From Bacillus bingmayongensis (GTDB lineage Bacteria; Bacillota; Bacilli; Bacillales; Bacillaceae_G), in contig NZ_JH921517.1 of assembly GCF_000299035.1 (NCBI RefSeq), positions 1,167,317-1,231,316 of the forward strand: a stretch of 64,000 nt of DNA. Direction: 5' to 3'. The notes beneath the pieces were generated by a model. The model was given only the letters and a program-made list of their open reading frames with translations. It was not told the DNA's origin and did no database searches. The first letter of the stretch is position 1; the number at the start of each line of letters is the position of its first letter. The translations under genes were made by a program, and so were the position numbers. Shown in pieces: positions 1 to 64,000 of the stretch.

Positions 1-1
1 A

Positions 2-283
2 GTACTTGAGACATTACAATTTATTGAGAAATGCAAAGAAATGCATATGCCGCTTTGTGAGATTAAAGAGAGGATCGAGGAGAGGAAGAAGCTGCTCGGT
101 ATCAATGAACACGTTTCGAAACAAGTGAATGAAGTGACAAACCATATCCATCGATTAGAAACAGAGCTAACACAGTTGAAACCTCTGTTAGATGGGTTAA
201 CAGATTCACAACGTGAAAAAATATCGAAATCTTTATCTGGTCAAACGACAGCTTTAATACAAACACTGATACTATTTTTATAG
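2..283 (+). CDS. MerR-family transcriptional regulator, C-terminal part
   Basis: The frame is open from the window edge, so the N-terminal DNA-binding domain lies outside. The visible 93 residues begin with a segment typical of the end of a MerR helix-turn-helix domain (LETLQFIEKCKEM, then PLCEIKERIEER), followed by a long helical, coiled-coil-like stretch (HIHRLETELTQLKPLL) that would form the dimer helix. MerR proteins twist promoter DNA in response to an effector bound by the C-terminal part; no effector domain of known type follows, so this is a short MerR protein. A small palindromic terminator follows the stop. Family call is fairly secure, target unknown. Confidence 0.65.
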   Translation, partial: VLETLQFIEKCKEMHMPLCEIKERIEERKKLLGINEHVSKQVNEVTNHIHRLETELTQLKPLLDGLTDSQREKISKSLSGQTTALIQTLILFL

Positions 284-288
284 TTAAA

Positions 289-308
289 GTTGGATCCAAC
301 TCTTTTAA
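289..308 (+). terminator. Short intrinsic terminator
   Basis: A perfect 14-base palindrome (AGTTGGATCCAACT, 289-302) followed by CTTTTAATTT directly downstream of the MerR gene stop. The stem is short, so efficiency is uncertain. Confidence 0.4.
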
Positions 309-380
309 TTTCTGTATAGCGCTATGTTTTCTAAAGAAACAGAGAATAAGAAAACATTATAAGTATACAGGAGGTGGACA

Positions 381-400
381 CCTTAGTTTTTTAACTAAGG
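381..400 (+). promoter_or_regulatory. RBS-sequestering hairpin ahead of corC-like gene
   Basis: CCTTAGTT, a TTTT loop and AACTAAGG form a perfect 8-bp hairpin whose 3' arm contains the AAGG of the ribosome site for the gene starting at 408. A second unused Shine-Dalgarno-like AGGAGGTGG lies just upstream (369-377). The layout suggests translational control, but no ligand or protein is identifiable. Confidence 0.4.
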
Positions 401-407
401 GGATTCA

Positions 408-1730
408 TTGGAAATATTTAATTTAGTCATGGTTGCGATTTTAATCGCATTTACTGGATTTTTCGTAGCAGCAGAGTTTGCGATTGTTAAAGTACGTTCA
501 AGTCGCATAGATCAGCTTGTTGCGGAAGGAAAACGCGGTGCGTTAGCAGCAAAAAAGGTAACAACAAATTTAGATGAATATTTATCTGCTTGTCAGTTAG
601 GAATTACAGTAACGGCAATGGGGCTTGGTTGGTTAGGTGAACCGACAATAGAAAAACTATTGCATCCATTATTTGAGAAATGGAACTTAAATCCTTCTAT
701 TTCACAAGTATTGACTTTTGGTCTTGCATTTATGACAATGACGTATTTGCACGTTGTAGTAGGGGAATTAGCTCCGAAAACAATGGCAATTCAAAAGGCT
801 GAAAGAGTAACTTTATTATTTGCTGGACCTTTAATGATATTCTATAAAGTGATGTATCCGTTTATCTGGATACTAAATAGTTCAGCGCGTGTCGTTACTG
901 GCATATTCGGTTTGAAACCAGCTTCTGAACATGAAGTGGCCCATTCTGAAGAGGAATTACGGTTAATTCTCTCAGAGAGCTATGAAAGTGGAGAAATTAA
1001 TCAAGCAGAATATAAGTATGTAAATAATATCTTTGAATTTGATAACCGCATTGCGAAAGAGATTATGGTACCACGGACAGAAATCGTCGGTTTCTATCTC
1101 GAAGATTCAGTAGAAGAACACATGAAAATTATCCAAAGTGAACGATACACACGTTATCCAATCTTTGGAGAAGATAAAGATGATATTATCGGTATGGTCA
1201 ACGTAAAAGACTTCTTCATTCGATATATGAAAGGTGATACAGAAGATTTATCATCTATTCGTACGTATATGCGTCCGATTATTGAAGTTATGGAAACAAC
1301 TCCAATTCATGATTTACTTCTGCAAATGCAGAAAAAGCGAATTCCAATGGCTGTTTTATATGATGAGTACGGAGGTACAGCCGGAATTGTAACGCTTGAA
1401 GATATATTGGAAGAAATCGTCGGCGAAATTCGTGATGAATATGATGAAGATGAAAATCCACCAATTCAACACGTAAATGAACATCATAAAATTGTTGATG
1501 GAAAGGTGTTAATTACAGAAGTGAAAGACTTATTTGGTCTACACATCGAGGAAGAAGATGTGGATACAATTGGTGGATGGATTATGATGCAGAATCACGA
1601 AATTGAAGAGGGACAATGTGTCGAAGCAGAGGGATATGAGTTTAAAGTTCTTGAAAAAGATGCATATCAAATTAAGCGCGTTGAAATTCGAAAAATTGAT
1701 CGCCAACAAGAGAAAGCAGCAACTGTGTAG
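408..1730 (+). CDS. CorC/HlyC-family membrane protein with CBS domains
   Basis: 440-aa protein of the CNNM/CorC (HlyC) family, implicated in divalent cation (Mg2+/Co2+) efflux or homeostasis at the cytoplasmic membrane. The N-terminal ~190 residues form the DUF21 (CNNM) membrane domain with several hydrophobic helices; a tandem CBS pair follows (about 215-335, containing EIMVPRTEIVGF and the second CBS ending GGTAGIVTLEDILEEIVGEI), then a C-terminal CorC_HlyC domain (about 350-430). TTG start chosen because AAGGGG sits 5 bases upstream; that RBS is inside the 381-400 hairpin. Despite the hemolysin name, a haemolytic role is not implied. The stop codon lies within the loop of its own terminator. 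Confidence 0.9.
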   Translation: MEIFNLVMVAILIAFTGFFVAAEFAIVKVRSSRIDQLVAEGKRGALAAKKVTTNLDEYLSACQLGITVTAMGLGWLGEPTIEKLLHPLFEKWNLNPSISQVLTFGLAFMTMTYLHVVVGELAPKTMAIQKAERVTLLFAGPLMIFYKVMYPFIWILNSSARVVTGIFGLKPASEHEVAHSEEELRLILSESYESGEINQAEYKYVNNIFEFDNRIAKEIMVPRTEIVGFYLEDSVEEHMKIIQSERYTRYPIFGEDKDDIIGMVNVKDFFIRYMKGDTEDLSSIRTYMRPIIEVMETTPIHDLLLQMQKKRIPMAVLYDEYGGTAGIVTLEDILEEIVGEIRDEYDEDENPPIQHVNEHHKIVDGKVLITEVKDLFGLHIEEEDVDTIGGWIMMQNHEIEEGQCVEAEGYEFKVLEKDAYQIKRVEIRKIDRQQEKAATV

Positions 1731-1748
1731 GTTGCTGCTTTCTTTTTC
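1711..1748 (+). terminator. Intrinsic terminator of the corC-like gene
   Basis: Perfect 13-bp arms AGAAAGCAGCAAC / GTTGCTGCTTTCT around a 7-base loop that contains the stop codon, followed by TTTTC. Confidence 0.8.
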
Positions 1749-1783
1749 ACCTATAGGAAAACTTGAAACAAGGAGCGGATATT

Positions 1784-2191
1784 TTGATTGAAGTTGCGTT
1801 ACGAGTATACAGACTACAATTATATATGATTTTTAGTGGTTTACTACTCCTATGGACGATAACGCCTTTTTCAAAGCAAGTTACTGGATTCGGGATCGGA
1901 TTAGCTGTAAGTGCATACTGTCTTTGGTTATTAGCCAGACGAGTTGAAAAGATTGGAAAAAGTATTGTATTAAAACAGCGTGCGCCTGGATTAGGAATTT
2001 TAAATCGTTTTGCTGCTATATTGGGTGCAATCATCATGTATGAAATTGAACATGAAATGGAGATGTGGGCATTTGGTACGGGCATTTTAGGTGGTCACTT
2101 TTTAATGATTGCGAATTTAGCTTATGCGAATATGCGGTTAGTAAGAAAAGAAGAGGAAAAAAGAAAAAAGAGTGCACAGGATTCAAAATAA
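1784..2191 (+). CDS. ATP synthase protein I (AtpI)-like membrane protein
   Basis: 135-aa protein with four hydrophobic segments and a charged C-terminus (VRKEEEKRKKSAQDSK). The pattern LLARRVEKIGKSI followed by a Gly-rich stretch and a third helix resembles AtpI, the small protein associated with F0F1 ATP synthase assembly or Mg2+ supply. It is not next to an atp operon here, so the name is by resemblance only. TTG start at 1784 chosen because AAGGAGC is 9 bases upstream; an earlier in-frame TTG at 1763 has no RBS. It stands alone between two terminators. Confidence 0.55.
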   Translation: MIEVALRVYRLQLYMIFSGLLLLWTITPFSKQVTGFGIGLAVSAYCLWLLARRVEKIGKSIVLKQRAPGLGILNRFAAILGAIIMYEIEHEMEMWAFGTGILGGHFLMIANLAYANMRLVRKEEEKRKKSAQDSK

Positions 2192-2198
2192 GAAAATA

Positions 2199-2228
2199 AA
2201 AGAGAACCGAAAACGGTTCTTTTTTATT
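2199..2228 (+). terminator. Intrinsic terminator
   Basis: AGAACCG-AAAA-CGGTTCT stem followed by TTTTTTATTTT, just after the AtpI-like gene. Confidence 0.8.
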
Positions 2229-2348
2229 TTCTTATTTTCTTATATTTTATTTTTTCATGAAAAAATAAAAAAATTTAGAAAACCCATCGCTTTCTCAAGG
2301 TTATATATGTTATTATGACAAAAGACTTTTTGAAAGAGGTGGATGCAA

Positions 2349-2894
2349 ATGTTACAAGCGCTACTTATTTTTGTACTTCAAATTATTTATGTTCCTGTTT
2401 TAACGATCCGGACGATTTTGCTTGTAAAGAATCAAACAAGATCCGCTGCTGGTGTTGGATTATTAGAAGGTGCAATCTATATTGTAAGCTTAGGGATTGT
2501 GTTTCAAGATTTATCAAATTGGATGAATATCGTAGCCTATGTCATTGGCTTTAGTGCCGGACTTCTATTAGGTGGTTATATAGAAAATAAATTAGCAATT
2601 GGATATATTACGTATCAAGTTAGTTTACTAGATCGTTGTAATGAGTTAGTGGATGAATTAAGACATTCAGGATTTGGTGTAACAGTATTTGAAGGAGAAG
2701 GGATTAATTCGATTCGTTACCGTTTAGATATTGTTGCGAAACGTTCACGTGAGAAAGAGCTTTTGGAAATTATTAATCGAATTGCACCGAAGGCGTTTAT
2801 GTCTTCTTATGAGATTCGTTCTTTCAAAGGTGGCTACTTAACAAAAGCGATGAAAAAACGAGCATTAATGAAGAAAAACGATCACGCGTCATGA
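2349..2894 (+). CDS. UPF0316 / DUF2179 membrane protein
   Basis: 181-aa conserved Bacillus membrane protein. Three N-terminal transmembrane segments (residues ~3-80, including [15 protein letters not shown]) precede a soluble C-terminal DUF2179-type domain of about 80 residues ([20 protein letters not shown]). Biochemical function is unknown; DUF2179 domains resemble small regulatory domains on membrane proteins such as the YitT family. Start set at 2349 because GAGGTGG ends at 2342 and would overlap the alternative ATG at 2343. It ends in a bidirectional terminator shared with the convergent LysE gene. Confidence 0.8.
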
Positions 2895-2929
2895 AAAAAG
2901 GAGAAGCTGAAAATAGCTTCTCCTTTTTA
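2895..2929. terminator. Bidirectional terminator
   Basis: AAAAAGGAGAAGCT / AGCTTCTCCTTTTT perfect inverted repeat with a 6-base loop between two convergent genes (UPF0316 and LysE). Confidence 0.85.
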
Positions 2930-3550
2930 CTTTTCCGTTAAAGCAAGTCGGATTCCTAAAATTGCGAAGATTCCTATTTTAGATAAGTTCACTCCTTTTG
3001 CGATTTTAGGATTTTTCAAGAACTTATTTGCAATGATGCCAGAGAGGAATGAGATAATTGAAAATACAATAATGGCTTGCAGCATAAATAATATACCTAG
3101 AGTGATCATTTGCAGTGGTACTTGCCCAGCATTTGGAGTTACAAATTGAGGTAAGAATGCTAAAAAGAAAAGTGAAACTTTAGGATTTAATATGTTCATA
3201 AAAATCCCCTTACGATAGAGCGCGCCGTAATTTAGTGAGACGGCAGCTTGTTCTCCAATCCCTTCATTTCGCTCTTTAAAGGCTTGCCAAGCAAGATACA
3301 GTAAATAGATTGCACCAGCATACTTTAAAATTTGAAAGGCGATTGTAGAATGATACAAAATTGCAGAAATTCCAAGAGCGGCAGCTAATGTATGTACAGT
3401 TATGCCAGTACAAAGCCCTAGTGCTGTCATAATACCAGCTTTTTTACCTTGGCTCATGCTTTGTGCGAGAACAAATAAAATATCAGGTCCTGGCATTAAT
3501 GTTAGGAGTATAGCCGCAAAGACAAAAGCAATTAAATTTGAAAAATCCAT
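2927..3550 (-). CDS. LysE/RhtB-family amino-acid exporter
   Basis: 207-aa protein with about six hydrophobic helices and the LysE/RhtB signature near the N-terminus (LTLMPGPDILFVLAQ, then GKKAGIMTALGLCTG). Family members export basic amino acids, homoserine or threonine across the cytoplasmic membrane; the substrate here cannot be read from sequence. Length is typical of the family. ATG at 3550 is preceded by AAAGGGGTGG. Single gene, with its end in the terminator shared with the UPF0316 gene. Confidence 0.88.
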   Translation of the reverse strand: MDFSNLIAFVFAAILLTLMPGPDILFVLAQSMSQGKKAGIMTALGLCTGITVHTLAAALGISAILYHSTIAFQILKYAGAIYLLYLAWQAFKERNEGIGEQAAVSLNYGALYRKGIFMNILNPKVSLFFLAFLPQFVTPNAGQVPLQMITLGILFMLQAIIVFSIISFLSGIIANKFLKNPKIAKGVNLSKIGIFAILGIRLALTEK

Positions 3551-3687
3551 ACATCCACCCCTTTGTAAAATTTTTCTTATTTTATCATGGATTATATGAT
3601 TTGTAATGATATAAATAGATTTTATCCAAAGGTGAAAGGTTGCATAATAGATAGTATTGCAGTGGTGGCAGAAAACAAACTAAAAGA

Positions 3688-3723
3688 TATTGATAAGATT
3701 TTAGTATTAAAATCTTATCAATA
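3688..3723. repeat. Perfect 16-bp inverted repeat with GTAT loop
   Basis: Arms 3688-3703 and 3708-3723 are perfectly complementary (TATTGATAAGATTTTA and its complement). It sits in the 600-bp space between the LysE gene and mqo. A 69-codon frame (3587-3796) runs through it but has no ribosome site and no recognisable family, so I do not call it a gene. Confidence 0.7.
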
Positions 3724-3927
3724 CATGTACTTTACTACATATTTTAAGACAAACTTGAAAAAAGTTTATGATATTATCACTAAATCAGTGAATTAAGAAT
3801 AGTATAAAGGACATAAGGTAAATAATGTTGTACTTGAAGGGAAACTGATTTTGATTGAACTAATAAGGTTTTTTCCTGAATAAGTAACGAAAAGCATTGA
3901 CTCCTTTAAGTCTATTAGAAAATCCAT

Positions 3928-3966
3928 AAATTCTACCTCTCTATGTAGAAAAGTAGAATTTGTTTT
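3928..3966. terminator. Terminator-like hairpin
   Basis: AAATTCTAC ... GTAGAATTT (3928-3936 and 3953-3961) followed by GTTTTTG. It stands alone between lysE-like and mqo genes; the transcript it would end is not evident. Confidence 0.4.
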
Positions 3967-4061
3967 TGTGAAAAATCTTTCTTCTTTCTTAAATAGTTAA
4001 TAATTATCAGATAATACTAGATATTTTAGTCTATTAATTATTATAATAGACTATGAGATGG

Positions 4062-4182
4062 GTTATAATTGAGACAGAAAAGATGTATTCCTAGGTGGGG
4101 CCCAGGTGGCGCTTTTCTTTTTGTGACATTTAAGCAGAAGTGCCTAGTCTTTTTTGCCAATATAGGGGATGGAGAGATTATC
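4062..4182 (+). promoter_or_regulatory. mqo leader with G-rich block and possible attenuator
   Basis: A TATAAT at 4062-4067 could be the -10 of the mqo promoter. The leader then has an unusually G/C-rich block (GGTGGGGCCCAGGTGGCGC, about 4095-4113) in an A/T-rich setting. CTAGG in this block (4092-4096) can pair with CCTAG near 4145, which is followed by TCTTTTTTG, giving a possible weak terminator before the gene. No known riboswitch class is recognised. Confidence 0.35.
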
Positions 4183-5685
4183 ATGAGCAACATGCAGAAA
4201 AAAACAGACGTTATCTTAATTGGTGCCGGAGTCATGAGTGCGACTTTGGGATCATTATTGAAAGAGTTAGCACCTGAATGGGAAATCAAAGTGTTTGAGA
4301 AACTCACAAACGCAGGAGAAGAAAGCTCTAACGAATGGAATAATGCGGGTACGGGCCATTCTGCACTGTGTGAGCTTAACTATACATCCGAAAAATCTGA
4401 CGGATCTATAGATATTAGCAAAGCTATAAAAATTAATGAACAGTTTCAGCTTTCAAGACAGTTTTGGTCTTATCTTGTCAACAGCAATCTGATTCGTAAT
4501 CCGCAGGACTTTATCATGCCAATACCTCATATGAGTTTGGTACAAGGGGAAAAAAATGTTACGTTTTTGAAAAAACGATTTGAAGCGCTTTCGAATAATC
4601 CGCTGTTTCAAGGAATGGAATTTTCCGATGATCCTGAAAAATTGAGGGAGTGGATTCCGCTCATCATGGAAGGACGTACATCGAATGAACCGATAGCGGC
4701 AACAAAAATCGACTCTGGAACGGATGTCAACTTTGGTGCTTTAACACGTATGTTGTTTGACCACTTACAGAGTAAAAAAGTCGAGATAAACTACAAGCAT
4801 AGTGTCCAGGATATCAAACGTACTAGCGACGGATCATGGGAAGTGAAAGTACATGATATCGATAGCGGTAAAATCGAATACCATACTGCAAAATTCGTCT
4901 TTATCGGCGGTGGGGGCGGAAGTCTGCCTTTACTACAAAAAACTGGTATTCCTGAGTCAAAACATATTGGAGGGTTCCCAGTAAGCGGACTATTTATGGT
5001 ATGTAACAATCCGGAAGTTGCAGAGCAGCATCATGCAAAAGTATACGGTAAAGCTAAGGTTGGTGCTCCTCCAATGTCAGTTCCGCACCTTGATACAAGA
5101 TATATCGACAACAAAAAAACATTGCTGTTTGGACCGTTTGCTGGCTTCTCACCAAAGTTTTTAAAAACTGGTTCGAATTTTGATTTGATAGGTTCCGTAA
5201 AACCAAATAATGTCTTCACTATGTTGGCGGCAGGCGTAAAAGAGATGTCATTGACAAAATACTTGATCCAGCAAGTTATGTTATCGAATGAAAAGCGCAT
5301 GGAAGAATTACGCGAGTTTATTCCGAACGCTAAAAGCGAGGATTGGGATATAGTGGTAGCGGGCCAACGTGTGCAAGTTATCAAAGATACTGATGCCGGC
5401 GGTAAAGGAACACTTCAATTTGGTACGGAAGTTGTTAGTGCCGCTGATGGCTCGATAGCTGCATTGCTCGGCGCTTCTCCGGGGGCTTCTACTGCCGTTC
5501 ACGTTATGCTTGAGGTATTAGAAAAATGCTTCCCACAACACATGAAAGAGTGGGAACTGAAAATAAAAGAAATGATTCCTTCTTATGGCGTGTCACTAGT
5601 GGAAAACCAAGAGCTATTCCAAGAAATTCATACTTCAACAGCGCGGACGCTTGAGCTAAGTGAAAAAGAACTGGCTTATAGTTAA
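4183..5685 (+). CDS. mqo: Malate:quinone oxidoreductase
   Basis: 500-aa FAD-dependent membrane-associated malate:quinone oxidoreductase, which oxidises L-malate to oxaloacetate and passes electrons to the quinone pool, bypassing or supplementing soluble malate dehydrogenase. Seen: the N-terminal Rossmann FAD motif ([17 protein letters not shown]), the family blocks [20 protein letters not shown] and [14 protein letters not shown], and the C-terminal [20 protein letters not shown]. Start at 4183 (ATGAGCAAC) is chosen because GGGGATGGAGAG lies upstream and it gives the usual family length; an in-frame TTG at 4069 would add 38 residues from the leader. Single gene with its own leader and terminator. 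Confidence 0.95.
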
Positions 5686-5710
5686 TTCTTTGGATGTAGA
5701 ACCAAAGATA

Positions 5711-5971
5711 TTAAACTAAGTTTATTAAGAATGAATATTTCCCTACTTTTATTTCAAAAGTAGGGATTATTTTTTGTAAAGGAATTGGTATTTTTTCTAA
5801 AAGCACTACAGTAGGAGCCAGTCCTTGTTTAATCTCTATATTCAATTGATATACGATTGTTTGATTTTTATATTTTTTAGTCACATTTTTTGTCTTAATA
5901 ACATATGAACTTACTTCATCACCCCATAATGTAAAGGTAGTGAACGATTTTATATTACATAAAATCTTCAT
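5711..5971 (-). CDS. Hypothetical 86-aa ORF, possibly a gene remnant
   Basis: An open frame with protein-like composition (TLWGDEVSSYVIKTKNV, LNIEIKQGLAPTVVLLEK) but no ribosome site at the ATG, and its last third runs through the mqo terminator hairpin. The 3' part is therefore probably not original. I do not recognise the family. It may be the remaining piece of a larger protein, or chance. If it is not real, 5686-5977 holds only the mqo terminator. Confidence 0.25.
   Translation of the reverse strand: MKILCNIKSFTTFTLWGDEVSSYVIKTKNVTKKYKNQTIVYQLNIEIKQGLAPTVVLLEKIPIPLQKIIPTFEIKVGKYSFLINLV
5739..5775 (+). terminator. mqo terminator
   Basis: TCCCTACTTT / AAAGTAGGGA stem followed by TTATTTTTT, 54 bases after the mqo stop. 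Confidence 0.75.
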
Positions 5972-5977
5972 GTTATT

Positions 5978-6454
5978 CTAAATAATATTTAAAAAGCTAA
6001 ATCCATACATCGAAGCAACTGCAAAAATGACTGTCCATACTGCTAGACTGACCGTCATCCAACTTATGACGTGTGTCCGGTTAGATCCAAATGTTAAAGC
6101 TAATACGGCTGCAATATCAGTTCCTACGAGAATTGGAGCTAGCAGAGCTAAACCTGGAATACCATATCGTTCCCATATTTGTCTTGATCGGGTTTCTTTT
6201 TTAGAAGGTGTTGTTATCCCTTTTTTTAACTTTCTTGCTGCTTGCCAATTTGCATACTGCTTAAAGAAGAAGCCCAGTAATAGAACCAAGATAAGATTCC
6301 CTGCAAATGCCGTCACTCCTACTGCAAATGGTTGTAATCCCCATGCGATACCGAGTGGTACAACGATTGATACATCCATCCATGGAGCAAAGGCTAATAG
6401 AAACAAAACTAAATATTGCCATAATACACCTGCATTTTGAGCCCATTCCAACAT
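5978..6454 (-). CDS. Small multidrug export (Sm_multidrug_ex)-like membrane protein
   Basis: 158-aa protein with about four membrane segments (WQYLVLFLLAFAPWMDVSIV, a Gly-rich second helix, then GIPGLALLAPILVGTDIAAV and a C-terminal helix). The organisation resembles the Pfam Sm_multidrug_ex family, whose transport role is poorly supported. ATG at 6454 is preceded by AGAGAGGTG. It is downstream of, and on the same strand as, the XRE regulator and a membrane protein gene, so it may be the last gene of that operon. Confidence 0.5.
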   Translation of the reverse strand: MLEWAQNAGVLWQYLVLFLLAFAPWMDVSIVVPLGIAWGLQPFAVGVTAFAGNLILVLLLGFFFKQYANWQAARKLKKGITTPSKKETRSRQIWERYGIPGLALLAPILVGTDIAAVLALTFGSNRTHVISWMTVSLAVWTVIFAVASMYGFSFLNII

Positions 6455-6481
6455 ACTGTTTCACCTCTCTTTTTGTTTAGA

Positions 6482-6922
6482 TTAAATGCGATGTAAAACA
6501 CGAATAGTAGTTAACCAATAGACAATGTATTGACCTACACCTAGTACACCAATGCACATTAATGGAACAAGAATATTATGAGAAAAGAGGAAGCAAATTC
6601 CCGCCGTTACTGGAAGTGCAAAGCTATAGTAGATATACACGTTCCTGCAAGCCTTATAGGTTACCCATTGTTGACCTTCATCTATTTCATGAAATTCGGA
6701 TGGTGTAAATCCCAATAATCTAATCTTATCATTAGGATTCTTTCGGTTATAAAGCTTTGTAAGAATGAACCACAAAAAAGTAAACACTACCAAAATCCCA
6801 AAACACAATTTAGCTAGAACAACCTGTGTGTTCATAAGAGAAAATAGTAAAAATATAATAATCAATACCAATAAGCTCGCACCTATAAGCGGAGACCTCA
6901 AAATATGTTTCATCATAATCAT
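6482..6922 (-). CDS. Membrane protein translationally coupled to an XRE regulator
   Basis: 146-aa protein with two N-terminal membrane helices (LIGASLLVLIIIFLLFSLM and a second ending TFLWFILTKLY), a short soluble segment (LGFTPSEFHEIDEGQQWVTYK) and two C-terminal helices. No named family is recognised with certainty. The gene starts immediately after the TGA of the upstream regulator (TGAATG), so the two are almost certainly co-translated. Pairs of a small XRE repressor with a multi-helix membrane protein are common in Bacillus. The exact ATG (6922 or 6916) is uncertain. Confidence 0.6.
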   Translation of the reverse strand: MIMMKHILRSPLIGASLLVLIIIFLLFSLMNTQVVLAKLCFGILVVFTFLWFILTKLYNRKNPNDKIRLLGFTPSEFHEIDEGQQWVTYKACRNVYIYYSFALPVTAGICFLFSHNILVPLMCIGVLGVGQYIVYWLTTIRVLHRI

Positions 6923-7129
6923 TCATTCCTTTCCTTTTAAATAAAAAACATCTTCTACGGTAACATGAAACGCAGCAGCTATTTTTAACGCCATAGTGAC
7001 AGAGGGGGAATAATCACCTTTTTCAATTAACCCAATTGTCTGTCTTGTCACTCCAATGGCATCGGCTAAGTCTTGCTGAGTCCATCTAAATCGTGCCCGT
7101 AATTCTCTAACTCTGTTTTCAAGCATCAT
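6923..7129 (-). CDS. Small XRE-family (HTH) transcriptional regulator
   Basis: 68-aa protein that is little more than one Cro/C1-type helix-turn-helix: RFRWTQQDLADAIGVTRQTI is the DNA-binding element, followed by GLIEKGDYSPSVTMALKIA and the typical tail DVFYLKGKE. Start at 7129 chosen since GAAAGGG precedes the ATG ATG; an ATG at 7159 lacks a ribosome site. Directly coupled to the membrane protein gene downstream and likely to control this operon. A decayed relative of this regulator plus membrane-protein pair lies at 15750-15998. Confidence 0.85.
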   Translation of the reverse strand: MMLENRVRELRARFRWTQQDLADAIGVTRQTIGLIEKGDYSPSVTMALKIAAAFHVTVEDVFYLKGKE

Positions 7130-7273
7130 AATGTCCCTTTCCTCATTTTCAATTACCATAATTGTAAAAGATTACCGACAAAATGTAAATAATCATTTGC
7201 ATTTTGTAATAAATAATTGCCAAGAAACGTAAATAACACCATCTATAACTAAAATGGCGTTGTTTCGTTTATG

Positions 7274-7308
7274 AAAAGCACCGTTCAATAGCTGGACGGT
7301 GCTTTTCA
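7274..7308 (-). terminator. Intrinsic terminator of the MFS gene
   Basis: AAAAGCACCGT / ACGGTGCTTTT imperfect inverted repeat a few bases past the stop of the minus-strand MFS gene (7324). Confidence 0.7.
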
Positions 7309-7323
7309 TCGCATTGTATACGT

Positions 7324-8508
7324 TTATAATCCTGTATGAATCATTTCTTTTTCTTGTTTTTGCTCCATATTTTTTAAAATATGAAGCAAAATAAAACCTG
7401 TAACACCCAGTGTTCCCAAAATAAACCAAGGTGTATATGTCCCTTGCATCTGTGATGTAAACCATGTTCCTGTATAGTTTCCAATTATAAAGCCAATAGC
7501 GAGTGAGAGCTGATAAACTCCAAAATATGTGGCCGTGTAAGATTCATTACTGTAATTCGCAATTGTAATGTCAGCATTAGGTAATACAAGTGTTTCGCCG
7601 ATTGTAAATAAAATGACACAGCCAAATAGCCAATACGGATGTGGAAACAAAGGGATAAGTAAAAAAGAAAGTCCCATAAATAGCACACCGTATTTTACAA
7701 TCGAAAGTGTGTTATATTTGTGAAATGTTTTTCGAAATATAATCATAAACAAAACACCTGTAATTGCGTTTACTGTAACCACAAGCCCGCCTAGTGTTGC
7801 ACTATGACTGATGTTGGTCATATGAAGCGGAAGGGCGACAGTAAGCTGAGTAAACATAATGTAAAAGAAAATCATAATAAATGAGAATGATAGAAACTGC
7901 TTATTTTCAAACACAGCTTTTAATCCAGATAAGAGCTGAACATTTTCAGTAGAAACTTGGAAGTGAGATCTAAGAAGATAAAAAATGATAGCAAAGAATA
8001 ACATAAGAAATCCAGTAAGTATAAAAGGGTACAAAGGATTCCAGATGAGCAATAGGCTACCAGCAATCGGACCGATAATCGCACCGCTATTAAAAGCGAG
8101 GTTTAAGTATGTAAATAAATTTTTGCGGAGATTAGCTGGTTGTGAGCCGAATACAGCACGAGCTGCAGGTTCATAAAATGCAGTTCCAACCCCAACTAGA
8201 GAAGCGGAAATGGAAATCGTATGAAACTCTGAAAATAATCCTAAACAAATAAAGCCAATGCCTCTTAATGATAAGCCGGATATCATCATAATCGTATAAC
8301 CAAATTTATCGGCGATTATACCAGAAAATAAAGGGATAATTCGTGAGGTAATTATCATAATCGTTAAAATGGTTCCTACTTGCATTGTAGAAAAATGTAA
8401 AAAGCTTGATAAATAGATAGCGAGAAAGGCGTATACAGCAAAATATCCAAATGCCATGAAAAATGATGAAAAGAGTATAACGCGTATGGGTATTGAAAAA
8501 TTTTTCAT
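7324..8508 (-). CDS. MFS transporter, MdtH-like
   Basis: 394-aa major facilitator superfamily protein with about twelve predicted membrane helices. It contains a loop-2/3 motif (FSGIIADKFGYTIMMISGL) of the drug/H+ antiporter type, and GTAFYEPAARAVFG in the region preceding helix 5. Families with this pattern export drugs or metabolites by proton antiport; the substrate is not evident. ATG at 8508 is preceded by TAGGAGGACTTCT. Stands alone between the CGNR gene (divergent) and a terminator. Confidence 0.85.
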   Translation of the reverse strand: MKNFSIPIRVILFSSFFMAFGYFAVYAFLAIYLSSFLHFSTMQVGTILTIMIITSRIIPLFSGIIADKFGYTIMMISGLSLRGIGFICLGLFSEFHTISISASLVGVGTAFYEPAARAVFGSQPANLRKNLFTYLNLAFNSGAIIGPIAGSLLLIWNPLYPFILTGFLMLFFAIIFYLLRSHFQVSTENVQLLSGLKAVFENKQFLSFSFIMIFFYIMFTQLTVALPLHMTNISHSATLGGLVVTVNAITGVLFMIIFRKTFHKYNTLSIVKYGVLFMGLSFLLIPLFPHPYWLFGCVILFTIGETLVLPNADITIANYSNESYTATYFGVYQLSLAIGFIIGNYTGTWFTSQMQGTYTPWFILGTLGVTGFILLHILKNMEQKQEKEMIHTGL

Positions 8509-8619
8509 AGAAGTCCTCCTAGAATGTAACCATTAAAAATTTTTACTGGTTAACTATTTTATATTATAATTATACATAAAGTCAGAAAAAAGTAAAATTT
8601 AGAAAGATGGTGAATGTAT

Positions 8620-9168
8620 TTGAATCATAATCAAGAAGCACCGGAGAAATTAGAAGTGATAAGAAATTTTTTAAATACATGGAGAATTCCAAATGATACA
8701 AGAGATCCGAAAGACGAGCTTAATGCGATAGATGATGTACTTCAATTTATGAGAAAGCATTTTGATGAGGAACTCTCTTTTGGTACGTTGGATGAGCTGA
8801 AGCAATTTAGAGATGGAATTCGTTTCGCAGTTGAGGAGCAAGATTCACTACAAGAGTGGTTTGAAAAATATCCATTTCGAGTGTGCGTTACAAAAAATAT
8901 GGATGCTATTACATATGTGCCAATTGGAGAACGAAATTTGTATACGATGATTTTACAAATTATTTTGCTAGCCATTAATCAAAAGAGGTGGAGTCGGTTA
9001 AAAGCATGTCCAGATTGTCGGTGGGTCTTTTACGATCATTCTCGTAATGGGAGTAAACGCTGGTGCGGTATGTATGCTGGAGGTAAAGAGGGGAGAGCGT
9101 GTGGTACGATTGCGAAAGTGAAAAACTATCGTGCAAAGAGGAAAGGAAGTTCGGGTTACGTGATATAA
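8620..9168 (+). CDS. CGNR zinc-finger (ABATE domain) protein
   Basis: 182-aa protein with an N-terminal ABATE-type helical domain (about 1-125) and a C-terminal CGNR zinc-finger (about 130-175): CPDCRWVFYDHSRNGSKRWC, with the second Cys pair and the CG-x2-A-K-V-x2-YRAKRK segment. Proteins of this family are presumed transcriptional regulators. A TTG at 8620 has the better spacing from GATGGTGA; an ATG at 8614 in the same frame would overlap that ribosome site. Divergent from the MFS gene, which may be its target by position. Confidence 0.8.
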   Translation: MNHNQEAPEKLEVIRNFLNTWRIPNDTRDPKDELNAIDDVLQFMRKHFDEELSFGTLDELKQFRDGIRFAVEEQDSLQEWFEKYPFRVCVTKNMDAITYVPIGERNLYTMILQIILLAINQKRWSRLKACPDCRWVFYDHSRNGSKRWCGMYAGGKEGRACGTIAKVKNYRAKRKGSSGYVI

Positions 9169-9243
9169 CCTTTAGAGGGAAAGGTGAAATGTATAAGTGC
9201 GGTTTATAAAAATGAATGAGAAAAAGGGGAAGATGTACAAGCG

Positions 9244-9435
9244 ATGCTGTATAAGAGAAAGTTGAGCACATACATAAATGAACTTCTCAAAGCTGGATTT
9301 ACAATTGAAAGAATAGTAGAGAGTGAACCATCTAGTAAATTTGATGAACACACAGCTGAACCTTCTGTTAAATATTATTCTCTGTATAAAGCAAGAAGAG
9401 TGCCGACGACTTTAATTGTTAAAGTAAGAAAATAA
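9244..9435 (+). pseudogene. C-terminal remnant of a SAM-dependent methyltransferase
   Basis: Only ~60 residues remain: KLSTYINELLKAGFTIERIV and the ending YYSLYKARRVPTTLIVKVRK look like the C-terminus of a class I methyltransferase, where an Arg-rich Y-x-x-YKARRVPT tail closes the fold. The catalytic Rossmann part is missing; upstream bases 9169-9243 contain no methyltransferase frame. The piece is followed by a strong terminator that may be the original gene's. Confidence 0.55.
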
Positions 9436-9464
9436 GTTATTGTATAAAAGAGAATGTGTAATAG

Positions 9465-9499
9465 AAAAAAGCTTTGCAACAGTTGCAAAGCTTTTTTCA
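9465..9499. terminator. Strong bidirectional terminator
   Basis: GCTTTGCAA-CAG-TTGCAAAGC flanked by AAAAAA and TTTTTT. It can end transcription from the methyltransferase remnant (+) and from the 47-aa ORF (-). Confidence 0.9.
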
Positions 9500-9551
9500 T
9501 ATTTAGTAATACTGTACGTATTAGTTTTCCTGGTTCCATAAGAAATTTACT

Positions 9552-9695
9552 TTATCTCTTTGGTTGAAAAATGTGCTGAAAAAAGTACTTGTGATGTAAA
9601 CTATCTACAATCTTATTTGCTTGATACGTACGTTGTTGTTCCAATCGAATACGTTGCTCCATCATTTTCATTTCATGATCTGATAAACGTAACAT
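9552..9695 (-). CDS. 47-aa protein downstream of a c-di-AMP riboswitch
   Basis: Short ORF with an excellent ribosome site (AAGGAGACTGGTACA before ATG). The peptide is hydrophilic and helical: an N-terminal MLRLSDHEMKMMEQRIRLEQ, then QRTYQANKIVDSLHHKYFFQ and HIFQPKR. No membrane segment, signal peptide or known family. It is the only coding sequence between the ydaO-type riboswitch (9785-9940, same strand) and the terminator at 9465-9499, so it is the apparent regulated gene. I do not recognise it; it may be a genuine small protein or what remains after deletion of a larger target. Confidence 0.65.
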   Translation of the reverse strand: MLRLSDHEMKMMEQRIRLEQQRTYQANKIVDSLHHKYFFQHIFQPKR

Positions 9696-9784
9696 TGTAC
9701 CAGTCTCCTTTTCTATAAATATAGGTTTCCAATGACAACGATTCCATATACTTTATAGTTAAGGAGGGATGCTGTGTAACATAG

Positions 9785-9940
9785 GTAAAAAGCACCTTCC
9801 CTCTCCCATTACGCTTACGAGGTTAGCTGTCGGACTCGGGAAGTGAGAGTTTCCCTACTTAAAAAAGATTCGCCCCAAGTAGCATAAGCTACATAAATGG
9901 TTCCCCCGTTCCAAAAATTTGGATTCAGCAAAAGGTTTTA
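9785..9940 (-). ncRNA. ydaO/yuaA-type c-di-AMP riboswitch
   Basis: Read on the minus strand the region contains the conserved ydaO blocks in order: GCTGAATCC, GGAACGGGGGAACCA, ACTTGGGGCGAATC, then CTTCCCGAGTCCGACAGCT followed by AACCTCGTAAGCG. These match my memory of the c-di-AMP riboswitch consensus, including the CCGACAGCTAACCTCGTAAGCG core. A plausible sigma-A promoter precedes it (TTGACT at 9972-9977, 17-base spacing to TATTTT). Riboswitches of this class turn genes off at high c-di-AMP and usually control K+ or osmolyte transporters or cell-wall hydrolases. Here only a 47-aa ORF follows. No T-rich terminator is obvious at the 3' end. Confidence 0.88.
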
Positions 9941-9978
9941 TAAAGTAAAAAATAACATAATAAAACACATAAGTCAAA

Positions 9979-10440
9979 CTATTTATTTTTTTCTGTCTTT
10001 TCTAATTGCGTAAGAACGACTCCATTGGGTACTACAATATCGTTTACTTCAACAAAGCCGTGTTTTTTATATAAAGAAAGGGCAGGGGAGTTTTTTTTGC
10101 CAGTTTGTACAATATATTTACTCGTATCAGAGGATATGTTAAATAAATGAAGGAGTAACTTTGTTGCAATTCCTCTATGAAAATAGTCTGGTGATACGAC
10201 TAGGCGATGGATATCGATAATTGCTCCTTCATTTACAAAAGAAATAAAGCCCATTAGTTTATTTTCTAAGGTATATCCATAAAATGTCTCGTTACAATTT
10301 TGAATATCTTCTGCAGTATCATATAAACGCGGGATTGCCACACTGTTAATGTACTTTGCTTCAACTTGATAAGCGGGAATTTGGATTGCCAAAATAGCTG
10401 ATGCCACTTCAAAAGAAGCAGGATTAATTTTAAAAATCAT
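9979..10440 (-). CDS. GNAT-family N-acetyltransferase
   Basis: 153-aa acetyl-CoA dependent acetyltransferase. Motif A is visible as IDIHRLVVSPDYFHRGIATKLL, with the R-G-I-A acetyl-CoA binding turn, and motif B as the C-terminal SLYKKHGFVEVND. Substrate cannot be deduced. ATG at 10440 is preceded by AAAGGAGATC. It lies upstream of the c-di-AMP riboswitch on the same strand, and the riboswitch promoter begins within a few bases of its stop, so they are probably separate units. Confidence 0.85.
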   Translation of the reverse strand: MIFKINPASFEVASAILAIQIPAYQVEAKYINSVAIPRLYDTAEDIQNCNETFYGYTLENKLMGFISFVNEGAIIDIHRLVVSPDYFHRGIATKLLLHLFNISSDTSKYIVQTGKKNSPALSLYKKHGFVEVNDIVVPNGVVLTQLEKTEKNK

Positions 10441-10612
10441 TTGTTGATCTCCTTTCTGGAAGGGGGAGCGTAGGTTGGTTTTTGTCTTGAAATAAGATAC
10501 AATTCAAATCAAATGGTGCTAAAATTCTAATTTGAAATGAAGTAAAAGATATTTTAATATACTTATAATCTGTATGTTGTTTGATAGAATTTAGTTTTTT
10601 GGGATACAGTGT

Positions 10613-10885
10613 ATGTATATAATTTCACGATACGGTAGCAAATTTCCTTTTGTGAATGTGAACCTCGTACCGTATGTAGGACCAATTATCGCTATTCTAC
10701 CTGCTTTAATTATTGTGATGATGATTATACAATTGGCAGAAGGAAAGTTTATTTCACCACAAGTCATGGGCAAAAAGTTAGACATTCATCCAATTATAAT
10801 TATTTTAATGTACCAAGCATTAGAAATAGCGAAGGTAAATTTAGCTGAAATTAAAAAGTTGATTGGATATGAGAGGGAACGATGA
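10613..10885 (+). pseudogene. Remnant of an AI-2E family transporter
   Basis: The reading [18 protein letters not shown] and then [19 protein letters not shown] are hallmark stretches of the AI-2E (YhhQ/YtvI/PerM-type) membrane permease family, but about 20 residues that normally separate them are missing, the N-terminal two thirds are absent, and the last ~25 residues are unrelated. No ribosome site at the apparent start. A decayed internal fragment. Confidence 0.6.
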
Positions 10886-10893
10886 GCGTTCCC

Positions 10894-11361
10894 TTATTTT
10901 TCTGTTTTTATTGCGAATGATTGCTGAAATTGATCAATAATCATTTTAGGTACAGTGCCAATATTATCCGGTAGTGTATGCAATGGGAAGAAACGTAATT
11001 CTTTCGATTCGTTAGGATCACCTTGCAAGGTACCTCCATAATTACGGCAAACATAAACAACCATGACACCATATACTTGATCACCATTTGGATATATTTG
11101 AAACAAGTTTGGCCCTGAAAAATTGTGAAATAGTTCTAAATCTTTTATGATAAGTCCTGTTTCTTCAAATACTTCTCGTTTTGCAGCTTCTTCCAATGTT
11201 TCCTCATATTCAAGTGCACCACCAATAATGCCCCACATATTAAAATCAGTGCGAAGCTGAAGTAATATTTCATTTTGTTTATTTAAAATAATCACATGTG
11301 AACCAGTTAGTATAAGCGGACGATTCCCTACGAGCTTTCGCATGTCTTCGATATATCCCAT
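10894..11361 (-). CDS. NUDIX hydrolase
   Basis: 155-aa NUDIX protein. The Nudix box is complete: GALEYEETLEEAAKREVFEE followed by TGL, giving the G-x5-E-x7-R-E-x2-E-E-x-G-U pattern that binds metal and hydrolyses a nucleoside diphosphate linked to X. N-terminal LILTGSHVIILNKQNEILLQ resembles ADP-ribose/nucleotide-clearing family members. Start at 11361 is preceded by AAGGAGAAAAG. A GNAT remnant ends only 15 bases upstream, so it may once have been a two-gene unit. Confidence 0.9.
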   Translation of the reverse strand: MGYIEDMRKLVGNRPLILTGSHVIILNKQNEILLQLRTDFNMWGIIGGALEYEETLEEAAKREVFEETGLIIKDLELFHNFSGPNLFQIYPNGDQVYGVMVVYVCRNYGGTLQGDPNESKELRFFPLHTLPDNIGTVPKMIIDQFQQSFAIKTEK

Positions 11362-11376
11362 TTTCTTTTCTCCTTA

Positions 11377-11612
11377 TCAATTTATATTTTGAGCGAATTG
11401 TAAATATATTTCATATTCTTTAAAGTCAAGTTTCTTTAAAATAGGTGCAGAATGACCTGTTCGTGCTTGGCATGTAGTAAGTATAATCCCTTACTATTGA
11501 GCGAGTTGTAATCGCTTGTACACAAGCTGAGTATATATTCCTAGTTCTCGAAAAGTTGGAAGAACCCTCTGAACCATTTAAGTGCAATGTCTTTCTATCT
11601 GTATGCTCCTTA
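11377..11612 (-). pseudogene. GNAT acetyltransferase remnant with frameshifts
   Basis: Across two frames the minus strand reads PTFRELGIYTQLVYKRLQLA and, after a break with stops, ARTGHSAPILKKLDFKEYEI followed by YLQFAQN, the typical C-terminal part of a GNAT protein. The two parts are out of frame with each other and the N-terminal half is missing. It lies between DUF2785 and NUDIX genes. Confidence 0.6.
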
Positions 11613-11616
11613 ATAA

Positions 11617-12456
11617 TTAACAATACTTTGGTAATTCCCTCAACATTTTTTCAGCTCGATTCGCCACAGAAGTAAGGTTTGGATCCATTTTGCTTCTAAA
11701 AAACAAAGTGCGTAAAAAAGTTTTTAAATTTGCACATAATATGAAGTATTCATGACAGGAAAGTCTGATTTTTAATTGTGATAAACGTTTTATTTTTTTA
11801 TAAATAATCGAAAAAAGTTGATCCCTAGGGAAGTCGTAATAAAGCATAGATAAAAGAGGAATTACAATTCGTTCATCTTCATTATTATGATATACGGTAG
11901 AATAAATAAAGATTTTATTTAATAAGCAATGAGCGATTTCTTCATAACAGGAACAGGTAATATGTGTACTATGTACCAGTTCGTTAAAGGCATCGGATGC
12001 ATGGGCGACGCTATGAGCCCAGCCTTTATCTTGTACATATCCACGGTAATCTGTTTCAAGATTCATATATGTAATAAGCTTTTCTTTTACTGCTTGCACT
12101 GTTTCTTGTAATAAGAATGAGTGAGAATTATCGAACTGTATAATTAAACCGATTAATAAAGTGGTATAAGAACGAGTGAAAACTCCATCCGTATTTGGAG
12201 AGGCGATTTCTTGATATAAGTAATCGTCACTAAGGCAGGTTGTTAACAAAGTCTCTAAGTTATCATGGGATAGAAATTCATTTTGAATAAAATGCGCAAA
12301 ACATTTATATATTAATTGATCACGTACATAGCTATCGGTCGTTCCAATATGTCCAATCATATGGGAACTTAATTCATTAAGATCAATGTTCTGCATCTGT
12401 GTATAGTCATTTTGCTGGATGAGCTCCAATTGTTGTTGCAATGCGGTGATATCCAA
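11617..12456 (-). CDS. DUF2785 family protein
   Basis: 279-aa protein of the DUF2785 family, of unknown function, a helical repeat-like fold. Recognisable stretches are the region TRSYTTLLIGLIIQFDNSH, GYVQDKGWAHSVAHASDAFN (a highly conserved block with His residues) and the C-terminal FFRSKMDPNLTSVANRAEKM. Start is set to the TTG at 12456 (LDITALQQQLELI) because GAGGAGGAAGGG precedes it; the frame is open further upstream to 12672 but without an RBS. Single gene, divergent from the next gene. Confidence 0.8.
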   Translation of the reverse strand: MDITALQQQLELIQQNDYTQMQNIDLNELSSHMIGHIGTTDSYVRDQLIYKCFAHFIQNEFLSHDNLETLLTTCLSDDYLYQEIASPNTDGVFTRSYTTLLIGLIIQFDNSHSFLLQETVQAVKEKLITYMNLETDYRGYVQDKGWAHSVAHASDAFNELVHSTHITCSCYEEIAHCLLNKIFIYSTVYHNNEDERIVIPLLSMLYYDFPRDQLFSIIYKKIKRLSQLKIRLSCHEYFILCANLKTFLRTLFFRSKMDPNLTSVANRAEKMLRELPKYC

Positions 12457-12583
12457 AGCCCTTCCTCCTCTATGCTTTCGTAATGCATTGTTTCCTAGTA
12501 TTCTATATATTCGAAGACAATCCTGCTCATGCAAGGATAAATAATAACCACTCCTGAAGTAGTTAACAAGGAGGGGGCTTATT

Positions 12584-13417
12584 ATGTTAAAACAAAGGCT
12601 TAAACATATGATTGCGTTATACCCAGCTATACTATTTGATGGATGGCATGTTGAAAATGTATCGGAGCGCACGGAAGGAGAGAGATGGGAGACATTTTGG
12701 TTTCAAGTTTTTACACCAACAGGAGTGTTTCGAGTAAAAGAGTTTTTCTTAGATATTATGGAGCCAACCTTTCCAGATAGTTGTATGTATCAAGCACAAG
12801 GTGAATGTTTTCAGTATAATGATCTTGTATATTGGAGAGGGCTGAATTATAAAGGGAAAGTTAGTTATGTCAGCTCTAAATGGAAAACACAAGTTGAAAT
12901 TTCAATCGATGAAGGATTCGTACATCAACAAGAAATGGAAGAATTTTTGGAAGGATTGCAACCACTAGATTTAGAAAAAGCGAAAAAACAAGTGAATAAA
13001 CCGTTTCATCAATTAAGTTTTCAAGCAAGAGCGCAAAATGGCGGTGAAATAAGCAGATGCAAAAGGTGGTATTCACCAGATGAAGTGCAATTTGAGCCTT
13101 TACCGATTACAACGCCAGTTTATTGGCAACTCGAATCCGTTGGTTTTGGAGAAAAGGAAATACAATATGTGTACTGGGATGTAAAAGAACAACTATATGC
13201 ACTTTGGGCGTGTCGTCATGTAAAACGTAATTATTATCCAGTATCTTCGTGGATTAATAATTATAGCTCCATGCAAATGTTAAATGGATTAGAATTTCAT
13301 ATACAACCTCAGCGCGGTACAGTGGTATATCAAGATTTAGGTGACGAGCAGATTGCCTATGTATTTCGTGGTATTCCAACTACAACATTCTTAAAAGTAC
13401 AAGAAATCTTTTCTTAA
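12584..13417 (+). CDS. Conserved hypothetical protein, 277 aa
   Basis: Soluble, aromatic- and Trp-rich protein without signal peptide or membrane helix. It starts MLKQRLKHMIALYPAILFDG after AAGGAGGGG. Stretches such as SRCKRWYSPDEVQFEPLP and KEIQYVYWDVKEQLYALWAC suggest a beta-rich fold. I do not recognise the family and see no catalytic motif. It is followed by a terminator that is part of a bcr1-like repeat. Divergent from the DUF2785 gene; nothing in context indicates function. Confidence 0.65.
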   Translation: MLKQRLKHMIALYPAILFDGWHVENVSERTEGERWETFWFQVFTPTGVFRVKEFFLDIMEPTFPDSCMYQAQGECFQYNDLVYWRGLNYKGKVSYVSSKWKTQVEISIDEGFVHQQEMEEFLEGLQPLDLEKAKKQVNKPFHQLSFQARAQNGGEISRCKRWYSPDEVQFEPLPITTPVYWQLESVGFGEKEIQYVYWDVKEQLYALWACRHVKRNYYPVSSWINNYSSMQMLNGLEFHIQPQRGTVVYQDLGDEQIAYVFRGIPTTTFLKVQEIFS

Positions 13418-13443
13418 TTTCTAAGAAAGACAAGGGAATGTCC

Positions 13444-13597
13444 TAAAGTGAAACTTTAATCAGTGGGGATTTTTCTCCCCCACTGATTATTAGCCTTCAC
13501 CAATCGGGCTTTTACGGGCAGTTGCTCCTCCACCTAATGCCTTTGTTTTCGCTGAATTTTGAGGTGGGATCTTACTGCCCGTTAATGCGGGATAAAT
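13444..13597 (-). repeat. bcr1-like repeat element
   Basis: On the minus strand: TTTATCCCGC at one end, an inner inverted pair ACGGGCAGT / ACTGCCCGT, and the end AATCAGTGGGGGAGAAAAAT, CCCCACTGATT and TTTCACTTTA. Length 154 bp fits the ~155-bp bcr1 repeat described for the B. cereus group, bounded by TTTAT. The terminal AATCAGTGGGG hairpin probably also serves as terminator for the 12584-13417 gene. A shorter copy is at 27310-27419. Confidence 0.65.
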
Positions 13598-13688
13598 ATA
13601 GTCACGACAGAATCAGTATATTTGTAATACAATAAAATAGAGTATTGCTTCGTTTAATGGAATATATAAAGAAAGTATTGGTGAATTT

Positions 13689-14711
13689 ATGAAACAACAT
13701 AAAAGCTGGTTACAGGCAAGTGTAGAACGGAATTTAGATAATAAGTTACATATAGCATGGGAAGATGGAGTAGAGGAAGTTACTATTTATTGGAGTAATT
13801 CATCAGAAAACATTGAGAAAAATGGACAATTTTTATTAAACGCCTCAGGAACAAACTCATGTACAATAGAAGATCCAAGTCCTAACGTACGTCCTTATTT
13901 CCGCTTAGTAGCAAGTAATGGACAGGCGGTTACTGTAGCTGAACGCAGGTTACCATTACAGGGAGCGTTTAATTTCCGTGATTTAGGTGGTTATGAAACA
14001 AGTGACGGCCGCAAAGTACAGTGGGGCAAATTATATCGTTCAGAGGAATTAGCTGGATTAACAGAAGGGGATATTGCTTATTTACAACATTCTGGTTTAA
14101 AACTAGTATGTGATTATCGAACAGATTTTGAAGTGACGCATAAACCGAATCCGAGCATCCCTGGTGCTCGGCAAGTTTGTATACCAGTCATGCAAGATAT
14201 AGCAAAAGATTTAAATATTAATGAGTTTTTCCAAGTCGGAGATTTATCAATGCTTGGAAAACCAGGTGAATATTTAGTGAAAATGAATAAAGGGTTTGTA
14301 GCGGGGAATGAGGCATTTGTACGTTTTTTACAGCTAGCTCAAGATCCGGAAAACTTACCGCTAGTTAATCATTGTACAGCTGGGAAAGATCGAACAGGAT
14401 TTGGTTCGGCACTATTATTACTTCTTCTTGGTGTCCCAGAAGAAACGGTGATGCAAGACTATTTATTAAGTAATGGATTCCGTGAAAAGTTAAATCAAAA
14501 AATGATGGCCTTTTTAGGTTCGAAGTTACAAAATGAGGAAAGTAAAGAAATATTAGGGGCGATGTTTGAAGCTCGTGCGGAGTATTTACAGGCGGCAATT
14601 GATGAAATTACTCACAAATTTGGAAGTATTGAAGAGTATGCTGAAAAAGGACTAGGTTTTACAAAAGAACAATTAGAAAATATGAAAACATTGTTACTAG
14701 AAGAGAAGTAA
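13689..14711 (+). CDS. Tyrosine-protein phosphatase (Y_phosphatase3 family)
   Basis: 340-aa protein. After an N-terminal ~90-residue domain of beta character comes a phosphatase domain of the MptpB/Y_phosphatase3 kind: FNFRDLGGYETSDGRKVQWG, GKLYRSEELAGLTEGD, and the signature loop VNHCTAGKDRTGFG with catalytic Cys-Arg in C-x5-R form (CTAGKDR). Such enzymes dephosphorylate phosphotyrosine and sometimes phosphoinositides. No signal peptide, so cytoplasmic. ATG at 13689 follows GGTGAATTT. Single gene with a perfect terminator downstream. Confidence 0.88.
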   Translation: MKQHKSWLQASVERNLDNKLHIAWEDGVEEVTIYWSNSSENIEKNGQFLLNASGTNSCTIEDPSPNVRPYFRLVASNGQAVTVAERRLPLQGAFNFRDLGGYETSDGRKVQWGKLYRSEELAGLTEGDIAYLQHSGLKLVCDYRTDFEVTHKPNPSIPGARQVCIPVMQDIAKDLNINEFFQVGDLSMLGKPGEYLVKMNKGFVAGNEAFVRFLQLAQDPENLPLVNHCTAGKDRTGFGSALLLLLLGVPEETVMQDYLLSNGFREKLNQKMMAFLGSKLQNEESKEILGAMFEARAEYLQAAIDEITHKFGSIEEYAEKGLGFTKEQLENMKTLLLEEK

Positions 14712-14768
14712 TAGATAAATAACACTGTTTTGCAAGTAAGTTTACTTATTTGTAAAGGGGTTGATGAA

Positions 14769-14807
14769 TAATCCTGTATTATGTTACATAATACAGGATT
14801 GTTTTAT
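14769..14807 (+). terminator. Intrinsic terminator
   Basis: AATCCTGTATTAT / ATAATACAGGATT perfect 13-bp stem followed by GTTTTAT, after the phosphatase gene. Confidence 0.85.
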
Positions 14808-14933
14808 GGCTATACTCAAATTCAATTACATATTGTGCGGTTGAAGATAAAGAAATGATAAAAAGGAAAATTCAAGAGATGGTATGGATGTTATTATTTT
14901 AAATTGGATTGGGAATGAGTAATGGAGGAAGAT

Positions 14934-15629
14934 ATGAAATACAAAGTTATATTCTTTGATGTGGATGATACATTATTTGACTTCAGTGTGTCAGAAAAAA
15001 ATGCACTGCATAAAGCTTTTGTAGATTTTGAATTACCTACGGGGCTAGTAGATTATAAAAACAGCTATGAAGAGATTAGCAAGGTATTATGGAGAGACTT
15101 AGAGCAGGGAATTATCACTTTATCAGAATTGGGAGTGGAGAGGTTTAAGAGGTTGTTCTTAGAACATAAGCTTGAAATAAATGCTGACATGTTCAACAGT
15201 ATATATCTTGGCTATTTAGGGGCGGAAATACATATGGTATCAGGAGCTGCAGACTTGTGTGATACGCTTGCAGATTATCGGCTAGCTATTATCACGAATG
15301 GGTTCACAGATGTACAGAAATCTAGAATCAAGGGGTCGCCTCTCTGTGATACTTTTGAGCATATTATCATTTCGGAAGAGGTTGGATTTCAAAAACCAGC
15401 ACGAGGAATTTTTGATTATGCATTTTCAAAGCTGGAGATTACAGATAAAGCGAGCGTATTAATGATCGGTGACTCTTTAACTTCTGATATTCAAGGGGGA
15501 ATAAATTACGGGATTGATACTTGTTGGTTTAACCCGCACTGTAAGGAAAATAATACAGGTATTAAACCAACATATGAAATTCGTGAGTTAACCGATATTA
15601 TAGGAATTGTAGGAGAGCAGAGGAACTAA
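14934..15629 (+). CDS. HAD-family hydrolase, YjjG/YfnB type
   Basis: 231-aa haloacid-dehalogenase superfamily phosphatase. Motif I is FFDVDDTLFDF (nucleophile Asp), motif II is IITNGFTDVQKSR, and motif III/IV is EEVGFQKPARGIFDYAF then MIGDSLTSDIQGGINYGIDT. The order and the DTLFDF form match the YjjG/YfnB subgroup of noncanonical pyrimidine nucleotidases that clean mutagenic dUMP analogues. Start 14934 chosen since ATGGAGGAAGAT, which includes an earlier in-frame ATG, works as its ribosome site. Single gene. Confidence 0.88.
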   Translation: MKYKVIFFDVDDTLFDFSVSEKNALHKAFVDFELPTGLVDYKNSYEEISKVLWRDLEQGIITLSELGVERFKRLFLEHKLEINADMFNSIYLGYLGAEIHMVSGAADLCDTLADYRLAIITNGFTDVQKSRIKGSPLCDTFEHIIISEEVGFQKPARGIFDYAFSKLEITDKASVLMIGDSLTSDIQGGINYGIDTCWFNPHCKENNTGIKPTYEIRELTDIIGIVGEQRN

Positions 15630-15704
15630 TAGGTTTGAATGAATTTTTGCTATGTTTTTGGTTAAGCTGGGATTCCCTTCAACAATAGGTGCAAATTTTA
15701 CAAA

Positions 15705-15742
15705 GATCCCTCTTTCTACGTCATAGTAGAGAGGGGGATTTA
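15705..15742 (+). terminator. Intrinsic terminator
   Basis: ATCCCTCTTTCTAC / TAGTAGAGAGGGGGAT imperfect stem 75 bases after the HAD gene; the T-tract is weak (TTTACTATACTT). Confidence 0.55.
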
Positions 15743-15749
15743 CTATACT

Positions 15750-15935
15750 TCACCAAAAATAAATATCTCATCAATAGAAGTATTCAATACTTTTCTGAAA
15801 TCGTGGGTCAATTGTCAAGATGGTATATTTCCTCATTTTCAAATGATTAATGGTTTCATAACAAATACCAACCGAATCGTCTTAGATCATATGAAAATGA
15901 GTACGATACTCTTTTATTTTTGTTGTGAATGCCAT
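15750..15935 (-). pseudogene. Decayed XRE-family regulator
   Basis: The minus strand from ATG at 15935 reads MAFTTKIKEYRTHFHMI, a stop, then DDSVGICYETINHLKMRKYT and a tail ending DIYFW. These match a small Cro/C1 regulator (…MTQDDLAKKVGVxRETI…) with in-frame stops and short deletions. About 62 codons long, like intact small XRE proteins. It overlaps the tail of a membrane-protein remnant, mirroring the intact XRE plus membrane pair at 6482-7129. Confidence 0.6.
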
Positions 15936-15998
15936 GGTGTATCTTCCATTTTATCAATTAGTTTGTTGTACAAATAAATAGAGAATCCAAGAAGAAGT
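15914..15998 (-). pseudogene. C-terminal tail of a membrane protein
   Basis: Minus strand reads LGFSIYLYNKLIDKMEDTPW then HSQQK and a stop that overlaps the start of the decayed XRE gene. Upstream of this the frame is closed by a stop. It looks like the end of a small membrane protein once co-transcribed with the regulator. The rest of 15999-16080 shows nothing recognisable. Confidence 0.45.
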
Positions 15999-16122
15999 TA
16001 AAACAAATAGATAAATGAAAAGTAATATATTATTAAAGTTCAGAAAAATGATAATATTTACAAGTTATAGACAGTAAGAATATCGTAAAATGGTTGCAAG
16101 AGGAAGAGAGGGGGGGGAACGT

Positions 16123-16317
16123 ATGATTAAGTGGATGTTAATTATGTTAATGAGTGTGGCAGTAATAGTTGTTGGAACAATAGTAATTGGGAAAAATGGG
16201 GATGAAAATTATAGTAAATCTACGAAAGGTAATATTACAAGACTTACAATGATTTATCTTGTATTAGCAGTTGTTTTAATTGTTGGTCTAGGTTTATATA
16301 TATATTTTAATGGCTAA
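16123..16317 (+). CDS. Small two-helix membrane protein
   Basis: 64-aa protein with two hydrophobic helices (MLIMLMSVAVIVVGTIVI near the N-terminus and LTMIYLVLAVVLIVGLGLYI near the C-terminus) separated by a short polar loop (KNGDENYSKSTKGN). Start 16123 is preceded by a very strong G-rich ribosome site (GAGGGGGGGAACGT). Function unknown. It sits alone between the decayed XRE region and the ABC transporter. Confidence 0.6.
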   Translation: MIKWMLIMLMSVAVIVVGTIVIGKNGDENYSKSTKGNITRLTMIYLVLAVVLIVGLGLYIYFNG

Positions 16318-16363
16318 GGAAGTATATGTAGATTGAAACACCGGTATAAAACCTTCCTTTTAG

Positions 16364-16531
16364 ATGGGAGAGAGCGTCCGTTTTTGGATAGAAGTAGCCC
16401 CATGCCATGTGAAACCAAATGGAGAAAACGAGTGGGGATTCCTTTTTATTTTCATAGCCGTGATTTACATGTCGGAAAATCAAAATGCATATATAATTGC
16501 TATAGGAAGTATGGCGAACTACTTTTTTTGA
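16364..16531 (+). CDS. Possible 55-aa ORF or remnant
   Basis: MGESVRFWIEVAPCHVKPNG, then ENEWGFLFIFIAVIYMSENQ and NAYIIAIGSMANYFF: one hydrophobic helix with protein-like composition, yet no ribosome site. More likely the end of a lost membrane protein than a functional gene. Confidence 0.25.
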   Translation: MGESVRFWIEVAPCHVKPNGENEWGFLFIFIAVIYMSENQNAYIIAIGSMANYFF

Positions 16532-16661
16532 ATGCATAGATAAATTATGAAAAGATTTCATGAAAGTTCATTCAATCTGAAAAAAATACAAAAATCTAAA
16601 AATGTAAGTATGCTATAATGCGGATATAGTTCATTGGTAAATAAGGAAGGGATTGGATAAA

Positions 16662-17387
16662 ATGATTGAGATTGTCAATGTATCAAAAAGTTATAATGGT
16701 TCTTCCTATGCTGTGAAAGATTTAAGTTTAACAGTACCTAGTGGGGAAATTTTTGGGTTTTTAGGGCCAAATGGTGCTGGAAAATCAACAACAATTAAGA
16801 TGGTAACAGGTATTCATGCAATAGATAAAGGAACAATTTCGATCAACGGAAAAGATGTAATGAAAGAGCCGATGGAGGCAAAGAAGACATTTGGTTATGT
16901 TCCGGATAGTCCAGATATGTTTCTGCGATTAAAAGGGATAGAATATTTGAACTTTATGGCGGATATGTATGAGGTGCCAAATGCAATTAGACAGGAAAAA
17001 ATTCAATTTTTAGCAGAGAGATTTGATCTTTATAATGCTTTGTCTGATCAAATTCAAAGTTATTCACATGGGATGAGACAGAAAATTATTATTATCGGTG
17101 TTCTTCTGCATGATCCAGATGTATGGATTTTAGATGAACCAATGACAGGGCTTGATCCAAAATCAGCGTTTATTTTAAAACAAATGATGAGGGAGCATGC
17201 GGATAAAGGGAAAACGGTATTTTTCTCGACACATGTACTAGAAGTAGCCGAGAAATTATGCGATCGCGTAGCCATTATTAATAAGGGGAATTTGCAGTTT
17301 CAAGGAAATTTAAATGAAATGAGAGATCATTTTAAATCCAATGAATCTCTTGAGAAAATGTTCTTGGAGATGACAGGAAATGAATAA
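16662..17387 (+). CDS. ABC transporter ATP-binding protein
   Basis: 241-aa ATPase with Walker A GPNGAGKST, Q-loop region, signature SHGMRQK (a degenerate LSGGQ-type sequence), Walker B VWILDEPMTGLDP and the switch His in FFSTH. It belongs to the ABC-2 exporter class. ATG at 16662 is chosen; an in-frame TTG at 16653 lies too near the AAGGAAGGG site. A TATAAT at 16614-16619 is a likely -10. Its stop overlaps the start of the permease gene by 8 bases, so the two form one exporter. Confidence 0.9.
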   Translation: MIEIVNVSKSYNGSSYAVKDLSLTVPSGEIFGFLGPNGAGKSTTIKMVTGIHAIDKGTISINGKDVMKEPMEAKKTFGYVPDSPDMFLRLKGIEYLNFMADMYEVPNAIRQEKIQFLAERFDLYNALSDQIQSYSHGMRQKIIIIGVLLHDPDVWILDEPMTGLDPKSAFILKQMMREHADKGKTVFFSTHVLEVAEKLCDRVAIINKGNLQFQGNLNEMRDHFKSNESLEKMFLEMTGNE

Positions 17388-19035
17388 AATTTGGACATTA
17401 ACAAAGGTATTATTGAAATTAAATTATGCAGATATTATAACGGATAAAAAGAAGCGTTGGGCGTATGCATTTTCATTTTTAGCACTATTATTCGCAGGAT
17501 TTCTATTTATTGGTCCACTTACATATGGAATGTATGTTGGAATGAAATCAATCGGTCAGGAAACTTCGATAATCGGAATGGGATTAGCTGTTGCAAGCAT
17601 ATGGGTATTTGTAATTAGTATTACGAACATTTTAACTGTATTTTATTATAATAATGATGTTGAGACCCTATTACCTTTACCACTGCAACCATCACAAATT
17701 ATTACGGCGAAATTTATTACTGTATTAATTACACAATATGTAATGGGATCTTTTATCTTATTTCCAATCTTTATTGTTTACGGTGTACAAAGTGGTGCTT
17801 TTATTACATATTATTTATATGCATTAATTATTTACATGTTTTTCCCTATTATTCCATTAGTACTAGCATCACTATTAATGACGGTGATTATGCGTTATAC
17901 AAACATCGCAAAAAACAAAGATCGTAGTAATATATTTATCGGAATATTAACTCTAGTATTTGTCGTAGGTATTAATGTATTTATTCAGTGGAGAAACAAA
18001 AGTGCAGTATCAGGGGATATGGTTGCAAATTACTTTGCTGATAACCAATCGTCTCTGTTCGTTCAAATGACAAATTATTTTCCAACAACATACTTTGGTG
18101 CAATGGGATTGATAGAAAATGCATCTTGGAAAGGGATTATATACGTTGTGATTTTTGCAGCGATTTCCTTAGCATTTTTCGGATTGTTTTTCTTTGTTGC
18201 ACAGCGTACATATTTAAAAGGAGTTATTGGACTTTCGACGAGTACAGCAAAAAAAGAGGCTATCTCAGCAGAGAACTTAAAAAAATCGACTGTACAAAGT
18301 TCACATATAAAGGCTTATGTGAAAAAAGAGTTCAAAATTTTATTCCGAACGCCACAATTTTTTATAAATTGCATTGTGCAAACTTTCGTGATGCCAATTA
18401 TGTTATTTTTTATTCTTTTCATACAAGAGGGAAACTTAAAGTGGTTAACAAAGTTTATAAACGAGCCAGAATGGTCTAGTTTAGCTCTTGGCATTGGTTT
18501 TTGTGCAAGCCTATTCTTAATGGGAAGTAATGTTATTGCCACAACTTCTTTTTCTAGGGATGGAAGCTCATGGTTTGTTAATCGTTATTTACCCGTAAAG
18601 GCATCAGATATATTTTTTGCAAAAGTATTTACAGCGTGGTTTATTAATATAGCAATATTAGCTGTGTTTGGTCTGATCATGACTATTGTTGCGGGTGTTT
18701 CGCCACTCTTTATGTTGTTATGGTTCTTACTAAGTGCAAATGGCTTATGGTTAACAAATTTAATCGGTACACGGTGGGACGCTCAAACGGCAGATATACA
18801 TTGGGATTCAGAGCAGAAGTTATTTAAAAGTCGATACACAACTTTATGGAATTTCCTTGCAAATATTGCGATGGATCTAGTAATCGTAGCTGGGGTTTGT
18901 GGATTATACTTTTTCTTTGAAATCGGTATGTGGGGAATGTTTAGTATTCTATTAATCGTATTTACTATTATAAATGTAATAGTAACACGTATTTTACAGT
19001 TAAGAGCAGAGCGCATTCTAGCAAATATTAAATAA
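17380..19035 (+). CDS. ABC-2 type transporter permease
   Basis: 551-aa protein with about twelve hydrophobic helices in two halves and a polar segment between (residues ~285-310, LKKSTVQSSHIKAYVKKEFK). Large single-chain permeases of this type pair with the upstream ATPase to form an exporter. Substrate unknown. It starts inside the last codons of the ATPase gene (ATGAATAA), indicating translational coupling. A terminator follows at once. Confidence 0.85.
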   Translation: MNKIWTLTKVLLKLNYADIITDKKKRWAYAFSFLALLFAGFLFIGPLTYGMYVGMKSIGQETSIIGMGLAVASIWVFVISITNILTVFYYNNDVETLLPLPLQPSQIITAKFITVLITQYVMGSFILFPIFIVYGVQSGAFITYYLYALIIYMFFPIIPLVLASLLMTVIMRYTNIAKNKDRSNIFIGILTLVFVVGINVFIQWRNKSAVSGDMVANYFADNQSSLFVQMTNYFPTTYFGAMGLIENASWKGIIYVVIFAAISLAFFGLFFFVAQRTYLKGVIGLSTSTAKKEAISAENLKKSTVQSSHIKAYVKKEFKILFRTPQFFINCIVQTFVMPIMLFFILFIQEGNLKWLTKFINEPEWSSLALGIGFCASLFLMGSNVIATTSFSRDGSSWFVNRYLPVKASDIFFAKVFTAWFINIAILAVFGLIMTIVAGVSPLFMLLWFLLSANGLWLTNLIGTRWDAQTADIHWDSEQKLFKSRYTTLWNFLANIAMDLVIVAGVCGLYFFFEIGMWGMFSILLIVFTIINVIVTRILQLRAERILANIK

Positions 19036-19043
19036 AAAAATGA

Positions 19044-19077
19044 TAAATCCTCTGTATTCATGCAGGGGATTTATTTG
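19044..19077 (+). terminator. Intrinsic terminator
   Basis: AAATCCTCTGT / GCAGGGGATTT stem followed by ATTTGT, right after the ABC permease. Confidence 0.6.
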
Positions 19078-19148
19078 TAAGAAATGAGACTTATGGTTCT
19101 AATTTACTAGAAGGTATATTTTACTTTGCAAAATAGGGGGAGAAACGA

Positions 19149-19907
19149 GTGACGAAAATAGCAATTGTTACAGGAGCAACACGTTTGAATGGAATTGGGG
19201 CAGCGATTTGCAAGGCGCTTGCTCAAATAGGTATCGATATTTTTTTCACGTACTGGCCTAGGTACGATAAGGCAATGCCATGGAGTATGAATGATGAAGA
19301 ACCATTTTTATTGAAAAGAGAAATTGAAAATTATGGCGTACGCTGTGAAATGGCTGAGGTGAACTTATCGCAATCGTATGCACCAAATCGGTTATTATAT
19401 ATGGTATCAGAACGATTAGGAGAGCCGTCTATTCTTATTAACAATGCTGCATATTCCACTGATACAACTATTGAAGAACTTGATATAGAGCAACTAGATA
19501 AGCATTATACGGTAAATATGCGTGCTACGATGTTATTAAGTACACTCTTTATTAATCATTATTCGCTTGAAACAAGTGGAAGTATTGTAAATCTTACATC
19601 TGGGCAATCGCTAGGTCCAATGCCAAATGAACTTGCTTATATAGCAACGAAAGGAGCAATTGAAGCTTTTACTACTTCAGTAGCACCAGTTGCAATGAAA
19701 AAAGGAATTACTGTAAATGCTGTTGATCCGGGACCAACCAATACAGGGTGGATGACAGAGGAAATTAAGGGGTGTTTAGTGACCAGATTTCCAGTAGGAA
19801 GAATAGGAGAGCCTGTGGATGTAGCACGTCTAATAACATTTTTAGTAAGTGAAGAAGCAAAATGGGTGACGGGACAAGTCATTCATTCGAATGGTGGATT
19901 CTATTAA
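19149..19907 (+). CDS. SDR-family oxidoreductase
   Basis: 252-aa short-chain dehydrogenase/reductase. N-terminal nucleotide motif VTGATRLNGIGAAI (TGx3GxG variant), ILINNAAYS (NNAG-equivalent), catalytic Ser in LTSGQSLGP, and the Y-x3-K of LAYIATKGAIEAF; C-terminal VTGQVIHSNGGFY is the standard SDR ending. Close in form to 3-oxoacyl-ACP reductase-like enzymes of Bacillus. GTG at 19149 follows GGGGGAGAAAC. Single gene; no context for the substrate. Confidence 0.9.
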   Translation: MTKIAIVTGATRLNGIGAAICKALAQIGIDIFFTYWPRYDKAMPWSMNDEEPFLLKREIENYGVRCEMAEVNLSQSYAPNRLLYMVSERLGEPSILINNAAYSTDTTIEELDIEQLDKHYTVNMRATMLLSTLFINHYSLETSGSIVNLTSGQSLGPMPNELAYIATKGAIEAFTTSVAPVAMKKGITVNAVDPGPTNTGWMTEEIKGCLVTRFPVGRIGEPVDVARLITFLVSEEAKWVTGQVIHSNGGFY

Positions 19908-20281
19908 TAGTTTATAATTTTATTATGTAAACAAACAGGTTGAGAAATAATATGAATTAGGAAATATTTCCTGTGTAAAATAAATGTATTGTCAGAAAAT
20001 GGGGACTTCTGATAGTGAAAAGATTATTTTAAAGAAATATGTAATTTTTAAAATAACCCTTATAGGTCAATATATTCTTCTATTTTTATTGGAGAGAGTT
20101 TCGTATAAAGCATATTATAAAGAATAGAAAAAACTCGGATTTTAAAATTAGATTCATGATTAGTTGTCGTATAAATATGAAGATTTCTGTCGGAAAGATG
20201 ATGGATAGAACAAAAAGGGATTTGTATAGATAAATAGAATCGTAAGAAGGAGGATAAAATTGTAAATATAGGAGGCTTTTT
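19908..20281. other. Intergenic region, 374 bp, no gene found
   Basis: A/T-rich stretch between the SDR and lipoprotein genes. The only structured feature near its end is two consecutive ribosome sites: AAGGAGGATAAAA followed by the pair TTG TAA, then TAGGAGGCTTTTT before the lipoprotein ATG. No hairpin with T-tract and no clear consensus promoter seen. Confidence 0.4.
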
Positions 20282-20974
20282 ATGAAAATGAAAAAGATAA
20301 CAATTGCATTGCTAGCAATTGGGACAATGCTCTCCATTACAGCTTGTAGTACCTCCACAGAAAAAGATCAAGTGAAAAAGGAACAAACGAACGCACAAGA
20401 AGAAGCAAAAACAACGAATGCTGATGAAACATCTGCAACGAAAAACGGTGAGAAAGAAACAAGCACATCTTCTAATGAAAAAACAGAGAAAGATCAAAAG
20501 AATTCCAAAGAAACGTCTGGAACTGAGAGTAATGAGAAAACAACGAATCAAACTTCAAATGCCAAAACTAACGAGCAAACGACAAGTGGAAAAAATTCCG
20601 AAAAAGAGACGAATACAAAAACGACAGAACAATCTACTAATGGAACAACTTCAACGAAAGATACAAATAAAAGCGTGGCTGTGAAAACGAATGTGAAAGC
20701 AGTTGCGCAACTTATTGACAGTTTGGATAAACAATTAGCTGCAAACCCTAAGTTAGATATAGTGAATAAATTAGGGAAGCAAATAAACGAAAAGTGGGAT
20801 GTCATCGAAAAAGAGTTAGAAGCGACTCATCCAACTGATTATAAAACGATTGGACAAAGTATGTATCCTTTAATTGTTGCGGCTGAAAAAGAAAAAATAG
20901 ATGTGAAACGAATAAAGTCATTAACGACGAAAACAAAGCAAGATTTGAATCAGCTTTTAAATAAACTTTCTTAA
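20282..20974 (+). CDS. Lipoprotein with Thr/Ser/Glu/Lys-rich linker
   Basis: 230-aa predicted lipoprotein. Signal peptide MKMKKITIALLAIGTMLSIT ends in the lipobox ITAC, with the lipidated Cys at residue 22. Residues ~25-140 are a low-complexity, hydrophilic linker rich in T, S, K, E, N; residues ~140-230 form a compact helical domain (VAQLIDSLDKQLAANPKLDI ... LTTKTKQDLNQLLNKLS). No family recognised; an extracytoplasmic membrane-anchored protein. ATG preceded by TAGGAGGC. Ends in a terminator. Confidence 0.75.
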   Translation: MKMKKITIALLAIGTMLSITACSTSTEKDQVKKEQTNAQEEAKTTNADETSATKNGEKETSTSSNEKTEKDQKNSKETSGTESNEKTTNQTSNAKTNEQTTSGKNSEKETNTKTTEQSTNGTTSTKDTNKSVAVKTNVKAVAQLIDSLDKQLAANPKLDIVNKLGKQINEKWDVIEKELEATHPTDYKTIGQSMYPLIVAAEKEKIDVKRIKSLTTKTKQDLNQLLNKLS

Positions 20975-20991
20975 ATGAAATTACGTATAGT

Positions 20992-21027
20992 GAAAAGGAG
21001 AAACAATAAAGGTTTCTTCTTTTATTT
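20992..21027 (+). terminator. Intrinsic terminator
   Basis: GAAAAGGAGAAAC / GGTTTCTTCTTTT stem followed by ATTTGTG after the lipoprotein gene. Confidence 0.7.
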
Positions 21028-21115
21028 GTGCCTTCTATTAAAGTAGAAATTTTCATACTATAAAAAGTACACATAATGTAAAAATACTAGCTTTAGAGTG
21101 ATGGGGGAGGTACAT

Positions 21116-22030
21116 ATGAATGAAAATATAAATCGTATATTCCCGTGTACCTGGTATGCTGTCTGTTTTTCAAAAGATGTTACGAGTCAGCCGATAAAGA
21201 GAAGGATAGTAGGAAAAGAATTCGTTTTATTTCGTAATGAGAATCATAAAATTCAAGCAATACATGCGTATTGTCCGCATCGCGGGGCGGATTTATCTCT
21301 TGGTTCAATTCGAAAAGGGAGAGTAACATGTGTATATCATGGATGGGAGTTTGATGGAGGAGGTACTTGTGTATGCATTCCATCGCAGCCTTCGAAACCG
21401 ATACCGAAATTTGCACATACGAAGTCTTATCCTGTAATTGAAAAAGCTGGACTAATTTGGGTGTATCCAGACTACCAGGTAAGTGATGGGGAATTACCGG
21501 TATTGGAACTATTTGACGAAGTTGAAGATACTAGTTTTGTATTTTCGCCATATAAAGTAAATTGGAATGCTCACTTTACAAGAGTTGTAGAAAGTGTACT
21601 AGATGTTGTACATTTAAGCTTTGTTCATAAGAATACAATTGGGAAAGGCTCAAACCCTGAGTTAGAAGAACTGCAAATTGAAGGTGATTTAGATGCATTT
21701 TCCTTTAAAAATGGTGAGGCCTATTTATGTTATAAGTTTCCTCAGCAATGGTTGTTAAAGCCGTTAGAGGGGATAAGCAAAAAGTTTATTAATTTTGTTA
21801 CTTTTACACCGGTAGATGAAGAAGAAACAATAATTTTCGGATTAGCAGGTAGAAATTTTGCGAAAAAAATTCCGTTTCTACATACAATTTTTAGCCGGTA
21901 TAGTTTGAAAGTTCTTCAAGAAGATCAAGTGGTAGTAGAAAGTCAGCACCCAAGACCAATTCCAGAAGCTTTGAAATTGGAGGCGCATGTATACGCAGAT
22001 GCAGCGCAAATTAAGTTTAGGCAGAGATGA
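21116..22030 (+). CDS. Rieske [2Fe-2S] non-heme iron oxygenase
   Basis: 304-aa protein. The Rieske cluster ligands are present as YCPHRGADLSLG and, 16 residues on, CVYHGWEFDGGG (C-x-H ... C-x2-H). The C-terminal half carries the mononuclear iron motif in a D-x2-H-x4-H form (ESVLDVVHLSFVHKNTIG). The subfamily looks like the PaO/chlorophyllide-oxygenase-like or aromatic ring-hydroxylating alpha subunits; no ferredoxin reductase gene is nearby. The substrate is unknown. Start 21116 follows GGGGGAGGTACAT. Single gene. Confidence 0.85.
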   Translation: MNENINRIFPCTWYAVCFSKDVTSQPIKRRIVGKEFVLFRNENHKIQAIHAYCPHRGADLSLGSIRKGRVTCVYHGWEFDGGGTCVCIPSQPSKPIPKFAHTKSYPVIEKAGLIWVYPDYQVSDGELPVLELFDEVEDTSFVFSPYKVNWNAHFTRVVESVLDVVHLSFVHKNTIGKGSNPELEELQIEGDLDAFSFKNGEAYLCYKFPQQWLLKPLEGISKKFINFVTFTPVDEEETIIFGLAGRNFAKKIPFLHTIFSRYSLKVLQEDQVVVESQHPRPIPEALKLEAHVYADAAQIKFRQR

Positions 22031-22220
22031 TTTCAATTTTTGATGGGTGAAGAACGAACATGTTATTTAGATTAATAAAATAGTATACTATAAATTTGTT
22101 ATGTAAACTCAATTTGTAATTATAGCTAAAAGGTTATGTTTAAAAAAGTGGCACACCTTTTAGCAAGCCGTTCTCTTTTGAGATACTCGCATTGGAAAAA
22201 GCATATATGAAAACAAGTAT

Positions 22221-22259
22221 AAAAGCAGTGGATTTCGCAAGTGAAGTCTATTGCTTTTA
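22221..22259 (+). terminator. Terminator-like hairpin in a 315-bp intergenic region
   Basis: AAAAGCAGTGGATTTC / GAAGTCTATTGCTTTT imperfect inverted repeat with a 6-base loop, about 190 bases after the Rieske gene. Nothing else recognisable in 22031-22345. Confidence 0.5.
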
Positions 22260-22345
22260 GCATTTTGTTGAAGAGTGAAGCATTGTTCTATTTAATCGTG
22301 TTATTCGTATGATATTAATAAATAGACCAAATTGGAGGAAGGTTA

Positions 22346-23332
22346 ATGAAAGCAATTGTGTACACAAAGTACGGTTCCCCCGACGTTCTTCAACTGAAAG
22401 AGGTAGAAAAACCCGTTCCTAAGAAAAATGAAATACTGGTCAAAATAAAAGCGACAACCGTAACAGCAGGAGATATTCGATCAAGGAGTTTTACGGTTCC
22501 TCGTTCTGTTTGGCTACCTGCTCGAATAGCACTTGGTTTTAATCAACCTAAAAAACAAATATTGGGAATGGAGTTAGCAGGAGAAGTTGAGTCAGTAGGG
22601 AAAGATGTCCAGCGGTTTAAGGAAGGAGACCAGATTTTTGCGGCTACCCAAGTGGGTTTTGGTTCTTATGCCGAGTATATTTGTCTGCCTGAAGATGGAG
22701 CAGTCTCTATTAAACCTTCTAATATAACCTATGAGGAAGCCGCTGCCATTCCAATTGGGGCACGTACAGCCTTGTTTTTTCTTAGAAAAGCTAACGTGCG
22801 GAGCGGTCAAAATGTTCTTGTCTATGGAGCTTCTGGAAGTGTAGGAAGTTATGCAGTACAGATTTCTAAGTATTTCGGAACAAAAGTTACAGGAGTGTGC
22901 AGTGACAAAAATTCAGAATTGATAAAATCTTTTGGGGCCGACAAGGCAATTGACTACACTGCAAAAGATTTTTCTACTACAGACGAGACTTATGATGTTA
23001 TCTTTGAAGCGGTAAACAAGAGCTCATTTTCAGATTGTATCAAATTGTTAAAGAAGGACGGTACCTATATCGATATCGTTGAACCGTTGCCAAGTGTTCA
23101 AATGCTATGAACTAAATTGACAAGCAGCAAGAAACTCATATTAAGTCAAAATTCACCTGAAACTTCCGAATCATTAGACTTCCTTAAAGAACTTGTTGAG
23201 ACGGGGGAGATAAAAGCGGTTATTGACAGGTACTATACGATTGAAGAGATTGTGGAAGCTCATAGATATGTCGAGAAAGGACACAAGAAGGGAAATGTCG
23301 TTATAAATGTAGAACATAACAATAAATACTAA
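22346..23332 (+). pseudogene. NAD(P)-dependent alcohol dehydrogenase (MDR), broken by TGA
   Basis: Medium-chain dehydrogenase/quinone-oxidoreductase-like gene: N-terminal MKAIVYTKYGSPDVLQLKEV, nucleotide-binding NVLVYGASGSVGSYAVQISK, and the C-terminal part [20 protein letters not shown] with [18 protein letters not shown]. Frame is preserved throughout 22346-23332 (328 codons) except one TGA at 23108-23110, in a context (VQML[12 protein letters not shown]) where a Trp codon TGG would fit. Without the stop it is full length. Either a real nonsense mutation or a sequencing error. Ribosome site GGAGGAAGGTTA is intact. Confidence 0.8.
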
Positions 23333-23380
23333 TAAATGAGGAACACTCCGAGGTGAATAACAATTTTTTTTGCACCTGCT

Positions 23381-23409
23381 AAATCGCATGGGATTTATAC
23401 ATGCGATTT
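23381..23409. repeat. Inverted repeat
   Basis: AAATCGCATG / CATGCGATTT, perfect 10-bp arms with a 9-base loop, just past the broken dehydrogenase gene. No T-tract, so a terminator role is uncertain. Confidence 0.45.
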
Positions 23410-23424
23410 AAACCTCTAGTACCA

Positions 23425-23463
23425 TAAAAAAGCAGAGCGAATTCATGTGTGAATTGCTCTGCT
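23425..23463 (-). terminator. Terminator of the hisS-like gene
   Basis: On the minus strand AGCAGAGCAATTC / GAATTCGCTCTGCT followed by TTTTTTATGG, about 80 bases past the hisS stop. Confidence 0.75.
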
Positions 23464-23544
23464 ATTATCCCTACTTTTATATGTGTTTTTATAGTTGCGG
23501 GTACTTCAAAAGAGAACCGCTTAACTTTTTAGTGGACCACCTTT

Positions 23545-24837
23545 TTATAAATAGTCTTTTAAAGTTCCATTTTCAATACAAGATAGGGGAACGTTTATTT
23601 CGGTACTTTCCTTCATATTACGTAAAACAATTGTTTTCGTAGAGATTTCAGTTTCACCAATAATAAGCACGTAAGGAATGTTCTCTTTATTTGCGTAATT
23701 AAGTGCTCGCTTTAGTTTACGGCCGGTAAGTTCAAGTTCTACCCTCATTGTACTATTAGAACGTAATTGCCCTGCTATTTGTAAACATTTCGTTTCCGTT
23801 TCAATAGGAATAATGAAAATATCAGCAGAAGTAGATTTAGTTTCTTTTCGCTCAAGAGCTGTATAAATAACATCCAAGCCAAAGGAAATTCCTACTGTTG
23901 GATAGGAGGTATTATCCTTACGAAAGGCTCCAATTATATTATCATAACGTCCACCACTACCAATGCTTGAAGTGATACTTCCATCTGCTAAAAAGATTTC
24001 ATAAACTGTGCCTGTATACATTGTAAGCCCTCTTGCTAAAAATGGATTGAAAATGGTATTGTCTTGGGCACCAAGGGCGAGTAGGTATTGCTGTAATTGT
24101 TGTAGTTCATTGATTCCTTCTATTATAAGTGGATTTGAGAAAGTTTGACTAAATGCATCGAGTTCTAATGTCATACAAGATTCAAGGGTATTACAAATAA
24201 CCTCTACAGTTTCATTTGCGATCCCGCGGCTTTGTAAATCCTTTCGTACGCCATCGATCCCAATCTTTTCAAGTTTATCTAATGATAAAATGACATCATT
24301 TGTTTGTTCATCTGGAATTTCAATTGATTTAAGGATACCTGTTAATAACTTACGATTATTATATTGAATTGTAACAGCTAGATTTAAAGTTTTGAAAAGA
24401 TCAAAGGCTATAGCCATTAATTCAGCTTCAGCAATAACAGATTCTACGCCAACTATATCAACGTCACATTGAATAAATTCACGGAACCTTCCTTGTTTTA
24501 TTGGTCCATCACGAAAGACTTTTCCGATTTCATAGCGTTTAAAAGGAAGGCGAATTTCCGGATTCATTGCTACTACTTTTGCAAATGGGATTGTTAAATC
24601 ATATCGAAGTGCGAGTTCACGATTTCCTTGATCGCGTAGTGTATACATTTCTTTTAAAATTTCAGCACCGCCCCCATATTTGTAGGCCATCATTTCATAC
24701 CGATTTAAAGTAGGTGTTTCAAGCGGCTTACAGCCATATCGTTCAAAAGTGTCTTCACAAGCTCGTTTAATCTTATTCCGTAACAACTGTTCCTTAGGCA
24801 AATAATCTCTTGTTCCTTTTACATTTCTTACATCCAT
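23545..24837 (-). CDS. hisS2: Histidine--tRNA ligase (second copy type, HisS2)
   Basis: 430-aa class II histidyl-tRNA synthetase, charging tRNA-His in the cytoplasm. Motif 1 region (NVKGTRDYLPKEQLLRNKI), motif 2 (LRYDLTIPFAKVVAMNPEIR, then KRYEIGKVFRDGPIKQGRFR), the His-A motif in RGLTMYTGTVYEIF and motif 3 (GGRYDNIIGAF, TVGISFGLDVI) are all present, followed by the anticodon-binding domain. The family is distinct from the shorter HisZ. Start 24837 follows AGGAGTGATTCAA. It stands alone behind a leader that encodes a His-rich peptide and an attenuator (24861-25012), so it is probably induced when charged tRNA-His is scarce. Confidence 0.92.
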   Translation of the reverse strand: MDVRNVKGTRDYLPKEQLLRNKIKRACEDTFERYGCKPLETPTLNRYEMMAYKYGGGAEILKEMYTLRDQGNRELALRYDLTIPFAKVVAMNPEIRLPFKRYEIGKVFRDGPIKQGRFREFIQCDVDIVGVESVIAEAELMAIAFDLFKTLNLAVTIQYNNRKLLTGILKSIEIPDEQTNDVILSLDKLEKIGIDGVRKDLQSRGIANETVEVICNTLESCMTLELDAFSQTFSNPLIIEGINELQQLQQYLLALGAQDNTIFNPFLARGLTMYTGTVYEIFLADGSITSSIGSGGRYDNIIGAFRKDNTSYPTVGISFGLDVIYTALERKETKSTSADIFIIPIETETKCLQIAGQLRSNSTMRVELELTGRKLKRALNYANKENIPYVLIIGETEISTKTIVLRNMKESTEINVPLSCIENGTLKDYL

Positions 24838-24860
24838 TTGAATCACTCCTATTTTAAATT

Positions 24861-24943
24861 AAAAAAGCTATGCAGGTATAAAAATACCCACATAGCTTTA
24901 TGAACGCTTCGTGGGTAACAGGAAAAGCCCTGTACCCACGAAG
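24861..24943 (-). promoter_or_regulatory. Transcription attenuator of the hisS2 gene
   Basis: Minus-strand elements in order: segment 1 (24943-24928, CTTCGTGGGTACAGGG), segment 2 (24922-24907, CCTGTTACCCACGAAG), segment 3 (24899-24885, AAAGCTATGTGGGTA), segment 4 (24878-24861, TACCTGCATAGCTTTTTT). 1:2 and 3:4 are stable hairpins; 3:4 with its T-run is an intrinsic terminator. TACCCAC of segment 2 can instead pair with GTGGGTA of segment 3, which would abolish the terminator. This is the classic 1:2 / 2:3 / 3:4 arrangement of ribosome-mediated attenuation. No T-box sequence (AGGGTGGNACCGCG) is present. Confidence 0.75.
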
Positions 24944-24967
24944 AAAAAATTCTTCGGATACACGGCA

Positions 24968-25012
24968 TTATGTATGATGATGAAGTTGGAAAGAAGTATT
25001 ATAATTAAACAT
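24968..25012 (-). CDS. Histidine-rich leader peptide
   Basis: 14-aa ORF MFNYNTSFQLHHHT with three consecutive CAT histidine codons, starting 9 bases after AAGGAG and ending 25 bases before segment 1 of the attenuator. Its position between a consensus promoter and a terminator/antiterminator, upstream of a histidyl-tRNA synthetase gene, indicates a stalling leader: ribosomes pausing at the His codons would favour read-through. Confidence 0.75.
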   Translation of the reverse strand: MFNYNTSFQLHHHT

Positions 25013-25040
25013 GAATGATCTCTCCTTAATTTTTTTAAAT

Positions 25041-25069
25041 ATTATAACGAATGATTTTTGAAATATCAA
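25041..25069 (-). promoter_or_regulatory. Sigma-A promoter of the hisS2 leader
   Basis: On the minus strand TTGATA (25069-25064), 17-base spacer, TATAAT (25046-25041). Transcript would start about 25034, shortly before the leader peptide ribosome site. Confidence 0.75.
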
Positions 25070-25274
25070 TGTTTTTTGAAAATAAAATAAAATTAACGGA
25101 TGAATCTGAACGTAAATAAATAGTGTGAGTGATAGAATAGGTTTGTCAACACTTGAGAAAAAATACCAAAGTAAGATAAAATATTTATGTATTTGAAATT
25201 ATATTTTTAAAGTTATCGTCTCAATTCCTATATGAAACAGTACATATAAATTTATTGCAGGAGGATTTATCGCA

Positions 25275-25748
25275 ATGGAATACAAAACGAATGTAATGCG
25301 GTTGTTAGATAAGAAAAAAATCAACTATAAACATTATAGCTATGTGGATACGGATGCAATTAGTGGAATCGATGTTGCTTTGGTATTAGGACAATCTCCC
25401 GATCAAGTATTTAAAACATTAGTAACCACAGCGAAATCGGGGCAGCATTATGTTTTTGTTGTACCTGTAAATAAAGAATTAGATTTGAAAAAAGCAGCTT
25501 CTAGCGTTCGTGAAAAATCGGTAAGTATGCTGAAATCAAAAGATTTACTCTCGCTTACGGGTTATATTCATGGTGGTTGTTCGCCGATTGGAATGAAAAA
25601 ATCTTTTCAAACTGTCATTGATGAAAGTGCCACTGATTTTGAAGCAATCATATTTAGTGCAGGTAAGATAGGGTATCAAGTTGAGATGGGATTAGAAGAT
25701 TTGAAAAAAATCATTCGCTTTGAAGTACAGGATATTGTAGTGAATTAG
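25275..25748 (+). CDS. ybaK: Cys-tRNA(Pro) deacylase, YbaK/EbsC family
   Basis: 157-aa YbaK/EbsC-type editing protein that hydrolyses Cys mischarged on tRNA-Pro. Seen: the N-terminal INYKHYSYV, the substrate-pocket Lys in GQSPDQVFKTLVTTAKSG, FVVPVNKELDLKKAA, and the C-terminal GYIHGGCSPIGMKKSF with the Gly-rich loop GxxSP. Length is typical. ATG follows GCAGGAGGATTTATCGCA. Single gene, terminated by a very long perfect hairpin. Neighbouring hisS2 gives an accidental or functional translation-related pair. Confidence 0.9.
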   Translation: MEYKTNVMRLLDKKKINYKHYSYVDTDAISGIDVALVLGQSPDQVFKTLVTTAKSGQHYVFVVPVNKELDLKKAASSVREKSVSMLKSKDLLSLTGYIHGGCSPIGMKKSFQTVIDESATDFEAIIFSAGKIGYQVEMGLEDLKKIIRFEVQDIVVN

Positions 25749-25766
25749 TATATTATTTTAAAGATG

Positions 25767-25808
25767 AGAATGAGAAAAAAGAGCCAAATGGCTCTTTTTT
25801 CTCATTCT
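25767..25808. terminator. Long perfect bidirectional terminator
   Basis: AGAATGAGAAAAAAGAGCCA and its exact complement (20-bp arms) around a 2-base loop, containing TTTTTT; directly after ybaK. Confidence 0.9.
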
Positions 25809-25914
25809 GTTGTTCTTCTATTCAATATCAATGCAAAGCATTCATTGTATCCAATGGGGTATTTCTATGACGTTCAGCTACTATTCTATTCTTAAGAGAA
25901 AATCAGCTAAAGTT

Positions 25915-26829
25915 TTATTTTTTTACAGCATGAATGTAATGAATGGTTTCAAAGGCAGATAGGTAGTCTTTTCGATCGGCAAAATAACATTCATGAATAG
26001 CAGCTGGTGATAAATGTTCATAAATGAGTAAACCTGATTTTTCTAACATACTCTCAATTTCATAATAAGAAAAACACGACTTCATGGGCTCTCCGCTTGC
26101 TGAAGCCATTTTCACCATGTTTTCAACTCTATTAGAGATTCCCTTCTCTTCAAAGAGTTTTTCGTCTGCATAATCTAAAACGATGGAACTACCTGCTGGT
26201 ACCTTAGTAAATAAATTATCTATTAAGCTTGAAATTTCCCTTTTCGTTAAATAATAAGAAACACCTAAAAGGCTAAAGAACGTTTTTTTGTTATCAAATC
26301 CTTTATCTATTAGATTTTGATAGGAAAACGTTTTGGTGAAATCCATAGAAACAAAATGAAGGTTACTTGGAATTTTAAAATGAGCCTCATCTAATCTTTT
26401 CTTTTTAAATTCCTGTGTAGCAGGGTAATCAATTTCAAATATTTCTAAGCTGTTTTCAAATTCTGGATGTCGAAAACTAAAAGTATCTAATCCGGCACCA
26501 AGTATGACGTATTGTTTTAACCCTAACATAATTTCATTAAGTAATACTTGTTCACAATACGCAGCACGTGCCAAGGGTGTTGGAGAAAGTTGGATTTGTG
26601 TAATCCATTTTAATATTTCTTCTGTATTTCCCTTGAATTTTTGTGCGATATCTTTGTTGAAGAAATGTATGCCTTGAACCATATTCTCTTTGATGTCATT
26701 GAATTCTTTTTCTGAAATTAAGTCTTTAGCTATATAATCATTAAAGATTCTAGGGGTATCAAATTGACTATGATAGGATCTGCCAAAAGCTGATATTAGC
26801 GAAGTTACACTTGACTCACCTTTCTTCAT
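25915..26829 (-). CDS. SAM-dependent methyltransferase, LCMT/TcmP-like
   Basis: 304-aa class I methyltransferase of the leucine carboxyl methyltransferase/PPM1-like family: ARAAYCEQVLLNEIMLG, the SAM-binding YVILGAGLDTFSFR (motif I), EIFEIDYPATQEFKKKR (acidic residue after motif II), then FFSLLGVSYYLTKREI and SIVLDYADEK. Members methylate small molecules, often antibiotics or polyketides. Start at 26829 chosen as AAGGAGTGTGTTTGT precedes it; an ATG at 26847 overlaps that site. It has its own strong promoter with a palindromic operator and a terminator hairpin in the leader, so its expression is tightly controlled. Confidence 0.85.
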   Translation of the reverse strand: MKKGESSVTSLISAFGRSYHSQFDTPRIFNDYIAKDLISEKEFNDIKENMVQGIHFFNKDIAQKFKGNTEEILKWITQIQLSPTPLARAAYCEQVLLNEIMLGLKQYVILGAGLDTFSFRHPEFENSLEIFEIDYPATQEFKKKRLDEAHFKIPSNLHFVSMDFTKTFSYQNLIDKGFDNKKTFFSLLGVSYYLTKREISSLIDNLFTKVPAGSSIVLDYADEKLFEEKGISNRVENMVKMASASGEPMKSCFSYYEIESMLEKSGLLIYEHLSPAAIHECYFADRKDYLSAFETIHYIHAVKK

Positions 26830-26854
26830 ACAAACACACTCCTTCATTTTAGAA

Positions 26855-26891
26855 CAAAAAATAGGATTCCCCTGGCCAGGAGAATCCTATT
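26855..26891 (-). terminator. Terminator-type hairpin in the methyltransferase leader
   Basis: Minus strand AATAGGATTCTCCTGG / CCAGGGGAATCCTATT followed by TTTTTG, lying between the promoter (26917-26945) and the ribosome site of the gene. It would stop most transcripts before the coding region unless antiterminated. A short frame (ATG TAT AAT AGG ...) runs through the hairpin and stops at the ribosome site, but has no good RBS. Confidence 0.7.
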
Positions 26892-26916
26892 ATACATCTC
26901 AATTAAATAAAAGTAA

Positions 26917-26945
26917 ATTATAGCACAAATAAATTTATTTGTCAA
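26917..26945 (-). promoter_or_regulatory. Consensus promoter with palindromic operator
   Basis: TTGACA (26945-26940), 17-base spacer, TATAAT (26922-26917) on the minus strand: a perfect sigma-A promoter. The spacer holds a perfect 18-bp palindrome ACAAATAAATTTATTTGT (26925-26942), a likely repressor site. No adjacent regulator gene is seen. Confidence 0.8.
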
Positions 26946-27073
26946 GTTAAAAGGGTTGTTTATTACGTTCTTTTTTAGATGTCTAAAATCGATATAAACA
27001 TTTAAAGGGAAATCTCATTATGAATGAAATAAAGTCCAAGTCGCCTAGAATAATTGTATAGTAACTTGTACCA

Positions 27074-27268
27074 TTAACAATTTGATAAGGATTGTACTTC
27101 AGTTGAATATCTTTTATAGTCTGGATATTCAGTGAGAGTCCGGCGTTCTGGTTTAAGTAATTGATTAATGAAAGATATATTTGTAATTTCTTTGTTGTAA
27201 CGTGAAAAAAATGAAACTTTAACTTTTGAATTAGGAGGAACAGTGAAGACTAAAGGTCTTTTTGGCAT
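27074..27268 (-). CDS. Small hypothetical protein, 64 aa
   Basis: Basic 64-residue protein beginning MPKRPLVFTVPPNSKVKVSF, with a core FSRYNKEITNISFINQLLKP and tail TEYPDYKRYSTEVQSLSNC. ATG at 27268 is preceded by AGGAG with 9-base spacing. No family recognised; no signal peptide. It stands alone next to a bcr1-like repeat. The ribosome site supports a real gene, but nothing indicates a role. Confidence 0.5.
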   Translation of the reverse strand: MPKRPLVFTVPPNSKVKVSFFSRYNKEITNISFINQLLKPERRTLTEYPDYKRYSTEVQSLSNC

Positions 27269-27309
27269 GCAAAACAACTCCTAAAATAAATTATTTGGCA
27301 ATTATATAT

Positions 27310-27419
27310 TTTATCCCGCTATTTGCGGGCAGTAAAACCTCTATCTCAAGATTCAGAGAGAAGGGAGGGAGATTCGTGGGGGATGAAGAAAACTTCCACT
27401 GATGGAAGTTTCACTTTAT
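27310..27419 (+). repeat. Shortened bcr1-like repeat
   Basis: Begins TTTATCCCGCTATTTGCGGG then CAGTAA and ATTCAGAGAGAAGG, ends GTGGGGGATGAAGAAAACTT, CCACTGATGGAAG, TTTCACTTTAT. About 110 bp, with the same ends as the full copy at 13444-13597 but lacking the second ACTGCCCG part. TTTAT at both ends. Confidence 0.6.
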
Positions 27420-27922
27420 ATTAAAAGTGTATTCATTCATACAATATTCAAATTTTATGGAGTTGGTTATGTATTAGCCCTTATGTAAACAAATGCAATA
27501 CAAAAGAGCAGCTAGCAAAAGCTAACTGCTCAGCCCCAGGGAAAGGGAGAAAAGATTGTAGGTACTGCAAAATTGAATTAAAGCTGTTCACCAGCCTTTA
27601 TATAGTATGTACATAATTTGAAATATTATACAGAAGAGGGATGGCTAATATAGAAAAATTAATCTACCTCTCCCTTAAAATATAAAGGGAACAGGTCGTT
27701 TAGTTGTTTTAGTATATGTCTTATTTTCAGGGTCACTTCAATAACAAGCAGGGTTTTATTTTTGTAAATCATTCTAAAGTTGTAAGGATTCTTAGTCTTT
27801 TGTATGAGGGAAAATTTTAAAAATACAGTTAAAATGAGGATAGTGGTTAACAGAATATTACATAATGAAAAAGCTGTTAAACGACAATAGCACCATTTGA
27901 AAATGTAAGGAGTGAATAGCTG
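27420..27922. other. Intergenic region, 503 bp, one hairpin
   Basis: No coding frame found. GAGCAGCTAGC / GCTAACTGCTC (27506-27531) is a stable hairpin without a T-tract. The remainder is A/T rich and shows nothing recognisable before the glycosyltransferase ribosome site. Confidence 0.4.
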
Positions 27923-29101
27923 ATGTTGAACATATTAATGGTTAACTTTCCTGCGGAAGGACATGTGAATCCTACTCTTGGCATTGTAAAAGCATTTGTT
28001 GAACGAGGAGATCATGTACACTACATTACCACTGAAAAGTTTAAGGAAAGACTTGAAGGAGTTGGAGCAATAGTCCATCTCCATTCTGATTTACTTAGAA
28101 AAGTATCAATAAATACTTCTACTTCTTCTGGCTTAAATGCGTTTTTGAACATTCATATTCAAACTTCGCTCGACATTCTAGAAATCACTAAGCATTTATC
28201 AGAAACCATGGATTTTGATTTTATTATTTATGATAAATTCGGTGCAGGGGAATTGGTAAGGGATTACTTAAATATTCCGGGTATCTCTTCATCAGCATCA
28301 TTTTTAATGCCTGAGGACTTTCTAAAGAAAATGCCTTTCAGCCCGGATTCGCCAGCGGCATTACAACCTGATGAAAAGGTTGAAAAGTTACTATATCAAA
28401 TAAAGGAGAAGTTCGGTGTTTCGCCAAAAAATATGCTTCAATTTATGAATAATACGGGTGCTGTAAATATTGTATATACAAGCCGGTATTTCCAACCTAA
28501 CAGTGACCTTTTTGTGGAGAACAATATTTTTATCGGTCCAAGTTTTCCACAAAGGAAGACAACAAATCACTTTCCCCTTGAAGTATTAAAAGGAAAAAAG
28601 GTTCTTTATATTTCTATGGGAACAGTTCTAGATCAAGTAGAACAATTTTTCAATACTTGTATTGATGCTTTTTCAGATTTTGAAGGAAAAGTTGTGCTAG
28701 CAGTTGGAGAGAAAACTGATTTCACTAAAATTAAGCAAGCTCCAGAAAATTTTATTATTTCTTCATATGTACCTCAATTAGAGGTATTAAGCCAAGCAGA
28801 CGTTTTTATTACGCACGGTGGAATGAACAGTGTTAATGAAGCAATTCACTACAAAGTACCTCTAGTTGTTCTACCTCATGACAAAGATCAGCCGATGGTG
28901 GCACAGCGATTAACAGAGCTCAGCGCCGGCTATAGATTATCGAGGGACAATATTAATGTTTGCTCTTTAAAAGATGCCGTAAAAGAAGTTCTCTCTAACA
29001 AAAAATATAAAGAAGGGATACAAAAAATCAATGATAGCTTCCTAGCATGTGGTGGACCAGAAGAAGCTATTAGGGTCATTGATTCCGTTGTGAAAAAATA
29101 A
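27923..29101 (+). CDS. Macrolide-type glycosyltransferase (GT1, YjiC/YojK-like)
   Basis: 392-aa UDP-glycosyltransferase of the GT1/MGT family, transferring a sugar from UDP-sugar to small acceptors such as flavonoids or macrolides. Seen: N-terminal MVNFPAEGHVNPTLGIVKAF with the catalytic His, and the C-terminal donor-binding signature FITHGGMNSVNEAIHYKVPL followed by VVLPHDKDQPMVAQRL. Two Rossmann halves of normal length, no signal peptide. ATG at 27923 follows AAGGAGTGAATAGCTG. Terminator at 29189-29222. Stands alone. Confidence 0.9.
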   Translation: MLNILMVNFPAEGHVNPTLGIVKAFVERGDHVHYITTEKFKERLEGVGAIVHLHSDLLRKVSINTSTSSGLNAFLNIHIQTSLDILEITKHLSETMDFDFIIYDKFGAGELVRDYLNIPGISSSASFLMPEDFLKKMPFSPDSPAALQPDEKVEKLLYQIKEKFGVSPKNMLQFMNNTGAVNIVYTSRYFQPNSDLFVENNIFIGPSFPQRKTTNHFPLEVLKGKKVLYISMGTVLDQVEQFFNTCIDAFSDFEGKVVLAVGEKTDFTKIKQAPENFIISSYVPQLEVLSQADVFITHGGMNSVNEAIHYKVPLVVLPHDKDQPMVAQRLTELSAGYRLSRDNINVCSLKDAVKEVLSNKKYKEGIQKINDSFLACGGPEEAIRVIDSVVKK

Positions 29102-29188
29102 TATCTTTAGCCGAGTATGTAGAAAAAATCGTTGAAACATAGATCTATTTAAGGAAACTTGATGATGTAAGATACCTTACATACACTT

Positions 29189-29222
29189 AACCCTGCTAGT
29201 AATCAATAAGCAGGGTTTTCTT
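29189..29222 (+). terminator. Intrinsic terminator
   Basis: AACCCTGCT / AGCAGGGTT with an 11-base loop and TTCTTC tail, ~90 bases after the glycosyltransferase gene. Confidence 0.65.
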
Positions 29223-29631
29223 CTGTCCGAATATCCTCTACATGCATATCTGAAGTCTTCATTCACAATTCTAATTGCAACTGGCAGTGTTGAAATGCTT
29301 TTTTTATTTTTTCACAATTACAAAATATAGAGCCGTTAGCGGCTAAGTATGATGTGTTTTTAAAGATTCATATAATAGAAGAAATGCAGAAAAGTGCTAA
29401 CAAGTTTACTATAGAAGATAACTAAAAATAACTACTTGAGCAGCCTCATTAGTATATGGAGTTTTATACTTATCAAGTAGGCGATAAGTGTTCGTTTTGC
29501 TGCTCATACATTAGACTCTCTTATATGTATTTCTTATTAATTAGCATACAAAATTTTGCAATATAAGACAGGTAAAAAATAAAACGACAGGAATATATAA
29601 TATATATCGAAAAAAGAAGTGAGGGAGAAAG
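29223..29631. other. Intergenic region with a possible 32-aa minus-strand remnant
   Basis: Minus strand around 29510-29410 reads MSSKTNTYRLLDKYKTPYTN then EAAQVVIFSYLL and stop, without a good ribosome site; it resembles the N-terminus of a lost gene. Otherwise A/T-rich sequence without recognised features. Confidence 0.25.
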
Positions 29632-30117
29632 ATGTGGAGAACGACAGATCTTTGTGATGCTTTTGAAGGAGAAGTACAAGTATGTAGGCCTATTTTTCAA
29701 TCATACGGAAGGAAAGAACAATTTCATGGGAAGATTGCAACGGTTAAAGTGAAAGATGATAATGTATTAGTAAAGGAAGCGCTGCAAACTTTACCGGAGG
29801 GAACTGTTTTAGTAGTTGATGGAGAGGCTTCTATGAATTGTGCGTTACTTGGAGACAACTTGGCAAATATAGCAAATGAGCGAAATATAGCCGGAATTAT
29901 TGTGCATGGATATGTTCGTGATTCTAGGGAACTGCGAAATGTAAATATTGGTATTTTAGCATTAGGTACCGTGCCAAAGAGAAGTATAAAGGAAGGAAAA
30001 GGAGAGACGGGAATTTCATTGCATTTTGGAGAAATCAGGTGGATACCGAATCAATTTGTGTATGCGGATGAAGATGGTGTTATTGTATGCGAGCAACCAA
30101 TTCATAGTACCCTATAG
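29632..30117 (+). CDS. RraA family protein
   Basis: 161-aa RraA-like protein. Typical blocks: [59 protein letters not shown], and [21 protein letters not shown] with the conserved G-x-V-R-D motif that in related aldolases binds the substrate and metal. RraA in E. coli inhibits RNase E; in other bacteria relatives are 4-hydroxy-4-methyl-2-oxoglutarate/oxaloacetate aldolases. Bacillus lacks RNase E, so a metabolic role is as likely. ATG follows GTGAGGGAGAAAG. Single gene. Confidence 0.88.
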
Positions 30118-30375
30118 TACCTATATAATAGACGTTTTAAAAATTAATGTAACTGACTATTATTCTTAGAAAATAAATCCAATAAAGCATAGACAAAATC
30201 ACGTGTCAATAGTAAAATAATACAGAAATTTATAATTTGATGAATGTATAGGTATGTCGTTTATACGATAACTTTAAAAGGGGATTAGTGGAAGTTAAAT
30301 AGGTTCGCCGCTAAAAGTGAATGTTATCACAATAATACATTCATAAGCTACATTATCTTTCCTATACAAATACAA

Positions 30376-30465
30376 CCGCTATCTATGCGGATAGGAGGTG
30401 TTGTGCATTTTGTTTAGCACTCACGGTAGAGTGCTATTGCACGCCCTTAAAGGGCCTTTTTTTAT
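30376..30465 (+). promoter_or_regulatory. Structured leader with terminator ahead of the ECF/DUF4430 operon
   Basis: In order: CCGCTATCTATGCGG with AGGAGG next to it (30378-30400), a nested hairpin TTGTGCA ... AGCACTCACGGTAGAGTGCT ... TGCAC, and GCCCTTAAAGGGC with CTTTTTTT (30443-30463), an intrinsic terminator 30 bases before the first gene. A frame beginning near the AGGAGG runs through the terminator and stops at 30474. The layout suggests attenuation. I looked for cobalamin riboswitch elements (B12 box) in 30120-30497 and did not find them. Confidence 0.5.
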
Positions 30466-30497
30466 GTATATGTAAGCAAAGGGAGGAATAACCAAGG

Positions 30498-32393
30498 ATG
30501 GCGATGATGAAAAAATGGCTGCTTACGTCGATAATGGCAGTTGCATTAGTGTTTGTTTCATTCACAAATACTGTACATATTACGTTTGCTGAAGGAAAAA
30601 CAGCAACACTTGCGATCATTGGGGAATCGCAAAAAGGAGTTATTCTATGTCCGAAAGAAGTGCCTATTGAAGATGGAGAAACAGCCTATAGTTTGTTACA
30701 AAAAGTAATGGGGACTAAAGTAACAGCTGAAAATACGAAATATGGTATCTATGTTAAAGGTATTGACGGTTTAATGGCTGGTGAGACAAGTGGCTGGACA
30801 TATGATGTAAATGATAAAGCTGCCATGGTAGGGGCAGATAGTTATAAATTAGAATCTGAAGATGTTGTTGCATTTCGTTTTGTTGAAGATTGGAACAATA
30901 TGAGTACAGAAAAGTTGCAACAAGTACTCGATAAGATTGGAACTTGTGAAAATGATCCAGGTGTAACAAAACCAGAAGAACAAAAGCCAGATGGTCAAAA
31001 GCCAGAGGAACAAAAACCAGAAGAACAAAAGCCAGATGGTCAAAAACCTGAGGAACAAAAACCAGAGGAGCAAAAGCCAGAGGAACAAAAACCAGAGGAG
31101 CAAAAACCAGAAGAACAAAAGCCTGAGGAACAAAAACCAGAGGAGCAAAAACTAGAAGAACAAAAGCCGGATGGTCAAAAGCCTGAGGAACAAAAACCAG
31201 AAGAACAAAAGCCTAATGAGTTGAAAGAGCCAATCGAAAATGAATTACTAATGAAGCAATTAGATCAAGCGATTGCTAAAATATCACAAAAGATGATGGA
31301 AGATGGAATTGATAGTGATTGGGTAGCAATTGCACTTGCTCGTTCAGGAAATAATATTCCAGTAGAAACAAAGATTAGTTATTTACAATCTTTAACGCAA
31401 AAAGTAGAAAAACGTGTGGAACGATTTAGCGCTACAGATGTAGCAAGAACTGTTTTAGCGGTATCAGCGGTAAATGGGAATCCAACGAATGTTGCAGGAA
31501 CGAATTTAGTTCAAAAATTGTATCAATCAGAAAAGTTAAATTCTGTTACTGGTTATACATTCGCTTTACTTGCACTTGATACAAAAAAATATGAAGTACC
31601 AGCTGGAGCAAAGTGGGGCCGCGCTGCTTTAGTAAAAGAGATTTTAAATGCACAGCATACAGATGGTGGCTGGACATATAATGTTGAAAGTAGTAAGGAA
31701 GAAGCTAGTAATATTGATGTAACAGGTATGATTTTATCGGCATTAGCACCGTATCAAAAACAACCAGAGGTAAAACAAGCTGTAGACAAAGCAGTACAAT
31801 ATTTATCAAATAAACAATTGAACACTGGCGGATTTGAAGCTGACGGCCAAGAAAATTCTAACAGTGTTGCGCAAGCGATTATTGGACTTGCCATTACAGG
31901 AATTGATCCAACTAGTGACGCATTCACTAAAAATAATATAAACGCAGTTTACAATTTAATATCATACCAACTTGCAAATGGCGAATTTAAATGGTTGCCA
32001 AGTGACGAAGAGGGTAGTAGTATGGCTACTGAACAAGCATTTCTAGCACTTGTTCAATATAAAGCATTTGTAAATGGTGAAGGTTCTATATATGATTGGA
32101 CAAATTCATCAACTGAAGGCGATAAAAACTCAGTTGAAGAGCCGAAGGAACCTGTAGTGGATGAGAAAAAAGTGATTGAAGAGCAAGAAGTGATTCAAAA
32201 ACAAGAGAAACAAACAAATGATGAGAACTATCGTGTTGTTACAAAAGACAACACAGTAAATAATGAAAAAACTGCGATAAATCGCTGGTTACCGAAAACA
32301 GGAGCATCTGCTTGGGATACTGCTATGCCAGTAGGAATGGGCGTATTATGTATCGCTGCTGCATATGTTTTATGGAGACGAAAAGCAGCTTAA
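30498..32393 (+). CDS. LPXTG surface protein: DUF4430 plus alpha/alpha-barrel domain
   Basis: 631-aa cell-wall anchored protein. Order: signal peptide (1-~31); DUF4430 domain (~37-135) with GETAYSLLQKVMG and SGWTYDVNDKAAM; a 5-residue repeat linker of PEEQK/PDGQK units (~157-240); a barrel-forming helical-repeat domain of the prenyltransferase/squalene-cyclase type (~255-540) with HTDGGWTYNV, TGGFEADGQENSNSVAQAII; charged spacer; LPKTG sortase motif at 598-602, hydrophobic helix and RRKAA tail. DUF4430 and the alpha6/alpha6 barrel are also the two domains of intrinsic factor/transcobalamin (there in opposite order), so cobalamin capture is inferred. First gene of an operon with a DUF4430 lipoprotein and an ECF transporter. 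Confidence 0.85.
   Translation: MAMMKKWLLTSIMAVALVFVSFTNTVHITFAEGKTATLAIIGESQKGVILCPKEVPIEDGETAYSLLQKVMGTKVTAENTKYGIYVKGIDGLMAGETSGWTYDVNDKAAMVGADSYKLESEDVVAFRFVEDWNNMSTEKLQQVLDKIGTCENDPGVTKPEEQKPDGQKPEEQKPEEQKPDGQKPEEQKPEEQKPEEQKPEEQKPEEQKPEEQKPEEQKLEEQKPDGQKPEEQKPEEQKPNELKEPIENELLMKQLDQAIAKISQKMMEDGIDSDWVAIALARSGNNIPVETKISYLQSLTQKVEKRVERFSATDVARTVLAVSAVNGNPTNVAGTNLVQKLYQSEKLNSVTGYTFALLALDTKKYEVPAGAKWGRAALVKEILNAQHTDGGWTYNVESSKEEASNIDVTGMILSALAPYQKQPEVKQAVDKAVQYLSNKQLNTGGFEADGQENSNSVAQAIIGLAITGIDPTSDAFTKNNINAVYNLISYQLANGEFKWLPSDEEGSSMATEQAFLALVQYKAFVNGEGSIYDWTNSSTEGDKNSVEEPKEPVVDEKKVIEEQEVIQKQEKQTNDENYRVVTKDNTVNNEKTAINRWLPKTGASAWDTAMPVGMGVLCIAAAYVLWRRKAA
30967..31212 (+). repeat. In-frame 15-bp tandem repeat (PEEQK linker)
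   Basis: About 16 units of 15 bases coding PEEQK with occasional PDGQK units, inside the LPXTG gene. Such arrays expand and contract by slippage, so linker length probably differs between strains. It is a coding repeat, not a CRISPR array. Confidence 0.85.
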
Positions 32394-32394
32394 C

Positions 32395-32430
32395 AAAAAT
32401 TAGGAGCAATGATTTGCTCCTAATTTTATT
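32395..32430 (+). terminator. Intercistronic terminator
   Basis: AAAATTAGGAGCA / TGCTCCTAATTTT perfect stem with TATT tail, between the LPXTG gene and the lipoprotein gene. If partly read through it would reduce transporter relative to surface protein. Confidence 0.7.
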
Positions 32431-32448
32431 AAGAAGGGTGAGAAAAGC

Positions 32449-33294
32449 ATGAGTATGATGAAATGGTTACTCTCATTTGTCCTTTCATTTGGATTGCTTG
32501 TTGGATGTAGTCAAAATGAGTCAAAACCTGAACAAAAAGCAATTTCAAATCAAACAGAACAAAAAGAGGAACTGAAACAAGAAGAGAAGAAAGACGAAAG
32601 TAAACAGGAAGAGCCGGAAGAATCAGTCGAGAAAAAGCAACAAGAAGAGCAGCAAAAGGATAATCAGGAACAAAAACAGCAAGAACAACCTGAAATAAAG
32701 AAAGAAGAGAAAAAAGAGAAAAAAGAGCAAGAACCAGTTGCTGAGCAAAAACAGCAAGAACAACCAAAAGCGAAGCAAGAAAACGCTGAGCAAACGAAAG
32801 CGCCAGAAGCAAAACCAGAAGTAAAAGAAGAAGCGAAAGTAGTTAATCAGCCGAAAGAAACACCAAAGCAGGAACAGCCGAAAGAGTCGTCTCCTAAGGT
32901 GGAAGTGCAACCACAACCAGAAGCGAAGCAAGAGCTAAAACCAGAACCAAAGCCAACACCAGAACCAGAACCAGAACCAAAGCCAACACCACAGGCTCAG
33001 CAAGTTACCATTTCTGTACGTGGAGATCAAGGGTATTTATCTAGTGCGAAGAAAGTCGATGTAAAAGATGGAGATACAGTTTTTGATATATTAACAAGTA
33101 CAGGTTTAGATGTTGATTCAACTGGATCGGGAAATAGTAAATATGTAAAAGGGATAAATGACTTATATGAATTTGACAAAGGACCAAAAAGCGGATGGAA
33201 ATACCGTGTAAATGGTGCTTTTCCAAATCGTAGTGCCGGTGGATATAAAGTAAAACCAGGCGATAAAATCGAATGGGTATATGTGTTAAATTAG
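32449..33294 (+). CDS. DUF4430 lipoprotein
   Basis: 281-aa predicted lipoprotein: signal peptide with lipobox LLVGC (Cys at residue 21), a very long low-complexity linker rich in E, K, Q, P (~22-182; EQKQQEQP, PEPEPEPKPT), then a C-terminal DUF4430 domain (~185-281) with VDVKDGDTVFDILTSTGLDV, GPKSGWKYRVNGAFPNRSAG and KPGDKIEWVYVLN. It resembles the DUF4430 domain of the preceding LPXTG gene. Placed between wall protein and ECF transporter, it would hold substrate at the outer membrane face for the transporter. ATG follows AAGGGTGAGAAAAGC. Confidence 0.85.
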   Translation: MSMMKWLLSFVLSFGLLVGCSQNESKPEQKAISNQTEQKEELKQEEKKDESKQEEPEESVEKKQQEEQQKDNQEQKQQEQPEIKKEEKKEKKEQEPVAEQKQQEQPKAKQENAEQTKAPEAKPEVKEEAKVVNQPKETPKQEQPKESSPKVEVQPQPEAKQELKPEPKPTPEPEPEPKPTPQAQQVTISVRGDQGYLSSAKKVDVKDGDTVFDILTSTGLDVDSTGSGNSKYVKGINDLYEFDKGPKSGWKYRVNGAFPNRSAGGYKVKPGDKIEWVYVLN

Positions 33295-33316
33295 GAAAGG
33301 GCTTTAGGTAAAGGTT

Positions 33317-34195
33317 ATGAAAATTATCTTTTCTTCTTTACATCCTTTTGTGAATTTTTTCTATTATATTGGGGTGATGATACTATGTATGGTGTGTCTT
33401 CACCCTCTTTTTTTAATTGGTGCGATTATTATGATCGTGTTGTTAAACATCATGCAAGGAAATGGTGAGAAAATAAGAACAATGTTACCAAGCACGTTTA
33501 TTTTCTTTGTCATGGTTATTGTGTTAAATCCTTTGCTAACGCATAGGGGCGCGACTACATTATTTCGTCTAGGGGATAATCGAATTACATTAGAAGCGTG
33601 CATGTATGGACTAATAATGGGATTGTTGTTACTTGCTATTATGTTCACATTTACTTCCTACAATGATGTGATTTCAAGCCATAAATTTTTGTATTTATTT
33701 TCACGGATTTCACCGAAAGTTGCGCTATTGACAATGATCACAGTCCGTTTTGTTCCTTTATTTACCCGGCGTTTAAGACAAATTACACTTGTTCAAAAAA
33801 CAAAAGGTGTTCAATTAGATTCAGGCTCATTCATAGGGAGAATCAAAAATGGAATGAAACTTTTGCAGGTGTTACTTGTTTGTTCTTTAGAAGACGCATT
33901 ACAAACTGCAGATTCCATGCAAGCGCGTGGGTTTGGAGTGACAAAGCGTAGTACATATATTCGGTATCGCATGGGGAGACAAGATTGGTATATACTTGCT
34001 TGTTTAGTGTTTGTATTACTAAGCTGTTTTGTACTCAATTATTATGGTGCTGGCAAACTATCAATCTATCCAAGAGTGGAATCAGTTGCATTTCAGCAAT
34101 ATGATGGAATACTATTTATTTTATTTATACTGTTTATTAGTTTACCAATCATAATGGAAGGGAGGGAATGGTTATGGTGGCGCATGCAGAAATAA
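33317..34195 (+). CDS. ECF transporter transmembrane component (EcfT)
   Basis: 292-aa CbiQ/EcfT-type protein with about five to six membrane helices and the two conserved cytoplasmic ARG-type motifs in the coupling helices (visible: ADSMQARGFGV; the first is near LRQITLVQKTKGV). It links the S component to the two ATPases. GTAAAGGTT gives the ribosome site. It overlaps the start of the ATPase gene by ~22-28 bases, implying coupled translation. Confidence 0.88.
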   Translation: MKIIFSSLHPFVNFFYYIGVMILCMVCLHPLFLIGAIIMIVLLNIMQGNGEKIRTMLPSTFIFFVMVIVLNPLLTHRGATTLFRLGDNRITLEACMYGLIMGLLLLAIMFTFTSYNDVISSHKFLYLFSRISPKVALLTMITVRFVPLFTRRLRQITLVQKTKGVQLDSGSFIGRIKNGMKLLQVLLVCSLEDALQTADSMQARGFGVTKRSTYIRYRMGRQDWYILACLVFVLLSCFVLNYYGAGKLSIYPRVESVAFQQYDGILFILFILFISLPIIMEGREWLWWRMQK

Positions 34196-35829
34196 AGGAC
34201 TTAACATTTACGTATGCTGATGAAAAAGTACAAGCATTAACGGGCGTTTCCTTAGCGGTTTCTCAAGGTGAATTTATTGTGCTCGCTGGCCGTTCAGGAT
34301 GTGGTAAGACAACACTTTTGAAGCATTTTAAGAAAGAGTTACTTCCAATTGGAAGGCGTACAGGTAATGTGTATTATAACGGGACTTCTGTACTGGAGAT
34401 GCCAGATTTATTGTCAGCACAAGAAGTGGGAATGGTGTTTCAAAATCCAGAAAATCAACTTGTTATGGATACGGTCATTCAAGAATTGGCATTTTCTCTT
34501 GAAAATGTTGGTCTAGAGACCAATATAATTCAAAAGAGAATTGCTGAATTCATTAGTTTTTTAGGTTTTCAAGATTTGTTACACCAATCTGTTCATACAT
34601 TATCCGGAGGACAAAAACAACTTGTTAATTTAGCAGCGGTTCTTGTTTTGCAACCAAAATTGTTACTGCTTGATGAACCGACAGCACAGCTTGATCCAAT
34701 TGCAGCAAAAGATTTTTTAGGGTTATTGAAACGAATTAACGAAGAACTCGGGATTACAATTATAATGAGCGAACATCGTTTAGACGAGGTAATTCCACTA
34801 GCAACTCGCGTTGTGTTTATGAATGCTGGGGAAATTATTTATGATGGAATCCCGCAACATGTCATATCGAAAATGTGGGCATTAGAAGAATTCCGACCAT
34901 TTATCCCTCAAATTCCAAGGTTGTTTTTAGAATGGAATGTAGAGCAAATACCCTTTACAGTAAGGGAAGCACAAACACAAATTCATTCCAACGTATCTAT
35001 CGAACATGAAGTGCCAGTTATATCACAAACAGAAAAAAAAGAAGTGATTTTACAAGCAAAACATATATCATTTCAATATGAAAAAAATAGCCCTTTTATT
35101 TTACGGGACTTAACCTTATCAATTGAACAAGGGAAGTGGACTGCGCTTGTTGGGAAAAATGGTACTGGAAAATCAACACTTTTAACGATCTTGGCAGGAT
35201 TAAATAAACCTAGAAGAGGAAAAGTACGGTGGAACGGAACGGAGATTCATAAAAGTAATTCAAAGGAACGATTTAAAAAAATCGGATTTGTATCACAACA
35301 TCCGTATTATCATTTTATATTTGAGACGGTGTGGGATGAAGTTTTTGAAAGAGCAAATGAATTATATGGTGTTAAAGGGAAAGAAATTGCAGAAGATATG
35401 TTAAAACGATTTTGGCTTCATGCTATTCGCGATCGTCACCCGCATGATTGTAGCGGTGGGGAACAACAGTTAATTGCACTGTGCACAGCCTTGTTATCGA
35501 AGCCAAGTTTATTATTACTAGACGAACCGACAAAAGGCTTGGATCCAGAGAAAAAAGAAAGATTAGGTGGGCTGTTTCAAGAGTTACAAAAGGAAGGAAC
35601 AACAATTGTGATGGCAACACATGATATTGAATTTGCAGCTAAATATGTGGATCATTGTATGATGTTATTTGATGGAAAAGTAATTATGGATGATATGCCA
35701 AAGAAATTCTTTAGTGATAATTTCTTTTATACAACATCTATTAATCGTTTTATTCGCAAGCAATTACCTTATGCATTAACGTGGGAGGATGTGTACAAGG
35801 CGTGTCCAAACGATATTTTGCTCTCATAA
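34174..35829 (+). CDS. ECF transporter ATPase, two fused EcfA domains
   Basis: 551-aa protein with two complete ABC ATPase domains in one chain: Walker A GRSGCGKTTL and GKNGTGKSTL, signatures LSGGQKQ and CSGGEQQ, Walker B LLLLDEPTAQLDP and LLLLDEPTKGLDP, and H-loops EHRLDEV and THDIEF. Fused EcfA-EcfA' proteins energise group II or dedicated ECF importers for vitamins and metals. The ATG at 34174 has better spacing from GGAGGGA than the ATG at 34168. Ends overlapping the S component gene. Confidence 0.9.
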   Translation: MVAHAEIKDLTFTYADEKVQALTGVSLAVSQGEFIVLAGRSGCGKTTLLKHFKKELLPIGRRTGNVYYNGTSVLEMPDLLSAQEVGMVFQNPENQLVMDTVIQELAFSLENVGLETNIIQKRIAEFISFLGFQDLLHQSVHTLSGGQKQLVNLAAVLVLQPKLLLLDEPTAQLDPIAAKDFLGLLKRINEELGITIIMSEHRLDEVIPLATRVVFMNAGEIIYDGIPQHVISKMWALEEFRPFIPQIPRLFLEWNVEQIPFTVREAQTQIHSNVSIEHEVPVISQTEKKEVILQAKHISFQYEKNSPFILRDLTLSIEQGKWTALVGKNGTGKSTLLTILAGLNKPRRGKVRWNGTEIHKSNSKERFKKIGFVSQHPYYHFIFETVWDEVFERANELYGVKGKEIAEDMLKRFWLHAIRDRHPHDCSGGEQQLIALCTALLSKPSLLLLDEPTKGLDPEKKERLGGLFQELQKEGTTIVMATHDIEFAAKYVDHCMMLFDGKVIMDDMPKKFFSDNFFYTTSINRFIRKQLPYALTWEDVYKACPNDILLS

Positions 35830-36524
35830 CGCTTATTTTCATTATTGTAATAAGTACACTTTTGTTTGCTTCTTTTGTAACAGATGAATATTATATTTGG
35901 TATAGTTTATTTCTATTATGTATTATTATGTTACCTTTTTACATACGATTTGAGAGGAAAGCATTTGTTTCACGTGAAATAGTCATTGTAGCTGTTTTAG
36001 CGGCAATAGCAGCAGTTAGTCGTGTACCATTTTCCATTATGCCGAGTGTACAACCAACTTCCTTTGTTATTATTGTATCTGCAATTGTTTTTGGAAGTGA
36101 GACAGGCTTTATAATTGGGGCAACGGCAGCACTTGTATCTAATATATTTTTAGGACAAGGGCCTTGGACACCTTGGCAAATGTTTTCGTGGGGAATGATA
36201 GGTTTTATAGCTGGTTTACTGAGAAATACATTTATAATGAGAAAGTTATGGGGTAGGGTTATTTATGGATTCATAGCGGGTTTTGTTTTTGGTTGGATTA
36301 TGAATTTGTGGGGGATACTTGGCTTTTTAGAAGGATTAACATGGAAAGACTTTATTGCATACTACGCTGCCAGTTTTTACTTTGATTTAGCTCATGCACT
36401 TTCAAATGTAATCTTTCTTGTTTTATTTAGTTCAGCGTGGATTAGAATCATTACGAGGTTTAAAAAGAAATACGGAATTTTAGATGGGGATAAAGAGTTA
36501 TTATCTCAAGCAAACAAAGCATAA
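35802..36524 (+). CDS. ECF transporter substrate-binding (S) component
   Basis: 240-aa membrane protein with about six helices. Conserved S-component features: REIVIVAVLAAIAAVSRVPF near helix 1, FVIIVSAIVFGSETGFIIGA, and SNIFLGQGPWTPWQMFSWG with a GPWTP(W/F)Q loop, which is shared by a subgroup that travels with DUF4430/prenyltransferase-like surface proteins. Substrate not proven; cobalamin is inferred from partners. The GTG at 35802 is preceded by an AAGG and lies inside the 3' end of the ATPase gene. Last gene of the operon, followed by a terminator. Confidence 0.82.
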   Translation: MSKRYFALITLIFIIVISTLLFASFVTDEYYIWYSLFLLCIIMLPFYIRFERKAFVSREIVIVAVLAAIAAVSRVPFSIMPSVQPTSFVIIVSAIVFGSETGFIIGATAALVSNIFLGQGPWTPWQMFSWGMIGFIAGLLRNTFIMRKLWGRVIYGFIAGFVFGWIMNLWGILGFLEGLTWKDFIAYYAASFYFDLAHALSNVIFLVLFSSAWIRIITRFKKKYGILDGDKELLSQANKA

Positions 36525-36589
36525 GCAAATATTGCAAAGCATAAGAATATAAAGTAGGGTCGCGACTTACATATTCGTTTGCCTCTTTC

Positions 36590-36622
36590 ATGCTTCTTAC
36601 CATTGGTGAGGAGCATTTTTTA
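36590..36622 (+). terminator. Operon terminator
   Basis: ATGCTTCTTACC / GGTGAGGAGCAT followed by TTTTTTAT, after the ECF S component gene. Confidence 0.8.
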
Positions 36623-36738
36623 TACAGATTATAATATGAAAAGTGTCAAGAAATTGATTTAATATGTTTCGATTTTTATATGAGATTTTTTATATAATAG
36701 TAAATGAGAAAAAATTTCAAAGAGGAGATGCCATATTC

Positions 36739-37461
36739 ATGAAGCTAGTTGTTCCAAAGCAGCACGGTGCATGGGGAATGCTGCTGATTCCATTTATACT
36801 TAGTGTTCTACTTGGTAAACCTACTTTATATCATATTCCGCTCTTTATCGCTTGGTTATGTATCTATTTAGCAACGTATCCATTTTTAATGTACATAAAG
36901 CAAACACGAAAGAAAGAATTTTTACATTCAGCAATTACTTATTTTATGATTGCATGTGTTTTCGGGATACTATCTTTACTATACGAGTGGAGAATTCTTT
37001 TCTTCGCAGCTATTATGATTCCACTCTTTGTGGTAAATATATATTTTGCCCATCAAAAAAAGGAGAGAGCTTTAGTAAATGATATTTGTGCAATACTCAT
37101 TTTTTGCATAGGTGGTTTGATTAGTTATTATTTTTCGATGAAAACTGTTGATGAAATAGCTTTTGGAATTGCAGGTATTTCTTTTCTATACTTTTTAGGC
37201 AGTACATTTTATGTGAAAACAATGATACGTGAAAAGAATAACCCTACTTACCGCTATGTTTCATGGGGCTATCATATTTTCTTAATCATTGCCTCTTTAG
37301 TGGTAAATCCATGGCTTTCTCTTGTGTTTATACCAAGCCTAGTTCGTGCAATCGTCTTGTATGGTAAAAAGATATCTATATTAAAAGTTGGAGTTTTAGA
37401 AATCGTTAATTCTGTATATTTTTTAATTGTAACGGCAATACTGTTACAGTATGCCATTTGA
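36739..37461 (+). CDS. YwiC-like membrane protein
   Basis: 240-aa protein with about eight hydrophobic helices, of the YwiC-like family. The N-terminal motif KLVVPKQHGAWGMLLIPFIL is the family hallmark (KQHGAWxM), reminiscent of UbiA-fold proteins; CbiQ-like or prenyl-transfer function is not shown. Start 36739 follows GAGGAGATGCCATATTC; upstream open frame to 36664 has no RBS. Convergent with the small gene 37496-37690, sharing a terminator. Confidence 0.8.
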   Translation: MKLVVPKQHGAWGMLLIPFILSVLLGKPTLYHIPLFIAWLCIYLATYPFLMYIKQTRKKEFLHSAITYFMIACVFGILSLLYEWRILFFAAIMIPLFVVNIYFAHQKKERALVNDICAILIFCIGGLISYYFSMKTVDEIAFGIAGISFLYFLGSTFYVKTMIREKNNPTYRYVSWGYHIFLIIASLVVNPWLSLVFIPSLVRAIVLYGKKISILKVGVLEIVNSVYFLIVTAILLQYAI

Positions 37462-37462
37462 A

Positions 37463-37500
37463 ATACTTCCCATCTAGTAAAGAGATGGGAAGTATTTATT
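37463..37500. terminator. Bidirectional terminator
   Basis: AATACTTCCCATCT / AGATGGGAAGTATT around a short loop with T-tracts on both sides, between convergent genes. Confidence 0.8.
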
Positions 37501-37690
37501 TTTGTTCTAAAATATGAACCGTATAATCACATGTTTGTAATGCATGTTCTACAGCCTGGAGAGATTTTTCGATTCGTTCTCGATTACCGCTTTTTTCGAC
37601 TGTTTGCAATGCATTTTCTAAAGATTGTTTTGCTTCATGCAAAGAATGATAAGAATCTTGAACATATCTACGAGCATTTTTATTCATCAT
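37496..37690 (-). CDS. Small helical protein, 64 aa
   Basis: Hydrophilic, all-helical, coiled-coil-like protein: MMNKNARRYVQDSYHSLHEA, KQSLENALQTVEKSGNRERI, EKSLQAVEHALQTCDYTVHI. ATG at 37690 is preceded by AAGGAGGAAAAT; an ATG upstream at 37714 includes that site. No membrane helix, no family recognised beyond conserved small Bacillus proteins. Function unknown. Confidence 0.7.
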   Translation of the reverse strand: MMNKNARRYVQDSYHSLHEAKQSLENALQTVEKSGNRERIEKSLQAVEHALQTCDYTVHILEQK

Positions 37691-37820
37691 ATTTTCCTCC
37701 TTTTCTACATACAATTTTAGTATGGGCGTTAGAAAAGAAAATATTACTCATTGCGGTTATTTTATATTGTTTGACAATTACAATAGAAGTAGCTATAGTA
37801 AGATATAAAGTGAATATTTT

Positions 37821-37960
37821 CTTATCCAGAGAGGTGGAGGGACTGGCCCGATGAAACCCAGCAACCGCGATGCAGGTGCTAATTCCAGCAGAACATATTT
37901 GTTCTGGGAGATAAGACGAAGATATATGTAACTTCTTCTTATCGAAGAGGTTTTTTTATT
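37821..37960 (+). ncRNA. SAM-I (S-box) riboswitch with terminator
   Basis: Aptamer 37821-37916: CTTATCCAGAGAGGTGGAGG, GACTGGCCCGATGAAACCC, AGCAACC, GGTGCTAATTCCAGCAGA and the closing GGGAGATAAG are the S-box consensus. The P1 stem CTTATC / GATAAG closes it. It is followed by CTTCTTC / GAAGAGG with TTTTTTT (37932-37957), an intrinsic terminator whose arm overlaps a second CTTATC that could pair with GATAAG as antiterminator. SAM binding would shut off the downstream gene (38018-38278). Confidence 0.95.
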
Positions 37961-38017
37961 GTAAAAAAACCGATTCTAAAAACAACAGAATAAGAAGAAA
38001 GGGGTTGCAATTGTACT

Positions 38018-38278
38018 GTGACACTTGAAAAATATGTAAAGCTGCGTAATGCAGTATATGAATATATGATGGAACAAGATAAACCCATATCATTATTAGA
38101 TATTCAAGAACATATCGTTTCGCATCATGAAGGAAAATTCACGAAAAAAATGTTACACCAATTTTATTTATCAAGGTTATTAGACGAACTGAAACTGGAT
38201 GGGAAAATTACTTTAGCTAATGATGAATACCACTATGCTGAAAAAGGGGTATATTATAAGGCGAGAAAAGGGAGCTAG
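38018..38278 (+). CDS. 86-aa protein under SAM riboswitch control
   Basis: Small protein, no membrane helix: MTLEKYVKLRNAVYEYMMEQ, SLLDIQEHIVSHHEGKFTKK, LSRLLDELKLDGKITLANDE, YHYAEKGVYYKARKGS. The helix pattern followed by a beta-hairpin-like GKITLANDEYHYAEKGVYYK suggests a winged-helix fold, which would make it DNA binding. GTG start at 38018 with AAAGGGG a little far upstream (14 bases). It is the only gene after the S-box, which normally controls methionine/cysteine genes. Family not recognised. Confidence 0.7.
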   Translation: MTLEKYVKLRNAVYEYMMEQDKPISLLDIQEHIVSHHEGKFTKKMLHQFYLSRLLDELKLDGKITLANDEYHYAEKGVYYKARKGS

Positions 38279-38299
38279 TTTAGTCTCTCTTTTTTTATG

Positions 38300-38560
38300 T
38301 TATAATATATCTGAAAATTTAAAATGTATGTAGAGTAAAAGACTGCAGAAGCAGCCTGATACAAGGGAATGGTGTTGAGTGTGTAGTGTCAAAAGTTGAA
38401 TATGCCCTGAAAGAGACATTTCATTCGGCTAGAAACGAAAAGAGACACCTTCGCCGAGTAGGTGTCAGTTGGTTTGTCAAATGGGCTTGCCACTTGACAT
38501 GTATTAGAATATCACGCAGCCTTTCGGAAGTCAAAAGGGAATTTAAGGAAAGGTGTTGTT
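38300..38560. other. Structured intergenic region of unknown role
   Basis: Non-coding 287-bp space before the quinone reductase gene. It contains a TATAAT at about 38301, the hairpins CTGCAGAAGCAG and GACACCTTCGCCGAGTAGGTGTC, and is richer in G and C than nearby intergenic DNA. It could be a small RNA, a leader for the next gene or a repeat remnant. No Rfam class recognised. Confidence 0.3.
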
Positions 38561-38565
38561 AAAAG

Positions 38566-39141
38566 GTGAACATACTCATCATATATGCACATCCTAATCC
38601 ATCTAGTTTCAATGCATCCATTTTAGAACATGTGCAAAAAGGACTGCAAGAAACATATCATTCGGTTATATTACTTGATTTATATAAGGAACAATTTAAC
38701 CCAGTACTTATTTTTAATGAAGATAAGAGAAGACGTGATTTAGTATATGAAGAAGAGACAGAGAAATACAGAACGTTAATCAAGGAAGCAGATTTTTTAA
38801 TTTTTATTTATCCAATTTGGTGTTGGGGAATGCCTGCCATTTTAAAAGGCTTTATTGATCGTGTTTTTGCTGCGGGGTTTGCATATAAATATGAAGGCGT
38901 AATGCCGAAAGGATTGCTTACAGGGAAAATGACGTGGGGTATTAATACTTTAGATTCGCCGTTATGGTATGTAGCGCTCTTATATCGCTCCGCAGATTGG
39001 GTGATTATGAAAAAAGGTATTTTACGATTTTGTGGTATACGTCAAATAAAACGTTCTGCTTTTCAGTCTGTAAAAACAAGTAAAGCAGTAAAACGTGAAA
39101 AGTGGCTTTTAGAAATACAAGAAAAGGCTAAAAAATTATGA
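38566..39141 (+). CDS. NAD(P)H dehydrogenase (quinone), flavodoxin fold
   Basis: 191-aa flavoprotein of the NQO/KefF/MdaB type. Seen: MNILIIYAHPNPSSFNASIL (FMN/FAD phosphate loop with the family S-x-S-F), EADFLIFIYPIWCWGMPAIL (flavin-contact region with P-x-W-x-x-x-P) and GFIDRVFAAGFAYKY. Two-electron reduction of quinones or similar compounds is the family activity. GTG start preceded by AAAGG. Its stop overlaps the next gene (ATGA), so both are one operon. Confidence 0.88.
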   Translation: MNILIIYAHPNPSSFNASILEHVQKGLQETYHSVILLDLYKEQFNPVLIFNEDKRRRDLVYEEETEKYRTLIKEADFLIFIYPIWCWGMPAILKGFIDRVFAAGFAYKYEGVMPKGLLTGKMTWGINTLDSPLWYVALLYRSADWVIMKKGILRFCGIRQIKRSAFQSVKTSKAVKREKWLLEIQEKAKKL

Positions 39142-39503
39142 GTGAAGTAGAAAATATAATGAGATGCTGTAATCGAAATGATGATTTGTTTCGTACGTAT
39201 ATCGTTTGTTTACTTCAATTCAAACATCATAATGAAGCGTTTAAAAAAGTATACCAAGAATTAAGAGCAGATTATTTAGTAAGGGGAATTTGTGAACGAG
39301 AAGTTGATGGGATCATCAAGGAAAGCAAAGAGTACAAAATGTATGATGTACCGAGAGTGTTAAGGTGGGATTTTTTGCGAAATAATCCATCAATGATTGA
39401 AAATGTTTGTACGACGTTATTTACATATAGAAGATTAAATCTTTCCTATGAGGAATGGGTAGATGTAATAAGATGTATAGAAAACAATGAATTACTGCCA
39501 TAG
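39138..39503 (+). CDS. Hypothetical protein coupled to quinone reductase
   Basis: 121-aa soluble protein, start overlapping the preceding stop (ATGA). Mostly helical: MSEVENIMRCCNRNDDLFRT, FKHHNEAFKKVYQELRADYL, CTTLFTYRRLNLSYEEWVDV. Three or more Cys near the N-terminus. No known family recognised. Translational coupling with the NAD(P)H:quinone reductase suggests a related role. Confidence 0.65.
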   Translation: MSEVENIMRCCNRNDDLFRTYIVCLLQFKHHNEAFKKVYQELRADYLVRGICEREVDGIIKESKEYKMYDVPRVLRWDFLRNNPSMIENVCTTLFTYRRLNLSYEEWVDVIRCIENNELLP

Positions 39504-39511
39504 TTATTATG

Positions 39512-39542
39512 TAAAAAAGCTAGTATAAAACTAGCTTTTTTT
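39512..39542. terminator. Intrinsic terminator
   Basis: AAAAAGCTAGT / ACTAGCTTTTTTT hairpin between the operon ending at 39503 and the convergent AtoE-like gene. Confidence 0.8.
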
Positions 39543-39555
39543 GTGAATTTTATAT

Positions 39556-40902
39556 TCAGATGAAAAGGAAACATAAACCGATAACTGCACCTGCATAAAG
39601 TAAGTTAATCACACAGAACCCCATAATATCGCGGGCACCTAAGCCTGCAATAGCTAAAGCTGGTAATGCCCAGAAAGGTTGTATTAAGTTTGTCCAAGCA
39701 TCTCCCCATGCAATTGCCATCGCTGTTTTAGCAGCAGGTACACCAAGTTCTGCGCCAGCTGGAATCATAATAGGAGCTTGTACAGCCCATTGACCGCCTC
39801 CAGAAGGTACGAAAATATTTACAATTCCCGCACTTAAAAATGTAAATAGAGGGAAAGTCGTTTCGTTTGAAATGCCAATAAAGAAATTAGAAATCGCTCC
39901 TCCAAGTGAAAGACCTTCGCTATTAGCTCCAATCATCATTCCCATAATTCCTGCGTAAAATGGAAATTGAAGTAAGATACCAGAAGCACTTTTCGTTGAA
40001 TCTGAAAAGGCACGAATATATTGAATAGGGGTACGATGAAAAATAAGACCAGCGATTAATAATATAAAAATAACGATATCAAGAGTGAGGTTAAAGCCTT
40101 TCGTATTAAAGTAATGAAAGATATAGATAAGTCCTAATAGGCCAACGCAAACAGTGATCCAAATACTATTTTCCATCTTTTCAGCAAATGTACGGACCTC
40201 TATTTCTTGAGCAGCCGCTTCTTCTTGAAATACACTTGGATCAACAGTAATTGTATGTTTCGCATCAGGATGCATTGCTCGATTGATAAGTGGCATTGTT
40301 ACTAAGAAGATGATTACAGGGACAATTGCATACGGCGAAAATAATGTTTCTGTGATTGGGATTGCTTCCTTTATGCTTCCAGCAGTTGTTTTGATTAATG
40401 TTTCTCCTCCAGATGCTAGTGTAAGTGGGATTGAGGCAGAAAGACCAGCGTGCCAAATAAGAAATCCGGAATAAGAAGAAGCAATGGCAAGTCGATAATC
40501 TAAACCTTGTATTTGTTTTGCAACTTCCTTTGCATATAAAACAGACACAACAATGCCAAATCCCCAGTTTATGTATGCGCCAAGTAAACTAACAATAGAA
40601 ATAGCGATAATACCTTGTCCACTTGTTTTCGGTAATTGAGCTGCTTTTGCTAAACCTTTACGAATAAGCGGAGCGTTAGCTAAAGCAGAACCTGTAACGA
40701 GTACAAGTGCCATTTGCATTGCGAAAGCTAAGAGTCCCCAAATACCATTTCCCCAATGAGCGATCATTTCTACGGGTGTTTGCTGCGTTGCAAACATTCC
40801 GAAGAAGATAACAAAAATCGTTAATAAGCAGGACAAAATAAAGGGTTCTGGTAAAAAGCGTTGCACAAGAGCAACACAACCATTCGTAAAAGAACGAAAC
40901 AA
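39556..40902 (-). CDS. Short-chain fatty acid transporter, AtoE family
   Basis: 448-aa membrane protein with about twelve helices: FRSFTNGCVALVQRFLPEPF, SLLGAYINWGFGIVVSVLYA, SGFLIWHAGLSASIPLTLAS and FVPSGGGQWAVQAPIMIPAG are strongly conserved in AtoE-type short-chain fatty acid carriers. Start set at a TTG (40902) because AAGGAGG is 9 bases upstream; the frame extends to 41013 with no RBS. It follows a serine hydrolase gene on the same strand by 107 bases, perhaps a degradation plus uptake unit. Confidence 0.85.
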   Translation of the reverse strand: MFRSFTNGCVALVQRFLPEPFILSCLLTIFVIFFGMFATQQTPVEMIAHWGNGIWGLLAFAMQMALVLVTGSALANAPLIRKGLAKAAQLPKTSGQGIIAISIVSLLGAYINWGFGIVVSVLYAKEVAKQIQGLDYRLAIASSYSGFLIWHAGLSASIPLTLASGGETLIKTTAGSIKEAIPITETLFSPYAIVPVIIFLVTMPLINRAMHPDAKHTITVDPSVFQEEAAAQEIEVRTFAEKMENSIWITVCVGLLGLIYIFHYFNTKGFNLTLDIVIFILLIAGLIFHRTPIQYIRAFSDSTKSASGILLQFPFYAGIMGMMIGANSEGLSLGGAISNFFIGISNETTFPLFTFLSAGIVNIFVPSGGGQWAVQAPIMIPAGAELGVPAAKTAMAIAWGDAWTNLIQPFWALPALAIAGLGARDIMGFCVINLLYAGAVIGLCFLFI

Positions 40903-41009
40903 ATTGATCAACCTCCTTAAGTTTATTTCCTTAAAATATTCGCTGTGGTTGAAGAAAGAACCTTTGTTAAACTGAAGATTCAGATAATTAAAAGGGAGAA
41001 GAAAAGCTC

Positions 41010-42272
41010 TCACTCATGTGAAAGCTTTTCTAATTGTTTTGCAATTTGTACATACATATTTGAATAAGTTGAATGAACGTCGCTACTTGGTTCAGCATCT
41101 GAGGAAAATTGTACAATTACCATATTAGCTTTTGGATCTATATAAAGACATTGACCATAACTCCCTAACACTTCAAAGGCACCTTGTTCATTGTGGGGAA
41201 TCCACCATTGATTATGATAAGAAATAGATGCACCTGGCCCGATTGGTAGCTCATTTTCTTGTATGTTTTTTATACTTTCTGAAATAGAAGAAGGAAGAAC
41301 TTGTACGCCATTGTAACGACCGTTATTTAAAATCAATTGACCAAACTTAGCCATATCTCTTGCAGTGGCGTTTAAACCGGCGCTCGCTTGTTCAACTCCT
41401 GTTTCATCAGTAACATAATAAGCATTTTCTTCCATACCTATTTTGGACCAAATTCGTTCGCTTACATTTTCGGCTAACGATTTACCGGTTACTGTCCGTA
41501 TAATCCAGCCGAGTGTTTCGGATGAGCCGTTATTATATGAAAACTCAGTTCCAGGCGGTGCAGTTTCTTTTGCCTCTCGTAACATATCATAAATTTTCAT
41601 AGGGCCATCATAGTTTTTACTACGAGGAAGCATATTACTAGCTAAATATAACTGAGCATCTTGATTTTCTAACCCTCGCTGCATATACCCATGTGTCGGG
41701 TATTCAGCAGAAATTTGCATGTCCATTAATTGCTGAATCGTTGCTTTCCCGAATGGCGTATTTCGTAATTCTTTGATGTATGTTTCAGCAGTCTTATTTA
41801 CATCGATGAGTCTTTCTTCAGCTAATGATTGCACAAGCGCACCAGTAAATACTTTCGCTAAAGAAGCCATCCCGTGTGGCTCATTTTGTTTATATCCATT
41901 GAAATAATGCTCGTAAACAAGTTTCCCGTTATGTACAATGACAAACGCATCTGTTTTATTTTCATCCAGCAGTTTCTTTAAAGGAACATTTCCTCCATTT
42001 TCCTTTTTAACAGAGAAATCATCTAAGTTTTGTAGTGCAGTAGGGAATGTTGCTACTTGTTCAGGATTATTTTTCACTTCACTTGTTAACGCTAGTTCCT
42101 TCATATGTGTGTATGACCAACGTAAATAGGGGTCTTGTAACCAATTTTCCTTTGTCACGTTCTCTTTAGAAGGAGAGACCTTATTTTGTTTGAAAAGTAC
42201 AAATCCAAGTCCTGTTACGACAAATAATAGTGTAAGTATAAGCAATAAAAGGGGGGACTTTTTAAAATTCAT
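41010..42272 (-). CDS. Membrane-anchored serine hydrolase (beta-lactamase fold)
   Basis: 420-aa protein with an N-terminal signal anchor (SPLLLLILTLLFVVTGLGFV) and a beta-lactamase/6-aminohexanoate-dimer-hydrolase domain: nucleophile Ser-Lys in MASLAKVF (S-x-x-K), the Tyr motif in TEFSYNNGSSETLGW (Y-x-N), and a C-terminal GSYGQCLYIDPKANMVIV. It acts outside the cell membrane on a small amide or ester substrate. ATG follows AATAAGGAGGTATATAT. The AtoE-family transporter lies directly downstream. Confidence 0.85.
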   Translation of the reverse strand: MNFKKSPLLLLILTLLFVVTGLGFVLFKQNKVSPSKENVTKENWLQDPYLRWSYTHMKELALTSEVKNNPEQVATFPTALQNLDDFSVKKENGGNVPLKKLLDENKTDAFVIVHNGKLVYEHYFNGYKQNEPHGMASLAKVFTGALVQSLAEERLIDVNKTAETYIKELRNTPFGKATIQQLMDMQISAEYPTHGYMQRGLENQDAQLYLASNMLPRSKNYDGPMKIYDMLREAKETAPPGTEFSYNNGSSETLGWIIRTVTGKSLAENVSERIWSKIGMEENAYYVTDETGVEQASAGLNATARDMAKFGQLILNNGRYNGVQVLPSSISESIKNIQENELPIGPGASISYHNQWWIPHNEQGAFEVLGSYGQCLYIDPKANMVIVQFSSDAEPSSDVHSTYSNMYVQIAKQLEKLSHE

Positions 42273-42330
42273 ATATATACCTCCTTATTATTTCTACAAT
42301 AAGTATACGCTCGTTTTGTTAGAAAGACAA

Positions 42331-42368
42331 AATAAGGAAAGTAAACAGAGAAGTTTACTTTCCTTATT
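42331..42368 (-). terminator. Terminator of the MarR-MFS operon
   Basis: TAAGGAAAGTAAAC / GTTTACTTTCCTTA perfect arms, with TTTT on the minus-strand side, next to the MFS stop at 42373. Confidence 0.85.
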
Positions 42369-42372
42369 AACG

Positions 42373-43572
42373 TTAAGCTGATATTTTTCCATCTGTACGT
42401 TGCTTTTTGAATTTTTGCTTTCTACCATGTAAGCCGTAATAAATAAGTAATGTAAATGCAACGATAATAGCAGCGATAAAATACATATTATGATAGCTTG
42501 TTTGGGCAGCGACTATACCTAAAATGAAAGAACCAAAACCAATGCCACTATCAAAGAATGAAAAATAAGTAGCTGTTGCTGAGCCGCGTCGATGGTTTGG
42601 AGCCGCGGAAATAGCAATGGTTTGGAAACTTGGAATTAATGTTCCGTAGCCTAAACCAATTAATACACCTGCACCAAGGAACCAAAATGACGTTTGTGCT
42701 TGGCTTAAGATGAACATTCCAATTGTAAACACAATAATAGAAGGATAAACAAGTATATTTTCACCGAAACGGTCAAATATCTTTCCTGTAAATGGACGAG
42801 AAAGTACAACAACGAGTGCGTACACGATAAAGAAGTAACTTGCAATCTCTCCTAAACCAATTTCTTTTGCATAAATAGGAATGAAAGATAATATGCCACT
42901 ATAAGAAAATGCTAAAACAAAGCCTGTCAGAGCAATTGGAATCGAAGAAGGTTCAATTAAATCTTTCCATTTCATTCGTTCACGTTTTTGTTTACTTACT
43001 GGCTTTTCATGTGGAATATTTACAAGTAAACCTAATAGAAATGCTAACAATGAAAAGACAGAACAAACGATAAACAGAACCGTAAATGAAAAGTGTGAAA
43101 TAATTGTTAAACCTAAAAAAGGACCGATTACCATCGGCAGACTCATAAATACACCAAAATAGGCAAGTGCTTCACCGCGGCGATGAGGTGGTGCGACATC
43201 TGTGACAATTGTACCTGTTGCTGTAGTCGCCATTCCAAATCCAATCCCGTGAAGGAAGCGCAGGGCAAGTAATAAAAATAAACTTTGTGCACCGAAATAC
43301 ATTACGGTAGCAGCTAAAAATAATGAAAGAGAAATAAATAAGATTTTCTTTCTCCCTAAATCGTCAAGCCACTTTCCGGTAAACGGACGGCATAGGACAG
43401 AAGAAATAAGGAATACTGTTGCGACTAAACCAATTTCTTCGGGTTTTCCTTTCAAGCCCTCTATTACATAGACGGGCAGGGTGGTCATAAGCATGTAAAA
43501 CGTTAAAAAGAGAAACAGACTACTAAAACAAGTTCCAAGGAAGTCCTTCGTCCAAAGTCTCTCACTTTGCAT
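42373..43572 (-). CDS. MFS transporter (drug efflux type)
   Basis: 399-aa transporter with twelve predicted helices. Motif A appears as GKWLDDLGRKKILF (normal D-x-x-G-R-R/K pattern) and again in the second half as GKIFDRFGENILVY; RPFTGK occurs in both halves; motif C-like GFGMATTATGTIVTDVAPPH follows helix 4. Substrate unknown. Start 43572 chosen by GGAGGGATGACG spacing. Eight to fourteen bases after a MarR regulator gene: a MarR-controlled exporter operon. Confidence 0.88.
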   Translation of the reverse strand: MQSERLWTKDFLGTCFSSLFLFLTFYMLMTTLPVYVIEGLKGKPEEIGLVATVFLISSVLCRPFTGKWLDDLGRKKILFISLSLFLAATVMYFGAQSLFLLLALRFLHGIGFGMATTATGTIVTDVAPPHRRGEALAYFGVFMSLPMVIGPFLGLTIISHFSFTVLFIVCSVFSLLAFLLGLLVNIPHEKPVSKQKRERMKWKDLIEPSSIPIALTGFVLAFSYSGILSFIPIYAKEIGLGEIASYFFIVYALVVVLSRPFTGKIFDRFGENILVYPSIIVFTIGMFILSQAQTSFWFLGAGVLIGLGYGTLIPSFQTIAISAAPNHRRGSATATYFSFFDSGIGFGSFILGIVAAQTSYHNMYFIAAIIVAFTLLIYYGLHGRKQKFKKQRTDGKISA

Positions 43573-43586
43573 CGTCATCCCTCCAA

Positions 43587-44006
43587 TTAATCATCTAAAT
43601 TTTTAATAATCGTTTTTAGCACTTGAAATGCTCGTTGCAAATCTTCTTCATTAATATTCTGCAACGTTTTTTCTTCGAAAGTATCAACTTCTTCTTGCCA
43701 TACTGGAATCATTTCCAATGCTGTTTCTGATAAGGAAATGAGCTTTTCACGGCGATCTTTTCCCTCAGTTCGAATAATCCATCCCATCGTTTCCATACGT
43801 GTTAATGTGCGAGTCATTGTTGGTGATTCAACGTTTAAATACTGACATAACTCAGTTTGTGTACAAGGTCCGGTTTGATTGATTCGGAAAATGACAGCCC
43901 ATTGTGCGCTAAATAAACCTGTTGGTGATACACGTTCATTAAATTTCTTAGTAAACTTTCGAGAAGTTTGACTGACAATGTGAAAAAAATGCTGTTTTTC
44001 GTCCAT
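43587..44006 (-). CDS. MarR-family transcriptional regulator
   Basis: 139-aa winged-helix regulator: FSAQWAVIFRINQTGPCTQT, ELCQYLNVESPTMTRTLTRM (recognition helix) and the wing GWIIRTEGKDRREKLISLSE with the DRR signature. Such proteins repress their own operon and an exporter and release DNA when they bind phenolics or drugs. ATG follows GAAAGGATCAAACAA. A palindrome in its promoter (44027-44044) is the likely operator. Confidence 0.92.
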   Translation of the reverse strand: MDEKQHFFHIVSQTSRKFTKKFNERVSPTGLFSAQWAVIFRINQTGPCTQTELCQYLNVESPTMTRTLTRMETMGWIIRTEGKDRREKLISLSETALEMIPVWQEEVDTFEEKTLQNINEEDLQRAFQVLKTIIKNLDD

Positions 44007-44026
44007 TTGTTTGATCCTTTCAAATT

Positions 44027-44044
44027 AGTTACCTAGCTAACTAT
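44027..44044 (-). promoter_or_regulatory. Operator candidate for the MarR regulator
   Basis: TAGTTACCTAGCTAACTA, an inverted repeat (TAGTTA / TAACTA) overlapping a TATAGT -10 with TAGACA 17 bases upstream on the minus strand, just ahead of the marR-type gene. Confidence 0.5.
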
Positions 44045-44196
44045 ATACCTTTTCACCAGAATTGTCTAGTGATAGACATGTTGTTTTATGTAAATAATTT
44101 GCATAATTTTTGTATTGAGAACATACATTCCATATGGTATTCTAAAAATAAGTTTAGAATTTTCTTTCTATTATAGTTGAATGGGGGGAACATGTG

Positions 44197-45099
44197 ATGA
44201 TTAAGCCTGCAACAATGGAATTTGTTTCGTTATCAAATGGAGAAACAATCGCATACCAAGAAGTTGGAAGGCGAAATAAAGAAATACTTATACTCATTCA
44301 CGGGAATATGACATCTTCACAGCATTGGGATTTAGTCATTGAGAAATTACAAGATGAATATCATATTTATGCCATTGATTTAAGAGGTTTTGGGAAATCG
44401 ACATACAATAAGCCAATAGATTCATTGCAAGACTTTGCAGATGATGTAAAGCTATTTATAGATGAACTGCAACTGAAAAAGTTTTCGTTGATGGGTTGGT
44501 CAATGGGTGGTGGTGTTGCGATGGAGTTTGCAGCTTCTCATCCGGAATTTGTAGAGAATTTGATTTTGGTTGAATCAGTTGGAATGAAAGGATATCCTAT
44601 TTTCAAAAAAGATATAAACGGTCAACCTATCGCATCCACTTTATTAAAAACAAAAGAAGAAATTGCACAAGATCCAGTTCAAATTGCTCCTGTACTAGAT
44701 GCAATCAAAAATATGAACAAGCTATATTATCGAACGGTTTGGGACTTACTCATTTATACACATAACAAACCAGAACCAGAGCGTTATGAAAAATACTTAG
44801 ATGATATGTTAACACAGCGTAATTTTGTCGATGTAAACTATGCTTTAATTACATTTAATATTTCAGATGAACATAATGGAGTTGTACCAGGGAATGGGCA
44901 TATTCATCGTCTTAGGGTACCGACTCTTGTCGTACAAGGAGATCGTGATTATGTTGTCCCGCAAGTGGTCGGAGAAGAATTAGCAAAACATCTTCCGAAT
45001 GCTGAACTAGTCATATTAGAGGATTGTGGGCATTCGCCGTTTATTGATTGTTTAGATGAATTTATAAAGCATGTTACAGATTGGTTAGAAAATAAATAA
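44197..45099 (+). CDS. Alpha/beta hydrolase
   Basis: 300-aa alpha/beta-hydrolase. Seen: oxyanion HGNMTSSQHWD, DLRGFGKST, nucleophile elbow GWSMGGG (Ser in GxSxG), acid residue in VQGDRDYVVP and catalytic His in EDCGHSPFID. Substrate not evident. Start at ATG 44197, 6-7 bases after GGGGGG; a GTG at 44194 is possible. Single gene with its own terminator. Confidence 0.9.
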   Translation: MIKPATMEFVSLSNGETIAYQEVGRRNKEILILIHGNMTSSQHWDLVIEKLQDEYHIYAIDLRGFGKSTYNKPIDSLQDFADDVKLFIDELQLKKFSLMGWSMGGGVAMEFAASHPEFVENLILVESVGMKGYPIFKKDINGQPIASTLLKTKEEIAQDPVQIAPVLDAIKNMNKLYYRTVWDLLIYTHNKPEPERYEKYLDDMLTQRNFVDVNYALITFNISDEHNGVVPGNGHIHRLRVPTLVVQGDRDYVVPQVVGEELAKHLPNAELVILEDCGHSPFIDCLDEFIKHVTDWLENK

Positions 45100-45109
45100 G
45101 TTGCAATTA

Positions 45110-45149
45110 TAAAAAGAAGTTAGATGAGATTCTTCTAACTTCTTTTTAT
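45110..45149. terminator. Intrinsic terminator
   Basis: AAAAAGAAGTTAGA / TCTAACTTCTTTTT nearly perfect arms after the alpha/beta hydrolase gene. Confidence 0.85.
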
Positions 45150-45219
45150 ATTCTTATACATTACTGTTCAAAACGTTTATAATGAAGGCTGGTGAACATG
45201 TAAAGGGAGAGGGAAGCGG

Positions 45220-46416
45220 ATGTCAATACGGTTTACATTTTGGATTATGGTTGGAATTGTTGCGATTTCTGGATTATCACAAGGGATGCTGTTGCCAGCT
45301 ATCGCGATGATTTTTGAGCAAGAAGGGATTCGTTCTAGTTTTAACGGTCTTCATGCAACTGCGTTATATATTGGAATTTTATTTATTTCGCCGTGGCTTG
45401 AAAAACCGATGCAACGGTTTGGGATGAAACCGATTATCGTAATCGGTGGATTTCTCGTTATTATTTCATTATTCTTTTTTACACAAACATTTTCATTTTG
45501 GGCATGGTTTATTTTGCGCTTTCTAGTTGGGGTAGGAGATCATATGTTACATGTCGGAACGCAAACGTGGATTACAACGACATCTGACCCTAGTAAAATA
45601 GGAAGGCAAGTATCTATATATGGAGTGTTTTTTGGTATTGGTTTTGCTGTAGGACCATACTTAGCTAGCACTGTTCAGTATGGACTTGCAACGCCATTTA
45701 TTGTATCGACGATTCTTTGTTTAATTGGATGGCTACTATTACTTCCAATTAAAAACGCTTTTCCAGAGCAAGATGACACAGGAAAGAATAATGAGTCATC
45801 ACTTTCTCGTTACAAACAAGTAGTTGTTCTTGCATGGATTGCACTTATTGGACCTTTAGCATACGGTGTGCTAGAAGCAATGCTGAATAGTAATTTGCCA
45901 GTATATGCACTGCGCAAAGGATGGTCTGTCGCTGATGTATCCTTCTTATTACCTGCATTTGCAATCGGAGGAATCATTACACAAATCCCGCTTGGTATAT
46001 TGAGTGATAAATATGGAAGAGACCGCATTTTAATGTGGACATTCAGCATCAGTACAATTATTTTCTTATTTGCTGCGATGTTTGACGGGTATTATTGGAT
46101 TGTATTTGGGTGTATGCTCTTAGCGGGTATGGTAATCGGTTCATGTTTCTCATTAGGACTTGGCTTTATGACGGATTTATTGCCAAGACACTTACTACCA
46201 GCCGGGAATATATTATCGGGAATTGCCTTTAGTATAGGAAGTATATTGGGGCCTGTATTAGGAGGCATATTTATAGAAAAAATACAGTATACAAGCTTTT
46301 TTATAGCGGTTATGATAATAATGGCAATTATTGCGCTTCTATATATCACATATATGAAAAGTCAACTAGCATCTAGAAAAATAGAAAGTAGGTTAGGACA
46401 TGACAAAACAACCTAA
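45220..46416 (+). CDS. MFS transporter
   Basis: 398-aa MFS protein with twelve predicted helices. [15 protein letters not shown] near the N-terminus, [20 protein letters not shown] at helix 4, and [20 protein letters not shown] (motif A in the second half, D-K-Y-G-R-D/K). It resembles the YfkF/YwfA-like Bacillus exporters of unknown substrate. ATG follows GGGAGAGGGAAGCGG. Its last 17 bases overlap the NETI gene, a coupled pair. Confidence 0.85.
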
Positions 46417-46600
46417 TAAGAAAAAATTTGAAGTACAAGAGAACGAAACAATTACAGATTGCTTAGCACGTATGGAACAAGAAGGATATGCACCTTCTCG
46501 CCGCATGGAAGAGCCGATCTTTCATGAAGTGAAGAAAGATGGAAAAACAGTTGTAGAACCGTGCGGAAGAAGAATTGTTTTTGAAGGAAAGTTGAAGTAA
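46400..46600 (+). CDS. NETI motif-containing protein (YebG-like)
   Basis: 66-aa protein with the name-giving motif [19 protein letters not shown] near the N-terminus, then [20 protein letters not shown] and [12 protein letters not shown]. Short basic protein of unknown function conserved in Bacillus. It starts inside the end of the preceding MFS gene (GGTTAGGACATGAC) and is likely co-expressed with it. Confidence 0.85.
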
Positions 46601-46615
46601 GGGGGAGAGGTCTTT

Positions 46616-46645
46616 GTACTGAGTCCCAAAAGTTAGACTTTTTTC
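46616..46645 (+). mobile_element. Possible solo IS3/IS150-type end
   Basis: TGTACTGAGTCCCAAAAGTT followed by AGACTTTTTT looks like the terminal inverted repeat of IS3-family (IS150 group) elements (TGTA/TTGACCCCAAAAAGTTAGAC). No transposase and no second end nearby. It directly precedes a terminator-like hairpin. Confidence 0.3.
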
Positions 46646-46676
46646 GGAGTGATTCCTCACTCCGATTTTTCTTTTC
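46645..46676 (+). terminator. Intrinsic terminator
   Basis: CGGAGTGA / TCACTCCG stem with ATTTTTC downstream, after the MFS-NETI unit. Confidence 0.7.
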
Positions 46677-46730
46677 GTTATGATCCAGTTTCGATACGAT
46701 TTCAAGTATGACTCTTGAAAATTTACGAAA

Positions 46731-47249
46731 TCATAGTTCTATCCAGTAACGCTGAACAATTTCGCCAGTATTCGGGGAAATTACTTCATCTTCTAAGATA
46801 CCCCCAACTTTTTGAATGGTTTTGGCAGAGGCGATATTTGCTTTGTCACAAGTTATCAACACTTTCTCTAATCCTAATTTTTTCGCTTCAAATAAAGAAA
46901 GCCGAAGTTGCTCAGTGGCGTAACCCTTTCGACGTTCGTCTGGGTGCACGCTATAACTGATATGCCCGCTCTCTATGAGTAATTCTGGCGTTAATCGATG
47001 GCGGATATTGATGAAACCGACTAGTTTCCCCTTTTCAAAGCTCAAAAACTGAGTAGATGGAACTCGATTTGGTGGTAAATTTTCTCCGTTTTCTTGAATT
47101 TTGACTTTTTCAAGCCATTTGTTGATGGAATCAAAATGTTGTAAGGAACAACTACCATGCGGTTGTTCTCTTGAATTTAGGAATGTCTGCCGATAAGCCA
47201 TGATTTGTTTGCTATGCTGGTAAGTTGGTTTTACTAATTGCATTGTCAT
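46731..47249 (-). CDS. GNAT-family N-acetyltransferase
   Basis: 172-aa RimJ/RimL-like acetyltransferase: core ISYSVHPDERRKGYATEQLR is the acetyl-CoA binding motif A (R-x-x-G-Y/A), KVLITCDKANIASAKTIQKV with GGILEDEVI is motif B. Substrate unknown. ATG at 47249 has AGGAG 7 bases upstream; ATGs at 47252 and 47243 are alternatives. Single gene. Confidence 0.88.
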   Translation of the reverse strand: MTMQLVKPTYQHSKQIMAYRQTFLNSREQPHGSCSLQHFDSINKWLEKVKIQENGENLPPNRVPSTQFLSFEKGKLVGFINIRHRLTPELLIESGHISYSVHPDERRKGYATEQLRLSLFEAKKLGLEKVLITCDKANIASAKTIQKVGGILEDEVISPNTGEIVQRYWIEL

Positions 47250-47439
47250 CATCTTTCTCCTATATTATTTTTTGCTTTATAGTGTGTCTTACTCATTCCT
47301 CTCATTTCTTCCTAGTTTATAACATTCGGAATAAATAGAACAGTGTAAAAGGAGGAGCATTTATTCCCCTAGTACCATATGGATTTAGCATGAAAGCTAC
47401 AGGGAGTGGAAGGTTTCATTTATTTATGCCAGTATTAAA

Positions 47440-47622
47440 TTGAAACAACTAATAAATTATTAGAACATATAGCATTAGCTGGTATTTACGTTACGTACGC
47501 TACCATTCGTGAAGATCAGGAGATAGGGTTGTCATTTGCTTGTTCATGGGAAGATGTAATATACGGTAGCACAAAATCAAGCTCAGCAACGGATGTGTTA
47601 ATGGAATTGTATAAGTGGTAGG
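47440..47622 (+). pseudogene. DUF6985-type C-terminal remnant
   Basis: Reading LLEHIALAGIYVTYATIRED, QEIGLSFACSWEDVIYGSTK then SSSATDVLMELYKW resembles the end of DUF6985 proteins (…YATIREDxEIGxSFxCSWxEEHG…), an immunity-like family. The frame is closed by stops just upstream, and 47340-47440 holds only degenerate sequence, so it is a truncated remnant. Confidence 0.45.
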
Positions 47623-47627
47623 GGATT

Positions 47628-47969
47628 ATGATTGAAGAAAAACAAAATCAAAATATACGTTGGTATGTGGATGATAATTTAAGAATTCGCATACAAGAAA
47701 TAGAGGATAGAAAAGCAAAACTGTGGGTTGCAATTGATAAGTTAAACATTTGTTTTACAACGATTATGTATGATTTTATGGACTGGTGTGAGCGAGAGAT
47801 AAATATAAACTTGGAGATAGATAAAAGTTGGAATAATCATAGAGGTTTTATTATAGACAGTAAAGACCGAGTAATAATAATGTCCGAAATAAAAAGATTC
47901 ATGAATGAATGTAACATAAAACCTAATGAAAATGCTGACCAATTTTCAGATGCTGAGTGGTATGCATAA
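47628..47969 (+). CDS. Hypothetical protein, 113 aa
   Basis: Small acidic protein MIEEKQNQNIRWYVDDNLRI, KLWVAIDKLNICFTTIMYDF and MDWCEREININLEIDKSWNN. Begins 5 bases after the stop of the DUF6985 remnant, with a poor ribosome site (GTAGGGGATT). No family recognised. Its setting among orphan immunity genes suggests a similar role, but this is a guess; it could also be incomplete at the N-terminus. Confidence 0.4.
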   Translation: MIEEKQNQNIRWYVDDNLRIRIQEIEDRKAKLWVAIDKLNICFTTIMYDFMDWCEREININLEIDKSWNNHRGFIIDSKDRVIIMSEIKRFMNECNIKPNENADQFSDAEWYA

Positions 47970-47989
47970 ATTTGACTCTTTTCAGGTGG

Positions 47990-48291
47990 TATAAAATACT
48001 AGGTAATGATATAGAAAGTTTAAACACTATGACTCCGTTTGGTACGTGGTTGTATGTAGCAGCAAAGAAAGAGCACCTATAGTTAAGTATCTAATTGGGA
48101 AAGGGATAAATATTGATGCTAGAGGTGGTACACTTGATGCTTCTACGTTAAATTTGGCAGCAGGAGCGGGACATTTGGAGATAGTAAAGTATCTAATAGA
48201 AGTTGGCGCAGAAATAGATGTGAGCTCAGCAAAAAGAAACAGTAGCTCTTTTTTTGATGCAAAGAAATTGAAAGTAAGCATCAAACGCTAA
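47990..48291 (+). pseudogene. Ankyrin-repeat protein remnant, frameshifted
   Basis: Across two frames: GNDIESLNTMTPFGTWLYVA (closely like GNDIERLNMMTPFGTWLHVA of the intact gene at 59589-60722), a stop, then VKYLIGKGINIDARGGTLDA and HLEIVKYLIEVGAEIDVSSA. The N-terminus and the SUFU part are missing. A decayed paralogue of the 59.6-kb ankyrin/SUFU gene. Confidence 0.7.
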
Positions 48292-48309
48292 GTACTTCGG
48301 TTAATGATA

Positions 48310-48438
48310 ATAATTTTAGAGGTGTATGATGTACATGGGATTCGAGGAATTTAATTTATTCACCATCATATTAGTGGTGGAGGCCAAGTAGTCGGAATAC
48401 CCAAGCCTCGACATCCTAACTTTGAAGAAACTTTCTAA
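48310..48438 (+). pseudogene. Fragment of an unrecognised protein
   Basis: One frame reads IRGI, stop, then FIHHHISGGGQVVGIPKPRH and PNFEETF before a stop. The composition is protein-like, reminiscent of the end of polymorphic-toxin proteins, but no family can be named. Confidence 0.3.
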
Positions 48439-48506
48439 ACACCTAATCAGTATTTATCGGAAGTCCTTTAGGATAAGAATCTGTTGATTTGTCATATAAG
48501 CTATTT

Positions 48507-48936
48507 TTAAGCCGTTGTAAACCAATATACGGCAAAATACCTTTCTTCCGTTTCCATAACAAAAAATTCATCATTCCATTCTGGTTCATAAGCATAAGCA
48601 ATTCTGATTCCTTCAATAGGGAACTCGATAGGTTTAATAAGTGGGGCATATCTGTTTCTCAATTCTGTGAATTCTTCTTGGGATATTGTTTTCAGTTCTT
48701 CTTGTTCAGCCCTAAATTTTTTTTTCAAATTCCCATATAGGCATATCTTCAACGTATTTTCCTTTATACCAAAACCAATGCGTATTTCTTCGTTCAATGA
48801 ATTGGCATGTTGCTGCAAAATCCTCCAAGGTTTTAATCGTGTCGTAACTTCTTTTTCCTTTACTATGTTCAAAAACATATATTGTTTCTTCACCACAGCT
48901 TGATAATTCATCATCTTCTATTACAAAATATTTCAT
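48507..48936 (-). pseudogene. Hypothetical protein broken by a frameshift in an A9 run
   Basis: From ATG at 48936 (after AGGAGATGTTAGAT) the minus strand reads MKYFVIEDDELSSCGEETIY ... YVEDMPIWEFEKKI and stops; the adjacent frame continues KKKFRAEQEELKTISQEEFT ... EERYFAVYWFTTA to 48507. The switch is at the run of nine A (plus strand T, 48717-48725). With one base corrected the protein is about 142 aa. Family not recognised; its surroundings suggest an immunity-type protein. The frameshift may be natural or a homopolymer sequencing error. Confidence 0.6.
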
Positions 48937-49175
48937 ATCTAACATCTCCTAGCTTCTTGTCTTATAAACAATCAATCTTTTTCAAAAGAATAATAATATA
49001 TACCATATTGATCAAGAATGAATACATTTTTGTTGGGGTTTTCTGTATAAAATTGTATATATGCTAGTTAGTCTAACACATTATTTTCATACAATCTAAT
49101 TGAATGAAATTGTGAAATAAAGAAGCTTTAAGATTAATAGATAAAAAAGATAAAATCTTCAAAAAGTACTAATAA

Positions 49176-49204
49176 TTGCCAAAAATTTAATTAGTTAGTA
49201 TAAT
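49176..49204 (+). promoter_or_regulatory. Sigma-A promoter of the Y RNA locus
   Basis: TTGCCA (49176-49181), exactly 17 bases, TATAAT (49199-49204). Transcription would start near 49211, 20 bases before the first GGGCAGTG block. Confidence 0.75.
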
Positions 49205-49230
49205 GAAGTCAATAAGTAACAAAAAGAAAA

Positions 49231-49377
49231 GGGCAGTGTAGGAAAGAATTTCTTCGCCTTACACGCGGTAGGTCGCAGGTTCGAATCCTTGCCTCTCCTT
49301 ATGTTTTATAAACATAAGGGGAGTAGCTCAGTTTGGTAGAGCAACATATTGAGTCTTTCCGCCTCTCTCCCTTTTTT
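49231..49377 (+). ncRNA. Bacterial Y RNA (YrlA-type) with permuted tRNA-like module, copy 1
   Basis: Order: 5' block GGGCAGTGTAGGAAAGAATT and TCTTCGCC; a tRNA 3' half with T-arm CAGGTTCGAATCCTTG and acceptor strand CCTCTCC; a linker TTATGTTTTATAAACATAA that closes as a hairpin; a tRNA 5' half GGGGAGTAGCTCAGTTTGGT then AGAGCAACA; 3' block TCTTTCCGCCTCTCTCCC and TTTTTT. GGGGAG pairs with CTCTCC, and AGGAAAGA pairs with TCTTTCC, so the RNA's own ends form a stem where the anticodon arm would be. This is the design described for bacterial Y RNAs, which mimic tRNA and bind Ro60. It lies upstream of an rsr gene. Confidence 0.85.
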
Positions 49378-49399
49378 ATACTTCATATTTAATAGATTT

Positions 49400-49524
49400 G
49401 GGCAGTGTAGAGAAGGATTTCTTCGCTTTGGACGCCGTGTGTCATGGGTTCGAATCCCATCCTTCCAATTTAGGAAGGTAGCTCAGTGGTAGAGCAACGT
49501 AATGAGCCTTTTCGCGTATCTCCC
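49400..49524 (+). ncRNA. Bacterial Y RNA with permuted tRNA-like module, copy 2
   Basis: Second unit, clearly homologous to copy 1: GGGCAGTGTAGAGAAGGATT and TCTTCGCT; T-arm ATGGGTTCGAATCCCAT (perfect 5-bp stem) and acceptor strand CCTTCC; linker AATTTA; 5' half GGAAGGTAGCTCAGTGGTAG with AGCAACG; 3' block CCTTTTCGCGTATCTCCC. GGAAGG pairs with CCTTCC, and GAGAAGG with CCTTTTC (one G-U). The covarying stems in the two copies support the fold. No T-run follows, so it may be processed from a longer transcript. Confidence 0.85.
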
Positions 49525-49551
49525 AAATTCTTAAACATTACATATAACAGA

Positions 49552-49775
49552 AACAGTGTAGATAGCCCATACTTTGTTAAACGCTATAGATTCGATCTTC
49601 ATCGATGCGAGAAGGTCCGCACCGAGTTCGTACTTTTCTTTCATTCATAACGCTAAGGTAGGAGTTACTTCGTCATATAGGGATTGTGTTTGTGGGATTC
49701 GATTCCTGTTTTGATTATTTCTTAAGTGTTAGGGATGAGTGAAAAGAGCAACGTGTATACGTTGCCTTTTTTATT
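49552..49775 (+). ncRNA. Possible third, diverged Y RNA
   Basis: Starts CAGTGTAGATAGCCCATACT and reaches AAACGC, aligning with the 5' blocks of copies 1 and 2 (CAGTGTAGA ... ACGC). It contains GATTCGATC and GGGATTCGATTCC, T-loop-like, plus GCTAAGGTAGGAG reminiscent of a D-arm, and ends at the GCAACGT/ACGTTGC terminator. The tRNA-like fold is not clearly complete. It is either a variant or a decayed copy. Confidence 0.4.
49747..49773 (+). terminator. Terminator between Y RNA locus and rsr
   Basis: GCAACGT-GTAT-ACGTTGC followed by CTTTTTT; about 50 bases before the rsr start codon. Confidence 0.85.
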
Positions 49776-49823
49776 TGCATTTCAACCAGTAGTGTCAAAA
49801 AACATCTGGGGGGGTAAATAATA

Positions 49824-51292
49824 ATGTCAAAGTTTAATCATTCTTCTCATGGAAGCCGTCAAACGTATACAAAAGAGGGCGGAAAAGCTTATAAAATGTA
49901 TGATAAAGATAAATTAGTTACGATGGTATTAACATCTTTTTTTAATGAGCCTAAATTTTATGGAGATAACAGTGAAGAATTAGTTACTATTGCAAAACAA
50001 ATTATGGACAAAGATCCTAAATTTATTGCAAGTTTAGCAGTGTATGCACGTGAAGTGTTCTATATGCGTTCTGTTACACATGTATTAGCAGTGGAACTTG
50101 CAAACCATCCTGAAGGTCGTAAATATGCTCGTCAAACAGTTTCTCGTATTGCGCAGCGTCCTGATGATGTAACAGAAATGATGGCATATCAATTAGGGGG
50201 ATATGGTCGGAAACATCCAATTCCAAACTCTTTGAAAAAAGGGTTAGCAGATGCATTTTCTACATTTGATGAATATCAATTAGCAAAATACAATCGCACA
50301 GGAAAAGACGTTACATTGAAAGATGTATTCCGTTTAGTAAGCCCATCTGCCAAAAAAGGAACAGAACGTTACGAACTTTATAAACGTTTGTTAGAAAATA
50401 CACTACAAGTACCATACACATGGGAAACACAGCTTTCTCAAAAAGGAAACAAAAAAGAAGTATGGGAAGAATTAATTGAAAGCGGTAAAGTGGGGTATAT
50501 GGCCTTACTTCGTAACCTTCGCAATATCGTAAATTCAGGTGCATCAAATATTGATACAGTCTACAACATTCTTCGCGATCCTGAGCGAGTAACAAAATCA
50601 AAACAATTACCATTTCGCTTTTTTTCAGCATATCGTGTTGTGCAAAAAAATTACCGCAAGCAGGAAGCGAATTATTAGATATATTGAATGACGCAATTGA
50701 AGCATCTGTTACAAACATGCCGAGATTATCAGGAACAACATTTATGACAGCGGATATCTCAGGATCTATGACATGTTATCCTGTTTCGAAAGATGGCACT
50801 GTTAAATGCGCAGATATTGCTACACTCATGATGGCAATGGCACATTCCTTCTGTGATAATTCGATTACATCTGTATTCGCAACTGACTTCAAAGCGATAA
50901 ATGTTTCTACTCGTTCTGGCATTTTAGAGAATATGCGTACATTTTTATCAGAAGTTAATAAACATGGATATGGAACAAACTTACATCTTTCTATCAAATA
51001 CTTATTAGATAACAAAATCAAAGTTGACCGCATTCTCGTTTTCTCTGATGAGCAAATGTACGGAGATAGATATGAGGGTAATTCTTCACAAAGTCTTCTT
51101 GAAACATATCGCCGTGAAATAAATCCAGATGTTTGGGTTCACTCTTTCAATCTAAATAGTTACGGTAGCCAACAATTCGTAGGAGAGAAAGCAAATTTAA
51201 TCGGCGGTTGGAGCGAAAAATGTTTGGACTTCATTCATTATGCAGAAGAAGGAACAGGTCCTCTGATTTCAGCTATTGAAAATTATCAATAA
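49824..51292 (+). pseudogene. rsr: Ro60 ortholog Rsr (TROVE domain), frameshifted
   Basis: TROVE/Ro60 family RNA-binding ring protein. First part (49824-50678) carries the HEAT-like TROVE repeats: ELVTIAKQIMDKDPKFIASL, YMRSVTHVLAVELANHPEG, LPFRFFSAYRVVQ. Second part (from about 50650, other frame, to 51292) is the von Willebrand A-like domain with MIDAS TADISGSMTCYP, then DRILVFSDEQMYG. The frames join if the A7 at 50643-50649 is A8 (…QKKLPQAGSELLDILNDAI…), giving about 489 aa, the usual length. So one base separates an intact Rsr from two pieces. Ro60 binds Y RNAs and misfolded RNA and works with PNPase. Ribosome site GGGGGGGTAAATAATA. Confidence 0.85.
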
Positions 51293-51356
51293 TTTTTTTC
51301 ATTTAGAAGACGGAATAATGAGGATAACGGCAGGTCTAGTTAACCATGATGCTATA

Positions 51357-51402
51357 AAAAGAAACTCATAATCTTTATCTCAAGAAACCAATGAGTTTCT
51401 AA
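51357..51402 (+). terminator. Terminator-like hairpin after rsr
   Basis: AGAAACTCAT / ATGAGTTTCT with a 21-base loop, 65 bases after the rsr stop. No clear T-tract. Confidence 0.4.
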
Positions 51403-51504
51403 TGAAAGCAGGTTTATCTGGATCTGCTTCTTCATTTCTATGATTTGAACCGTCAGCTAATCTTGATGAGGATAGATTTGAGTGTAATTCAGAGGTGAAA
51501 AAAA

Positions 51505-51834
51505 TTGAAAGATCAAGTTGATATATTCAGTAAAGAATTTGTGATAGAACATGGGACTGACTTTGACGAAGAATTATGGTTTGCATCTTACAGTGATGAA
51601 GTTTTAGATAATCCGGAAGACGAGAATGGGAAACCTCTTACTGGCTTAGCTTATGAATTATATGATAATGGTAATTTGATATATTACACAAAGTATGTAA
51701 AAGGCTTTATAGAGAGCGAGTTAATAGAGTTTTACAAAAATGGGAATTTAAAATCAGTGAAAAATTTAATTCACGGACAAAGTAATGGCATCGAAAGAGT
51801 CTGTCCCTTTACCCATAAGTTGACCTTGAGTTAA
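51505..51834 (+). CDS. YwqK/MORN-like antitoxin-type protein, altered C-terminus
   Basis: 109-aa protein with MORN-like short beta-hairpin repeats of the YwqK type: GLAYELYDNGNLIYYTKYVK, GFIESELIEFYKNGNLKSVK and LIHGQSNGI, each a G-x-x-x-x-x-Y/F-x-N-G-N-L unit. The last 13 residues (ERVCPFTHKLTLS) leave the repeat pattern, so the gene seems cut and joined to other DNA. TTG start at 51505 with GAGGTG upstream. Probably an immunity/antitoxin partner lacking its toxin. Truncated status likely. Confidence 0.55.
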   Translation: MKDQVDIFSKEFVIEHGTDFDEELWFASYSDEVLDNPEDENGKPLTGLAYELYDNGNLIYYTKYVKGFIESELIEFYKNGNLKSVKNLIHGQSNGIERVCPFTHKLTLS

Positions 51835-52125
51835 TGATTAACCCATAATCTGGCCGTTAGTTTATGCGGAATTTTATACATCTGGAGTAAAGTAAATAAA
51901 GACAATGATTGCTTATAACCACTGATATAACGGGATGAATAAGAAACTGCATGCGTAGGTGAAGAGGGTGCTTCACAGAATGCTGATAAGCCGGGGAGTA
52001 TTGGTGAGGAGAACTTCTGATAATTGTGCGTTATGTTAACCAGTCATGTATGAGATATACAGGATTTTATAACTCAACATAGAACATAAAAGAAGTAACA
52101 ATATATTTAAACAAGGAGATATCAT
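51835..52125. other. Intergenic region of possible mobile origin
   Basis: 291 bp that interrupts the YwqK-like gene. It includes GAAACTGCATGCGTAGGTGA, AGCCGGGGAGTATTGG and AATTGTGCGTTATG, with more G than nearby non-coding DNA. It may be the remainder of a group II intron or insertion element, but no intron domain V or transposase can be identified. Confidence 0.25.
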
Positions 52126-52932
52126 ATGGAACTAATAAATAATGTTAAAGCAATTGTCTTGGATCTCGATGGAACCTTATTAAATTCAAAAAAAGAAGTG
52201 TCTAAAAGAAATAAAAAAGCCATTTTAACAGCTCATAAACAGGGAATCGTAGTTATTTTTGCTACAGCAAGGCCGCCACGATCAGTTAAAGATTTTCTTC
52301 CTCATGAACTTCAAGACATTGCAACTATGGTTTATTACAATGGAGCTTTGATAGTGAATAAAGCATTAGATTATAGACAACATTATCCAATTGATTCAGC
52401 TATCACAAGTGAAATTATAGAATTTGTTATTACTTACCAGGCTGATGCATGTCTTTCCGTTGAATCAGAAGATACATGGTACAGTAATAAAACATTAGAT
52501 TATAAAAAAGCCATGAATACAGATGTAAATCCAACTGTAATTTCCTTAAATGAATTAAAAAAAGTTAATGCTTCAAAATTATTAATCTCACAATATTCTC
52601 ATCATGAAAAATTACAAAAACAGTTTGAACACAAAGTAAATACGATATGTACCGATGCAGGAACTTTAACGCAAATTATGGCAAAAGGTGTTTCTAAGGA
52701 ACAAGCTGTTAGAGAAATCTGCATTCAAAATACTATCCCTATGGGTGACGTAATGGTCTTTGGAGACGATTGGAATGATTTAGAGCTGTTCTATGCATGT
52801 GGTTTTCCAATTGCTATGGGAAATGCGATACCTGAACTGAAGGATACTGCATATTTTATTACCGACACCAATGATGAAGATGGTGTAGCTCAAGTATTAG
52901 AAAAGTTAACTTGTACTGTTAACAACAGTTAA
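52126..52932 (+). CDS. Cof-type HAD-IIB family phosphatase
   Basis: 268-aa HAD superfamily protein of subfamily IIB: motif I VLDLDGTLLNSKKEVSKRNK, motif II FATARPPRSVKDF, conserved Lys in MAKGVSKEQAVREIC and motif IV VMVFGDDWNDLELFYACGFP, ending with IAMGNAIPELKDTAYFITD. These enzymes dephosphorylate sugar phosphates or flavin-related compounds. ATG follows AAGGAGATATCAT. Single gene with a strong terminator. Confidence 0.92.
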   Translation: MELINNVKAIVLDLDGTLLNSKKEVSKRNKKAILTAHKQGIVVIFATARPPRSVKDFLPHELQDIATMVYYNGALIVNKALDYRQHYPIDSAITSEIIEFVITYQADACLSVESEDTWYSNKTLDYKKAMNTDVNPTVISLNELKKVNASKLLISQYSHHEKLQKQFEHKVNTICTDAGTLTQIMAKGVSKEQAVREICIQNTIPMGDVMVFGDDWNDLELFYACGFPIAMGNAIPELKDTAYFITDTNDEDGVAQVLEKLTCTVNNS

Positions 52933-52972
52933 AAAAATATAGCGTAGTTACTTCCGCTTTCGAATTTTACGT

Positions 52973-53009
52973 CAACTAGCACCTCTTGCGGGGGGCTAGT
53001 TGTTTTTTT
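52973..53009 (+). terminator. Intrinsic terminator
   Basis: CAACTAGCACC / GGGGGGCTAGTTG stem and TTTTTTT after the Cof-type phosphatase gene. Confidence 0.85.
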
Positions 53010-53071
53010 CTGTAGCAAAGATGAGATCTCACTTTTAGAAACTGTCTTAGTGTATAAAATCCGCGTTTTGC

Positions 53072-53127
53072 CGTCAGTACCCCATCACCATCAAGTTAAG
53101 AAAAGTAAATACCCCAAAACGAAAAAA
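53072..53127 (+). repeat. Imperfect direct repeat, copy 1
   Basis: GTCAGTACCCCATCACCATC, AAGTTAAGAAAAGTAAATAC, CCCAAAACGAAAAAA. Copy 2 at 53458-53504 has the same order with small deletions. The repeat flanks gene fragments in this decayed area. Confidence 0.5.
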
Positions 53128-53278
53128 TGAGAAATTATGGTTTGTAGCGAGTGTTAGTACAACGAAAAATTTTGAGGATAAATTCGGATGTTCAGGTGAG
53201 TTATATGATAATTACATGAAAAAACCAGAAAAATCCGTATCTGAAATAGAAAAAGAAGAAAAAACAAAAAAACAATAG
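53128..53278 (+). pseudogene. C-terminal fragment of an unrecognised protein
   Basis: Frame EKLWFVASVSTTKNFEDKFG, CSGELYDNYMKKPEKSVSEI, EKEEKTKKQ and stop. It has no start or ribosome site and directly follows repeat copy 1. Possibly the tail of a membrane or phage protein. Confidence 0.3.
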
Positions 53279-53457
53279 CACCCATAGATAGAAGTTCCTA
53301 GAAAAAAGAGCGATTTTTGCTATAACAACAAGAATTGCTCTTTCTTCGTTTTCCCTATCTAGGCCTAGAAGCCATTTAACGGATTATTCACGAAAGAATA
53401 GTTAATCGCCTTAAAACCAGAATCTCGGCGACATCACTTACTCTTTCTTGGGGTAGC

Positions 53458-53504
53458 GTCACATCGCCATCAAGCTAAAAAAGTGTATCCATAAAACGAA
53501 AAAA
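53458..53504 (+). repeat. Imperfect direct repeat, copy 2
   Basis: GTCACATCGCCATCAAGCTA, AAAAAGTGTATCCATAAAAC, GAAAAAA; matches copy 1 at 53072-53127. A gene remnant (DUF2185) starts just after it. Confidence 0.5.
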
Positions 53505-53526
53505 CGGCAGGAAATCTCACCGGTAT

Positions 53527-53907
53527 GAGAAGAAGACAGTCTTTGATATTCTGGGCATTGTATATGAGTATGGTGGTTTTGTCGTTTCAAAAAATATTCT
53601 TACTGGAAAACCAGTTAGATATTCGTTTAGAGAAGAGAACTCTATTCCATAATTAAATGGCTGAAATTTGTATTCTATGGATGATACTGATGACTATGTG
53701 AACCATGCGGAAAATTTTATCATCTTAAACGCGGAATCTATTTTTAAAATTGCTCCTGTAATGTTTGAGATTTTTGAAGCGCCTTACGGAACGGATATAT
53801 GCTGGCTATATGAAGAAGGATTGCATATTGGTTTTTATAATATAGCCGCCGATAAAGAAGTGACAATTGATGAAGTTGTGAACTACTCGCCACTTAGCAA
53901 AGCTTGA
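53527..53907 (+). pseudogene. DUF2185-type protein with two nonsense codons
   Basis: One frame reads [39 protein letters not shown], stop TAA, LNG, stop [52 protein letters not shown]-x-S-F-R-E and GW-x-L/F-x-S-M/G-D-x-D are the order of DUF2185/Imm33-like proteins; the stops stand where Glu (GAA to TAA) and Trp (TGG to TGA) are expected. Its last residues run into an IS200/IS605-type element. N-terminus missing. Confidence 0.65.
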
Positions 53908-54200
53908 AGTGGGAGCTTCTCAGTTCCACGACGAAAGTAACCTTTCGTCTCCCTGAGCGTTACTTCGGGGTGTTCCACCCCTAGATGTCCAACGCTTGGA
54001 TGCTCTCTTGGTACGGTTGATATTTTACGCAGGAACCGAATGGCTTGGTTTTCGCACTCTATTTTCTTCCTGCAACCTCCTATATCAAGTTATCAAAGAA
54101 CTTCATATAGCTAGTTTATCAAAAGTTTTTGGCTATGCCAAACCGAAATTCATCTCCCACTTATCGTTGGGCTATCGCCCTTCACACGCTTGAGGAAGGA
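53908..54200 (-). mobile_element. Internally deleted IS200/IS605 (IS1341-type) element
   Basis: The minus strand begins with GCGTGTGAAGGGCGATAGCC near 54190 (left-end hairpin), then after a deletion reads a frame like the end of TnpB (REHPSVGHLGVEHPEVTLRE, TKGYFRRGTEKLPLQA) and finishes in hairpin-rich DNA GGGGTGGAACACCCC, GACGAAAGGTTACTTTCGTC, GAGAAGCTCCCACTTCAAG at 53908. This right end has the features of an omega-RNA scaffold. No tnpA or full tnpB. About 290 bp, inserted at the end of the DUF2185 remnant. Confidence 0.55.
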
Positions 54201-54551
54201 GAATTCTTTCGGTAAATTCGATAAAACAAGATGTATTTTAATGTGTATTAATATTTTATAAGTTATTCAGCAAATGGCAGTAACAGAAGTCCCTTATAAG
54301 CCCCTTGCAAGCCCTATATAAACCCCTATCAAGTAATAAATCATTAAATAAACAAAAGAAAAAACAACTACAAGAACAAAAAGAATTTCAAAAAGAATTA
54401 TAAAAACAACTACAAGAAAATAAAAAAAGTAACACACTAGTACTAGTAAAAAATTATAAAATAAATTCGCCAAATTCCTTCTTGTAAACCTATATATAGT
54501 AAGGAATGACCAATTTCGATATTTATCACTAAAAGGACGGGAGGAAGAAAT
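54201..54551. other. A/T-rich intergenic region, 351 bp
   Basis: Contains an A-rich stretch with repeated CAACTACAAGAA and AAAAGAATT words (about 54360-54425). An open minus-strand frame across it is an artefact of low complexity. No promoter with confident consensus; the DnaD-like gene follows AGGACGGGAGGAAGAAAT. Confidence 0.4.
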
Positions 54552-55448
54552 ATGGGAGTATACCGGAGTGTACAGGTGAATTTTTGGCAAGATGAGTTTG
54601 TGCTTGATTTAACGCCAGAGGAGCGCTATTTTTATATGTATTTGCTGACATGTTCCAAGACGAGACAATGCGGAATTTATCCACTGCCACTACGTTTGGT
54701 AGAGATGGAAACGGGGTATAATCGCGAAACGATTGAGAAGTTGTTGCAGCGGTTTGTTGCGTATGGAAAGATATTATATGACGTGAATACAAAAGAGTTA
54801 TATGTTCTAAATTGGCTGCGTTATAATCCTGTTACGAATACGAACATAGAAAAGTGTGTGTTACGTGAATTAAAGACTGTGAAAAATAAAGAGTTTGTAC
54901 ATATGTTTCTTCAAAGATGCCTCGAGGAAGAGTTGAATATTCCGCTATTGCTAGAATATTTCGGAATGCCGGTCGAAGTATCAGATATGATTCCGCAAGA
55001 AGTTGTTCAAGGTCATGAAGGGGATGAAGTAGTACAAGAAGTAGCGCTAGAAGTGGTAGAGGAAGAAGTAGAAGAAGTGAATCCAGGTAGTAGTGTATTC
55101 ACATTTTATGAACAAAATTTCGGTAGTTTGTCATCTTATGCAGTGGAAATATTAAGTGAATGGATGAACAAGTTATCAGAAGAGCTCGTATTAAAAGCAC
55201 TCCAGATTGTGTATGAAAATAATAAGCGGACGCTTGCTTATGTGAAGGGAATTTTACGAGATTGGCATGGGAAAGGATATACGAAGCTCAGTGAAGTAGA
55301 GGAAGCGGCAGTGAAGTTTCGAAAGAAAGAACCGTCTGGTGTTTATGAGACAGAGGAATTTTTGAAACAATGTGAAGAGTGGGAGAAGAATGTACCGTCT
55401 GAGGAAGAATTGCAGAAATTCTTGCAGGAACACGGATGGAAACCGTGA
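54552..55448 (+). CDS. DnaD domain protein (replication initiation type)
   Basis: 298-aa protein. N-terminal ~110 residues form a winged-helix-like domain (VYRSVQVNFWQDEFVLDLTP, RYFYMYLLTCSKTRQCGIYP, the beta wing KELYVLNWLRYNP) and residues ~185-260 a DnaD/DnaB-C domain (SVFTFYEQNFGSLSSYAVEI, LVLKALQIVYENNKRTLAYV, KGILRDWHGKGY with the YxxxIxxxW motif in the form YVKGILRDW). A Val/Glu-rich linker lies between. Similar proteins load helicase or act in phage/plasmid replication. ATG after GGGAGGAAGAAAT. The chromosomal DnaD is normally shorter, so this looks like a prophage-type relative. Confidence 0.82.
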   Translation: MGVYRSVQVNFWQDEFVLDLTPEERYFYMYLLTCSKTRQCGIYPLPLRLVEMETGYNRETIEKLLQRFVAYGKILYDVNTKELYVLNWLRYNPVTNTNIEKCVLRELKTVKNKEFVHMFLQRCLEEELNIPLLLEYFGMPVEVSDMIPQEVVQGHEGDEVVQEVALEVVEEEVEEVNPGSSVFTFYEQNFGSLSSYAVEILSEWMNKLSEELVLKALQIVYENNKRTLAYVKGILRDWHGKGYTKLSEVEEAAVKFRKKEPSGVYETEEFLKQCEEWEKNVPSEEELQKFLQEHGWKP

Positions 55449-55478
55449 GTGTTTAACATGTTTAGGAGTGGAATAGTG

Positions 55479-55634
55479 ATGGATCCATTCAATAAGAAAA
55501 AATTTATAACAAGTAAGGGTGGTTTTACTATAGATAAGCGGAAGGATTTTTTACTATCTGAAATTGATGAAGTGGCTTTAAAAGATATGAATAAATTTTT
55601 AGAAAGTAAAAACGGTGAAGAAAAAAATTATTAA
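55479..55634 (+). CDS. Small hypothetical protein, 51 aa
   Basis: MDPFNKKKFITSKGGFTIDK, RKDFLLSEIDEVALKDMNKF, LESKNGEEKNY: basic N-terminus, helical rest. ATG at 55479 is preceded by TAGGAGTGG; it follows the DnaD-like gene by 30 bases and is probably in the same operon. No family recognised. Confidence 0.55.
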   Translation: MDPFNKKKFITSKGGFTIDKRKDFLLSEIDEVALKDMNKFLESKNGEEKNY

Positions 55635-55767
55635 AAAAATACTTATATAGCGGTGTAATTGTTGTGACAGTAGCATAGGAGGATGTAAAAGCTTCATAAA
55701 GGAAATCGGTTTTATCCAATGGGTGGTAGTTGGTTTTGAAAATATTTAGAAAATCCAGTTGACACCC

Positions 55768-55842
55768 TCGCTACTCAGTGTTACATTGTAGTTGTAATAA
55801 GTAATAATGAATAGTGTATTTTCTCAACAGCTATTCAGTAAA
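55768..55842 (+). promoter_or_regulatory. PadR promoter region with repeated box
   Basis: TTGACA (55759-55764), then TCGCTACTCAGTGTTACATT and GTAATAAGTAATA (55794-55806). GCTATTCAGT recurs at about 55830-55840, ahead of a TATACT (-10 candidate, about 55871). The same TCGCTA(C/T)TCAGT + GTAATAAGTAATA combination reappears at 56701-56740 before the ABC genes, so it is likely the PadR operator. Confidence 0.5.
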
Positions 55843-55913
55843 AATTTCCCTTAGTACTCTGTTATACTGAATATAAGTCAGACAAAATAGAGGAGGTAAA
55901 GGAGGATTAGAAC

Positions 55914-56234
55914 ATGGAAAATTTAACTGAAATGCTGAAGGGCTCGCTGGAAGGTTGTGTGCTGGAAATCATCAGCCGCCATGAAACCTATGGCTACGAG
56001 ATTACTCGCCACCTGAACGAGCTTGGTTTTACTGAAGTTGTGGAAGGGACGGTCTATACCATCCTCGTGCGATTAGAAAAGAAAAAACTTGTGAATATAG
56101 AAAAGAAACCGTCAGATATGGGGCCGCCCCGCAAGTTTTACTCACTTAATGAGGCTGGCCGTCAGGAACTTGAATTGTTTTGGAAAAAATGGGATTTTGT
56201 ATCATCAAAAATCAACGTCTTGAAGTCAATCTAG
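55914..56234 (+). CDS. PadR-family transcriptional regulator
   Basis: 106-aa PadR protein: MLKGSLEGCVLEIISRHETY and GYEITRHLNELGFTEVVEGT (winged helix; the family G-x-V-Y-x-x-L sequence is GTVYTILVRLEKKKLV), then RKFYSLNEAGRQELELFWKK. These repressors release DNA on ligand binding and often control the adjacent exporter. ATG follows GGAGGATTAGAAC. First gene of a padR-DUF1048-ABC cassette. Confidence 0.92.
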   Translation: MENLTEMLKGSLEGCVLEIISRHETYGYEITRHLNELGFTEVVEGTVYTILVRLEKKKLVNIEKKPSDMGPPRKFYSLNEAGRQELELFWKKWDFVSSKINVLKSI

Positions 56235-56305
56235 CTTCATAAGATATTCCGTCCGATATTTTTGGAGTGTCGTGTTCAGCTTTATAAAAAAGGAGGAAAA
56301 ATAAC

Positions 56306-56647
56306 ATGATGGAAATGTTCAAAAAAATGATTGGTGATAAAAAAGAGTACAAAATGATGATGGCACGGGTTGGAGCCCTGCCAGAGGACTACCAGTTTGT
56401 ATTTAAGAAAATTCAAAACTACATGTGGAATTTCTCAGCGGGCAACGGGATGGATATGCTACACATACAGTATGAATTAATCGAGTTGTTCGAAGCCGGT
56501 GCGGCGGAAGGAAGACAAGTGTTGGAAATCACTGGGGACGATGTGGCGTCCTTTGCTGACGAACTAGTGGCAAACGCTAAAACCTATGTCTCCAAGTATC
56601 GTGAAGATTTGAATCAGAGTATCATGAAGCGATTGAGAAAAAAATAA
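56306..56647 (+). CDS. DUF1048 family protein
   Basis: 113-aa helical protein of the DUF1048 family: KKMIGDKKEYKMMMARVGAL, PEDYQFVFKKIQNYMWNFSA, GNGMDMLHIQYELIELFEAG, EITGDDVASFADELVANAKT. Its function is unknown but it is regularly found between PadR regulators and DrrAB-type ABC exporters, as here. RBS AAGGAGGAAAAATAAC. Confidence 0.88.
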   Translation: MMEMFKKMIGDKKEYKMMMARVGALPEDYQFVFKKIQNYMWNFSAGNGMDMLHIQYELIELFEAGAAEGRQVLEITGDDVASFADELVANAKTYVSKYREDLNQSIMKRLRKK

Positions 56648-56694
56648 ATGCAATGGATAATATTGACTGATTAGCTGGTTATAAATATGAATTA

Positions 56695-56745
56695 CCGCCA
56701 TCGCTATTCAGTTATATTTTTTACCCGGTAATAAGTAATACAGGT
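56695..56745 (+). promoter_or_regulatory. Second copy of the PadR box, upstream of ABC genes
   Basis: TTGACT at 56663-56668, then TCGCTATTCAGTTATATTTT (56701-56720) and GGTAATAAGTAATA (56727-56740), matching the box ahead of padR. Confidence 0.5.
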
Positions 56746-56817
56746 TATCAGTAAGACTAAATAGAAGAGTATAGGCAATCTAGCTCCGCAAAGCGCTTTT
56801 TATAAGGAGGAAAAAGT

Positions 56818-57579
56818 ATGAGCAATGCAGCGATTTCTGTAAAAGGGTTAAAAAAATCCTTTAAAGACAAGGAAGTCTTAAAGGGGGTGGATTTTGAGGT
56901 GCAGCGTGGCGAAATTTTCGCACTGCTGGGCTCAAATGGAGCGGGCAAGACGACGACGGTCAACATCCTCTCGACGTTGATGAAGCCCGATGGCGGCGAA
57001 GTAGGTATTTGCGGTTTTGACGTTCAGCGTCAACCGTATTATGTTCGCCAGAGCATCAGCCTGACAGGGCAGTTCGCAGCTTTAGACGGCATGCTCACCG
57101 GGCGAGAAAACTTGATAATGATTGCCAAGTTGCGTGGAGATTCCAATCCCACTCAAGTCGCCGACAATCTGCTTGCAAGATTCAGCCTGACCGATGCGGC
57201 TAACCGCCGAGCAGACCAGTATTCAGGCGGGATGAAGCGCCGACTTGACATCGCCATGAGCCTGATCGGGACGCCAGCAGTCATTTTTCTCGACGAACCG
57301 ACGACAGGGCTTGACCCTGAAGCACGGATTGAAGTCTGGGATACCGTCAAGGAGCTTGTCGGCGGCGGCACAACCATCTTGCTGACAACCCAGTATCTGG
57401 AGGAAGCTGAACAACTGGCGGACCGTATCGCTATCCTGCATGGCGGAAAAATCATCACGACCGGTACCCTTACCGAACTTAAGGAGATGTTTCCGCCAGC
57501 GAAAGTGGAGTACATCGAGAAGCAGCCGACATTAGAGGAAATTTTCCTCGCGATCATCGGTAAAAAGGAGGAGAGGTAA
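56818..57579 (+). CDS. DrrA-type ABC exporter ATPase
   Basis: 253-aa daunorubicin-resistance-type ATPase: Walker A GSNGAGKTTT, Q-loop SLTGQFAALD, signature YSGGMKRRLDIAMSLIG, Walker B VIFLDEPTTGLDP, H-loop TTQYLEEAEQLADRIA, and the DrrA C-terminal PTLEEIFLAI. ATP-driven drug or lipid export with the next gene. The base composition is clearly richer in G+C than the surroundings, suggesting transfer. ATG follows AAGGAGGAAAAAGT. Confidence 0.92.
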   Translation: MSNAAISVKGLKKSFKDKEVLKGVDFEVQRGEIFALLGSNGAGKTTTVNILSTLMKPDGGEVGICGFDVQRQPYYVRQSISLTGQFAALDGMLTGRENLIMIAKLRGDSNPTQVADNLLARFSLTDAANRRADQYSGGMKRRLDIAMSLIGTPAVIFLDEPTTGLDPEARIEVWDTVKELVGGGTTILLTTQYLEEAEQLADRIAILHGGKIITTGTLTELKEMFPPAKVEYIEKQPTLEEIFLAIIGKKEER

Positions 57580-58329
57580 ATGAAAAGCAAAACAGGCGTA
57601 TTACTAGGGCGTTTAATGCGCAACATCATGCGCAGCCCGGATACAATTATCACGGTGGCGATTACGCCGATTATGATGCTGCTGCTGTTTGTCTACGTAT
57701 TTGGCGGCGCCATAGAGACAGGCACGGACAACTACGTCAATTATTTATTGCCGGGAATCTTGCTGATGGCTATCGCATCCGGCGTCGCTTACACTTCCGT
57801 GCGGCTGTTTACGGATGTAAAGAGCGGGCTGATGGCGCGTTTCATTACCATGCCCATCAAGCGCTCGTCGGTATTGTGGGCTCACGTGTTGACCTCGCTT
57901 GTTTCCAATGCGCTTACTATCTTGGTGGTTATCCTCGTTGCACTTTTGATGGGCTTCCGTTCCAGTGCTGATATCCTGGATTGGCTCGCGGTAGCTGGGA
58001 TACTCGGGATGTTTACGCTGGCACTGACATGGCTGGCTGTCATTCCCGGATTGACAGCGGGATCTATGGAAGGGGCGACAGCCTACTCGTATCCGCTGAT
58101 TTTCCTGCCGTTTATCAGTTCGGCCTTTGTTCCCACTGAAACCATGCCTAAAATTGTCCGTGCGTTCGCTGAGAACCAGCCCGTGACTTCAATCGTGAAT
58201 GCAATTCGTGCCCTCTTGTATGAAGGGTCTGTTGGCAACGATATCTGGATCGCGCTTGCTTGGTGCGTCGGCATCATGATCATCGCTTACTTCTTCGCCA
58301 GTAAAGCATTTAAACGCCAGTTAGGGTAA
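57580..58329 (+). CDS. DrrB-type ABC exporter permease
   Basis: 249-aa ABC-2 permease with six helices: LGRLMRNIMRSPDTIITVAI, NYLLPGILLMAIASGVAYTS, and the DrrB-like FISSAFVPTETMPKIVRAFA followed by ENQPVTSIVNAIRALLYEG. Begins the base after the ATPase stop (TAAATG), with its ribosome site (AAGGAGGAGAG) inside the ATPase gene. Same higher G+C as its partner. Last gene of the cassette. Confidence 0.92.
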   Translation: MKSKTGVLLGRLMRNIMRSPDTIITVAITPIMMLLLFVYVFGGAIETGTDNYVNYLLPGILLMAIASGVAYTSVRLFTDVKSGLMARFITMPIKRSSVLWAHVLTSLVSNALTILVVILVALLMGFRSSADILDWLAVAGILGMFTLALTWLAVIPGLTAGSMEGATAYSYPLIFLPFISSAFVPTETMPKIVRAFAENQPVTSIVNAIRALLYEGSVGNDIWIALAWCVGIMIIAYFFASKAFKRQLG

Positions 58330-58390
58330 GTACACCATCGGTTTGGTGTCTCGTGGCAACTGAATCTTCCAAAATAAAATATATGTTTGG

Positions 58391-58419
58391 AAAAGCACGG
58401 GAAAATTTTCCGTGCTTTC
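58391..58419 (+). terminator. Cassette terminator
   Basis: AAAAGCACGG / CCGTGCTTT around GAAAATTTT, after the DrrB-type gene; short T-tract. Confidence 0.65.
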
Positions 58420-58540
58420 ATTATTTGTCATGTTCTCAGGGGAACTATTGTCGATGTAATACCTTCATATTATTGAACAATCGGGCGCAATTCTGGAATA
58501 AGAATTGTGCTTTTGTTTTTATATAGAACCACTTAATAAA

Positions 58541-58825
58541 ATGGGACTTTTAAACAAAAATGGACATGAAAAATTGTATGGACATGATGTTGGTATTGAA
58601 CAAGAAGGGATTCGCTTATTAGAAGAACTTGAAAATGAGTTAGAAGACGGCGTAGATTGGAGCATTATACAGGGAATTGAAGAGGATCTCGTAGCTTCAC
58701 TCATTCGATATATTTTTGAATTGTTATATAATAATGTCAACTTTGAATCGTTAGGCTTATTTCAACTGCTAGCAGTAGCGAGCATTGGAACTTGTTGTTT
58801 ATATAAACTAGCTCAATCACGGTGA
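58541..58825 (+). CDS. Hypothetical ORF, probably incomplete gene
   Basis: Reads MGLLNKNGHEKLYGHDVGIE, EGIRLLEELENELEDGVDWS, IEEDLVASLIRYIFELLYNN, FQLLAVASIGTCCLYKLAQS. No ribosome site at the ATG, and an inverted repeat GCGCAATTCT / AGAATTGTGC (about 58488-58510) with TTTTG lies just before. It may be the remaining part of a larger protein. No family recognised. Confidence 0.35.
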   Translation: MGLLNKNGHEKLYGHDVGIEQEGIRLLEELENELEDGVDWSIIQGIEEDLVASLIRYIFELLYNNVNFESLGLFQLLAVASIGTCCLYKLAQSR

Positions 58826-58841
58826 AGTAGGAGGGGATTAA

Positions 58842-59306
58842 GTGATTAGATTAAGACCGATGAATAAAGAAGAATTTCAACTATACATTTCTGGTGCAAT
58901 TGAGAACTATGCAAAAAACAAAGTTACTTCAGGAAACTGGGGTGAAGATGAGGCAATCAATCTATCTAAGAAAGAATTTTCTAGACTGTTACCTAAAGAT
59001 GAGAAATCTGAGCTGAATTACTTGTACTCTATTTTTCAAGACCAACAACTAGTCGGAATGATTTGAATTGCAAAAACATCAACTACAAATCCAGATCAAG
59101 GCTATATTTTTGATTTTATAATCTATGAGCCACACCAAGGACAAGGGTATGGTAAGCAAGCAATGAAAGAAATTGAAATTATTGCTAAAAAATTAGGAAT
59201 GAATAAAATTGGTCTTCATGTTTTTGGGCATAACAAAGTTGCACGTAGGTTATATGAACAGTTGGGTTATGAAATTACAAATATAAATATGGTGAAGGTC
59301 ATTTGA
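58842..59306 (+). pseudogene. GNAT acetyltransferase broken by TGA
   Basis: Frame MIRLRPMNKEEFQLYISGAI ... QDQQLVGMI, TGA at 59064-59066, then IAKTSTTNPDQGYIFDFIIY, EPHQGQGYGKQAMKEIEIIA (acetyl-CoA motif A), GLHVFGHNKVARRLYEQLGY (motif B). The frame is kept throughout; the TGA stands where Trp (GMIWIAK) is normal. 154 codons, full length. GTG start after AGGAGGGGATTAA is intact. Confidence 0.8.
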
Positions 59307-59367
59307 AAAAGAGACTGTATAAGTGTATAAAAGTAACGTTATAAAAACTTATATGTAATTGAAATAT

Positions 59368-59416
59368 AAAGCGCTCATTTTGATTAACCTTTTTTCAAGT
59401 TGAGCGTTTCTTTTTG
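59368..59416 (+). terminator. Intrinsic terminator
   Basis: AAAGCGCTCA / TGAGCGTTT with a 23-base loop and CTTTTTG tail, after the broken GNAT gene. Confidence 0.55.
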
Positions 59417-59588
59417 TTGTACGATTAATGTTTGTAGTTATTTAATAATTAACCTTTATGACAAACCAATATTCTAGAGTGTTTGTAATATAATTAATTT
59501 TAAGAACTATTAAAAATATGCACATCATAATATGTGATTGTTTTATGTTAAATAAATAGGTAATGGAGTGCAATGGGAGGGAGAAGTT

Positions 59589-60722
59589 ATGAATCATATA
59601 CACATTGCAAAAGAAATTCGTTCAGCAATTAAGCTGGGTAATACGGAAAGAGTTGTTGAACTAGTTGGTAATGATATTGAGAGATTAAACATGATGACAC
59701 CATTTGGAACATGGCTCCATGTAGCATCTTCAAAAGGAAGACTTGAGATTGTTAAGCAGCTTATAGCCTTAGGAGCAGACGTGAATCAAAATGGTGGTGT
59801 ATATGGCGGCGGGGCAATCAACGAGGCAGCTTTAGGAGGACATATAGATATTGTTGCATATTTATTGTCTTGTGGCGCAAAAATGGATGTAACTGAACCG
59901 GAAAGGAATCCGTTATTTGGCGCAATTAGTAATGGTCATGTAGATATCGCAGAGCTTCTAATTAAAAGCGGTATTGATTCAAGTGTGAAGTATAGTGATG
60001 ATAGGGATGCATTGGCTTTTGCTCGAGAACTGGGGCAAACTGAGGTTGTTGCATTGATAGAAAACATGAATGGGAGTAATTCAAATGGAACGAATTACGA
60101 TAATCAAAATCAACATGATAAAATTTTGGAACATGTAACGAAATACTTCGGGTCTCCAATTACGACTATAGGTGAAATTATACCTGGTAGTAGAGTAGGG
60201 ATTCATATTCATATCATACCACCATCAAAGGAGAATCATTTCATCACTCTTGTGACGACAGGGATGAGTGATTATCCGATGGACAATTCAGAAGAAGCAA
60301 GTGAGTTTAAGTATGCTGAATTGATACAAAAGTTACCTGTAGACTGGCCGATAAAAAAAGAGGATTTGAAGGATCAAAATATGTATTGGCCTCTAGGCTG
60401 GTTAAGAAAAACAGCACATATTCCGCATGCTTATGACGGATGGTTAACTGAAGGGGTAATTCTTCCAAATGGAGAACCGCCGCAACCTTTTGCGTCTCGT
60501 ACAAAACTGTCCTGTATTATGGTATGTAAAGTGCAAGAAAAGGGATTGGAGAAATTAGTGACTCCACAAGATGATCTCATTAATTTTTATACACTCGTAC
60601 CAATTTATGAGGAAGAACGAACTCTGGCCTTAGAGAAAGGTTATAAATACTTATTAAATAAAATGAATGAAAAAGGTATCACAGACATTCTTGATACGAA
60701 AAGAGTAAATGTAGGAGTATAG
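59589..60722 (+). CDS. Ankyrin-repeat plus SUFU-domain protein (immunity type)
   Basis: 377-aa two-domain protein. N-terminal ~155 residues hold four ankyrin repeats (MTPFGTWLHVASSKGRLEIV, INEAALGGHIDIVAYLLSCG, PLFGAISNGHVDIAELLIKS). Residues ~180-375 are a suppressor-of-fused (SUFU) domain (ILEHVTKYFGSPITTIGEII, HIHIIPPSKENHFITLVTTG, WPLGWLRKTAHIPHAYDGWL). SUFU and ankyrin proteins are frequent immunity proteins of polymorphic toxin systems. Start 59589 follows GGGAGGGAGAAGTT. It is followed by an Imm47 gene. A decayed paralogue lies at 47990-48291. Confidence 0.88.
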   Translation: MNHIHIAKEIRSAIKLGNTERVVELVGNDIERLNMMTPFGTWLHVASSKGRLEIVKQLIALGADVNQNGGVYGGGAINEAALGGHIDIVAYLLSCGAKMDVTEPERNPLFGAISNGHVDIAELLIKSGIDSSVKYSDDRDALAFARELGQTEVVALIENMNGSNSNGTNYDNQNQHDKILEHVTKYFGSPITTIGEIIPGSRVGIHIHIIPPSKENHFITLVTTGMSDYPMDNSEEASEFKYAELIQKLPVDWPIKKEDLKDQNMYWPLGWLRKTAHIPHAYDGWLTEGVILPNGEPPQPFASRTKLSCIMVCKVQEKGLEKLVTPQDDLINFYTLVPIYEEERTLALEKGYKYLLNKMNEKGITDILDTKRVNVGV

Positions 60723-60752
60723 AAAACGGTCATTACAGGGGAGTGGGATATT

Positions 60753-61550
60753 TTGATTGAAGGTATAAATTTAATGAATTGTCTTTGGTATGGAAATAGA
60801 CCAATTGAATCGATTTCAAATATAAAAAAGAATATTTTGCATGCAAAAACAGAAAAGGAAGTTTTATTAAATGTAATTGAGCTTTTTAAGGCTGGTGATT
60901 TTTCACAAAAACAATTGTTAATCCAACTAATGAATCATACGAATGATGAAAGTGTATTAAACTTATGTATTCGCATTTTTTGTTCTATTGCTACTCATGA
61001 AGATATTAGGAATTCTAACAATCTTACATTTTTAGCTTCAGCAAGTGAATACATAGTAGATACGTTTTCATCAGCAGCTGTAACATCGCTCTCTATGGAG
61101 ATTATTCCGTATTTATTAGTGTTACTTGAAGAGTGGGATGAAATAACAGATACTTCGATGGTCATAAGGAATTCTATTGATTTTTTTATAAACTATCAAG
61201 ATGTGATTGGAGAAGAAGTAAGTGTAGAAGAGATTGGGGGATTTTATCTTAATTACACGAAATACTGTGATGTGGAAAAATACTATTTCTATCAGAGTCC
61301 AGTGTTTCCTGGAGATTTAACAAAAATATTGTTTGAAAGAGTAATAAGGGCGGCACATCATGAAGAACCATTAAAAATGGAATTTATACCATCCTTACTA
61401 TCAATTTGGACAGGAGAGAAAGTGCCCGCTGATTATTATACGATAATTTGCAATGATAATTATAAAGACTTTGTAACGTATATAGATACTATTTCGAAAA
61501 GAAGTTGGGAAAGTGGGCAAAAATATTTTTATGGGTTTAAGTTATCATAA
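60753..61550 (+). CDS. Imm47-family immunity protein
   Basis: 265-aa protein resembling Imm47: NCLWYGNRPIESISNIKKNI, QLLIQLMNHTNDESVLNLCI, RIFCSIATHEDIRNSNN, IGGFYLNYTKYCDVEKYYFY and the ending SWESGQKYFYGFKLS. HEAT-like helical protein, thought to neutralise a co-encoded toxin; no toxin gene is nearby. TTG start after GGGGAGTGGGATATT. Thirty bases after the ankyrin/SUFU gene, likely the same transcript. Confidence 0.75.
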   Translation: MIEGINLMNCLWYGNRPIESISNIKKNILHAKTEKEVLLNVIELFKAGDFSQKQLLIQLMNHTNDESVLNLCIRIFCSIATHEDIRNSNNLTFLASASEYIVDTFSSAAVTSLSMEIIPYLLVLLEEWDEITDTSMVIRNSIDFFINYQDVIGEEVSVEEIGGFYLNYTKYCDVEKYYFYQSPVFPGDLTKILFERVIRAAHHEEPLKMEFIPSLLSIWTGEKVPADYYTIICNDNYKDFVTYIDTISKRSWESGQKYFYGFKLS

Positions 61551-61715
61551 TGCAGTCGTTGTTTTTTATGTTATCTATGAGTATTTAATTTATGCTTCAC
61601 TTTTGGAACAACAAATTTTTTATATGAGATTGTTATGTTTTGAAGATTTTTTCTGTTTATACCTTATTTTTGATAGAATGGAAGATAAATGGGAAGTGAA
61701 AGGGAGATGGACATC

Positions 61716-62147
61716 TTGATTTATGATAAAGCAAAGTACTATTTTGATGACCTTCCAGAAGATTTGCCAATTGAACAAGCATATGTACATACTGGTATGT
61801 TTCTTGGGTGGATTATTGACAATCATTTATTTAGTAAAGCGTTTGAAGAAAAGTCTCGAGAGGATATTAATAAGTTTAATCTTAGACAAATGACTGGCAC
61901 GCAAATCTATATAAAATGGGGTGGTGTGCTTGCAGATGACATGTTAAATGATGAGGGTAATCAATTTGCAATGTATTACTTTAATAGTGATAATGATTGG
62001 AAATATCTATATGATTATAGGGATGTTTTTGTAGATGCAGGCGATACACTTTATCATGCACAAGATACTTGGGAAAACTATTTTGAATTAAAAGAAGAGG
62101 TTAATTATAGCTATCTCAATTGGAACAACAACATACGGAAATCGTAA
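61716..62147 (+). CDS. DUF7832-type (immunity-like) protein
   Basis: 143-aa acidic protein: YDKAKYYFDDLPEDLPIEQA, YVHTGMFLGWIIDNHLFSKA, LRQMTGTQIYIKWGGVLADD, MLNDEGNQFAMYYF, HAQDTWENYFELKEEV. The HTGMxLGWIIDN and GxLxDxMLNxEGNxFxxYYF blocks are those of DUF7832 proteins. TTG start at 61716 chosen because AAGGGAG lies ~10 bases before. Another orphan immunity-type gene. No membrane segment. Confidence 0.7.
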   Translation: MIYDKAKYYFDDLPEDLPIEQAYVHTGMFLGWIIDNHLFSKAFEEKSREDINKFNLRQMTGTQIYIKWGGVLADDMLNDEGNQFAMYYFNSDNDWKYLYDYRDVFVDAGDTLYHAQDTWENYFELKEEVNYSYLNWNNNIRKS

Positions 62148-62700
62148 CAACTTATTATCGAAAAAATGTAAAGTCCAAAGTTAAAAATAGAGGGAAATAA
62201 CGAGCTGTAAACTCTGTCGTTGTTTCTCTTTTTGTATAACCGGTTATTTTTTTGAAAATACGTTTCGTTTATGAATGGTCGCAATAGGATGTAATTAAAT
62301 ATCAAGAAAGGTAGTTTAATAAGAAACGAGCGGTGAGGAATACAATGAATGGATACAAGAGGAAGTTGATTTCTTAAAAGATTTCGAGTTTATTCCTTTA
62401 ACTAAAAAAGCTTTTGAATAAAATATGCAACAAACGGAATTTCTTACTTATGAGGAAGTGTGCGGTGAGTGCCTTGGTAATGATGAAAGAATTATTGCTT
62501 ATTTTGGAAAGATATAGTGAATATAAGCGAGTTATAAAGAAAGAGGATTCGATACATAATTTTTGTGAAATAAAGTAAGACAAAGCTTTCCTAAACACGT
62601 GAATGTATGTAGGGGAGTTTTTATTATGTGTTGAAGCCGAGATGAAGTTTTAAAGTCGAAATATATTCGCGCTTATTATTTTCAAGGGGTTACAACTGTA
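62148..62700. other. Gene-poor region with degenerate fragments
   Basis: A plus frame near 62325-62420 reads GEEYNEWIQEEVDFLKDFEF, IPLTKKAFE and stop; another from 62425 reads MQQTEFLTYEEVCGECLGND, ERIIAYFGKI. Both look like pieces of small proteins of the same immunity-type surroundings, without starts. A weak hairpin follows the DUF7832 gene. Otherwise nothing recognisable. Confidence 0.3.
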
Positions 62701-62748
62701 TATGTTAACAATATGTACATAGGATAAAAACAGAAAATTAATAATATA

Positions 62749-62792
62749 TTGACCTCTTAATAGTTCGTGCTATAAAATTGAAAGCGATAACA
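62749..62792 (+). promoter_or_regulatory. pulA promoter candidate with CcpA (CRE) site
   Basis: TTGACC (62749-62754), 16-base spacer, TATAAA (62771-62776), and TGAAAGCGATAACA (62779-62792), a full match to the CRE consensus TGWAANCGNTNWCA. A second CRE-like palindrome TGCAAACGTTTTCG is at 62877-62890. The sites overlap the predicted start region, so CcpA would repress in glucose. Confidence 0.7.
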
Positions 62793-63034
62793 AACGTTTT
62801 CTTTATAATATTTTTCATGATCTTTTGATATTTAGGGGCATAAAGAGGGGTAAGTAACTCTTTTTTTAACATTTAATGCAAACGTTTTCGTTAGTTTTTA
62901 TTCCTTTTTACCTTGGCTTTTTCTATTAGAAGATTATTGAAATAAAAACGTTCAATAAGGGGGGATTATAAAAGAGATTTCTAGACTCATTTAAGCAGTT
63001 ATACTTAGTAATGTTTTAAGAAGGGGTGTATTGG

Positions 63035-64000
63035 ATGCATATGACAAAAAAATTAATAAACAAGACGTTTTTACTACTTACTGTAATTGCTTTGCTATTA
63101 TCTGGTTTTTCGTTTCAGAGTGTACAAGCAGAATCAAATACGAAAACAACTGAAATTATCGTTCATTATAAGGAGAAGGTTGGAAATACAAAAGACTGGA
63201 ATCTTTGGATGTGGACTGAAAATGCGAGTGGCAAATCCTATGAATTTACTGGGGAAGATGAGTTTGGTAAGTATGCTAAGGTGAAAATAGATGGTGATTA
63301 TAATCGCGCCGGATTTATCGTTCGTACGAATGAATGGGAAAAAGATGGTGGGGATCGTTGGATTGAAAATATTAAGGATGGCCGTGCTGAAGTATGGGTT
63401 CTTTCTGGCGATGATAAAGTATACGATTCTAAGCCTTCTTCTGATCTTTCTATTCAGAAGGCTACTATTGATAGCTTCAATCAAATCACTGTAACTACTA
63501 ATGTTCCATTCAATATTAAGGAGCAAAAAATTGAAATTGAGGGCGTTAACATTGAGAAAGTTAGTCCTTATGATACAAATGGTGGAGAGATTACCAATAG
63601 GGTTAAAATAATTACAGAAAAGAATCTTGATTTAAAACAAACATACAAAATCAAAATAGGAAATGCCATTGAAGCTAATACTGAAATTGGTAACGTAATT
63701 CGTAGCGAGGAATTTGATCATTTATTTTATTATGATGGTAATGATTTAGGTAATATATATACGCCGCGGGAAACAAAGTTTCGCTTGTGGGCTCCCACTG
63801 CGAGCGAGGCAAAGTTGGTTGGTTACAAAAAATGGAATGATGAAAAGGGTACTGAAATCAACATGGATCAAGCTGAAAAAGGAACTTGGACTGCAAAACT
63901 TACAGGTGATCAAAAAGGCCTATTTTATACATATAAGGTGAAGATTGGGGACAAATGGACTGAGGCCGTTGATCCATATGTGCGTGCTGCTTCTGTTAAC
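63035..64000 (+). CDS. pulA: Secreted pullulanase type I, N-terminal part
   Basis: The gene runs off the window; 322 codons are visible. Signal peptide (KKLINKTFLLLTVIALLLSG ... SVQA-ES), then a carbohydrate-binding PUD/CBM41 domain (~40-135: IIVHYKEKVGNTKDWNLWMW, GFIVRTNEWEKDGGDRWIEN), a linking beta domain, and the start of the CBM48/isoamylase-N domain (FRLWAPTASEAKLVGYKKWN, TYKVKIGDKWTEAVDPYVRA). The enzyme hydrolyses alpha-1,6 bonds in pullulan and glycogen outside the cell. ATG at 63035 after AAGGGGTGTATTGG. Long 5' region with CRE sites. Confidence 0.92.
   Translation, partial: MHMTKKLINKTFLLLTVIALLLSGFSFQSVQAESNTKTTEIIVHYKEKVGNTKDWNLWMWTENASGKSYEFTGEDEFGKYAKVKIDGDYNRAGFIVRTNEWEKDGGDRWIENIKDGRAEVWVLSGDDKVYDSKPSSDLSIQKATIDSFNQITVTTNVPFNIKEQKIEIEGVNIEKVSPYDTNGGEITNRVKIITEKNLDLKQTYKIKIGNAIEANTEIGNVIRSEEFDHLFYYDGNDLGNIYTPRETKFRLWAPTASEAKLVGYKKWNDEKGTEINMDQAEKGTWTAKLTGDQKGLFYTYKVKIGDKWTEAVDPYVRAASVN

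What the first reader, a model, noticed from the sequence alone, without database searches (positions are those of the whole stretch)
49176..51292. Ro60 (rsr) with two tandem permuted-tRNA Y RNAs in a B. cereus-group genome
Between a consensus promoter and an rsr gene lie two ~130-147-nt units with tRNA halves in reverse order (T-arm and acceptor strand first, then D-arm half). The acceptor strands pair differently in each copy yet stay complementary (GGGGAG/CTCTCC versus GGAAGG/CCTTCC), and the outer stems likewise covary. Established knowledge: bacterial Y RNAs (YrlA) mimic tRNAs and bind Rsr/Ro60 to steer RNA decay. Such a cluster with multiple Y RNAs in an accessory, immunity-rich region of Bacillus is unusual and might be a transferred RNA-surveillance module.
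Basis: partly seen in the sequence, partly recalled or inferred. Interest (0 to 1): 0.87.

Follow-up and report, generated by a model that had tools for sequence, protein, structure and literature searches.

The report
Twin tRNA-mimic Y RNAs beside Rsr
A Bacillus-type chromosome carries two back-to-back genes for small RNAs that imitate a rearranged transfer RNA, next to a now split gene for the Ro60-like protein that such RNAs normally guide; the set looks imported from a clostridial or phage source, where arrays of such RNAs turn out to be common.

Summary
U1 (49231-49371) and U2 (49400-49524) are tandem Rsr-linked Y RNAs of the YrlA design: a long stem made by both ends and a circularly permuted tRNA part (T arm, acceptor strands, D arm). 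A covariance model built only from clostridial-type Y RNAs scores them 68.4 and 76.8 bits; tRNA arrays reach 26.5, and the best of 206 genomes without a TROVE hit reaches 44.7. Both miss Rfam's YrlA cut-off of 69. The adjacent rsr encodes its TROVE and vWA halves in different frames; the break lies near an A7 run at 50644-50650. Rsr is of Clostridia/phage type (48-54% identity), not the Bacilli type (23-28%), so transfer is the best reading; the donor is unresolved. Several Y RNAs per rsr is not unusual: 16 of 20 loci of this type have at least two, and one viral contig has ten. Some viral Y RNAs instead enclose an unpermuted tRNA body with an anticodon arm. Function here is inferred; the broken rsr makes a relic a serious rival.

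The parts
49176..49204 (+). promoter-like site TTGCCA-17-TATAAT upstream of U1
   Evidence: 11 of 12 consensus matches; promoter-like sites are no more frequent in the region than in shuffles
49231..49371 (+). Y RNA U1: outer stem GGG.AG/CT.CCC, upper stem 49241-49247 with 49354-49360, T arm 49275-49292 (bulged U), acceptor strands 49293-49298 and 49318-49323, D arm 49326-49342
   Evidence: R1 68.4 bits, E 1.7e-14; Rfam YrlA 33.5 bits; pair counts
49400..49524 (+). Y RNA U2: outer stem as in U1, upper stem 49410-49416 with 49507-49513, T arm 49444-49460, acceptor strands 49461-49466 and 49473-49478, D arm 49481-49495
   Evidence: R1 76.8 bits, E 1.5e-16; Rfam YrlA 44.9 bits; pair counts
49551..49723 (+). 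two possible Y RNA remnants (49551-49642 with CAGTGTAG...TACTTTG, 49655-49723 with GTTACTTCG)
   Evidence: R2 6.6 and 7.2 bits, E about 1: inconclusive
49748..49775 (+). terminator-like hairpin with a T-rich tail between the Y RNAs and rsr
   Evidence: consensus scan (3 found in the region against 1.1 in shuffles); fold of 49727-49776 z -3.94
49824..50678 (+). rsr, first piece: TROVE domain (the last codons after the A7 run are out of the homologous frame)
   Evidence: PF05731 E 3.2e-41, 142.4 bits; phrog_850
50644..50650 (+). run of seven A at which homology changes frame
   Evidence: ORFs; runs listed
50684..51292 (+). rsr, second piece in another frame: Ro60 vWA domain
   Evidence: PF25045 E 7.2e-9; phrog_850 E 1.7e-20

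Best explanation
49231-49524 encodes two tandem Rsr-type Y RNAs. In each, the 5' and 3' ends form the long stem that Rsr is expected to grip, and this stem takes the place of the anticodon arm of a circularly permuted tRNA, leaving T arm, acceptor and D arm as a tRNA-like head (shown: sequence, pairing, compensatory changes, linkage of the same RNAs to rsr elsewhere). The module was acquired horizontally from a Clostridia-type or phage-type source (shown: type of Rsr; inferred: direction and carrier). By analogy with studied systems the head would dock PNPase or a tRNA-handling partner onto the Rsr ring and so steer decay or protection of structured or broken RNAs (inferred). In this strain rsr is split by a frame change, so the RNP is probably impaired unless the frame is recoded or the sequence is wrong there (inferred).
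For: R1 (14 sequences, none from the window) finds U2 and U1 with 76.8 and 68.4 bits, next window match 11.7. With U1 and U2 included 98.4% of 443 cells pair, 16 of 28 pairs change on both sides, slid structures reach at most 55.0%. R1 matches exactly the 6 of 39 family genomes that have TROVE, each less than 0.9 kb from it on the same strand; in the clostridial order all 19 of 19 TROVE genomes score at least 49.1 bits and the 206 others at most 44.7. Rsr: 48-54% identity to 18 clostridial rows, 23-28% to 15 Bacilli rows. Function by analogy: passages of PMC7790460 and PMC8394870.
Against: Both RNAs miss Rfam's YrlA cut-off. rsr is in two frames. 12 of the 19 TROVE genomes had supplied sequences to R1; the other 7 score 49.1-152.6 bits. 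R1 also gives 38-45-bit matches in 13 genomes without TROVE, 4 of them over the whole model. The window's Rsr stands on a long branch and its place has modest support (84/62; SH-aLRT 80 beside a viral contig that itself has no Y RNA match). A terminator-like hairpin stands between Y RNAs and rsr. No expression or binding data.
Confidence: 0.72

Rival explanations
1. A dying relic: the module arrived, rsr then lost its frame, further Y RNAs downstream decayed, and U1 and U2 are orphans still recognisable because the loss is recent.
For: rsr in two frames; weak Y-like stretches at 49551-49723; neighbouring gene 48507-48945 also changes frame, at a T9 run; another rsr locus, L012, is broken as well.
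Against: U1 and U2 keep their pairing; the second rsr piece has no stop over 213 codons; its lower identity (44% against 53%) is matched by outgroups and so is no sign of decay. A sequence error is not excluded, although 31 of 62 runs of seven or more lie in open frames.
Confidence: 0.4
2. Programmed recoding: ribosomes or RNA polymerase slip at the A7 run, so that a TROVE-only protein and a full Rsr are both made.
For: The break lies at a run of seven A and both pieces stay open.
Against: No relative with a break at this place was seen; the 18 clostridial copies in the tree are single open frames, so conservation of the site cannot be tested.
Confidence: 0.08
3. U1 and U2 act without Rsr, as decoys or sponges for tRNA-binding enzymes or nucleases.
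For: rsr is broken while the RNAs keep their fold; PMC7790460 raises competitive inhibition of an anticodon nuclease by the tRNA-like part of YrlA as a possibility (passage).
Against: U1 and U2 have no anticodon arm; strong R1 matches elsewhere occur only in genomes with TROVE, which argues for dependence on Rsr.
Confidence: 0.08
4. The units are the ends of ordinary tRNA genes brought together by deletion, or a tRNA array.
For: YrlA-type models do give weak matches in real tRNA arrays (28.8 bits with Rfam; 26.5 with R1).
Against: Acceptor strands that would come from different tRNAs pair and covary; long Y stems are present; ARAGORN finds no tRNA in the window; the same units precede rsr in other genomes.
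Confidence: 0.01

Closest known systems
YrlA Y RNA (Rfam RF02553; Salmonella Typhimurium YrlA)
   Same: Long stem of both ends, tRNA-like part with D, T and acceptor arms, linkage to rsr (model alignment; PMC8394870 passage).
   Different: Scores below the family's cut-off; no rtcBA seen beside it (tblastn of a clostridial RtcB against the window finds nothing); two copies in tandem; U1 has an extended acceptor hairpin.
   Same: Rsr type; GGGCAGTG...CTCCC ends; permuted tRNA head; several Y RNAs before rsr.
   Different: rsr intact in the 18 copies used for the tree; RtcB with a WCX-domain regulator upstream in L001 and in G004, absent in the window; loop motif TTACTTC there, TTTCTTC in U1 and U2.
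Rsr-Y RNA-PNPase particle of Deinococcus radiodurans (RYPER)
   Same: A Y RNA joining Rsr to a partner is the model used here for function (PMC7790460 and PMC8394870 passages).
   Different: No partner known here; that RNA was not compared by sequence.
Putative Y RNAs beside an rsr-like gene in Listeria phage CKA15
   Same: rsr-like gene within 2 kb of highly transcribed regions in a phage of a Bacillota host (PMC12282133 passage).
   Different: There the RNAs are only suggested to be Y RNAs; not compared by sequence here.

Membership tests
YrlA-type Y RNA (by architecture) | Long stem formed by the 5' and 3' ends | tested here: met
   Both units; pairs covary
YrlA-type Y RNA (by architecture) | tRNA-like head with T arm, acceptor and D arm in permuted order | tested here: met
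   Sequence and model alignments; U1 T stem has a bulged U
YrlA-type Y RNA (by architecture) | Gene linked to rsr | tested here: met
   rsr pieces follow at 49824-51292
YrlA-type Y RNA (by architecture) | Binding to Rsr; modification by DusA and TruB | not testable with these tools
   Needs the bench
Rfam RF02553 (YrlA) as now drawn | Score at or above the gathering cut-off of 69 bits | tested here: not met
   44.9 and 33.5 bits. Matches beside rsr in L001, L009, L011, L012, L018 also score only 33.8-39.9. I therefore file U1 and U2 as Rsr-linked Y RNAs of the R1 group, not as members of RF02553
Rsr / Ro60 | TROVE domain | tested here: met
   142.4 bits, cut-off 23
Rsr / Ro60 | vWA domain of Ro60 type | tested here: met
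   36.2 bits, cut-off 27.7, on the second piece
Rsr / Ro60 | One continuous protein | tested here: not met
   Two frames; hence an rsr locus of unknown activity
rsr-Y RNA-rtcBA RNA-repair operon | RtcB beside rsr and Y RNAs | tested here: not met
   tblastn of the L001 RtcB protein finds no match in the 64 kb window at E 1e-3; the rest of the genome is not held

The most novel reading that the evidence does not exclude
The window holds a chromosomal offshoot of a phage-spread, modular Y RNA system. Phages and clostridia carry arrays of up to ten or more Rsr-type Y RNAs that present different pieces of tRNA in two topologies: permuted, with the Rsr stem in place of the anticodon arm (as U1 and U2), and unpermuted, with the Rsr stem around a D-anticodon-T body, once with an acceptor stem and CCA (L113). 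Such an array could be a set of tRNA decoys or sensors that brings anticodon nucleases and tRNA enzymes to the Rsr ring, as a counter-defence or tRNA-repair device.
Probability: 0.3. Interest if true: 0.8.

Novelty: new member of a known kind. Interest (0 to 1): 0.52.

Why it matters
It adds a well supported pair of Y RNAs in a Bacillus-type chromosome, of a group that Rfam's cut-off passes over, and a covariance model (R1) whose strong matches coincided with the presence of TROVE in the two samples tested (39 and 225 genomes). It shows a Clostridia/phage-type Rsr module in a lineage whose sampled relatives carry another type. The comparison also turned up Y RNA arrays in viral contigs with two topologies of tRNA mimicry, which makes the open question of why Y RNAs imitate tRNAs directly testable: RNAs with and without an anticodon arm can be challenged with anticodon nucleases.

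Tried and rejected
Considered and rejected: fused ordinary tRNA genes. Considered and dropped: decay of the vWA half judged by its lower identity, because six outgroup rows (five phages, one Deinococcus plasmid) show the same difference. Not confirmed: third and fourth Y RNAs at 49551-49723.

Led nowhere: near-identity searches with window 1-25000 in plasmids and 40000-64000 in phages gave no match; 40000-64000 in plasmids gave 5 records, none over rsr. The genome-contig scan gave one relative; the single-protein scan of viral contigs none, the alignment scan 145, of which 80 were kept. tblastn of the TROVE piece matched 88 phage and 57 plasmid records, all under 60% identity. The family of G099, whose locus L010 has an unpermuted Y RNA, has no other TROVE genome among 18. 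PADLOC has no model for either rsr piece.

Rows left out: the tree leaves out L007, L012 and L043 (broken or partial), near-copies L068, L069, L071, L073-L075, and the divergent low-scoring L072, L077, L080-L082. The 13 weak R1 genomes were not examined one by one. Of the 80 viral loci, R2 was run on 40 only.

Papers: founding papers PMC4201824, PMC6047535, PMC6281776 and PMC10870794 are not held. I saw passages of six papers (PMC12282133, PMC7790460, PMC8394870, PMC8190616, PMC7824862, PMC7765460) and search listings only of the rest. I make no claim that arrays or unpermuted Y RNAs are absent from print.
Full report
WHAT IS THERE. The stretch 49176-51292 holds, on the + strand, a promoter-like site (49176-49204, 11 of 12 matches; such sites are no more frequent here than in shuffles), two tandem RNA units U1 (49231-49371) and U2 (49400-49524), a less clear stretch that ends in a terminator-like hairpin (49748-49775), and rsr. 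The units are 76% alike over 67 bases at their start and 84% over 38 bases at their end. In each, the first and last bases pair (GGG.AG with CT.CCC, then seven pairs), and between them stand a T arm, the 3' strand of an acceptor stem, a loop, the 5' strand of the acceptor and a D arm. The order is that of a tRNA opened in the anticodon arm and closed at the acceptor. ARAGORN calls no tRNA in the window.

MORE THAN CHANCE. Rfam's YrlA model matches U2 with 44.9 bits (E 1e-8) and U1 with 33.5 bits (E 2.1e-5) in a scan of 731 bases, both under its cut-off of 69; at the default cut-offs the whole window shows only two riboswitches. As a fairer test I built a model, R1, from 14 permuted-tRNA Y RNAs that lie beside rsr in 12 genomes of the clostridial order and in G004, without the window. 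It finds U2 with 76.8 and U1 with 68.4 bits; the next window match has 11.7 bits, and real tRNA arrays have 26.5. With U1 and U2 added, 98.4% of 443 cells form standard pairs, 16 of 28 pairs carry changes on both sides, and slid versions of the structure reach at most 55.0%; the sequences are related, so the shuffle counts given there are not probabilities. U1 and U2 differ at 16 letters of the paired columns, yet U2 keeps 27 of 28 standard pairs; random placing of as many changes gives 15.7 on average and never 27 in 20000 draws. U1 keeps 24 of 28 in that alignment, in part because a bulged U in its T stem is misplaced. Fold energy is unusual for U1 (z -3.57) and less so for U2 (z -1.72); the unconstrained folds show the outer stem and acceptor of both but pair the T arm of U2 and the D arm of U1 otherwise.

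LINKAGE TO RSR. TROVE (PF05731) is found in 7 of 299 genomes sampled from the phylum of G001, 24 of 398 from the class of G400, 19 of 225 from the order of G001, 6 of 39 from the family of G400 and 1 of 5 from its genus; the samples overlap. R1 matches exactly the same 6 of 39 family genomes, each less than 0.9 kb from the TROVE match and on its strand. In the order of G001 it matches 32 of 225 at E 1e-5: all 19 with TROVE, whose best scores begin at 49.1 bits, and 13 without, all at 44.7 bits or less; 9 of these 13 match only an inner part of the model and 4 (G604, G607, G609, G685) the whole of it. Large searches use stricter filters that lose weak matches. Of the 19, 12 had supplied sequences to the model; the other 7 score 49.1 to 152.6 bits.

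THE GENE. rsr is in two pieces. The first ORF (49824-50678) has the TROVE domain, the second (50684-51292) the Ro60 vWA domain, in another frame. Homology changes frame at a run of seven A, 50644-50650. Of 62 runs of seven or more in the window, 31 lie inside frames open for at least 150 aa (two of these 31 are the rsr runs at 50619 and 50644), so the sequence is not generally broken at such runs; but the neighbouring small gene at 48507-48945 (- strand) also changes frame, at a T9 run, so an error is not excluded. The vWA half is less like its clostridial relatives (44%) than the TROVE half (53%), but the six outgroup rows show the same difference, so this is no evidence of decay. Intact rsr copies exist in relatives.

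WHERE IT CAME FROM. Over the TROVE part the window is 48-54% identical to 18 clostridial rows and 23-28% to 15 Bacilli rows, among them G389 of the same genus-level group as G400. The tree puts it with the clostridial rows (84/62) on a long branch. Viral contigs hold copies of the same type: 145 relatives, 80 kept, up to 56% identical to the window; in a quick tree with them the window stands beside viral contig L117 (SH-aLRT 80), inside a starred set of 45 rows, 25 of them viral and 15 clostridial. L117 itself has no Y RNA match at E 0.001, and that tree warns of long branches. The source is thus of Clostridia or phage type, not further resolved. RtcB, which stands upstream of the Y RNAs in L001 and in G004, is not in the window (tblastn).

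ARRAYS ARE COMMON. Of 20 loci of this Rsr type (L001, L012, L037-L054), 19 have at least one Y RNA at E 0.001, 16 at least two, and one has four; L043, without one, lies at the end of its contig and begins inside the gene. Of the 46 RNAs counted, 30 had been used to build R1 or R2 and match by construction. There are two sorts: permuted-tRNA Y RNAs and shorter ones without the tRNA part (alignments A1 and A3). Of 40 viral loci scanned with both models, 27 have at least one, 18 at least two, 4 at least five, and L106 has ten with an eleventh at E 0.0036; of the other 40, scanned with R1 only, 18 have at least one. Some loci are identical or nearly so (L112 and L114, L121 and L122). Viral nature is supported for some by neighbours: integrases (L104, L108), a small terminase subunit (L117), a UvsX-like recombinase (L140); in L102 an RlaP-type RNA-repair protein and a CCA-adding-type enzyme follow rsr. 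Y RNAs in L101 and L106 have the TTCTTC form of the loop motif seen in U1 and U2.

UNPERMUTED tRNA BODIES. In several loci ARAGORN calls a tRNA inside a Y RNA: L106 202-275, L113 744-816 and 883-958, L121 2615-2683 (L122 the same), L140 2256-2330, L150 2873-2946 (L151 nearly the same), and L010 (L028 is the same place). There the Rsr-type stem surrounds D arm, anticodon arm and T arm in the normal order. The predicted folds show the arms within the stem for L113 858-987 (z -1.90) and L150 (z -2.19); for L140 and L010 the energy is no better than shuffles (z -0.01, -0.03), L121 has z -0.97. L113 883-958 also has a seven-pair acceptor stem followed by ACCA (read). As a control, of 149 tRNAs called in 82 loci 23 have the loop motif near their start; a flanking helix of nine or more pairs is found in 11 of these 23 and in 17 of the other 126, so the helix alone does not separate the groups, and duplicates are among the 23. 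Model support is independent but weak to moderate: L106 169-289 33.7 bits, L113 858-987 43.2 (R2), L121 2581-2698 25.7, L140 2242-2341 21.6. Whether such RNAs have been described I could not find out.

HOW IT PROBABLY WORKS. In Deinococcus Y RNA tethers Rsr to PNPase, and Salmonella YrlA is modified by DusA and TruB (PMC7790460 and PMC8394870, passages). PMC7790460 also raises the idea that the tRNA-like part of YrlA inhibits an anticodon nuclease. U1 and U2 lack an anticodon arm, so as decoys they would suit enzymes that read the elbow or acceptor (inference). With rsr split, the module may be idle in this strain; the relic reading is therefore given 0.4. The readings overlap (true Y RNAs by origin, dying module), so the confidences do not sum to one.

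VERDICT. Real, well supported and of a known kind; the tandem is not exceptional once clostridial and viral loci are seen. What is new is the place, the type of Rsr in this lineage, the model, and the side finding of arrays with two topologies.

Noticed in passing
L106 21-1638; also L101, L107, L115 (viral contigs): Arrays of five to ten Y RNAs beside rsr at E 0.001, in L101 interspersed with tRNA genes.
   Followed up: partly
L106 169-289, L113 728-835 and 858-987, L121 2581-2698, L140 2242-2341, L150 about 2862-2970: Y RNAs that enclose an unpermuted tRNA body with anticodon arm; L113 858-987 also has an acceptor stem and CCA.
   Followed up: partly
L010, - strand, about 3055-2450: Up to four Y-like RNAs upstream of rsr by eye; one holds a Leu-like tRNA body (cmscan tRNA 49.4 bits; ARAGORN), another an anticodon-arm-like hairpin alone.
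   Followed up: partly
L040, L041, L044, L045, L046, L050: A further permuted-tRNA Y RNA lies after rsr, besides those before it.
   Followed up: no
L102 4634-6749: An RlaP-type RNA-repair protein and a CCA-adding-type nucleotidyltransferase follow rsr in a viral contig.
   Followed up: no
L014 2542-2605: A short Y RNA match (R2 20 bits, E 0.028) upstream of rsr in a 635-kb uncultured phage record.
   Followed up: no
L012 (G004), about 1450-2170: Another broken rsr, behind three Y RNAs and RtcB.
   Followed up: no
window 48507-48945, - strand: A small gene without known family changes frame at a T9 run.
   Followed up: no
window 55739-58280: PadR, DUF1048 and ABC-transporter block 92.6% identical to a Peribacillus plasmid; GC rises to 0.52 within it: likely imported.
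   Followed up: no
window 59568-62147: Ankyrin-SUFU, Imm47 and DUF7832 genes, an immunity-type cluster.
   Followed up: no
window 54552-55448: Phage-type replication protein (phrog_6251, E 2e-59) 3 kb beyond rsr.
   Followed up: no
window 9796-9940 (-) and 37819-37917 (+): c-di-AMP and SAM riboswitches, ordinary.
   Followed up: no
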